DNA from: Verrucomicrobiia bacterium | Lineage (GTDB): Bacteria; Verrucomicrobiota; Verrucomicrobiia; Limisphaerales; UBA8199 | Assembly: GCA_035946615.1 (NCBI GenBank) | Contig: DASYZB010000001.1 | Location: 1-32,917, forward strand | DNA: 32,917 nucleotides | Reading direction: 5' to 3' | Shown: piece after piece, positions 1 to 32,917 of the stretch | Layout: each line of letters starts with the position of its first letter | How positions within the stretch are numbered: the stretch's first letter is position 1 | Translations under genes and position numbers: made by a program | Notes under the pieces: generated by a model | What the model was told of the DNA's origin: nothing | What the model saw: the letters and a program-made list of their open reading frames with translations, nothing else | Database searches by the model: none

Positions 1-214
1 CGGCGAAACACCCCCAAAAGACCCAATCCGGCCTACGGCCTACTTGGTACTGCCCCATTCAGTAGCGCTCCTGATCCCTACCCATGGAATCAGAACATCG
101 TTTGATCCTGCTCCCCCTCGCCGCGCCCGCAGCACCAGTTCGCTAAGGATCCGGGCTGAGCTGGTTTCGCTGGTTTCCAGTTGTTTGACCCGGCTGCCTG
201 GAGTAAGGTGGGGC

Positions 215-757
215 ATGAAGGTTGCCATGGCATTCGGAATGGCGCTCGTCATTGCCGCGGTGGGTACGGTTTGGGCGCAAAAACCAGAAAAGAGCACTAT
301 GCAACTGACCAGCGCTGCATTTACAGAGGGTGAGGCGATTCCAGTCAAATACACCTGTGAGGGCAAAAATGTTTCTCCGCCGCTGGCGTGGAGCGGCGTG
401 CCTGCCGGGGCCCGGAGCCTGGCCTTGATAGCTGACGACCCGGATGCCCCCTCGGGAACGTGGGTGCATTGGGTGGTGTACGGCCTGCCGGGCGACGCCA
501 AGGAACTTGCCGAAGACCTACCCAAGGGCCAATACATCGCGGACGGGGCCAAACAAGGGCTGAATGATTTCAAACACCTCGGTTACGGCGGTCCTTGTCC
601 GCCTCCGGGCAAAGCGCATCATTACTTTTTCAAGCTTTATGCCCTGGACACGCCGCTTGATTTAAAGCCGGGCGCGACCAAAAGTGATCTTGAACGGGCG
701 ATACAGGAGCATATTCTGGCGGAAGGGCAATTGATGGGGACATATAAACGGAAATAG
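215..757 (+). CDS. Secreted YbhB/YbcL (PEBP, Raf-kinase-inhibitor-like) protein
   Basis: A 180-aa phosphatidylethanolamine-binding-protein fold. I chose the ATG at 215 because it follows a purine-rich GGAGTAAGGTGGGG stretch and opens directly into a signal peptide (MKVAMAFGMALVIAAVGTVWA, then Q-K-P). The frame is open back to a TTG at 44, but that extension is arginine/proline-rich and unlike a leader. Family motifs are visible: 'YTCEGKNVSPPLAW', the ligand-site 'DDPDAP', 'WVHWVVYGLP', and 'GYGGPCPPPGKAHHYFF' near the C terminus. Bacterial YbhB/YbcL proteins are periplasmic or cytosolic with no firmly established substrate, so the role here is unknown. The DUF4126 gene starts 4 nt after the stop, so the two are probably co-transcribed. 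Confidence 0.9.
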   Translation: MKVAMAFGMALVIAAVGTVWAQKPEKSTMQLTSAAFTEGEAIPVKYTCEGKNVSPPLAWSGVPAGARSLALIADDPDAPSGTWVHWVVYGLPGDAKELAEDLPKGQYIADGAKQGLNDFKHLGYGGPCPPPGKAHHYFFKLYALDTPLDLKPGATKSDLERAIQEHILAEGQLMGTYKRK

Positions 758-761
758 ACGT

Positions 762-1346
762 ATGGAAACGATAGCGAGTATTTGCCTTGGCATCGGCTTG
801 AGCGCTGCGTGCGGGTTCAGAGTCTTTGTCCCGTTGCTGATGATGAGCCTGGCCGGCCTTTCGGGGCATATTTATCCGGCTCCGGGTTTTGAATGGATCG
901 GCTCCTACCCGGCGCTGGTGGCCTTTTCGGTGGCGACTTGCCTGGAAATCGCGGCTTATTACATTCCCTGGGTGGACCACCTGTTGGATACGATTGCGTC
1001 ACCTGCGGCGGTGATTGCCGGCATCCTGGTCAGCGCTTCACTCTTCACCGATGTCAGTCCTTTCCTGCGTTGGACGCTGGCCATCATAGCCGGGGGAGGC
1101 GCGGCGGGATTGGTCCAGGGCACGACGGTGATGGCACGCGGGGCTTCTGGAATTTCCACGGCGGGTCTGGCGAATCCGATTGTATCAACCGTTGAATTGG
1201 CCGGAGCGATTCTGACTTCGCTCCTCACTTTGATAGCCCCAGTCCTGGCCGTCCTATTGATGGCAATGTTGCTGCTCGTGCTGGGTCTCAAATGGTTTCG
1301 CTCGCACCGTCCGCAGCCTGGGCCAGCAAAACCGGGCATCCCCTGA
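762..1346 (+). CDS. DUF4126 family integral membrane protein
   Basis: A 194-aa hydrophobic protein with about five predicted membrane segments: roughly residues 3-33, 48-65, 78-95, 100-118 and 140-175. It ends in a short basic, proline-rich tail (WFRSHRPQPGPAKPGIP). The N terminus 'GIGLSAACGFRVFVPLL' and the 'GxxxG'-rich interior match the DUF4126 family, which has no assigned biochemical function. Position 4 nt after the PEBP-like gene suggests one transcript and possible translational coupling. There is no catalytic motif to propose an activity from. Confidence 0.85.
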   Translation: METIASICLGIGLSAACGFRVFVPLLMMSLAGLSGHIYPAPGFEWIGSYPALVAFSVATCLEIAAYYIPWVDHLLDTIASPAAVIAGILVSASLFTDVSPFLRWTLAIIAGGGAAGLVQGTTVMARGASGISTAGLANPIVSTVELAGAILTSLLTLIAPVLAVLLMAMLLLVLGLKWFRSHRPQPGPAKPGIP

Positions 1347-1434
1347 TACTTTTCGGTATTGGAGAACCAAACCGCGAACACCCGCTTGGCTGGGTATCGG
1401 CCTGGGTCTCAGGAACTGCTAATTCCAAGCGTTG

Positions 1435-1458
1435 AACGTCGAACATCCAACGTCGAAC
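1435..1458. repeat. Short direct repeat aacgtcgaac x2 in the fabD leader
   Basis: The 10-mer AACGTCGAAC occurs at 1435-1444 and again at 1449-1458, 11 nt before the fabD start. Similar short 'GTTGAACGTCGAAC' strings recur in intergenic DNA of Verrucomicrobiota as I remember them, so this may be a dispersed repeat rather than an operator. The rest of 1347-1468 shows no gene. Confidence 0.5.
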
Positions 1459-1468
1459 CTAATGCCGT

Positions 1469-2398
1469 ATGACCAAGACCGCGTTATTATTTGCAGGCCA
1501 AGGCGCCCAGACCGCCGGCATGGGAGGGGACCTGGCACGAGTTTTTCCTTCGGCCAGGGCCTGGTTTGAACGCGCCAATGCCGCACTCGGCTATGATTTG
1601 GCGGCAATCTGCTTTGAAGGGCCGGAAGCCGAATTAACCAAGACGGAAAACGCGCAACCGGGGATTTTTGTTGTGAGCTGGGTGGCGCTTCAGCTTTTGC
1701 AGGAGGGCCCTAAGCCGCTCGAATTTCAAGCCACTGCGGGCTTGTCGCTGGGCGAATTCACGGCCCTCAGCGCGGCAGGCGCTCTGAGTTTTGAGGATGG
1801 CTTAAGAATCGTGCGTCAGCGTGGCCGCTTTATGCAGGAAGCGTGCGAAGCCACCCAAGGCGGGATGGCAGCCATTATCGGTTTGGACGAGAAGCAGACA
1901 CGGGAGATATGCGACGAGGCAGGGGTTGTTTTGGCCAACCTGAATTGCCCCGGCCAATTGGTCATTTCCGGGCCTGTCCAGCAGGTAGCCCGGGCCTGTG
2001 AATTGGCCAAAGCCAAAGGGGCGCGGCGTGCGCTGCCGCTCGCTGTGGCTGGGGCATATCATTCGCCATTGATGGCGGGGGCCCAAGCGAGACTGCAAAT
2101 CCAACTGCAAGGCCAACTGTTCAACTCGCCGCGGGTGCCGGTCATTTCCAATGTGACCGCCCGACCCCACGAGGGTCCCGAGGCCATCCGCGCTCGACTG
2201 ACCGAGCAGGTCACTGCGTCGGTGCGTTGGGAGGAATCGATGCGTTACCTGCTCGGGGACGGATTCACCCGGTTCATCGAGTTGGGGCCTGGCACCGCCC
2301 TGAGCGGCTTTCTGTGGCGAATTGATAAAACTGCGCACGTGTTGAACGTAGCGGACGTGGCGAGCCTGGAGAGCACACTTAAGGCATTGGAAACTTGA
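1469..2398 (+). CDS. fabD: Malonyl-CoA:ACP transacylase
   Basis: A 309-aa cytosolic acyltransferase that moves malonyl from CoA to acyl carrier protein, the entry step of type II fatty-acid elongation. The N-terminal 'FAGQGAQ' (8-14), the nucleophile elbow GLSLGE with Ser93, and His198 in 'GAYHSPLM' form the expected Ser/His dyad. 'GPGTALSGF' near the C terminus is also typical. Length matches E. coli FabD (309 aa). It heads a fabD-fabG-acpP-fabF cluster, the usual bacterial order, with 33 nt to fabG. The ATG at 1469 gives a standard N terminus, although no strong Shine-Dalgarno sequence precedes it. Confidence 0.97.
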   Translation: MTKTALLFAGQGAQTAGMGGDLARVFPSARAWFERANAALGYDLAAICFEGPEAELTKTENAQPGIFVVSWVALQLLQEGPKPLEFQATAGLSLGEFTALSAAGALSFEDGLRIVRQRGRFMQEACEATQGGMAAIIGLDEKQTREICDEAGVVLANLNCPGQLVISGPVQQVARACELAKAKGARRALPLAVAGAYHSPLMAGAQARLQIQLQGQLFNSPRVPVISNVTARPHEGPEAIRARLTEQVTASVRWEESMRYLLGDGFTRFIELGPGTALSGFLWRIDKTAHVLNVADVASLESTLKALET

Positions 2399-2431
2399 TT
2401 ACCGCTGGTTTATGCCATATCACCTTGGCGC

Positions 2432-3175
2432 ATGAGCCAGCTTGCCAACCACGTTGCAATCGTCACCGGCGCCGGGCGTGGCATTGGGCGGGCCATAGCC
2501 CTTAAATTCGCGGCCGAAGGCGCAGACATCGCCTGTGTATCGCGAACGGCGGAAAATTCCGACAAAGTGGCCAATGAGGTGAGGGCCTTGGGCAGGCGGG
2601 CCTGGCCGCTTGCGATAGATGTGGCAGATGCCAAAGCGGTGAGCGCCGCGGCGGAGACCGTTTTGGCCGAGGCAGGCCGGGTCGATATTCTCGTCAATAA
2701 TGCCGGGGTGACTCGAGACGGTTTGCTCATGCGCATGAGCGACGCCGATTGGGACCTGGTGCTGAATACGAATCTGAAAGGCGCTTTTCTGTTCACCCGG
2801 GCTTTGACACGAGCTTTTCTCAAGCAGCGTTCGGGGCGAATTATCAACATCTCGTCGGTGGTTGGGCTGATGGGCAATGCCGGGCAATGCAACTACGCGG
2901 CCAGCAAAGCCGCCCTCATCGGCTTTACAAAGTCGGTGGCCCGCGAGCTGGCCTCTCGGGGCATTACGGCCAACGCGGTGGCGCCCGGCTTTATCGAGAC
3001 CGACATGACAGCCGCCCTAAATGCCCAGGCGCGCGAGCAGGTCCTCAAAAGCATCCCGCTGGGCGGCTTTGGGCAGCCAGAAGACATCGCGCAAGCGGCG
3101 TTGTTTCTGGCAGGTTCCGCCGGGCGTTATGTCACCGGGCAGGTGCTCACTGTCGATGGCGGAATGGCAATGTAA
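2432..3175 (+). CDS. fabG: 3-oxoacyl-ACP reductase
   Basis: A 247-aa short-chain dehydrogenase/reductase that reduces beta-ketoacyl-ACP with NADPH. The Rossmann motif TGAGRGIG lies at 12-19, NNAG at 89-92, and the catalytic set is Ser142, Tyr155 and Lys159 (YAASK). The 'PGFIETDMT' segment and the C terminus 'VTGQVLTVDGGMAM' are diagnostic of FabG rather than a generic SDR. It sits between fabD and acpP in the fatty-acid cluster, which fixes the assignment. Confidence 0.97.
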   Translation: MSQLANHVAIVTGAGRGIGRAIALKFAAEGADIACVSRTAENSDKVANEVRALGRRAWPLAIDVADAKAVSAAAETVLAEAGRVDILVNNAGVTRDGLLMRMSDADWDLVLNTNLKGAFLFTRALTRAFLKQRSGRIINISSVVGLMGNAGQCNYAASKAALIGFTKSVARELASRGITANAVAPGFIETDMTAALNAQAREQVLKSIPLGGFGQPEDIAQAALFLAGSAGRYVTGQVLTVDGGMAM

Positions 3176-3193
3176 AAAATTCCATTTCAGGGC

Positions 3194-3222
3194 TTGACGC
3201 TCCCGGGCAGGTAGCATAGACA
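3194..3222 (+). promoter_or_regulatory. Possible sigma70-type promoter for acpP
   Basis: TTGACG at 3194-3199 and TAGACA at 3217-3222 are separated by 17 nt, about 30 nt before the acpP ATG in the 75-nt fabG-acpP gap. The -35 match is good and the -10 is weak (3 of 6). A separate acpP promoter would fit the high level of ACP that cells need. This is motif matching only. Confidence 0.35.
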
Positions 3223-3250
3223 ACTGCAAAACTTAGAACTGGAGTTAACC

Positions 3251-3496
3251 ATGGCTGAGAAATCAATTGAGCAACGAGTCAAAGACATCATCGTCGAGCA
3301 GTTAGGCGTCAACCCGGACCAGGTGACTCCGGACGCCAAATTCATCGAGGATCTGGGCGCCGACTCGCTGGACACGGTGGAGTTGGTCATGGCCCTCGAG
3401 GAGGAGTTCGGCCACGAGATTCCAGATGAGCAGGCTGAGAAGCTTCAAAGCGTGGGCGACGTCATCAAGTATATCGAAGACCAGCAGCAAAAGTAA
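3251..3496 (+). CDS. acpP: Acyl carrier protein
   Basis: An 81-aa acidic protein. Ser39 in '[19 protein letters not shown]' is the site for 4'-phosphopantetheine attachment, and the surrounding DSL motif is invariant. The four-helix layout and length match bacterial AcpP. A clear ribosome-binding site, GGAG at about 3241-3244, sits 6-8 nt before the ATG, stronger than those of its neighbours and in keeping with a highly expressed protein. It carries the growing acyl chain between FabD, FabF and FabG. Confidence 0.98.
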
Positions 3497-3515
3497 TGGC
3501 CAATCGATCACTTTC

Positions 3516-3556
3516 GGGGCAGCTTGGACTGGTGTCAGCTTGAGCTGCCCCGTTTG
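3516..3556 (+). terminator. Terminator-like hairpin between acpP and fabF
   Basis: GGGGCAGCT (3516-3524) pairs perfectly with AGCTGCCCC (3543-3551), with an 18-nt loop, and is followed by the moderately T-rich GTTTGATTT that runs straight into the fabF ATG at 3561. It could terminate the acpP transcript partially or fully, or shape fabF translation, since no Shine-Dalgarno sequence is visible between hairpin and start. Confidence 0.6.
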
Positions 3557-3560
3557 ATTT

Positions 3561-4820
3561 ATGCCGAGCAACTGGACAGAACGCAGGGTGGTCGTCACGG
3601 GTCTTGGGGTGGTCTCGGCCCTGGGCAATGAGGTCGAGAGCTTCTGGAAGCGCTTGGTTGGCGGGGAATGCGGCATTGACCGCATCGGGTCTTTTGATGC
3701 ATCGGGCTTCGATACTCAAATCGCCGCGGAGGTAAAACAGTTCGATCCGGCTCCGGCCTTTCCCTCGCCCAAAGAGGTCCGGCGCACGGATCGCTTCTCG
3801 CAATTTGGGGTTTACGCCGGCTGGCAGGCCATCCGAGATTCGGGCCTCGACCTGGACCGTATCAACCGTGACGAAGCCGGCGTTTTCATCGGTTCCGGCA
3901 TTGGCGGGCTGGAAACCGTAACCGAGCAGCACACAATTCTGCTCGAACGCGGCCCGGGGCGGCTCTCGCCGTTCATGATCCCGATGCTCATCTCGAATAT
4001 GGCCTCGGGGCTATTTTCGATGTACCACCACCTGCGCGGACCCAATTTCGCCACTTGCTCGGCCTGCGCGACCGCCAACCACGCCCTGGGCGAGGCCTGG
4101 CGCACCATCAAAATGGGCGATGCCCAGATCATGTTCGCCGGTGGCGCTGAGGCAACGGTTGTGCCCATTGGGATTGGAGGCTTCTGCGCCATGCGGGCCA
4201 TGAGCACTCGCAATTCCGATCCCAAACATGCCTCACGACCCTTTGACAAGGAGCGCGATGGATTTGTCATGGGCGAAGGCGCCGGGGTGGTCGTCCTGGA
4301 AGAACTCGAACATGCCAAGGCTCGCGGGGCGCGCATCTACTGTGAGCTGGCCGGCTACGGCAATACCGCCGATGCCCATCATTTAACTGCGCCCGCTCCT
4401 TCCGGGGAAGGCGCTGCTCGCTGCATGCGAATGGGTTTGCGCAATGCCGGCCTTAACCCAGCCGATGTTTCGTACATCAACGCGCACGGCACTTCGACGC
4501 CCCAGGGCGACATCGCCGAAACTCAGGCCGTCAAAACCGTTTTTGGCGAATACGCCCGCAAGGTGGCGGTCAGCTCCACCAAAGGCGCCACCGGCCATAT
4601 GCTGGGCGCAGCCGGGGCTGTCGAAATGATTGTCTGCGCCAAGGCCCTCCAAACCGGGACTGTGCCGCCTACAATCAACTACGAAGTGCCCGACCCGGAA
4701 TGCGACCTGGATTACGTGCCCAACACGGCGCGTCAACTGAAGCTCGATGTGGCTGTGAACAACTCTTTCGGCTTCGGCGGCCACAATGCCACATTGGTTG
4801 CGAAGAAATTCTTGGGATAG
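3561..4820 (+). CDS. fabF: 3-oxoacyl-ACP synthase II (KAS II)
   Basis: A 419-aa condensing enzyme of fatty-acid elongation. The catalytic triad is Cys169 (in SACATANH), His309 (NAHGTSTPQGD) and His346 (KGATGHMLGAAG). Each lies six residues beyond its E. coli FabF counterpart, so spacing is conserved. The N terminus 'RRVVVTGLGVVSALG' and the C-terminal 'NNSFGFGGHNATLV' are standard. It uses malonyl-ACP supplied by FabD on the ACP encoded just upstream. The start lies only 9 nt after a strong hairpin and lacks an obvious ribosome-binding site, so expression may be uncoupled from acpP. Confidence 0.97.
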   Translation: MPSNWTERRVVVTGLGVVSALGNEVESFWKRLVGGECGIDRIGSFDASGFDTQIAAEVKQFDPAPAFPSPKEVRRTDRFSQFGVYAGWQAIRDSGLDLDRINRDEAGVFIGSGIGGLETVTEQHTILLERGPGRLSPFMIPMLISNMASGLFSMYHHLRGPNFATCSACATANHALGEAWRTIKMGDAQIMFAGGAEATVVPIGIGGFCAMRAMSTRNSDPKHASRPFDKERDGFVMGEGAGVVVLEELEHAKARGARIYCELAGYGNTADAHHLTAPAPSGEGAARCMRMGLRNAGLNPADVSYINAHGTSTPQGDIAETQAVKTVFGEYARKVAVSSTKGATGHMLGAAGAVEMIVCAKALQTGTVPPTINYEVPDPECDLDYVPNTARQLKLDVAVNNSFGFGGHNATLVAKKFLG

Positions 4821-4888
4821 TGTCAGGGTCGATCCTGGGTTCCGCGAAGTTTTTGGCTTCTCGGAGCACAGGATTAGTTTGATTCTAA

Positions 4889-5067
4889 GGGGCACAACTC
4901 CTTCGGAGTTGAGGCCGATGCGCTCAGATTACCCAGGGTAGCTCGTTCCTAGCAACCCTGGGCTGGAGGGCAAAATCCCTTCGGGATTTTCGGCGACCCT
5001 GTGGAATGGACTACACCCAGAGGAATCCCTCTCCCCATCCGAAGGGGTTCCCCGAAGGGAAGAGGGA
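4889..5067. repeat. Cluster of palindromes (REP-like block) between convergent genes
   Basis: This fills most of the 322-nt gap between fabF (+) and the DUF2961 gene (-). Elements in order: CAACTCC/GGAGTTG with a TTC loop (4895-4911); CCCAGGG (4932-4938) with CCCTGGG (4956-4962); AAAATCCC/GGGATTTT with a TTC loop (4972-4990); and TCCCTCT (5026-5032) with AGAGGGA (5061-5067) enclosing CCCC/GGGG (5033-5047). The ordered set resembles a dispersed intergenic element of Verrucomicrobiota and Planctomycetota. It may also serve as a bidirectional terminator. No gene is seen here. Confidence 0.75.
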
Positions 5068-5142
5068 GAAATCCTCGGCAGATTACGTTTGTAGCGCATG
5101 TTGCAGGCTCCGCTGTATCTGTTTTAGCTGTTGTTCAATTGT

Positions 5143-7320
5143 TCAACTGCCGGGCATCACGAAACAGTAGGCATCGTACCGCAGCTCGGTCCAGGCCAAT
5201 TCCGGCAGCGGTTGGCCGGGAAAGAGAGGAATGGCGACGGGTTTGAATTGAATCCGAACTCGGATTTCGGAGCGGTTTTGGGTGAGCCGCAGCGGAACGA
5301 GGAATTCATCATCACGGAAGCGGCGATTGGATGTTTCAACAATGTGTTGCGCTAGTCCCAGTTCATCTTTGGGGTTGGAATAAACGCAGGTGCTGCTCCC
5401 GGCCAAATACCAAACCCCGGCCAGCTTGAACTTGCCGGCAAGCCGGCCATCGGTGGTCCGGGCGACGAAGACCTCGGCGCGTTGATTGGAGAATTGATAA
5501 TCCAATTTGCGCCGCAGCAGAACGCCAAAATTGTGGGGCTCGATTTTGAGATTAAACTCAGAAATCCCTGTGGTTTTGCGGGCGATATCGGTGGTTGCAG
5601 GATAAATCTCTTTGCCGTGCAGGGTATCGACGCCCCACTCATAGCGTGAGGTAATCTCGTAAGGGGCCGAGGCCTGGGGTGACAGGTAACCATGCGCCTG
5701 TTCGCTCGTCGAGTCTCCGATCTTCAATTCATCAGTTTTAACGAGCGAGGGACGATTGACGCCGTACCAATAAGTCACGGTTTGGTAATGCTCGGTCGAG
5801 TCGTCCTGGCCGCCGTGTTCCAGGCAGATGCGAGCATTCCTGCCGAAGGGCATCAGGTCAGCCAATAAAAAGCGATAAGCCGATTCGATCTCATCCTCGG
5901 CGCATTTAGCCTCTTTGGCATTGGGCGCGCCTGTGGGATGCCCGGCAAAGGGCAGCGTCATGTTCCGGCCGCCCCAGTAGTCGCCTCCGCCGCACCATTC
6001 TTCGGTGCCGGTGCCCTGGACCTGGGGCGTCTGGCTGTCATCGAAGAAGAAGCGCGGGTCGCCTTCGAGGGTGTTAAGCACCGCGCGATCCGAGAAGATG
6101 AAAGAAGTGCCGACGAGATGCCCGGACCACTCTCCGCCGCCTTCAACCTGGCGAGTGTCCAGCAGGACCAGGTCGCGGCCAGGTGTGGGATTGGGGTGGT
6201 CGCGATAAGTCGCATGGAAGCAAGAGACAGCAAGTGGCGAGTCTCTCAAGGGTTCATAGCGGATAGACCAATGCACCGACAGAGGATGTTCAGATTCATT
6301 CACCAATTCGATTCGGGCGGCAGAGAAAAAAGGCATGGGAAAGAAACACGAGAGAAGAACCGAGCGAGAATCAAACCGGACATTCACCGGGAATGCTTTG
6401 ACCAGATATTCCCGATTGTCCCTGTTATAAAGCGTGCCCGCTCCGAAAAAGAGCGCTATAGGCGCATCCACTGAGGGGTAGGGCGCATCATCCCACGTGA
6501 TGCGCAGATGCGCGCGACCGAAATCGAGGGCCTGCTCGCGCGATACCGAAAACTGCAAGGCACGAATCATCCCAGGGGCGTCCCGCAGGTCTAAAATGCG
6601 AAGCGTGGCCTTTGATAGGAGTTGGTTGTCTTGGGATTGTTCTTTGAGCTGGAGGCGGCGTCCTTCTTTCGAATCGGCTTGGGGAACAAGGTCGGCGCCG
6701 GAACGGGAGAGCAATTCGAGCACGCCGGCTTCCGGGCGCCGGCGTTCGGACCAGGAACCGATGGGACGTGACAACTTGGCGCCAGGGACGTACTGCTGAT
6801 AAATATAGTAACCGGTGCCATAATGAGTCTGGGAATAAGCCATCCGAAAGGTTTTACTGAAAGAAATGGGTACCCAGGACAAATCTGCGCCCTTGGTGAA
6901 TGACCAGGTCCAGGTTAGCGGATTCGGGAAGGCTTGTTCGGGCAAAAAGATGGACCCAGGAACAGGGTTAAGCGGGTTTGCTGTGGTGGTTTCCTGGATT
7001 ACATGGTCCGCTCCATCAACCTCATAATGCCATGGGCTGCCGTGCCAATGGTTGTAGCGGACGAAGTAGAGGATTCCTGGCCCCTGCAGGTCCAAGGTGA
7101 CGTTGCGGTCGCCGGCTAATTGATAAAGGAAGTGGCTGGCGTCGGCGCCTTCATTTCCGCCGCGCCGGTCATAGGTGCTGCGCATATAGGCGCGGGCGCC
7201 GATGCGCTGGTAGGGCCAGCGCTCCCAAAGGCGGTAGGCATCTGTCCCGATGGGGATAAGGGGCGGTTCGCCTGCCCGGCCAGGCGCACCTGAAAGAAGC
7301 AAGAGCAACAGAAAGCTCAC
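5143..7320 (-). CDS. Secreted DUF2961 (glycoside hydrolase family 172-type) protein
   Basis: A 725-aa protein. I place the start at GTG 7320-7318, which overlaps the trxB stop as GTGA and opens into a signal peptide (M-SFLLLLLLSGAPGRAG). An upstream ATG at 7416 would put 32 arginine-rich residues ahead of that leader. The DUF2961 core signature is 'GTGTEEWCGGGDYW' (about 436-449), followed by 'EHGGQDD' near 501. DUF2961 proteins are now grouped as GH172, whose characterised members act on fructofuranose or arabinofuranose linkages. The substrate here cannot be read from sequence. Verrucomicrobia often carry many such secreted polysaccharide enzymes. Coupling to trxB is unusual for this family. 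Confidence 0.9.
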   Translation of the reverse strand: MSFLLLLLLSGAPGRAGEPPLIPIGTDAYRLWERWPYQRIGARAYMRSTYDRRGGNEGADASHFLYQLAGDRNVTLDLQGPGILYFVRYNHWHGSPWHYEVDGADHVIQETTTANPLNPVPGSIFLPEQAFPNPLTWTWSFTKGADLSWVPISFSKTFRMAYSQTHYGTGYYIYQQYVPGAKLSRPIGSWSERRRPEAGVLELLSRSGADLVPQADSKEGRRLQLKEQSQDNQLLSKATLRILDLRDAPGMIRALQFSVSREQALDFGRAHLRITWDDAPYPSVDAPIALFFGAGTLYNRDNREYLVKAFPVNVRFDSRSVLLSCFFPMPFFSAARIELVNESEHPLSVHWSIRYEPLRDSPLAVSCFHATYRDHPNPTPGRDLVLLDTRQVEGGGEWSGHLVGTSFIFSDRAVLNTLEGDPRFFFDDSQTPQVQGTGTEEWCGGGDYWGGRNMTLPFAGHPTGAPNAKEAKCAEDEIESAYRFLLADLMPFGRNARICLEHGGQDDSTEHYQTVTYWYGVNRPSLVKTDELKIGDSTSEQAHGYLSPQASAPYEITSRYEWGVDTLHGKEIYPATTDIARKTTGISEFNLKIEPHNFGVLLRRKLDYQFSNQRAEVFVARTTDGRLAGKFKLAGVWYLAGSSTCVYSNPKDELGLAQHIVETSNRRFRDDEFLVPLRLTQNRSEIRVRIQFKPVAIPLFPGQPLPELAWTELRYDAYCFVMPGS

Positions 7321-8246
7321 TCGTTTCTGGCAGCCAGGAATCGTTCGACCTCGATGGCCGCCGCACAGCCTTGGCCGGCGGCAGTGACTGCCTGGCGATA
7401 GACACGGTCGGCGCAATCCCCGGCGACAAATACTCCGGGCACATTCGTCGCTGTGCCCCGCTTGGGTAGAATGTAACCGTCGGCGTCCATATCGATAACG
7501 CCCTTAAAAAGTTGCGTGCTGGGTATATGGCCGATGGCAACAAACACACCCGCGGCATCGACCGTGCTTTGGCTGCCGGTTTTGACATCCTTGAGGCGCA
7601 CGCCCGTCACGGTTCCCTGTTGAACATCCAGCACCTCGGTAACGACGGAATTCCAAATCGGTTTGATCTTCGGGTTGGATAAGGCACGCTCAACCATAAT
7701 CTTGGAGGCGCGCAGGGCATCCCGGCGATGGACGAGGTGCACTGTCGAGCCGAAACGAGTCAGATACATCGCCTCTTCACAGGCGGAATCGCCACCGCCG
7801 ACAACCACCAAAGGTTTGTTGCGGAACCTGGGCAGGGCACCGTCGCAGGTGGCGCAATAGGTGACGCCTTTGTTCTCGAGCTTGAGCTCGCTCTCGAGTT
7901 CGAGGTGCCGGTGAGCGGCCCCACTGGCGATGATGAGGGTGTCGGTTTCTACGCGTTGGCCATCGACCGTAAGGGCAAAAGGCCGGCGACCTAAATCGGC
8001 GGCCTCGAGGACGCCGAATTGCACACGGCCGCCGAAGCGTTCGGCTTGTTTCTGCATCCGGACCATGAGTTCGTAACCGTCAATCCCTTCGGGGAATCCG
8101 GGATAATTCTCGACAACGGTGGTGGTGGTGAGCAAGCCGCCCGGCTGGCGGCCAGAGATAACCAAGGGACGCAGATTGGCCCGCGCCGCATACAAGGCAG
8201 CAGTCAGGCCGGCGCATCCGGAGCCGATGATGACGAGTTTTTCCAT
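7317..8246 (-). CDS. trxB: Thioredoxin-disulfide reductase
   Basis: A 309-aa FAD/NADPH flavoprotein that reduces thioredoxin. I start it at the ATG 8246, giving 'MEKLVIIGSGCAG'; the TTG at 8288 adds 14 unconserved residues. The redox pair is Cys131-Ala-Thr-Cys134 (CATCDGA). The NADPH-binding motif GGGDSACEEA follows at 150-159, and the C-terminal 'GVFVAGDCAD' binds FAD. One oddity is residue 11: the usual Pro of GSGPAG in the FAD dinucleotide motif is Cys. The 160-nt upstream gap should hold its promoter. Its stop codon overlaps the start of the DUF2961 gene. Confidence 0.95.
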   Translation of the reverse strand: MEKLVIIGSGCAGLTAALYAARANLRPLVISGRQPGGLLTTTTVVENYPGFPEGIDGYELMVRMQKQAERFGGRVQFGVLEAADLGRRPFALTVDGQRVETDTLIIASGAAHRHLELESELKLENKGVTYCATCDGALPRFRNKPLVVVGGGDSACEEAMYLTRFGSTVHLVHRRDALRASKIMVERALSNPKIKPIWNSVVTEVLDVQQGTVTGVRLKDVKTGSQSTVDAAGVFVAIGHIPSTQLFKGVIDMDADGYILPKRGTATNVPGVFVAGDCADRVYRQAVTAAGQGCAAAIEVERFLAARNE

Positions 8247-8405
8247 ATCCGGGAGCCGAAAGCTAGGTGTTGGAGTGGAGCTTGGCAAGAGCGGTTACTG
8301 ATGGTGGGGTGGACAGAGGGACCTCTGCGATGGCGCGACAGCGCGGCGAGTCGGAAGGGGGGAGAAGGTCCGGCAGCACACTTACACATGATTTGCTCGT
8401 TGCGG

Positions 8406-8765
8406 TTAGCCGCCATTTTTGGTCCTGCGCCAGCGGCTTAAACGCCAGAAGAGGAGGCCAAAGAAAATGGCGCCGCAGGTGTTGACGCCTGTGGTGTAGC
8501 CCAGTTTGTAGCTCACACCAGTGTTATTTTGAGAGTAGATGGTCACGTTCCGCCCGACCAGCAGGTTCGGGAGCGACATCGGCATCAATGCGCCCTGTAA
8601 GACTCCCCGGGTGAAGCCGGCGGGGCGCGATGAGCGGTCAAACGAGGCGGACAGACGATTCAGAACCGCCCCAATTGCAAAGGCCAAGAGGACAACCAAC
8701 AACAAACGTTGGAGAGCCCTCCACCAGCGCACCCGCGAGCCGGTTTGGATTTTTATGTCAGTCAT
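8406..8765 (-). CDS. Small two-TM membrane protein of unknown function
   Basis: About 119 aa from the ATG at 8765 (MTDIKIQTGSRVRWW). The frame is open further upstream but that part overlaps the end of the hybrid kinase gene, so I use the internal start. Two hydrophobic segments are visible, about residues 17-36 (LQRLLLVVLLAFAIGAVL) and 95-107 (CGAIFFGLLFW). Between them is a loop with 'NLLVGRNVTIYSQNNTGVSYKLGYTTG', and a basic tail RWRRTKNGG follows. Basic residues before the first segment and after the second predict both termini in the cytoplasm. I do not recognise a family. It lies between the kinase and trxB on the same strand. Confidence 0.6.
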   Translation of the reverse strand: MTDIKIQTGSRVRWWRALQRLLLVVLLAFAIGAVLNRLSASFDRSSRPAGFTRGVLQGALMPMSLPNLLVGRNVTIYSQNNTGVSYKLGYTTGVNTCGAIFFGLLFWRLSRWRRTKNGG

Positions 8766-8841
8766 CTGTCTCAGCCAAAGAGCATGTTTTCCAAAAGCGG
8801 GGAGAGGCAAGGAGAATGTTTTGGAAAGTATGAAGGAGGAA

Positions 8842-11800
8842 TTATGAGGGATGAAAGGCTCCATCGAGGCAGGAACGGATGGTGTCCAGCAGGCGCGATG
8901 GGTTGCAAGGTTTAGCCAAAAATCGGGCATTGATGCGCCGGACGAACTCGGTATTTGTGCCGAGTAAATCGCCGCTATAGCCGCTCATAAAAGCGACTTT
9001 GAGCCCGGGCTTCTCGAGGAGCAGTCGTTCGGCCAATTCGCGACCGGTAACGCCGCCCGGCATCACCACATCCGTCAACAACAGGTCCAGTTCCTTGGCG
9101 CGGGAGAGCCAAAGCCGGAGCGCCTCGGCCCCGGAAGGGGCCTCGAGCACCCGATAGCCGTGCTTTTCCAGAATCCGAAGTGTCAAGGCGCGAACCGAGT
9201 CGTCGTCTTCGACCAGCAAAATGGTTTCCGTTCCGCCCGGCGGTTTTGTTTGGGTCGGCTCTTCCTGCGGTTGAGTCACCGGAGCGTCCACACCTGGGAG
9301 GAAGACGCGGAAAGTGGAACCGACGCCCGGCTGGGTGTTGACATCGAGCCAGCCCTGGTGCTGGGCGACGATGCCATAAACGGTAGCCAGACCAAGACCG
9401 GTGCCTTTGCCGGCCACTTTGGTGGTGAAAAAGGGCTCGAATATCCTGGGTAAATGCTCCGGGGCAATGCCGGTGCCCGAGTCACGCACAGTGAGGACGG
9501 CGAACTGCCCGGGGCGGGCCTCGGCATGGCTGGAAAGGGAGTCCTCGGTGAAGGCCGCCGATTCAGTGGCAATGACGAGCTGGCCGCCTTTGGGCATGGC
9601 ATCACGGGCATTGACGACAAGGTTGACCAGCACTTGCTCGATCATGCCCGCATCGGCGCGGATGGCAGGAAGCCGGGCTGCATAGGTGCATTGCAATTGA
9701 ATGTCCTCACCGATAATGCGCTTGAGCATTTTGGTGAGGTTGCCCACGACATCATTGAGGTCCAGGACCTGGGGCTGCATGACCTGTTTGCGGCTGAAGG
9801 TAAGCAATTGGCGGGTGAGGTTGGCGGCCCGCTCCGCCGCTGTGGTAAGCTGTCCCAGGCACTCGACATTCTCACTGTTGAGATGGGCTGGTTCCATGAG
9901 AATCAATTCAGCATTGCCACGGATAACGGCGAGGAGATTGTTGAAATCGTGAGCAATGCCCCCGGCCAATTTGCCAATGGCGTCCATTTTCTGGGCCTGG
10001 CGCAGTTGCTCTTCGAGTTCCTTGCGCTGGCCGATGTCCTGTTTGATAGCGATGTAATGGGTGATGATGCCGCTCTCATTGCGAACCGGGGTGATGGTCA
10101 TCTCCTCGCTATAGAGGCTGCCGTCCTTCCGTTTGTTGATTATCTCTCCGCGCCAAACTTTCCCTGAACTAATTGTTCCCCAGAGCACGCGGTAAAACTC
10201 CGGCCCATGCTCGCCGGACTTGAGGACGCTGACGTTTTTTCCGACGAGGTCCTGGGAGTTGTAGCCGGTGAGCCGGGTGAGGGCGGTGTTGTGCCACAAA
10301 ACGGTTCCCTGTGGATTGGTAATGAGAATCCCATTGGCGGCGGATTCGAGGGCGGCGCCCTGGAGTTGGAGCTCTTCACGCTGCGCAAAGAACTCGGTTG
10401 CGAAGGCGAGGTCGTTAGCCAGTTGTTCGAGCAGTTTGATGTCTTCGGAATCAAAGCAGTGCGCTTCGGCGCTATAGAGAGCCAGGACACCATTGGGGCC
10501 GCTTTTGAAGCGTAATGGAAAGGCAGCAACTGAACGGTATCCATACTCTGCCATGGCTGAACGCCAGGGGGCGACCCGTGGATCGGCCTGCACGTCGTTG
10601 CAAACCTGGTATTTTCCCTCTCGAATCGCTGTGCCCGCAGGACCAAGGCCTTCGGGTTGGTCGGCGGCGGTCGAGACCCGCAAGTTCCGAAGGTAACCTG
10701 GGTGAAAGCCGAAATGGGCGAGAGGCTTGACCATGCCGGTAGCCAGGTCCGGCGCCCCAACCCAGGCCAATCGGAACAGTCCGGCTTTGACGGCAATGCG
10801 GCAGGCCTGCTGATAAAGGACCTCGGGCGAAGGCGAACGAACAATTAGTTCATTGATTTTGCTCAGGACCGAATAAAGCCGGTTCAGACGCAGAATGCGT
10901 TCGGAGGCACGTTTATGCTGGAGGGCATTGGCCAAAACCTGGCCTGTCATGGCCAATAATCCCACGTCATCTTCGCTCCACAACCGTTCCTCACGGGTAG
11001 TGTCCAATGTCAAAACCCCGATGAGCGAATCTCCGTAAACCAGCGGGGCGGCCAAAAGTGATTTTATCTGGAGTGCATGAAAAAGCTCTCGTTCGGCCTG
11101 TGCCTCAGGGGGCAAATCCTGCATGTCGGGCAGGTTGACCAGCTCGGAGCTGGTAAACTTGTCCTTAAACCAGGAGAACGGTTGGGAGGCGAAGACATTG
11201 AGCCGGGCGATGTGGGTAGCAACGCCCTTTGCGGACCATTGGTGTGTGTTCTGTGCGGTGCGGGAGTCTGGGGTTAAGCAATAGAGACAAGAGTGGTCGG
11301 CGCCGGTGAAGGTGCCGATAATTTCCAGAGCGCGTCCAATGGCGGTGTCTGTTTGGCGCGGAGGCAGGTTGATGAAGCTGGCGGACAAGGTGGAGACGAG
11401 CTTATCTCTCTCGGCGCGATGGAGGAGGGATTCCTGGGCCTGGATTCGGTCGAGGGCGCCGCCGCAGTGATCGGCCAGGGCTTGCAGGGTTTCGAGGCTA
11501 TGCTGATCGTAGGCGGCAGAGGTGTAGCTTTGAATCGATAGAATGCCAATGACACTTGCGCCGCTTTTGACGGGCACAAACAAAAGGGATGCGGAAGGCC
11601 GCGTGACGTCGCCAAAAGGCACGGCATCAGGCAGCAGGCGGCCGGCTTGTGTGCGCAAGAGCAGTTGGCCACCCTGTTGGAGAACGCGGCGCACCAGCGG
11701 GGATGGCGGTTTCTGATGAAAGGCCGGAAACTCAGCCAGATTCTCCGCGCGCCGCCCATTGACAACATCTGCGCTCAGCACGCTCCGAAGGACATCTTGC

Positions 11801-12078
11801 TGCGCTGAATAAAGAGAAAAGCTGCAAGAATCCCAGCCAAGCAACTTGTCTGCAACATCCACAATGATTTGTGCGGCGGCCCGGGCCGTTTTGGCCACCG
11901 CAAGGCGGTGGCCCAATTGGGAGAAGGCCTCGATGCGCGCCTCGACGCCGTTGGTGGCTTTGAGCAAAGGCTGTGCGGAGGAAGCGCCGCGCGGAGTTCG
12001 GCGGCCAATGTTCCTGCTTAGGGCAGCGGTTATGCCCGGGAAGGGCTGCTTGGGTTTCGGAGGGCGTCTGAGCTTCAT
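8842..12078 (-). CDS. Hybrid sensor histidine kinase, GAFx3-PAS-HisKA-HATPase-REC
   Basis: A 1078-aa cytosolic kinase starting at ATG 12078, which overlaps the preceding response regulator's stop as ATGA. Domains by inspection: GAF about 45-210, GAF 220-390, GAF 404-566, PAS 574-684 (ending in a PAC-like '[18 protein letters not shown]'), HisKA with phospho-acceptor His710 in [10 protein letters not shown], HATPase 810-930 (N box [11 protein letters not shown] boxes DSGTGIA and GKGTGLGLA), and REC 951-1074 with phospho-acceptor Asp1003 ([11 protein letters not shown]). There are no membrane segments, so it senses a cytosolic or diffusible signal through the GAF/PAS array. The internal REC implies a phosphorelay needing an Hpt protein or another receiver; no Hpt gene is in the window. 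Confidence 0.93.
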
Positions 12079-12662
12079 GGCGGTTGGGTGCTTGCCGCCG
12101 GCGTGGGCTCGAGCGCATCGATTTCGCTTTTGAGCTTGTTGAAACAATCCGGACAATAGCTGTGGGTGAAGCGGGCGTCGGTGTGCTCGGCAACAAAGGT
12201 TTCGACCTGATGCCAATAATTCTGGTCATCCCGCACCTTTTTGCAGAGGCAGCAGATGGGAAGCATGCCGGCCAATTGCTTTACCTGCGATTGGAGGCTC
12301 AAGATGCGTTCAGCCACCACCAGCCGGGCGGCCAGAACCTCTTGATCAAATGGTTTGGTAATAAAGTCATCTGCCCCGGCGGCCATGCCATCGAGGTAGC
12401 TGGATTTTCCGCCCACCATCGTCAGCAAGATGAAGTAAGTATAATGAGAACGATTGGCTTGGCGTATCCGCCGGCACAAGTCCAGTCCGTCTATCTCCGG
12501 CATGAGCATGTCCGAGATAACTACGGGCACACTGCCTTTATCGAAAAGGGTTAAGGCCTCCAGACCATCGGCGGCCAGGGTGACTGCATGGCCGAGCCGT
12601 TTCAGGCTTCTCTCGAGGGCCATCCTGCAAATCCGGTCATCATCGACGATTAGGATATTCAT
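12075..12662 (-). CDS. Response regulator with C-terminal four-cysteine module
   Basis: 195 aa. The receiver domain occupies residues 1-120, with acidic pocket DDD at 7-9, phospho-acceptor Asp51 (VVISDMLMPEIDG), Thr81 and Lys103 (TKPF). A short helical linker (LQSQVKQLAGMLPIC) leads to a compact module, 'CCLCKKVRDDQNYW' ... 'HSYCPDCFNK', in which Cys137, Cys140, Cys170 and Cys173 could bind a metal. This module appears at the C termini of various PAS/REC signalling proteins, but I know of no defined function. There is no DNA-binding domain. Overlap with the hybrid kinase gene makes them likely partners. A 235-nt gap precedes the gene and probably holds the promoter. Confidence 0.88.
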   Translation of the reverse strand: MNILIVDDDRICRMALERSLKRLGHAVTLAADGLEALTLFDKGSVPVVISDMLMPEIDGLDLCRRIRQANRSHYTYFILLTMVGGKSSYLDGMAAGADDFITKPFDQEVLAARLVVAERILSLQSQVKQLAGMLPICCLCKKVRDDQNYWHQVETFVAEHTDARFTHSYCPDCFNKLKSEIDALEPTPAASTQPP

Positions 12663-12733
12663 GGGGTTGCCCGGCTCGCGGTCTCACAGGGCAAGCTCTG
12701 TGCGCTTTCGGCCAAGGCACAATGAGCCGGCCG

Positions 12734-12752
12734 CTGTCTCGTTCTGAGACAG
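12734..12752. promoter_or_regulatory. Palindrome upstream of the Cys4 response regulator
   Basis: CTGTCTC (12734-12740) and GAGACAG (12746-12752) form a perfect inverted repeat with a 5-nt centre, 72 nt upstream of the start of the Cys4 regulator. No T-tract follows, so an operator is a better guess than a terminator. The rest of 12663-12897 shows no convincing gene. Confidence 0.3.
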
Positions 12753-12897
12753 TTGCCATCCAGTAGCAGGATCTTTCTGACTGTGACTCTCATAATCGCC
12801 TGAACTCGACGCGGTTTAAACTTTGACCGCAGAAAGCATACCTGGGTTCGCGAGGCCGAAACCTCTAAGAGCAAGAAGCGTGCAAACCTGGTAAAAA

Positions 12898-13566
12898 CTA
12901 CGGATTCCGGGCTTCTGCCCAGCGGATAGCATAACGGACGAGGTCGGTACCTGTATGGAGTTGGAGCTTTTTTTTGATATTGGCGCGATGGACCTCGACG
13001 GTTTTGATGCTCAGGTGAAGGTGCTCGGCTATCTGGCGTGTGCCCTGGCCGCGGGCAATGAGTTCGAAGACCTCGAATTCACGGTCGGAGAGTTGCTCGA
13101 TGGGTGAGCGGGTCGCTGGGGCGCGATGGCCGGAGAATGCCTCGAGGATTTGGGCCGACATTTTATCGCTGACATAGATTTTGCCGGCCAAGACCTGGCG
13201 GATGGCGTCCATCAGCTTTTTGCCCCCTTCCTGTTTCATAATATAACCACGTCCGCCGGCGCACAGGACGCGTTCGGCATAGAGGGCTTCGTCATGCATC
13301 GAGACGACCAAGATGGGGAGGTTCGGGTGGATGGTATGGATGTCCTTGATGAGTTCCAGCCCGCTGCGATCGGGCAGGGAGATATCGACCAGAATCAGGT
13401 CGGGGAGTTGCTTGGAGAGGGCGCTGAGGGCTTGGGTGGCATTTTCGGCCTGGCCGCCGGTCAGCAAGTCCGGTTCGTGTTCGATCAACTGGGCCAGGCC
13501 CTCGCGCATCATAGGGTGGTCATCGACAATGAGGATGCGTTTCCGGCCTGTTGCGCCCGTTTTCAT
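12898..13566 (-). CDS. NarL/FixJ-family response regulator (LuxR-type HTH)
   Basis: 222 aa. The receiver domain spans about 9-125, with acidic residues Asp15-Asp16, phospho-acceptor Asp61 (LILVDISLPDRSG), Ser94 and Lys114-ish switch residues. A LuxR-type helix-turn-helix spans 155-215: 'LSDREFEVFELIARGQGTRQIAEHLHLSIKTVEVHR'-like segments are visible with the standard 'SIKTVEVHRANIKKKL' recognition region. It is a transcription activator controlled by phosphorylation. Its ATG shares one base with the stop of the HisKA_3 kinase upstream (TGATG), a classic cognate pair arrangement. Confidence 0.95.
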   Translation of the reverse strand: MKTGATGRKRILIVDDHPMMREGLAQLIEHEPDLLTGGQAENATQALSALSKQLPDLILVDISLPDRSGLELIKDIHTIHPNLPILVVSMHDEALYAERVLCAGGRGYIMKQEGGKKLMDAIRQVLAGKIYVSDKMSAQILEAFSGHRAPATRSPIEQLSDREFEVFELIARGQGTRQIAEHLHLSIKTVEVHRANIKKKLQLHTGTDLVRYAIRWAEARNP

Positions 13567-14999
13567 CAGGATTCCTTTTGAATCGGAGGGCGCAGAGGGA
13601 GCGAGCAGGTCACGCGCATGCCGCCCTGGACATTCGGCTCGATGGAGAGCCGCCCTCCAATCAGCCCGGCGCGATGTTGCATAATGCGCAAACCCATTCC
13701 GTTTTGCTTGGGGAGAGTTTGGGAAAAGCCGTTGCCATTGTCGATGACAGTCAGCAGGAGGCGCTCGGGGTCGGATTCCATACGGATGACAATATGAGTG
13801 GCTTTGCCATGGCGGATGGCATTGGAGACGGCCTCCTGGGCGATACGATAAAGGTGAGTGGCGGCGGCAGGGGCACAGGGCGGACTGCGGTGCGGGGCTT
13901 CAACACGGCATGAAACCCCAAACATCTTCTGCGCGCTGGAGGCCAGTTCCTCGAGGGCCGAGGCCAACCCTTCGGTCTCAATGGTGACTGGGGACAAGCC
14001 GCGCGCCAGGGAACGGGTTTGGCCGATGGCTTCGCGGACGTGCCGGGCAATTTCACCCGCGCGCGCGGCGTCGGCCTTGGATTTGGGGGCCAACTTTTGT
14101 TCGAGAACCTGGCTCATCAGCTCGATGCCGGCCAGGTGCTGACAAATGCCGTCGTGGAGGTCCTGGCCGATGCGGCGGCGCTCCTGGTCGCTGATTTCCA
14201 GGACTTCGCGTTCGAGCCTTTTGCGCTCGGTAACATCGCGGAAAATGATGAGCCAGTGAGTTGGCTTTCCGGACTGGTCGCGCACGGGCCCGATGCGCCA
14301 CTCGCCCCAGCGCTCGCCCTGAGGGGTGAGGTAGGTGGAAAGCTCTTCGAGGGCGGGAACACCCTGGGGCAAGCCGGCGCGCAATCTTGCGGAGACCTGT
14401 GAGAGGCCGCTTAAGGCGCTCAAGGGGCGGCCAATGACTTTCTCCGGGGCGTAGCCTGTGGCCTGAGCAAAGGCTGGATTGATATAGACCACCTTGGGGT
14501 CGGGCGCTTCGGCGTTGGTGATTAAGACGGCGCTGAAGCCCTGCTCGACCACGCTGCGCACCACGCGCACCTGCTCCTCGGCTTCGGCAAGCCGGCGCTC
14601 GTTGGTGAGCTGGTCCAGGGCCCGTTTGACTACTTCCGGGACGAACTGGAGGAAATCGACATCCTTAACCAGATAATCCCGGGCGCCGCGTTTCATCATC
14701 TCAACCGCGACGCGCTCGTCGCCCTGACCGGTAATGATGATGAAAGGCGGACAGCGGTTATCGGCGGTGAGTTGCTGAACGAGTTGTTTGCCGTCAATAT
14801 CCTGAAGCTTCAGGTCCAGCAACATCAACTCGACCTGATCGCGCGCCAGCCAGTCCCGGGCCTCTTTGCCCGAGAGGGCGGCAGCGGTGGAGAACCCTTC
14901 GCGCTGGAGGGCCTTTTGGATAAGGCGCACCAACCCGCGGTCATCATCGACGATGAACACGGTCGCCTGGCCTTGCTGCTTGCCGGTCCGGGCATTCAT
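13566..14999 (-). CDS. REC-PAS-HisKA_3 sensor histidine kinase
   Basis: 477 aa from the ATG at 14999 (MNARTGKQQGQATVFIVDDD). The open frame continues to 15230, but that stretch translates palindromic repeat DNA. An N-terminal receiver spans 12-125 with phospho-acceptor Asp62 (MLLDLKLQDIDG). A PAS domain spans 145-260 (VYINPAFAQATGY ... FRDVTERK), and the HisKA_3 dimerisation motif carries His282 (QERRRIGQDLHDGICQHL). A HATPase_c domain runs from about 375 to 470 (EAVSNAIRHG, DNGNGF). This is the NarX/DegS-type kinase class that pairs with LuxR-type regulators, and the overlapping downstream gene is one. The N-terminal REC suggests control by another kinase in the island. Confidence 0.93.
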   Translation of the reverse strand: MNARTGKQQGQATVFIVDDDRGLVRLIQKALQREGFSTAAALSGKEARDWLARDQVELMLLDLKLQDIDGKQLVQQLTADNRCPPFIIITGQGDERVAVEMMKRGARDYLVKDVDFLQFVPEVVKRALDQLTNERRLAEAEEQVRVVRSVVEQGFSAVLITNAEAPDPKVVYINPAFAQATGYAPEKVIGRPLSALSGLSQVSARLRAGLPQGVPALEELSTYLTPQGERWGEWRIGPVRDQSGKPTHWLIIFRDVTERKRLEREVLEISDQERRRIGQDLHDGICQHLAGIELMSQVLEQKLAPKSKADAARAGEIARHVREAIGQTRSLARGLSPVTIETEGLASALEELASSAQKMFGVSCRVEAPHRSPPCAPAAATHLYRIAQEAVSNAIRHGKATHIVIRMESDPERLLLTVIDNGNGFSQTLPKQNGMGLRIMQHRAGLIGGRLSIEPNVQGGMRVTCSLPLRPPIQKES

Positions 15000-15095
15000 G
15001 GAGCCGGTCGGCGCATCAAAGCGTGTTTGGTAAATGGTTTCAGCCTCCTCATGCCACTTGAGTCCGTGTCGCTCCACAGATAGGAGCGCAAGGCA

Positions 15096-15307
15096 GGAAA
15101 CCGTTGAAAACGGTTTCCTTTGCTGCTCGGGTCCGCCAACACCCCGCTGAAGCGGGGTGTTAATGAGAGTCGCACAGCCCTGAAGAATCCGGTCGAGCGC
15201 ACCCTCGTAGTCGAACTGCGGGAAAAGCAATGACTAGTACTATAACAGAGAAGTTTCGAGACAGAGGGCCTCCTCTCCCTAGCCCTCTCCTCCAAAGGAG
15301 GAGAGGG
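15096..15307. repeat. Three perfect hairpins upstream of the HisKA_3 kinase
   Basis: The 452-nt gap 15000-15451 carries three perfect short hairpins. GGAAACCGTT-GAA-AACGGTTTCC lies at 15096-15118. AACACCCCGCT-GA-AGCGGGGTGTT lies at 15138-15161. CCCTCTCCTCC-AAA-GGAGGAGAGGG lies at 15283-15307. Read through, the second gives the peptide string 'NTPLQRGV', which I remember from many spurious ORFs in Verrucomicrobia, supporting dispersed repeats. No other gene is supported in the gap. A promoter for the downstream kinase may also lie here. Confidence 0.8.
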
Positions 15308-15451
15308 AATTGCTTTCCGACGCATGTGAGGAAACTTGGCTGCCAGTTTACTAGAACGAGGAGGATAAGCAGCCTGAACATTTTTGAAAGACGTTCGCAG
15401 GCGCATGGGGTTTGAGAGGGTTCCAGCTTCGGAAGACGCGTCTGACTTTGC

Positions 15452-15904
15452 TCAGGAGTTGCCGTCGATCTCCGGGACTTTTACCAGAGAGATGTACAGG
15501 CCCAGGCTTTTGATCGCTTCTGCGAACTTATCATAATCGACCGGCTTGACGATATAACTGGCGCAGCCGATGGCATGGCAACGTTCGACCTCGCGCGGGT
15601 CGTCTGTGGTGGTGAGCATGATGACTGGGATTTTGCGCAGTTCGGGGTTCTCTTTGATCTGGCGCAGCACCTCAACTCCATCGACCTGCGGCATGCGAAT
15701 ATCCAGCAGCAGGAGGTAGGGTGTGTCATGCGCCCGGTGCGACCCGGCCCCGCGCCGGAACAGGAAGTCCAATACCGCTTGCCCATTGGCAAAGCGCTCG
15801 ATCTTGTTGTGCAGGCCCCCACGCGTCAGATTTTTCTCAATCAACCGCGCGTGGCCGGCGTCGTCTTCAGCTATCAGAATCACCACTTCGCGAGCCTCAC
15901 TCAT
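15452..15904 (-). CDS. Rcp1-type single-domain response regulator
   Basis: 150 aa consisting of a receiver domain only. Acidic residues Glu13, Asp14 and Asp15, phospho-acceptor Asp68 (LLLLDIRMPQVDG), Thr98-Thr99 (MLTTTDDPREV) and Lys119 (VKPVDY) are all present. The insertion before the acceptor (FRRGAGSHRAHDTPYLLLLD) and the 'ENPELRKIPVIMLTTTDDPREVERCHAIG' style are typical of the Rcp1/cyanobacterial-phytochrome regulator family. These relay phosphate or modulate kinases rather than bind DNA. It sits at the head of the signalling island, separated from the kinase by the repeat block. Confidence 0.93.
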   Translation of the reverse strand: MSEAREVVILIAEDDAGHARLIEKNLTRGGLHNKIERFANGQAVLDFLFRRGAGSHRAHDTPYLLLLDIRMPQVDGVEVLRQIKENPELRKIPVIMLTTTDDPREVERCHAIGCASYIVKPVDYDKFAEAIKSLGLYISLVKVPEIDGNS

Positions 15905-16049
15905 GAGGTGAGATTAAAGCTGGTTCTATGGAATGGGCAAGCGTCTTGGGCTGCGGCAGTCCTCCTAGAGGGAAACATGCAGAAAGAAACAGGAGGAAAC
16001 GGAGAGAACGGAGGTTCTTGAAGCACTTTTGTGATGTGCAATCAACCCT

Positions 16050-16175
16050 CATTGAGCATTATGCATTGAGCATTTTCCATTTTTTAATGCACGCGGGTCT
16101 GCAGGATTCTCAGCGCCTCCGTAAAACAATCAGAGGCCCCAATAAAAGCCAGAGCTTCCTGACGTCGGCTGCTAC
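16050..16175. repeat. Direct repeat and candidate dispersed repeat in a 300-nt gap
   Basis: The 300-nt gap 15905-16204 holds no supported gene. CATTGAGCATT occurs at 16050-16060 and again at 16064-16074. On the - strand, 16175-16149 (GTAGCAGCCGACGTCAGGAA...) would translate as 'SSRRQEAL', a string I associate with a very common intergenic repeat in Verrucomicrobia. The assignment to a repeat family is from memory and untested. Confidence 0.5.
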
Positions 16176-16204
16176 GGACTCTGGGCGGGCTGGGGTTGAG
16201 CAGG

Positions 16205-16729
16205 TCAGTTTCCAACCGGGACCACAACCGTACCGCTGGCGCGTTCAAATAACGGCTTAGCTTCCGGTTTGAAGGGTTGGAAGAGTGAAACGCGCCCCGG
16301 CTCAGCAAGGACACCTGCGGTGCTGGAAACGGCGGTGACGGTGGGCTGCTCGAAGAGGGGATTAGGAGCTGGGGTTGCAGCTAAATTGGCGATGGGCACA
16401 TTGTTCTGGCCCGGTGGCACAATAGCGAAGGAGGCGGTATCGGCCTTCTCTGAGAAAACAACACCAGCGACCAGCATCCCGCAGATACCCATCGCAAAGG
16501 CGCCGGCGACCAGCGGTTTGGCTTCCAATGCGGCCAAAAGCCGTTGCAGCCAAGGGGCATCCCACGAGACCCAGTCCAGGATACTCTCGTTTGCCAGGGG
16601 CTCACCGGCGCGGATGCGGGCGATAACCTGGGTTGAGAACGTGTCAAAATACCCGGCAGAGGGCTGCTCGTAGCGTTTCAAGACGAGCAGCCGGCGCAAA
16701 GGTTGGAAGTTGTCCTGCTCAGGATTCAT
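16205..16729 (-). CDS. Single-TM protein downstream of ECF sigma factor, possible anti-sigma
   Basis: 174 aa. A soluble N-terminal half (1-72) contains 'YEQPSAGYFDTFSTQVIARI', a pattern common in proteins encoded next to ECF sigma genes of this phylum. It is followed by one membrane segment at about 73-92 (LVAGAFAMGICGMLVAGVVF) and a proline/alanine-rich extracytoplasmic tail. The start is 4 nt after the sigma stop, so the pair is co-transcribed. Topology and context fit a membrane anti-sigma factor, but the zinc-binding HxxxCxxC motif of ZAS-type anti-sigmas is absent and I see no sequence proof. Confidence 0.75.
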   Translation of the reverse strand: MNPEQDNFQPLRRLLVLKRYEQPSAGYFDTFSTQVIARIRAGEPLANESILDWVSWDAPWLQRLLAALEAKPLVAGAFAMGICGMLVAGVVFSEKADTASFAIVPPGQNNVPIANLAATPAPNPLFEQPTVTAVSSTAGVLAEPGRVSLFQPFKPEAKPLFERASGTVVVPVGN

Positions 16730-16733
16730 AAAG

Positions 16734-17369
16734 TCATTTCAAATAATCGGACAAGTATGCCTGGAGTTGCTGGCGAGCGTAAAAGAGCCGGGACCGCACG
16801 GTTCCAATATTGCAGTCCATAATTTCGGCAATCTCTTCATGTGATAAACCCTGCACATCGTGCAATGTCACAACCAATCTATGAGGTTCTGACAGCTTCT
16901 GCATGGACTCGTTCAATTTTTCCTGCAATTCGATCAAATTCACCTCGCGCCGCGGCGTCTTGTCGGAAATCAAGGCCATCAGGTCTGGGTCGTGTTCGGC
17001 ATTGAAATCGAGATCATCGAGGCTAATTTGGGCTCTATTCTTGCGTTGTTTGAGGAAGTTAATGGTTTTATTAACGGCAATGCGATAAACCCAGGTGTAA
17101 AAGCTGGAGCCGCCTTTGAATGATTTGAGGGCGTGGAAGGCCTTAATGAAGGCCTCTTGAGCCAGGTCATTGGCATCCTCATGATTGGAGGTCATGTGGT
17201 AAACGGTCGCGTAGATGCGTTCCTGGTAGCGTCGCACCAAATCATCGTAGGCGCCCAAATCCCCTTTGCGGGCCCGTTTGACCAACTCCATCTCCTCGGG
17301 CACAGGTGCGGGCGCCGGGCTTTCCGGTTCACTGGGTCCCTTGCGCCTGACTGGTTCGGTCATAATCAT
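16734..17369 (-). CDS. RNA polymerase ECF-subfamily sigma factor
   Basis: 211 aa. A proline-rich N-terminal extension (about 1-25) precedes sigma region 2 (30-110), which includes 'DLAQEAFIKAFHAL' and the promoter-melting segment 'YTWVYRIAVNKTINFLK'. Region 4 (about 150-205) contains the helix-turn-helix 'LSHEEIAEIMDCNIGTVRSRL'. It directs RNA polymerase to a specific promoter set. The ATG at 17369 overlaps the stop of the polyprenyl diphosphate synthase gene (ATGA). A second ATG two codons later is an equally good start. A one-TM protein follows 4 nt downstream, a typical sigma/anti-sigma layout. Confidence 0.95.
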   Translation of the reverse strand: MIMTEPVRRKGPSEPESPAPAPVPEEMELVKRARKGDLGAYDDLVRRYQERIYATVYHMTSNHEDANDLAQEAFIKAFHALKSFKGGSSFYTWVYRIAVNKTINFLKQRKNRAQISLDDLDFNAEHDPDLMALISDKTPRREVNLIELQEKLNESMQKLSEPHRLVVTLHDVQGLSHEEIAEIMDCNIGTVRSRLFYARQQLQAYLSDYLK

Positions 17370-18430
17370 AGACTGGACTCAGACACAGCCCCCAATTCGT
17401 TGGTTTGACGGGCGAGGTAATCCGCTAGAGCGACCAAACCGGTTTGGCCGTTGGAAACCGGCAACCCAGCAAGGGTTTGCCGGGCGTCCTCAAGGTATTG
17501 CCGCACGATATTTAATGAGGGGCCGAGTGTCTCGTACTTGGCTAAGAGCTTTCCAACACCTTTCATCGAGCCAGCCTGCCAACTGCGCACCAAACCCTCG
17601 AGGCGCGCCCGATCTGCGGTATCTGCCCGTTCCCACACCAGCAATACAGGCAAGGTGAGCTTGCCTTTGGCCAAATCCGTCCCCAGGGATTTGCCGGCGG
17701 CGGCCTCCGAGCCGAACAAATCGATGCAATCATCATAGACTTGGTAAGCGGTGCCAAAAGCCAACCCAAACCGGCGCAAGGCATCGCGCTGGGCCGCATT
17801 TGCCCCGCTCAGAAATGCGCTGAGTTCGCATGAAAGGGCGAACAATTCAGCCGTCTTCATTTCGAGCACCTGGAAATATTTTGTCCGGTTAAACTGGAAA
17901 TCGCGCCGATGCTGCGTCTGGAGGATTTCCCCCGAACAGACCGTATTGGTGGCCATAGCGACCGCGCGGCAGATATCGGGCGCCGGAAAACTGGCCGCCA
18001 GGCTCAATGCCCGCGCAAAGAGGCAATCCCCGAATAAAACAGCGATTTCATTGCCCCAGTTGGCGGCCAGCGTGAGGCGGTTTCTTCGAATCTCAGCCTC
18101 ATCCATGACGTCGTCATGGACCAAGGTTGCCAGGTGGACCATCTCGATGATGACCGCGACGGTGACATGAGCATCCGTTGCTTTACCCAAGGCATTAGCC
18201 GTTAAGGCAACCAGGGCAGGGCGCAAATGTTTGCCTTGACCGTTGATGGCGTAATCGGCGTAAGGGGCGAGTTCCGGGTCAAAGGCATCAACCTGCTGGG
18301 CCAAACGCCGGTTGACCGCCTCGAGGAACGGCTCAACCGGGTCAATGATCTGCTTCCATGGTTGAACCGCTTCGGCGGAGAGAGTATCCGCTGTGGATGC
18401 GGACACAACTTTGGAATCAGCCGCTAACAT
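17366..18430 (-). CDS. Long-chain polyprenyl diphosphate synthase
   Basis: A 354-aa trans-prenyltransferase that chains isopentenyl diphosphate onto an allylic primer. The isopentenyl-binding GKHLRP lies at 66-71. The first aspartate-rich motif is DDVMD (106-110), followed by an RR pair at 115-116, and the second is DDCID (233-237). Small residues upstream of the first motif (MVHLATLVHDD, no bulky aromatics at -4/-5) suggest a long-chain product of the octaprenyl or heptaprenyl class, probably the quinone side chain. Product length cannot be fixed from sequence. Its stop overlaps the ECF sigma start, so the two are co-translated. Confidence 0.94.
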   Translation of the reverse strand: MLAADSKVVSASTADTLSAEAVQPWKQIIDPVEPFLEAVNRRLAQQVDAFDPELAPYADYAINGQGKHLRPALVALTANALGKATDAHVTVAVIIEMVHLATLVHDDVMDEAEIRRNRLTLAANWGNEIAVLFGDCLFARALSLAASFPAPDICRAVAMATNTVCSGEILQTQHRRDFQFNRTKYFQVLEMKTAELFALSCELSAFLSGANAAQRDALRRFGLAFGTAYQVYDDCIDLFGSEAAAGKSLGTDLAKGKLTLPVLLVWERADTADRARLEGLVRSWQAGSMKGVGKLLAKYETLGPSLNIVRQYLEDARQTLAGLPVSNGQTGLVALADYLARQTNELGAVSESSL

Positions 18431-18492
18431 GTTCGCAGGAATCTAAGATTGCATCTGCCCCAAGTCAAACCCCTTATCTGACGCATGTTCCG

Positions 18493-19056
18493 TTAGCCCG
18501 CTTTGCCTTCCATGAAAGCATAGCAAAGCATGTGGCAGATGCCCATCTGGGCGTCCTCGACCCGGCCATAATGAGTGTCCTGGATGACAATGACCTCCTC
18601 GGCCACCTGCGCCATGCGCCCGCCTTGAGCCCCCACCAGCGCAACCGTGTGGAGTTGATGAGCTTTCCCCCATTCCAAGGCCTTCACGCAATTAGGCGAG
18701 TTGCCGCTCACGCTCAGACCCATCGCGATGTCGCCTGGCTTTCCATAGTTATGTAATTGGCGCACGAACACATCTTCGTAATCGTAATCGTTGGCCAGGG
18801 CCGTCAGCCACGACACATTGTCATTCAACGACAACACTCGAAATCGACCGGCGAGCTTGTCTGAGGCGCCTTTGCCCAGGTCAGTCGCAAAATGCGAGGC
18901 ATTGGCGGCGCTGCCCCCGTTGCCAAAAACAAAGAGGTGCCGGTCTTGCTGCAGGGCGGTTTGGAGCCGGTGAATAAGCTGCCCCACCCGTTCCAAGGGA
19001 ATGGAATCGAGCGCCGCCTTCTGTGCCGCGCGGTACTGAGCCAGCCATTCGTTCAT
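18493..19056 (-). CDS. SIS-domain sugar isomerase, sedoheptulose-7-phosphate isomerase (GmhA)-like
   Basis: About 187 aa from the ATG at 19056 (MNEWLAQYR); a TTG 8 codons upstream is less likely. The SIS fold is clear. 'FVFGNGGSAANASHFATDLGKG' begins near residue 41, and 'LSVSGNSPNCVKALEW' is the second phosphosugar-binding loop. 'VEDAQMGICHMLCYAFME' closes the domain. This pattern is that of GmhA/DiaA-type proteins. GmhA makes D-glycero-D-manno-heptose 7-phosphate for lipopolysaccharide core, but a different phosphosugar or a DiaA-like role is possible. It lies among envelope-precursor genes on the same strand. Confidence 0.87.
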   Translation of the reverse strand: MNEWLAQYRAAQKAALDSIPLERVGQLIHRLQTALQQDRHLFVFGNGGSAANASHFATDLGKGASDKLAGRFRVLSLNDNVSWLTALANDYDYEDVFVRQLHNYGKPGDIAMGLSVSGNSPNCVKALEWGKAHQLHTVALVGAQGGRMAQVAEEVIVIQDTHYGRVEDAQMGICHMLCYAFMEGKAG

Positions 19057-19147
19057 TACCGCAGAGATTGTCAGAGGCAAAGATTATCGGCAACGGCTAA
19101 AAATGACGGATGAGGTTGCAGAAGATTTTAAACAGAAGGAAACGAAA

Positions 19148-19864
19148 TCAATGAACTGACTTCTGAGCGTAATAGACGACCGCAGGCGGCAAATTGAGCA
19201 AAACCGGCAGAGTGCGCATTTTAGCAAACGTCGCTTTAATCTTCTTGCGGTCGAGCAGCGAATGCTGGAATTGGATGTAGATGCCTCCCGGGGCGAGCGC
19301 CAGGTGAATGCTCTGGATAAGAGCAAGGGCGTCTTCTTTTCCCAGATTGCCCAGGGGAATGCCCGACAGAATGAAATCGGGTTGTTCGAGTTCTTTTTGG
19401 GCAATAGCCGCCAGCATCTGCTGGGCGGGTTGGGAGATAACGTGGACCTTTCGTCCAACACCGGCCATCGCGAGGCGGGTCTCAATATCGCGCGCCAGGA
19501 CGGGATTGATTTCGCAGGCCAGCAGACGCGCTTTGGGGCAGCGGGCAGCCAGGCGCTGGGTGAGGGCCCCGGTGCCGGCGCCCAGTTCGAGAATGTGACC
19601 GCGATAATTGGCCGGAATCGGCGCAATCATTTGGTGGATGAGGAACCGCTGGGAAGGCAAAAGAGCGCCCGTTTGATGGTGTTTGACAAGCCCCGCCACC
19701 AGAAAACGCCAGTAACTGGCCAGCCCATGATGCATGCCGGCGCCCTGGCCTAGGGCTGGGCCTCTTGGATTCAGCCGCTGGTCTGTGGACTCGTAAAGCC
19801 CCGCCACTCGAGGAGGAAACGAGCGTTGCATATCGAGCATTTCCTGTCCGCCGTCTGCCTTCAT
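19148..19864 (-). CDS. Class I SAM methyltransferase, phospholipid N-methyltransferase-like
   Basis: 238 aa. The SAM-binding loop 'HILELGAGTGALTQRL' (motif I) and 'LLACEINPVLARDIE' (motif II) are clear, and 'PDFILSGIPLGNL' occupies the motif IV position in place of the NPPY seen in nucleic-acid enzymes. The segment before the core, 'FLVAGLVKHHQTGALLPSQRFLIHQMI', matches the start of bacterial PmtA-like enzymes, which methylate phosphatidylethanolamine. The ATG at 19864 gives a 40-residue N-terminal extension; ATG at 19735 (MHHGLASYW) is an alternative start. The lipid substrate is inferred from this resemblance only. Confidence 0.82.
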   Translation of the reverse strand: MKADGGQEMLDMQRSFPPRVAGLYESTDQRLNPRGPALGQGAGMHHGLASYWRFLVAGLVKHHQTGALLPSQRFLIHQMIAPIPANYRGHILELGAGTGALTQRLAARCPKARLLACEINPVLARDIETRLAMAGVGRKVHVISQPAQQMLAAIAQKELEQPDFILSGIPLGNLGKEDALALIQSIHLALAPGGIYIQFQHSLLDRKKIKATFAKMRTLPVLLNLPPAVVYYAQKSVH

Positions 19865-19911
19865 ATTTTCCTTGTCTCCGTGTTATTGGTTTAAACCGGT
19901 TCCGGGCCCCT

Positions 19912-21294
19912 TCAGGCGCCCACCTGGCGTTTGACTGCTTCGGAAATTCTTTGAGACCACTTTTCCAGCGCGGCGTTCTCGCGCCCCTCCAACAGTAAGC
20001 GCGCCTTGGGCTCGGTGCCTGAGTAGCGCAACAGCACCCGGCCGCCCTGGCCCTTCAATTCCGCTTCGGCTTCCGCCACCAGTTTAGGCACGTTATCCAA
20101 TTGTTCAAAGGGCCGTTTTTCGCGGACGACGATATTTGTAACAAGTTGGGGGAATCGAGTCCAGCATTTGGCGAGCTGGGAAAGCGGGGCATTCTTGGTC
20201 TTCATAATGCGCAGGACTTGCAGCGCCGCCACCAGGCCGTCCCCTGTCGTGCTGAAATCGCGGAAGATGATGTGGCCGCTCTGCTCGCCGCCCAGGTTGA
20301 ACCGGTTGCGCAACATCTCATCGATCACGCTTTTATCACCCACAGTCGTGCGGACCACCTTGCCGCCTGCGGCTTGTATAACAGCGTCTAAACCCGCATT
20401 GCTCATCACCGTTGAAACCACCGTTTTCTCGCTTAACGCGCCCTGTTCGAGAAAATCCAGCCCCGCAATTGCCAGAATATCGTCCCCGTCGATCAGCCTG
20501 CCGTTTTCATCGCACAACAGGACGCGGTCCGCATCGCCATCGTGCGCAATGCCCGCATCGGCCCGGTGCTCCCAGATTTTCTGGCACATGAGATTGGGAT
20601 GCATCGAACCACAATCTTTGTTGATGTTTTTGCCGTCGGGCTGATTGCCGTAAGTGATGACGTCGGCCCCTAATTCGCGCAACACGCAGGGAGTGGATTT
20701 ATAGCCCGCGCCATGGGCGCAATCCACCACGATGCGCATCCCTTCGAGGGTCAATCCCCGCGGGAACGAGGCCTTGGCGTGTTCGATATACCGGCCCAGG
20801 GCGTCCTCGATGCGCACGGCCTTGCCGACGGCATCAGCGGTCGGACGGATGTCCTGGATGCCGCCGTTAAAGACCAGGTTCTCGATCTCGAATTCGATTT
20901 TATCGTCGAGTTTATAGCCGTCTGCCCTGAAAAATTTGATGCCATTATCGTCGTATGGGTTATGCGAGGCGGTGATGACGATGCCCGCATCGGCGCGCAA
21001 GCTGCGCGTCACATAGGCCACACCCGGCGTCGGCAGCGGCCCGATGAACAGCACATCCACTCCCATCGATAGGATGCCCGACGAGAGGGCGTTCTCGAGC
21101 ATGTAACCCGAAAGCCGCGTGTCCTTGCCCAACACAATCTTGTGCCGCCCCCGGCCCCGCGGCTGCGATTGCAGGTTCTTGAATACGTGCCCAGCCGCCC
21201 GGCCCAGCTTCAGGGCGGTCTCGGCTGTCACGGGTTCGATATTAGCGGTCCCGCGTACACCGTCAGTCCCGAAGATTTTCTTTGGCGCGTTCAT
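19912..21294 (-). CDS. glmM: Phosphoglucosamine mutase
   Basis: A 460-aa enzyme converting glucosamine-6-phosphate to glucosamine-1-phosphate for UDP-GlcNAc, peptidoglycan and lipopolysaccharide. The phosphoserine is Ser110 (VITASHNPYDDNG) and the metal loop is DGDADR (252-257). The sugar-binding motif is GEQSGH (336-341) and the phosphate-binding loop is RYSGTEPK near the C terminus. Its ATG overlaps the stop of the YbbR/CdaR gene (ATGA). The cdaA-cdaR-glmM order is the conserved c-di-AMP operon of many bacteria, in which CdaA and GlmM physically interact. Confidence 0.97.
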   Translation of the reverse strand: MNAPKKIFGTDGVRGTANIEPVTAETALKLGRAAGHVFKNLQSQPRGRGRHKIVLGKDTRLSGYMLENALSSGILSMGVDVLFIGPLPTPGVAYVTRSLRADAGIVITASHNPYDDNGIKFFRADGYKLDDKIEFEIENLVFNGGIQDIRPTADAVGKAVRIEDALGRYIEHAKASFPRGLTLEGMRIVVDCAHGAGYKSTPCVLRELGADVITYGNQPDGKNINKDCGSMHPNLMCQKIWEHRADAGIAHDGDADRVLLCDENGRLIDGDDILAIAGLDFLEQGALSEKTVVSTVMSNAGLDAVIQAAGGKVVRTTVGDKSVIDEMLRNRFNLGGEQSGHIIFRDFSTTGDGLVAALQVLRIMKTKNAPLSQLAKCWTRFPQLVTNIVVREKRPFEQLDNVPKLVAEAEAELKGQGGRVLLRYSGTEPKARLLLEGRENAALEKWSQRISEAVKRQVGA

Positions 21295-21734
21295 GACCCG
21301 GCGGATTCTCCTTTAGCTGGGAAAATCACTTGCACCTCGTCGGGCACGACCTTGTCCAGGGTAATTCCGGCGGGAGCGGTCACTTCAATGCGCTTGCGCA
21401 GGTCGTGGGCGGCCTCGATGCCCGTCAAATCCACCAGCACGCGGATATCCTTTCCCTGCAGTTGCTTGATCAGCTTCGGGTCCCCTTCCACGGTCACTTC
21501 CACTTCCTTGGGATTCACGTGCATGCTCCGAACGTCTTCTGCCGAAGACAAAATCACCACTGGAAGATTCGAAAAAACCACCCGCTCCGGCAGCGAGAGA
21601 GTCAAGGATTGACGGGGGATAACTTCCTTTTGCAGGGCAATGTTGACGATGAACCAAATCAGGACTGCCAAAGCAAATGAGAAGAGCTTGAGCCAAAAAT
21701 CCTGGACAAAAATGTGGCGCAGCAAAGGGATCAT
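21291..21734 (-). CDS. YbbR/CdaR-like membrane-anchored regulator
   Basis: 147 aa. An N-terminal membrane segment (about residues 13-33, FWLKLFSFALAVLIWFIVN) is followed by one extracytoplasmic YbbR-type beta domain of about 100 residues. That domain carries the signature 'VNPKEVEVTVEGDPKLIKQLQGKDIRVLVDLTG' in pieces and ends 'PDEVQVIFPAK'. In Firmicutes CdaR has several such domains and modulates the diadenylate cyclase CdaA; here only one is present, as is common in Gram-negative forms. Both ends overlap neighbours by ATGA (cdaA upstream, glmM downstream), so stoichiometric synthesis is likely. Confidence 0.9.
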   Translation of the reverse strand: MIPLLRHIFVQDFWLKLFSFALAVLIWFIVNIALQKEVIPRQSLTLSLPERVVFSNLPVVILSSAEDVRSMHVNPKEVEVTVEGDPKLIKQLQGKDIRVLVDLTGIEAAHDLRKRIEVTAPAGITLDKVVPDEVQVIFPAKGESAGS

Positions 21735-22624
21735 TTGGCGATGGTGGTGCTGGTGCTGGTCGTAGGCGCCGAGGGAGCCTCAGGAGTATCGGTCCGCACC
21801 AGGGCCACGGGGGCCGAGGGAGCGCGCTCGCCCCGCCAGGAGCGGACCCACCCCATCAAATTGCGCGAGCGCGCTGTCGGGGTAACCAGCACCGATGTCA
21901 GAAACGCGCGCAGTTCTTCGGAAGTTACGCCCCGGACCAATTGACCGTTGAAAGCATAGGAGACCGCGCCGGTCTCTTCGGAGACCACCACCACCACCGC
22001 GTCGGTTTCCTCGCTCAGTCCGATGGCCGCCCGGTGCCGGGTGCCCAGCGATTTGTTCAGGTCCTGCCGCTGCGTCAGGGGAAAGATACAAGCAGCGCAT
22101 GCAATCCGGTCTCCCTTCAGGATCACCCCGCCATCGTGAATCGCGTTATTTGGAAAAAAAATTGTCTCGAGCATCTCCGGGGTGGCCTCGCAGTCCACGA
22201 CGATGCCGGATTCGACCGCCTCCTGGAGATGGATGGTTTGCTCGATGGCAATCAGCGCGCCGATGCGCACATCGGCCAGGCGCTCGACAGTTTGAATAAT
22301 AATCTCGATATTCTCCCGCTGCTCGTGCGCGGTGGCAAACAAAGGAAACTTCCCCAACTCAGCCAGCATCCGGCGCAATTCGGGCTGGAAGATCACCAGC
22401 ACAGCCAAAACGAAGAAGGCGGAAAAAGCGCCCAAGAGGTACTGGAGGACTTTGAGCTTGAGCAACGAACTCACCAGCACGAAAGCCAGGAGAACCACCA
22501 GGAAGCCGGTGACGACCGGCGCCCCCCGCGTGCCGCGGATGAAACGCAAGGCGTAGTAGATGCCCACAGTCAGGATCAAGACCTCGACTGCGGGCCGCCA
22601 ACCGTTCTGTGCAATGTGCCACAT
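21731..22624 (-). CDS. cdaA: Membrane diadenylate cyclase
   Basis: A 297-aa enzyme making cyclic di-AMP from two ATP. Three N-terminal membrane helices (about 12-27, 36-55 and 62-80) lead to the DAC catalytic domain (95-235). Its two active-site motifs are 'IHDGGVIL' (Asp164-Gly-Gly, where the usual form is DGA) and 'GTRHRAAIG' (194-202), followed by 'SEETDAVVVVVSEETGAVS'. The extended, proline-rich C-terminal tail (about 250-297) is not part of the enzyme core. The ATG shares a base with the folP stop (TAATG), and the stop overlaps the YbbR gene. c-di-AMP generally controls osmolyte transport and wall homeostasis. Confidence 0.95.
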   Translation of the reverse strand: MWHIAQNGWRPAVEVLILTVGIYYALRFIRGTRGAPVVTGFLVVLLAFVLVSSLLKLKVLQYLLGAFSAFFVLAVLVIFQPELRRMLAELGKFPLFATAHEQRENIEIIIQTVERLADVRIGALIAIEQTIHLQEAVESGIVVDCEATPEMLETIFFPNNAIHDGGVILKGDRIACAACIFPLTQRQDLNKSLGTRHRAAIGLSEETDAVVVVVSEETGAVSYAFNGQLVRGVTSEELRAFLTSVLVTPTARSRNLMGWVRSWRGERAPSAPVALVRTDTPEAPSAPTTSTSTTIAK

Positions 22625-23466
22625 TATTCTTTGCGTTTCCGCAGCACGGCCTGCGCCGCGCCAAGTGCCTGCGCCGTCTCCGCAACTTCGTGGGCCCGGA
22701 TGATGCTCGCCCCTGCCTCAACAGCCAGGCACGCGCAGGCCAGAGCCCCCGCTAGCGGCGCCCCGGGCCGGGCCCCTGGCAACTTGCTCAAAAATGACTT
22801 GCGCGAGACCCCCAGCAGCAAGGGCCGTTCCAGGCGCCCAAACCGCTTCACCGCTGCCAGCAGCTCGAGGTTATTCTCGAGTGTCTTGCCGAAGCCGATG
22901 CCTGGATCAAGTATAATTTGTTCCTGCCCCACTCCGCAATGGCGCAATTGTTCCAAATGCTGAAAAAAAAAGGACTCTACCTCCCCGACAACATCGGTGT
23001 AACAGGGGTTAAGCTGCATCGTTTGAGGCGTTCCTTGCATATGCACACAAATATAACCCGAGCCGCTCTCTGCGGCCAGGCGCCACATCGCCGGGTCCGT
23101 TCGGTTGGCGCCGATATCATTAATGATGCTGGCCCCGGCCCGCAGCGCCTCTCGGGCAACCCCCGGCTTGACCGTATCAATTGAGATGGGGACCTTGAGC
23201 CGGCCTTTCAGCCGCTCCAACACCGGCATCACCCGCCGCAATTCTTCCTGCTCCCCCACCGGGACCGCTCGCGGACGGGAGGATTCGCCTCCAATATCAA
23301 TCAGGTCCGCCCCTTCCTCGGCCAGTCGCAAAGCATGGTCGGCAGCCGCTTGCGGCTCAAAAAAATGGCCCCCATCGGAAAAGGAGTCCGGAGTCACATT
23401 GACAATCCCCATCACCAGCGCAGGGCGGGGGAAGGAGAACTCGAATTGGCCGGCGCGAAGCTTCAC
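22624..23466 (-). CDS. folP: Dihydropteroate synthase
   Basis: A 280-aa TIM-barrel enzyme joining p-aminobenzoate to the pterin diphosphate in folate synthesis, and the target of sulfonamides. 'MGIVNVTPDSFSDGG' (19-33) is the first signature. 'DLIDIGGESSRP' and 'IDTVKPGVA' follow, then 'ILDPGIGFGKT' and 'GVSRKSFL' for phosphate and pterin binding. The last residues RKRKE end in a TAA sharing a base with the cdaA start. A folP gene just upstream of cdaA recurs in several phyla. The upstream VOC gene ends 9 nt before the ATG. Confidence 0.96.
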   Translation of the reverse strand: MKLRAGQFEFSFPRPALVMGIVNVTPDSFSDGGHFFEPQAAADHALRLAEEGADLIDIGGESSRPRAVPVGEQEELRRVMPVLERLKGRLKVPISIDTVKPGVAREALRAGASIINDIGANRTDPAMWRLAAESGSGYICVHMQGTPQTMQLNPCYTDVVGEVESFFFQHLEQLRHCGVGQEQIILDPGIGFGKTLENNLELLAAVKRFGRLERPLLLGVSRKSFLSKLPGARPGAPLAGALACACLAVEAGASIIRAHEVAETAQALGAAQAVLRKRKE

Positions 23467-23475
23467 ATGCCCAGC

Positions 23476-23877
23476 TCAATAGTCCGGGCCCGATTTGGCC
23501 ATCTGAATCAATTCCACCTCATAACCCTCCGGCGCATCTATAAAAGCTATCCCGCCGCCGTCCGGTTTGAGGTGTGGCCCATCCGAATACTTTATTCCAA
23601 GGCCGGCCAGGTGTTTGCCGAAAGCCTCCAGGCTGTCCACTTCAAATGCCAGGTGAGTCAAATCCGGCTGAACCTTGACGGGACCTCCCGCCGGAAAATG
23701 GCACAACTCGATTAGTTCTTCGCTCTCTGGCGCTTTGAGGAACACCAATTCCGACCCGCGCGGCGATTTGTGTCGGCGCACTTCCTCGAGTCCAAGCGCC
23801 TCCCGGTAGAATTTGACGGTTTTTTCCAGGTCATCGACCCGATAACGCGTGTGCAGAAGTTTCCTTGCTTTGCTCAT
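23476..23877 (-). CDS. VOC-family, glyoxalase I-like metalloenzyme
   Basis: 133 aa from the ATG at 23877 (MSKARKLLHTRYRV); the open frame upstream is cysteine/alanine-rich and unlike the family. It has two beta-alpha-beta-beta-beta modules. The four metal ligands of glyoxalase I align closely in position with E. coli GloA: His9 (LLHTRYRV), Glu58 (LIELCHF), His75 (THLAFEV) and Glu122 (YEVELIQ). Glyoxalase I isomerises the methylglyoxal-thiol hemithioacetal to S-lactoyl-thiol. Ligand conservation makes that activity likely, but the thiol cofactor in this lineage is not known. It appears to be the first gene of the folP-cdaA-glmM unit. Confidence 0.85.
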   Translation of the reverse strand: MSKARKLLHTRYRVDDLEKTVKFYREALGLEEVRRHKSPRGSELVFLKAPESEELIELCHFPAGGPVKVQPDLTHLAFEVDSLEAFGKHLAGLGIKYSDGPHLKPDGGGIAFIDAPEGYEVELIQMAKSGPDY

Positions 23878-24000
23878 GCGCCTCAGCATAGCGCCGAATC
23901 GTGCCCAAGCAACCAGCGAAACGGAGGCATTGGCAACCGCGCAGCCAGAGTGTAAAGAGCAGCCCTGCAATCTCCTTTAGAACGTCCTTTCGGCATCGCC

Positions 24001-24452
24001 TTGGTTGGTGGTCTGGCGGCTGGCCCGTTTCTCTTTCCAATGGCGGCAAAGGCTCAGGATAATTACGAGATACAGTTCTATGGGTCAGACACCGTCGCCG
24101 CAGGCCGCACGATGGTCGAGTTGCACAGCAATTATACCGTGGATGGCCAGCAACAGACAATCAATGGCGTGCTTCCAGACCAGCAAGCCTTCCATGAGAC
24201 CCTCGAAATTACCGAGGGCATTACCCCCTGGTTCGAGACGGGCTTTTATGTCGTCGATGTTGGAATCGAATACTATAGTTCCCTGGGAGAGGTCGGCGGC
24301 TTCGGCCCCTGGGATGAACAACAGCACCAGATATTCCCCACACTCGACCTGAATCTCGCCCCTGATTTGGCGTTTAACTTCGGGTTGGCTTCGGTCTGAC
24401 GAATACCACCGACGATTTGATCGTCCAACTCATCCTGGGCTACCGGTTTTGA
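24001..24452 (+). pseudogene. Remnant of a secreted beta-barrel-type protein gene: internal deletion plus frameshift
   Basis: The open frame contains a signal-like segment (ALVGGLAAGPFLFPMAAKAQ), then 'DNYEIQFYGSDTVAAGRTMVELHSNY' in two pieces and 'HETLEITEGITPWFETGFY'. This is the start of a family of roughly 250-aa porin-like outer-membrane proteins as I remember it. It jumps at once to the C-terminal part 'GFGPWDEQQHQIFPTLDLNLAPDLAFNFG', so the middle (perhaps 80-100 residues) is missing. A frameshift near 24386-24392 then gives a premature TGA at 24397. The other frame restores 'GFGLTNTTDDLIVQLILGYRF' (21 residues; split as GFGLTNTTDD and LIVQLILGYRF) and stops at 24452. No ATG is found at the expected start. 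The gene is dead. Confidence 0.75.
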
Positions 24453-24508
24453 TTCGGATTGCCTGGAAACCGCCGGTGTCGTAACAATACCGCCGCTTAA
24501 CTGAGTCC

Positions 24509-25942
24509 ATGAAATCTATTATAAATCGCCGCTTGTTTCTCAAACGCTCTCTCGCAACGGCTGGCACCCTCTCCGCCAGCCATTTGTTGAGTTTCCCAAA
24601 TCTGCTGGCCCAAGATGCCGGCAGAAAATTGAATTGCGCGCAGATCGGGTGCGGCGGACGGGCGATGACCCACCTGGATTGGCTGGTCAACGAGAGCAAG
24701 GACAATGTGGTGGCCCTGGTCGATCCCGACGAGAGGCGCCACGCGGTCGTCAAGCGGTGGCTTCAGAAGAAGGGGCAGGACCCGGACAAGGTCGAGGTCT
24801 TTACTGATTACCGGGTCATGTTCGATAAAATCGGCAAGAGCATCGACGCAGCCTTTATTGCCACTCCCAACCACCACCACGCCCCAGCCTCCATTCTCGC
24901 CATGGAAGCCGGCAAGGCCGTTTATTGCGAGAAACCGCTTACCCACGATATCGCCGAAGCCCGCCGGGTCCGCCAAATGGCCGCCCAATCCAAAGCCCCC
25001 GCTCAAATGGGCAACCAGGGCCATTGCGAGGACGGTTACCGTCGTCTTTGTGAATTTGTTTGGGGCGGCGTCATAGGCAACATTACCGAGACCCATAGCT
25101 GGACCGACCGCGCCAATGGCGGCGCCGGGCCGCGCCCGCCCGCGCTGCCTGTTCCAACCGGGTTGCACTGGGAGGAGTGGATCGGGCCGGCCCCATTCCG
25201 TCCGTTTCAAAGCGACCTGCACCCGCACGAATGGCACGGGTGGTACGATTTCGGCAACGGCTCCCTTGGCAACATGGGCTGCCACGTCCTGGACGGGGTC
25301 TTCTGGGCTCTGAAAATCGAGCATCCCACCTCGATTGAGGCCGAAGAGATGCGCGACGGCAGCGATGAGCGGTATCCCACGGGCGCTCGAATTCGCTTTG
25401 ATATCCCCGCGCGCGGGGGCATGCCGCCCGCAAAGGTGTATTGGTACGAGGGTTTGAAGAAAGACGCCCCGTTGAGCGCCGCCAGCGGTGGCTTGCACGC
25501 CGCCAAGGGAAAGGCGCGTAACCTGCCTCCCTTGCTGCTTGAATTGGTCAAGCAGTACCCCGACGATGAACTCGATTCCAGCGATAGCGGCACGCTTTAT
25601 GTGGGCGAAAAGGGCATCATCTATACAGCCACCTACGGCGGCAAGATGCACCTGGTGCCCAGGGACAAAATGACCTCAATCAAGCAGCCGCCCCGGACCT
25701 TGCCGCGCCCTAAAAACATCATCACCGATTTCCTCACTGCGGTTCGCGAAGGCAAAAAAGAGACCTCCGCCCCCTTTGACTACGGCGCCCGTCTGACCGA
25801 GTTTACATTGCTTGGAAACCTGGCCGAACACGCAGGCGCCGGGAACAAGATTGAGTGGGACGGCCCCGGGATGCGAGTTACCAACTCACCCCCAGCGGAG
25901 GCTTGGGTCAAACGCGCCTACCGCGAGGGTTGGATGATTTAG
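24509..25942 (+). CDS. Tat-exported Gfo/Idh/MocA-family oxidoreductase
   Basis: 477 aa. The N terminus has a twin-arginine signal (NRRLFLKRS, then a hydrophobic stretch to about residue 34 ending LLAQ). The Rossmann NAD(P) motif follows at 44-51 (AQIGCGGR, a GxGxxG variant). The catalytic-region EKP motif is at 141-143 (YCEKPLTHD), and 'GNQGH' and 'GNMGCHVLDGVFW' are typical of the secreted subfamily abundant in Verrucomicrobia and Planctomycetes. Such enzymes carry a tightly bound nicotinamide cofactor into the periplasm and act on sugars or cyclitols. The substrate cannot be assigned. The ATG at 24509 opens directly into the Tat motif. Confidence 0.94.
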   Translation: MKSIINRRLFLKRSLATAGTLSASHLLSFPNLLAQDAGRKLNCAQIGCGGRAMTHLDWLVNESKDNVVALVDPDERRHAVVKRWLQKKGQDPDKVEVFTDYRVMFDKIGKSIDAAFIATPNHHHAPASILAMEAGKAVYCEKPLTHDIAEARRVRQMAAQSKAPAQMGNQGHCEDGYRRLCEFVWGGVIGNITETHSWTDRANGGAGPRPPALPVPTGLHWEEWIGPAPFRPFQSDLHPHEWHGWYDFGNGSLGNMGCHVLDGVFWALKIEHPTSIEAEEMRDGSDERYPTGARIRFDIPARGGMPPAKVYWYEGLKKDAPLSAASGGLHAAKGKARNLPPLLLELVKQYPDDELDSSDSGTLYVGEKGIIYTATYGGKMHLVPRDKMTSIKQPPRTLPRPKNIITDFLTAVREGKKETSAPFDYGARLTEFTLLGNLAEHAGAGNKIEWDGPGMRVTNSPPAEAWVKRAYREGWMI

Positions 25943-25989
25943 GCGGGGCGGAGCCTCGAACCGTGGCTCGTGCATCTTGCCCGAGTCCC

Positions 25990-26008
25990 CACGGGCGAGA
26001 CGCCCGTG
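25990..26008. terminator. Hairpin between convergent genes, also a REP-like palindrome
   Basis: CACGGGCG-AGA-CGCCCGTG is a perfect 8-bp stem with a 3-nt loop in the 102-nt gap between the oxidoreductase (+) and the thioredoxin-like gene (-). It lacks a strong T-tract on either side. It can act as a bidirectional stop, but the same 'GGGCGAGACGCCC' string is, as I recall, a frequent dispersed palindrome in this phylum. Confidence 0.5.
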
Positions 26009-26044
26009 CCATGGCCAAAACTTGACCTGACAGCACGTTCCGGC

Positions 26045-26488
26045 TTAGCCCTCGGTCTGAAGCTTCTGCAGCTCGGCAATAAATTCCTTCGGGCTTTCTC
26101 CGCCGTAGCCGACCCTCTTTTTTAATTGCTTGCCGTCGCTGTTCAATACGACGACGGTTGGGAATCCCTCGATGCTGTATTTTTGAGCCAGTTTTTCATT
26201 GGCTTTTTTCTGCTCGGCGCTTTGCTTCTTCTCGTGGGGGAAATCGACGTCCACCAGAACGAGGTGATTTTTGGCGTAATCCAGGAAGTCCTGCGAGGAA
26301 AAGACGTTCTTCCGCAGGGCCTTGCACGGAGGGCACCAATCAGAACCATTGAAGTCCATCAGCACCAGTTTGTTTTGTTCCTTGGCCTGAGCCTGGGCTT
26401 TGGATAAATCCGTCAGCCACTGGCCTTCCGCCGCCCCGGCCTGCCATGCGACCCAGCAGGCAAGCAATCCGACTGCTATCTTTTTCAT
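26045..26488 (-). CDS. Secreted thioredoxin-like protein
   Basis: 147 aa from the ATG at 26488, which overlaps the pyrC stop (ATGA). A signal peptide (MKKIAVGLLACWVAWQAGAA) precedes a thioredoxin fold. The active site is Trp51-Cys52-Pro-Pro-Cys55 in 'NGSDWCPPCKALRKNVF', and the cis-proline region is 'IEGFPTVVVLNSDG'. The WCPPC and 'FNGSDWCPPC' pattern belongs to the thioredoxin_7/DUF255-like periplasmic group that reduces or forms disulfides in exported proteins. Oxidative or reductive direction cannot be decided from sequence. Export means it is not the partner of the cytosolic TrxB encoded elsewhere in the window. Confidence 0.92.
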   Translation of the reverse strand: MKKIAVGLLACWVAWQAGAAEGQWLTDLSKAQAQAKEQNKLVLMDFNGSDWCPPCKALRKNVFSSQDFLDYAKNHLVLVDVDFPHEKKQSAEQKKANEKLAQKYSIEGFPTVVVLNSDGKQLKKRVGYGGESPKEFIAELQKLQTEG

Positions 26489-27858
26489 AATGTGTTCCCT
26501 TCGGTCCAGACTGTTTTCCCCCCAACAATGGTCGCCACGGCCTTGCCCGTTAATGGCCACCCATAGAAAGGGCTGTTTAGACCCTTGCTCGCGGTCGAGG
26601 TTTTGTCAAATGTCCATCGCCGGTCCGGATCGAACACGGTCACATCGGCATCAGCCCCTGGGGTGAGGGTGCCTTTGGATAAGCGTAACAGGTGAGAAGG
26701 GGCCACGGTGAACTTGGCTATCAGTTCGGATAGGCCGAGACGCTTGGCGTGGTACAACTGCATCAGGGCCAAAGCCAGTTCGGTCTCCAACCCGGTGATG
26801 CCAAAGGGGGCGTAGTCGAACTCAACCTCTTTCTCGTAATCACAATGAGGCGCATGATCGCTGCACAGAACATCAATGGTGCCATCAGCCAAGGCCTCGA
26901 TGATGGCTTCGCGGTCCCGCGCCGAGCGCAAGGGCGGGTTCATTTTCAAACGCGTATCATAGCAAGGCCATGCCGGACGCGCGCCTCGATCCTCTCCAAC
27001 AATCCCCTGGCCGTCCGCATCCCAGAATTTTTCGCTTCCGGCCACAGCCGCATCCGTGAGGGTAAAATAATGGGGACAGGCCTCACCGGAGATGGGCACG
27101 CCGCGTTTTTTTGCCTCGCGCAACAGCCGCGCGCTGCCGGCGGCGCTGAGGTGCTGGCAATGCACGAGTGAGCCGGTCGTTTCGGCCAGGAGAATATTGC
27201 GCGCGACCATCATCTCCTCGCCTGCTGAAGGCCAGCCGCGCAAGCCCAAGGCGGTGCTCCAGTAGCCTTCGTGCATCACGCCGTCGGTGACCAGGGAGTA
27301 ATCCTGGCAATGGTCCATTACGGGCAAGTCAAACATCCGCGCATATTCCAGCGCTCGGCGCATCAGTTCGTTGTTCTGGACGCAATGCCCGTCATCGGTA
27401 ATCGCCACGACTCCCGCCTTCTTCAGGGAGCCAATCGGGGCCAATTCCTCGCCGGCTATGCTGCGGGTGATGGCGCCGGCAACGAATACGTTCACTTTTC
27501 CCTGGTCGGCAGCCAGTTCATGAATCAGGGCAACGCTCCCGGGATTATCAATCGCCGGTGAGGTGTTGGGCATGCAAACGACCGACGTAAATCCCCCGCG
27601 CGCAGCGGCCGCTGTGCCGGTGGCGATGGTTTCCTTGGCGGCCTGGCCGGGCTCGCGCAGATGAACATGCAAATCTATCAACCCCGGACAAACTACCAGG
27701 TTCCGAGCATCCATGCGGGCTGTGCCAGCCCCGGCTTTTGCGGCGGCCTCAGGACCAATGGCGGACACCTTGCCTTCGGCTAAAAGGAGATCGGCCACCG
27801 AATCGAAGTGATTGGCCGGGTCGATTACCCGGCCGCCGGTCAGAAGCAGCGAGTTCAT
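26485..27858 (-). CDS. pyrC: Dihydroorotase
   Basis: A 457-aa amidohydrolase that closes carbamoyl aspartate to dihydroorotate in pyrimidine synthesis. The metal-binding His64-Val-His66 sits in 'PGLIDLHVHLREPG'. 'MPNTSPAIDNP', 'HCQHLSAAGSARL', 'ACPHYFTLTD', 'NPPLRS' and 'CSDHAPH' are the class I dihydroorotase motifs that separate it from hydantoinase and allantoinase. Length suits a class I bacterial enzyme. It follows the 128-aa protein by 32 nt and its stop overlaps the thioredoxin-like gene. I see no aspartate carbamoyltransferase (pyrB) in the window, though pyrBC pairs are common. Confidence 0.95.
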   Translation of the reverse strand: MNSLLLTGGRVIDPANHFDSVADLLLAEGKVSAIGPEAAAKAGAGTARMDARNLVVCPGLIDLHVHLREPGQAAKETIATGTAAAARGGFTSVVCMPNTSPAIDNPGSVALIHELAADQGKVNVFVAGAITRSIAGEELAPIGSLKKAGVVAITDDGHCVQNNELMRRALEYARMFDLPVMDHCQDYSLVTDGVMHEGYWSTALGLRGWPSAGEEMMVARNILLAETTGSLVHCQHLSAAGSARLLREAKKRGVPISGEACPHYFTLTDAAVAGSEKFWDADGQGIVGEDRGARPAWPCYDTRLKMNPPLRSARDREAIIEALADGTIDVLCSDHAPHCDYEKEVEFDYAPFGITGLETELALALMQLYHAKRLGLSELIAKFTVAPSHLLRLSKGTLTPGADADVTVFDPDRRWTFDKTSTASKGLNSPFYGWPLTGKAVATIVGGKTVWTEGNTL

Positions 27859-27890
27859 CCGGGCGCAGGATACATCAGGTCACCCGGAGT

Positions 27891-28277
27891 TCAAGCCCGG
27901 CTTGGAATTGCAATCGCCGCCTGCCAGCGGCGAGTCAATTCCGCCAGCAAATCCAAGGCCTGCTGGGCGTCGTCCAACTCGAAGCTCACACTGTGGTCAC
28001 GGAAATAAATATACACCTCTTCGCTTTGGACCTGGATGCTGTAAATAGCCCGGGTCAGGAAGATGTGCTGTCCATGCCGCAGCAGCGGGCCGACGGCTTT
28101 TTCCCATTGTGTTCCCAGTTCGTTGAGCAACTCGCCTGCCGCCTCCATCGAGGCGGTCGCCACCTCGATTTTGCGCTGGTCATCGGTTTGAATCATGACC
28201 GCCGGCTCCTCCTCTTTCTGATAAACGGAAATCACTTTGTTCAGGTCGATTGTGAACAGCTCGTGTTGGTAAAGCAT
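27891..28277 (-). CDS. 128-aa protein with two tandem copies of one small domain
   Basis: I do not recognise a named family. Residues 1-62 and 66-125 look like two copies of one unit: a 'hxhFxhxLxxhhSh' beta strand pattern, an acidic turn (KEEEPAV and QSEEVYI), and a helix ending in LLNELGTQW in copy one and LLAELTRRW in copy two. The first copy starts at the ATG (MLYQHELFTIDL). There is no signal peptide or membrane segment, so it is cytosolic. It sits 32 nt ahead of pyrC and probably shares its transcript. A hairpin at 28340-28367 lies just upstream. Confidence 0.75.
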   Translation of the reverse strand: MLYQHELFTIDLNKVISVYQKEEEPAVMIQTDDQRKIEVATASMEAAGELLNELGTQWEKAVGPLLRHGQHIFLTRAIYSIQVQSEEVYIYFRDHSVSFELDDAQQALDLLAELTRRWQAAIAIPSRA

Positions 28278-28339
28278 AGAGACCCCAGTGTGCGCCAGAA
28301 AACCGGCGACGTCGATTCTGTAGTGCCTCAGCCGCGGGG

Positions 28340-28367
28340 GCGAAGCGCGGCGTTCACGCCGCTTCGC
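28340..28367 (-). terminator. GC-rich hairpin after the GT-C gene
   Basis: GCGAA(GC)GCGGCG at 28340-28352 pairs with CGCCGCTTCGC at 28357-28367 around a TTCA loop, with a 2-nt bulge. It lies 49-76 nt beyond the stop of the GT-C glycosyltransferase in its direction of transcription. It probably ends the glycosyltransferase operon, although no long T-run follows. The remaining 28278-28415 shows no gene. Confidence 0.5.
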
Positions 28368-28415
28368 CGTGCCATGGTTCCGATATGCTCACGTTGCTCT
28401 CTGAGGGTCTCGGGA

Positions 28416-30086
28416 TCAGTATCTCGCCTTCTTCACGATTGAGCGATGAGCGTACAGGCGGTTGGCGCTGTCCTCGTAAACGAGGCGGTATTCCGTGTCG
28501 AGCAACCTCTGGAATGGAAGCTCGCGAGTGTCATTGGCGAGCAGCATCAGACCGGGCTTTGTCGATTCAAGCTCCTCGATGAGCCGCGCATTGCTCATAT
28601 CACCGGACCAAAAACGTTTCAAAGACATCATGGCCAAATGCGGCGGTAGCGGAATTCGCGAGTGAAACGAGTAAATGGGTTGATCGGTGAACATGAAAGC
28701 GGTAAACGGCTCGAACCGTGCGATCTCCTTCAGGACCAAAGCGGTATAAAGCCGCGGCGCGCGGCGAATGGATTCGATCTGCAAATAGACGCGGCCTGTC
28801 ATCCATACGGCCGAGCAGACAGCGAAGGCCGATAAGCCAATAATAAGCATTCGCGACTGAGGCGGGCGAGATGCAGCGAGACAAGAGGGCTTGCGATTCG
28901 TCGGTCCTGGCCGCCCAAGGAATGTCCTTTCAATCAGGAACCCCCACCCGAAGGCGGCGCAGAGGCATAACGGGAGCGAATTATGAATATAGTAGTAAGC
29001 CCACCATGGTTTGTGAATCGAGAATACAATCAGGGTAAGGGCAAGCCAAGCAACCGGGAAAACCCGCAAGGGCGTGGGCAGATGTGGCAGAACGGCCCGC
29101 TTATATGCGAACAGGCAGACGCCCACAAGCGCTGGGACGCTCACATCCCAGTTTTTAACTAGCACCAACCATTCGCACGCATGTTCGCTCGGCGAGCCGT
29201 ATTCGAATGATTGAGTTGCGGCAAAATGCGAAAACCAAGCTTGACGCACCTGGGCTGCCAGGGGCGCCCCTGCTAGGCTGTTGACGACGAGAAATGTAAC
29301 AGCGGCCGCTGCGGTAAAAATGCACAGCAAATGCAGGGGTGCCTTGTAAACGGGACAGGCCTGCGACGTCGCCTCGTGCGGTTGGGTGCCGCCAAGTGTG
29401 CTCCGAATGGAATCCGCGGCAGGATGGCCCCTTTGCCAAAGAACAAGGAACACGAGCGGAAGGTACATAACCCCTATCAATTTGAACTGGAGCGCAACGC
29501 CAAAAATGACCCCGGCCAGTGTCTCAATGGCGGCCCATCTAATTCTCGGGCCAACGACCAGGAGGCATAGGCACAGGAGGACCGGGGAAAGCGCCGGAAC
29601 CTCCTGCATGGCGGAACTGCTGAGTTCGAGGAAACCCGGCGAAGCGATTAGGAACCCGCTGGCCAACGTCGCTACGAACATTCCTCCCAGCCGAACGGCT
29701 AACAGGTAAAAGCTGCCGATCAGGACCAGACTGGCGCCGACAGTCAATAGTCTCGGAAAGAGGATGGAATAGGAAAAGTGGATGGCCAGTCGAGACAGGA
29801 GAAAGGCGTAAAGGGGCGGTTGATCATTCCATACTTCGGTGTAAAGTCCGTGGCCATGGAGCACGAGCGGTACCTTTGAGAGTTCAAAATCTTCATCTGC
29901 GCCAATCTTCACAGCCGTGCCCAGCGGCAGAGCGCATTCAACCGCGATGAGGGCGCCCAGGATGAGCAGTAGGACCACAATTGAAATGTTCTTCACCCAA
30001 AAGGTCGTCTTCTCCGACTGTGGCTGGATCTGCCGCGCTTTGGACCCGTGGGCGGGTCTTGGCGCAATCGAAGATTGTCTGACCAT
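28416..30086 (-). CDS. GT-C fold membrane glycosyltransferase (ArnT/PMT, family 39-like)
   Basis: 556 aa with a basic N-terminal tail and roughly ten to twelve membrane segments; the first is at about 33-50. The first periplasmic loop carries the catalytic-type acidic motif 'GADEDFELSK' (Asp64, Glu65) and the family signature 'WNDQPPLYAFLLSRL' (86-100). Such enzymes transfer a sugar from a polyprenyl-phosphate carrier on the outer face of the membrane. The C-terminal soluble part (about 440-556) is a small periplasmic domain. Its ATG shares a base with the stop of the GT2 gene (TAATG). The natural pairing is that the GT2 enzyme makes the polyprenyl-phosphate sugar that this enzyme uses. Confidence 0.87.
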   Translation of the reverse strand: MVRQSSIAPRPAHGSKARQIQPQSEKTTFWVKNISIVVLLLILGALIAVECALPLGTAVKIGADEDFELSKVPLVLHGHGLYTEVWNDQPPLYAFLLSRLAIHFSYSILFPRLLTVGASLVLIGSFYLLAVRLGGMFVATLASGFLIASPGFLELSSSAMQEVPALSPVLLCLCLLVVGPRIRWAAIETLAGVIFGVALQFKLIGVMYLPLVFLVLWQRGHPAADSIRSTLGGTQPHEATSQACPVYKAPLHLLCIFTAAAAVTFLVVNSLAGAPLAAQVRQAWFSHFAATQSFEYGSPSEHACEWLVLVKNWDVSVPALVGVCLFAYKRAVLPHLPTPLRVFPVAWLALTLIVFSIHKPWWAYYYIHNSLPLCLCAAFGWGFLIERTFLGRPGPTNRKPSCLAASRPPQSRMLIIGLSAFAVCSAVWMTGRVYLQIESIRRAPRLYTALVLKEIARFEPFTAFMFTDQPIYSFHSRIPLPPHLAMMSLKRFWSGDMSNARLIEELESTKPGLMLLANDTRELPFQRLLDTEYRLVYEDSANRLYAHRSIVKKARY

Positions 30087-30913
30087 TAGAGCCGGTATCT
30101 GTTATTTGCGAGATTTGACAGCAGCCGGAGGATCCCCTTGAGGTCTTGCCAGGCCGTGCTGAGGATCTTGACCCGACTGTCGGTGCTCTCAGTCCAGCGC
30201 ACGGGCAGATCGAAGATGCGAAAGCCGAGCTTTTCCGCAAGCACCAGCAATTCGGTGTCCATAAACCAGCCGTCATCCTCGACGAGGGGCAGTAATCGCG
30301 CCGCAGCAGTAGCGGTGATTGCCTTAAAGCCGCATTGGGCGTCGGAAAACCGAGTGCGAAAGGCGGCTTTCACCAGCCGGTTGTAGGCCCGCGAGATGAA
30401 CTCTCGCCTCAGTCCGCGCTCTGTCCGCCAAGGCGCCAGAAGGCGAGAACCTGCGGCCAAATCGTACCCACCCTCGACGAGAGGGTCAACCAGAGCAGGA
30501 AAAGCTTCGAGATCGGTGGACAGATCAACATCCATATACGCCAGCACGTTGGCAGCGCTGCTGCTCCATTTGGCCCAGGCCTCCTTGAGGGCCCTGCCAC
30601 GACCTTTCTGCTCCAGGTGCATAACCCGTACTTCCCGGAACCGGCGGGCGAGCTGCAACGCCGACTGGTGCGTCCCGTCCGTCGAACCGTTGTTGGCGAT
30701 GATGATCTCGAAAGTGTAACCTGTGGCCACCAAGAACGAACACAGCCTGCTGATGTTGCCCATCAACACCTTCTCCTCATTATAGACGGGGACAACAAGA
30801 CTCACGAAGGCCTTCGCGGTGGGGACCTTGGGCGGAACAAGTGCTGAGCCGGAAGGAGACCGGGCTGGCACACCCTGCACCGGTCGCGCTGGAATTGAGT
30901 ATATGGCAACCAT
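30086..30913 (-). CDS. Family 2 glycosyltransferase, polyprenyl-phosphate sugar synthase type (DPM1/ALG5-like)
   Basis: About 275 aa from the ATG at 30913 (MVAIYSIPARP); a GTG 7 codons upstream is possible. GT-A fold motifs: 'VSLVVPVYNEEKVL', 'IIIANNGSTDGT', the metal-binding 'LAYMDVDLSTDLEAFP', and 'DAQCGFKAITATAA' with 'WFMDTELLVLAEKLG' as in dolichyl/polyprenyl-phosphate glucosyl- and mannosyltransferases. No transmembrane anchor is seen. It transfers a sugar from a nucleotide donor to a lipid phosphate in the cytosol, and the overlapping GT-C gene is the likely consumer. The sugar is not determined. Confidence 0.9.
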   Translation of the reverse strand: MVAIYSIPARPVQGVPARSPSGSALVPPKVPTAKAFVSLVVPVYNEEKVLMGNISRLCSFLVATGYTFEIIIANNGSTDGTHQSALQLARRFREVRVMHLEQKGRGRALKEAWAKWSSSAANVLAYMDVDLSTDLEAFPALVDPLVEGGYDLAAGSRLLAPWRTERGLRREFISRAYNRLVKAAFRTRFSDAQCGFKAITATAAARLLPLVEDDGWFMDTELLVLAEKLGFRIFDLPVRWTESTDSRVKILSTAWQDLKGILRLLSNLANNRYRL

Positions 30914-30952
30914 GGGAGTTCGCGCCACGGCCACTCCGTGACGACAGCACCT

Positions 30953-32219
30953 CTACCATCCGGCGCCTGCACGCGGCGCCTTCGGCGGTGGCATTGGGAC
31001 ATCGAGTGGTTTGCGCAAGATATATTCGGAGCGTTCAACGTGTAGCTGCCGAAGCGAATTATCCGCTAGAAGCACTTGCACCGAGGCGACACTGCCAGCT
31101 TCCTCCTCCCCCCGCTTCATCCAATAGACCCAGTAAAGGGGCACGAAGTGCTTGCCGTTAAGGCCCTCAGGCGTAAACGCCGTGACATGGACATCGCATT
31201 CACCATTCAGCCGGTCCACGTCCATCGAAGCAGCGCGAAGGAATTGTGACGCCAGCCGCAGGGCGCTATTCGTGTCCATCCTGCTCATGGGCCAAGTAAA
31301 CCGCTTCCGGAGCCGGTCATAATCCTTCCCTAGATCAGGCCGCTCGAGGAAAGAAAACTTGTTGCCCACCGAAATATAGTAGGTGTAGTTGCTTGTGGTG
31401 ATGTTGCCGATGGCCGGCAGCCGGCCGCGGAGGGCTGGCGGGGTGATGTAGCTCTGCAGGATGTCACCCTCAGTGATCGGCAGCTTCTCGGGCAGGCGCA
31501 AGGCCTTGGCGACAGAGTTGGCCTCGGCAATGATTCGCCTTATAGCTTCCCTCGTGTACTCTGGATCGACGGTAGGCGCCAGCGGCGGAGGTCGAAACCC
31601 GGCGCGGGGGTGTCTCCCGGGCGGCTCCGCTGCGGGAGGCGCCGAGTTCGTTCCGAAAAGGTTCTTGTCGAATATGTAGTTCGTCGTGATCCCCGCTGCC
31701 CTTGCGTCCTCGGGATACAAGCCGATCAGGTCGCTGGCAGCGGCGGACCTGATCCCAGGGTCCGGATCGCGGCTCAAGCGGACCAGAACGGGCACCAAGG
31801 TGCTTTTCTCCACGTTTAGTTCCCTTAACCTCCCGAACGCCATCCCGCGCACGCGCTCCTCCTTGTGCTGGGTTAGCTGCACCAAGGCTGGGATAGCGGG
31901 CTCAGCCTCGTCCCCCAGCAGATCCAGAACTGTTTGGGCGAGGACGAGGTCCGCGGGCCGTCCCCCTCGCATCGATCCGAGTCGCGAACGCCAGAGCATT
32001 CGTGCCCCTGGCCCTGATAGCCGACGCGGCGGCGTCCATCTGCGCCCGTGTTCGCGGGGGCGGACGGGTCGGAAACCCCTTGCAGTAGATGCTCACCCAC
32101 TCCGAAAGGGTTCGGCCGCCGTACTCCGGTTCCTTCGCACAGCCGCACCGGGCCAGCCCGACAGTAAGCACGATGGCAAGATGCACTGAACTGAGCATGA
32201 TTGAGTGGCGCATGAACAT
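30953..32219 (-). pseudogene. HEAT-repeat lipoprotein gene interrupted by an apparent +1 frameshift
   Basis: The N-terminal half starts at ATG 32219 or 32213. It has a lipoprotein-like leader (HLAIVLTVGLARC, lipobox cysteine then GCAKEP) and the phylum-typical 'EPEYGGRTLSEW' followed by 'AASAIRARGTNALAF'. The reading frame then fails. The continuation 'ADLVLAQTVLDLLGDEAEPAIPALVQLTQHKEERV', in pieces, is in the next frame and runs to a stop at 30953. Both frames cover 31962-31966, a run of five C on the + strand (five G on the coding strand). Removing one base there joins them. The joined protein would have about 420 residues: HEAT repeats, then an uncharacterised C-terminal region (about 160 to the end) with 'GNITTSNYTYYISVGNKFSF'. 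A real mutation, a sequencing error and programmed slippage are all open. Confidence 0.7.
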
Positions 32220-32249
32220 TGGTGCGGGACGATTAAAGCTCACATGCAA

Positions 32250-32917
32250 TCAACGGTAGTAAAACGACTGGTCGAAACCGGGCTTGTAGCCGGTTCGCGT
32301 GATGCCCGCGTAGCCGTAGATTCTGAGGTGGAAACTATTGCCCGCCGGCGGCTTTGGCTGGGTAATCGTGAACTTTATCCCGAGAGGGAAATACAGAATG
32401 TAATTAAGAAACGGCGAAGGCGGATATTCGACGGAGGCGTAATTTATGCATTCGTCAAGGGCGTAGCCTGACATCCAGGCGCTGAAGAAGACGGAGTAAG
32501 TTGAGTTCTCGTCGTCCCATTCGTTATCGAAAATCGGGGCCCGCGGCTCGTACACCCACGACAAAAAAGCCTGGGCCTTTTGCGGGGCCGCATCAATCTG
32601 AGCGGAACTAAGCCGATCGAAGATGCCGAAGGCGTGTGCAAATCCAGCGTCGTCGGCCCCTTGGCAACTGTCCAGAAAGACGAACCGGTACGGGTGATTT
32701 CGGTATGCATGGCCCTGGCCAGAAAAACTGTTGCCCAAGCGGCCGCTTACGATTCCCTGCATCACGGTGACCTGCCCGCGAGGCCCATCAGACAGTTGGT
32801 ATTGGTTGCCATGGCCACTGAAGAAGAAATTTCTAGTGGCGTCCAGAACAAGGTTGTTGATGAGGTTATTCGCATCGGCCTGAGTACTCAAATAACCGGT
32901 GGCGCCAAGCTGTCCGT
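32250..32917 (-). CDS. Clan-CD cysteine peptidase-like protein, 3' part only
   Basis: The frame runs off the right edge of the window, so only the last 222 or so codons are seen. Two motifs of the caspase/metacaspase/gingipain clan are spaced correctly: 'RNFFFSGHGNQ', with the catalytic-type His at 32811-32813, and 'RFVFLDSCQGADD', with the Cys at 32664-32666. The region after it (WVYEPRAPIFDNEWDDENSTYSVFF in parts) is not one I recognise. No membrane segment is visible. The gene is 31-37 nt upstream of the HEAT lipoprotein on the same strand, so they may form an operon. CHAT-type peptidases share the His/Cys pattern and cannot be excluded. Confidence 0.7.
   Translation of the reverse strand, partial: GQLGATGYLSTQADANNLINNLVLDATRNFFFSGHGNQYQLSDGPRGQVTVMQGIVSGRLGNSFSGQGHAYRNHPYRFVFLDSCQGADDAGFAHAFGIFDRLSSAQIDAAPQKAQAFLSWVYEPRAPIFDNEWDDENSTYSVFFSAWMSGYALDECINYASVEYPPSPFLNYILYFPLGIKFTITQPKPPAGNSFHLRIYGYAGITRTGYKPGFDQSFYYR

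Follow-up and report, generated by a model that had tools for sequence, protein, structure and literature searches.

The window, i.e. the whole analysed stretch of 32,917 nucleotides of DNA from a Verrucomicrobiia bacterium, carries on its minus strand a gene (12075..12662; ORF translation and Pfam) that encodes a response regulator of 195 amino acids. The protein consists of a receiver (REC) domain, a coiled-coil linker and a C-terminal module with four cysteines (Cys4 module), and all of its parts are given here in minus-strand coordinates. The REC domain (residues 3-114, 12321..12656) matches Pfam PF00072 with an E-value of 5e-26 and has the complete set of residues that marks it as a response regulator receiver, namely the acidic pair D8/D9, the phosphoacceptor D51, T81 and K103, the last being followed by P104. 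Helix alpha-5 of the REC domain and the coiled-coil linker take up residues 107-136 (12255..12344), and the Cys4 output module residues 130-184 (12111..12275). The protein contains seven cysteines (at positions 12, 63, 137, 138, 140, 170 and 173). Those that are conserved throughout the family form the first CxxC pair, C137/C140 (12243..12254), and the second one, the CPxC of C170/C173 (12144..12155), with 29 residues between the two pairs. The additional C138 belongs to a column that mostly holds Ala or Ser and is a Cys in 9 of 145 modules.

The gene overlaps that of a hybrid histidine kinase of 1078 amino acids (8842..12078, minus strand) in an ATGA (12075..12078, minus strand), in which the stop codon of the regulator (12075-12077) and the ATG of the kinase (12076-12078) share two bases. 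According to Pfam the kinase comprises three GAF stretches, PAS, HisKA, HATPase_c and REC. The preliminary description of this DNA, which had pointed to two cysteine pairs in a C-terminal module of the regulator, to the overlap of stop and start, and to a hybrid kinase with three GAF domains, was accurate on all these points. In view of the gene overlap the hybrid kinase is the probable phosphodonor of the regulator. Three other two-component genes (12898-15904) lie directly upstream on the same strand and were assigned with Pfam: a REC-only protein (15452-15904), a REC-PAS-HisKA_3 kinase (13566-15230) and a REC-LuxR regulator (12898-13566), the latter two genes sharing one overlapping base. 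Together with the response regulator and the hybrid kinase they form a signalling cluster of five genes. On the other side of the hybrid kinase, and separated from it by one small ORF, lies a gene (7317-8288, minus strand) that was named trxB-like from its sequence.

Conservation and spread of the Cys4 module

The Cys4 module is a domain of about 50 amino acids that is found in many bacterial phyla. With a motif pattern we collected 136 distinct ORFs, each encoding one module per protein. The span from the first to the last Cys was 37 residues in 134 of the 136, where the pattern permitted any length from 24 to 46. The module is C-terminal: in the 135 ORFs that reach a stop codon the last Cys is followed by 4-72 residues, and by more than 35 in five ORFs only. 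The longest tail, of 72 residues, was observed in L139:2798-4219 (the next longest has 47); by eye it resembles a winged helix, and it has no Pfam match at 0.001.

In a profile search of the loci all four cysteines were present in 144 of 145 distinct modules, together with Trp150 (145/145), His167 (143/145), Arg144 (142/145), Lys141 (141/145), Tyr156 (140/145; a Phe in the window protein), Asp146 (136/145) and Glu154 (134/145), counts that come from loci partly fetched by module peptide patterns and from profiles made of Cys-bearing rows. Loci that were fetched without a Cys-containing peptide pattern yielded 59 modules, part of them obtained with a profile itself made from Cys-bearing rows, and here the four cysteines and the Trp were found in all 59, the His in 58, and the Arg and the Lys in 56 each. 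The conserved Cys4 module is likely to bind a metal. In a single locus (L087) an Arg replaces the third Cys of an otherwise intact module, which represents either a sequencing error or a true loss.

A search with the tail of the response regulator revealed six copies of the module in the bacterium's own genome. Three are REC-Cys4 proteins (including the one in the window), and the others are a REC-PAS-Cys4 protein, a DUF4118-PAS-Cys4 protein and a protein of 143 amino acids. The last of these (L006:1270-1698, on contig C121) contains a divergent module without the KIRDD stretch, has no Pfam match, and may mark a second subfamily of the module. Within the phylum, a search with a profile built from 28 modules (Cys-bearing rows) detected the module in 148 of the 387 genomes sampled, and in 126 of the 311 genomes with a completeness of 90% or more and a contamination of 5% or less. 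Seven closer sequences, scanned against a public genome collection, provided at least 578 relatives. The record titles of the best 80 of these contain at least ten phylum-level names: Deltaproteobacteria or Desulfobacterales, Chloroflexi, Verrucomicrobia, Bacteroidetes, Nitrospirae, Zixiibacteriota, Hydrogenedentota, Spirochaetes, Acidobacteria, Ignavibacteriae and Proteobacteria. As these 80 are the best matches, they do not measure how frequent the module is in the various phyla. An origin from mobile elements was rejected, considering that the module of one relative, used as the query, matched none of 50,697 phage records and a single one of 72,556 plasmid records. The module is also encoded on three IMG/VR contigs (L177, L178 and L179), which may reflect either contamination by host DNA or carriage by phages.

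Attached domains, linker lengths and gene neighbours

The domains attached to the module were surveyed with Pfam in the proteins shorter than 620 amino acids (128 of 135). REC was detected in 53 of them and any one PAS model in at most 36, and other inputs that precede the module are HAMP, GAF, Cache, MASE3, 7TM, CHASE and solute-binding domains. The preliminary description had suggested a search for the cysteine module in fusion with other signalling domains, and these are such fusions. No output domain was present among the 25 of 39 Pfam families listed for the 128 proteins. Likewise, kinase, cyclase, phosphodiesterase and DNA-binding families were all absent from 20 long module proteins that were examined singly (the ten longest of the 136 ORFs and ten from long open frames of the phylum-sample search), and in one long module protein (1133 amino acids) no domain at all was recognised at E 1e-6. 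A phmmer test with two queries derived from the window identified a kinase ATPase domain in none of 89 module proteins, and neither a GGDEF nor a DHp-CA output is found in the window regulator or in the 20 long homologues. Considering its C-terminal position and the lack of a catalytic output beside it in the proteins surveyed, the module occupies the place of an output domain.

The sequence that precedes the first Cys has hydrophobic residues at positions -21, -17, -14, -10, -7 and -3, as well as at -20 and -13, and these two extra positions give the coiled-coil pattern an ambiguous a/d/e register. A REC match was obtained for 58 of the 145 module proteins; the 12 with more than 75 residues (93 to 483) between the conserved REC Lys and the first Cys were left out. 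In 39 of the remaining 46 this distance is 27, 34, 41, 48 or 55 residues, lengths that are congruent modulo seven, and the window protein belongs to one of these heptad-spaced classes with 34 residues from K103 to C137. More specifically, a heptad-quantised linker counted from the KP motif, as goes with a coiled-coil-driven output, is found in 39 of the 40 KP-type proteins, the other one having a length of 56. The REC domains that lack the KP proline do not belong to the heptad class, with a length of 49 in five cases and of 54 in one. The five with a linker of 49 (L029, L065, L084, L110 and L127) are one residue off the phase of the KP type, which perhaps reflects a different REC geometry. 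The probability that five of the six distinct KP-type lengths are congruent by chance is ~9e-5, and that for five of the eight distinct lengths overall is 8.7e-4, both on the assumption of independent lengths and both post hoc, so that shared ancestry and choice after seeing the data weaken them. The length of 48 is common to 29 of the 46 proteins, with a median identity of only 32% between the REC domains of these 29.

The connection to PAS domains could be measured in a comparable manner. These domains usually end in a D-[IVL]-[ST] motif, and in 40 of the 55 proteins that have such a motif within 14-100 residues of the first Cys, the last one lies 35 residues ahead of it. A stricter pattern for the end of PAS gave 35 of 39 at this distance and a looser one 36 of 50.

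Linkers of this kind have been described in the literature. In Rec-GGDEF proteins the linker lengths go in steps of seven with an axxdexx pattern, and the register of the coiled coil switches on pseudo-phosphorylation, according to a published report (PMC8041772). For Rec-DHp proteins, a preference of the linker for multiples of seven, counted from the KP motif, is reported in PMC13269768. In view of this parallel, of the heptad-spaced linkers and of the phosphoacceptor Asp, which is kept in all 58 REC domains of the module proteins, the module is most likely a dimeric output that is switched by the coiled coil.

The gene calls around the module are longest-ORF calls, made without a gene finder. 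A kinase gene immediately adjoins 12 of 26 REC-Cys4 genes versus 6 of 63 other Cys4 genes, as expected if the REC-Cys4 proteins are phosphorylated response regulators and most of the others are one-component sensors. In the search for effector genes we considered 62 neighbours on the same strand, at a distance of less than 150 bases and shorter than 1400 amino acids, and scanned 61 of them, leaving out a doubtful gene call (L112:3296-4276). HATPase_c was present in 18 of these 61 and Hpt in 5. No recurrent effector gene was found beside the module among the 25 of 74 families listed for these 61 neighbours, ranked by members; the families listed that recur beyond two-component and sensory domains are the solute-binding Phosphonate-bd (3) and NMT1 (2). 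Since no effector recurs beside the module, its partner is probably encoded elsewhere.

The particular couple of regulator and kinase in the window could not be recovered in other genomes. The nearest homologue of the regulator (68% identity) shares a four-base overlap with another hybrid kinase (PAS-REC-REC-Hpt), and the gene of that kinase is located upstream of the regulator and not downstream as in the window. The N-terminal 570 amino acids of the window kinase had no match exceeding ~230 residues in any of 115 further genomes from the order. A dedicated pair was rejected on the grounds that the nearest homologue uses another kinase and that the three-GAF kinase was not found elsewhere as a unit. 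In addition, no trxB-like gene was found in the 84 other module loci (mostly ~10 kb each; together with the window they amount to 859 kb and 773 gene calls), and a redox pair with trxB was rejected as a conserved link. The preliminary description had proposed a metal- or redox-dependent signalling pair and had related it to the nearby trxB. Of this proposal the four conserved cysteines, with their likely metal, were retained, and so was the connection between regulator and kinase as a type (12/26). The redox part was abandoned, considering the loci without trxB, the different kinase beside the nearest homologue, and the fact that most module genes without REC have no kinase neighbour. Thus, because the kinase unit, the pairing and trxB were not found elsewhere whereas the module itself is conserved, a private redox pair does not constitute a conserved theme.

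Structure models and family matches

The structure models are monomeric, and the alignments behind them are shallow (46 and 77 rows). The AlphaFold2 model of the full response regulator had a mean pLDDT of 86.9 and a pTM of 0.58, with values of 70-89 for the blocks of the module, the lowest (70) being around the first CxxC. The runs with the isolated module were split (mean pLDDT 88, 87, 73, 72 and 69). The best one (88.3), with blocks of 88-96 over residues 131-180, predicts a strand (131-137), two helices (138-144 and 149-160), a second strand (162-168) and a last helix (171-184). In the model of the full regulator residues 137 and 168 are the sole strand or bridge residues of the module, and the two models thus disagree on the length of the strands. 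On the basis of these models residues 137 and 168 would pair, the strands would be parallel, and both CxxC pairs would meet at the strand ends. The preliminary description had named a structural model with the two cysteine pairs far apart as a result that would refute its reading; no such placement appeared here, and the predicted secondary structure suggests that the pairs are placed side by side.

A comparison of the isolated module with the PDB by Foldseek gave no fold match at E <=0.001 (best E 1.2), and VIA-align no Z >=2 in any of 464 chains, the model of 70 residues limiting both searches. The absence of a PDB fold match for a module of this size is no proof of a new fold. The 50 of 1506 Foldseek matches listed for the whole regulator were receiver-domain structures and are therefore silent on the tail. 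At the sequence level, none of the PDB matches to the tail was significant (E 0.28 at best, and 0.82 with a profile). Pfam matched nothing over the tail either, and none of the 25 of 101 NCBIfam families listed did, as all of these cover the REC part. With 28 isolated modules as the input, no NCBIfam family was matched at 0.01, and the Pfam matches were scattered over 31 families; among the 25 of these that were listed the best E-value was 0.0007, for DUF7558 (4 members), and there was no significant match to a named zinc-finger or zinc-ribbon family. The known zinc families and the thioredoxin fold were rejected for the module on the basis of Pfam, NCBIfam, Foldseek and VIA-align together. 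No family model for the Cys4 module was found in Pfam or NCBIfam. In a search of the open literature, motif strings included, no published account of the module was recognised.

Proposed mode of action and related systems

We consider it reasonably probable that the module is a dimeric output domain that a metal, probably Zn, stabilises and that phosphorylation of REC switches via the coiled coil, with a partner in trans as its target. According to this proposal the overlapping hybrid kinase would phosphorylate D51 of the REC domain, helix alpha-5 of which would extend into a parallel, dimeric coiled coil that has the ambiguous a/d/e heptad pattern. An altered packing of this coiled coil could then reposition the two Cys4 modules of the dimer. 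Each of them would bind one metal ion, most likely Zn, by its four cysteines, and this ion probably holds the module together, while the conserved polar residues K141, R144, D146, E154 and H167 may serve the partner, the gene of which would lie elsewhere. PAS, GAF, CHASE, Cache or transmembrane sensors would drive the same module in other proteins.

Three other explanations deserve attention. The module could be a nucleic-acid-binding zinc finger, such that phosphorylation of REC switches on the binding of DNA or RNA. The REC output HalOD2, which has two CxxC pairs, was proposed to bind DNA or RNA (PMC5847659), and the tail of the homologue L139 looks like a winged helix, be it without a Pfam match. 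However, residues 127-186 of the window protein contain 7 Lys and Arg versus 9 Asp and Glu, the matches of the module to such families are weak and scattered among the 25 of 31 listed, and a structural match in the PDB is lacking, so we regard this explanation as unlikely. Lower still is our estimate for a thiol redox or labile-metal sensor, in which disulfides in the CxxC pairs or loss of the metal would change the regulator or the kinase. The isolated model puts the first CxxC where a strand ends and a helix begins, which is a thioredoxin-like arrangement, and there are weak, non-significant matches to DsbC (E 0.82) and to Thioredoxin_2 (2 of 28 members, best E 0.15). Nevertheless, thioredoxins appear among the 50 Foldseek matches listed only at E 3 or worse and with an rmsd of ~12 A, all four cysteines are co-conserved at one spacing, and the module comes after very varied sensors at the C-terminal, output end of proteins whose loci, 84 apart from the window, have no trxB-like gene. 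The least probable explanation is a passive metal-stabilised dimer cap, in which the protein would in effect be a REC on its own, acting as a shuttle or drain for phosphate, and the tail would only hold the dimer: kinases do adjoin 12 of the 26 REC-Cys4 genes and Hpt is present in 5 of the 61 nearby genes scanned around Cys4 genes of every type, but the same tail ends one-component sensors without REC, for which a phosphate sink makes no sense, and the near-invariant Lys, Arg, Asp, Glu and His are in our judgement more than a cap needs.

Taken as a dimeric metal module switched by a coiled coil, it may even represent an undescribed major output class beside the histidine kinases and the diguanylate cyclases, by which very different sensors address one conserved cellular partner, although we put this forward as a tentative and rather doubtful generalization. 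If true, it would provide an output for many proteins that are now seen as PAS- or REC-only. Many bacterial REC, PAS and GAF proteins resemble sensors without an effector, and for a share of them, across many phyla, the module would be a common end-point. The mode of switching, by a heptad-spaced coiled coil, is testable, and the list of residues for mutation is short. Moreover, identification of the partner would give a function to hundreds of proteins, considering the at least 578 relatives.

The proposed arrangement has several counterparts among known signalling proteins. As in the signaling helix (S-helix) proteins (PMC1592074), a helical linker joins the sensory and the output domains. 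The words 'cysteine', 'zinc' and 'chelating' have no occurrence in the main text of that paper, and its architecture figure includes unnamed 'uncharacterized domains' (PMC1592074). Like the Cys4 module, the archaeal domains HalOD2 (PF18547) and TackOD1 (PF18551) are linked to REC, contain CxxC motifs, are predicted to bind metal and are uncharacterised (PMC5847659). Both were rejected as the identity of the module: the window regulator matches neither Pfam model (E up to 1), and the spacing or the number of the cysteines differs. HalOD2 is found in a few halobacteria and its CxxC pairs are 20-25 residues apart, whereas the pairs of the Cys4 module are 29 apart and the module is widespread in bacteria; TackOD1 has 11 cysteines versus four conserved ones in the Cys4 module (PMC5847659). 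The Rec-controlled histidine kinase LvrB shares with the Cys4 family the preference for multiples of seven in the linker between the KP motif of REC and the output (PMC13269768). Its output, however, is DHp-CA, and the REC-Cys4 proteins have no kinase domain. Similarly, the window regulator is without the GGDEF of the Rec-GGDEF diguanylate cyclases DgcR and WspR, and its output is the module of ~50 amino acids, to which no activity is assigned, but it resembles them in that helix alpha-5 of REC continues as a coiled coil into a C-terminal output (PMC8041772).
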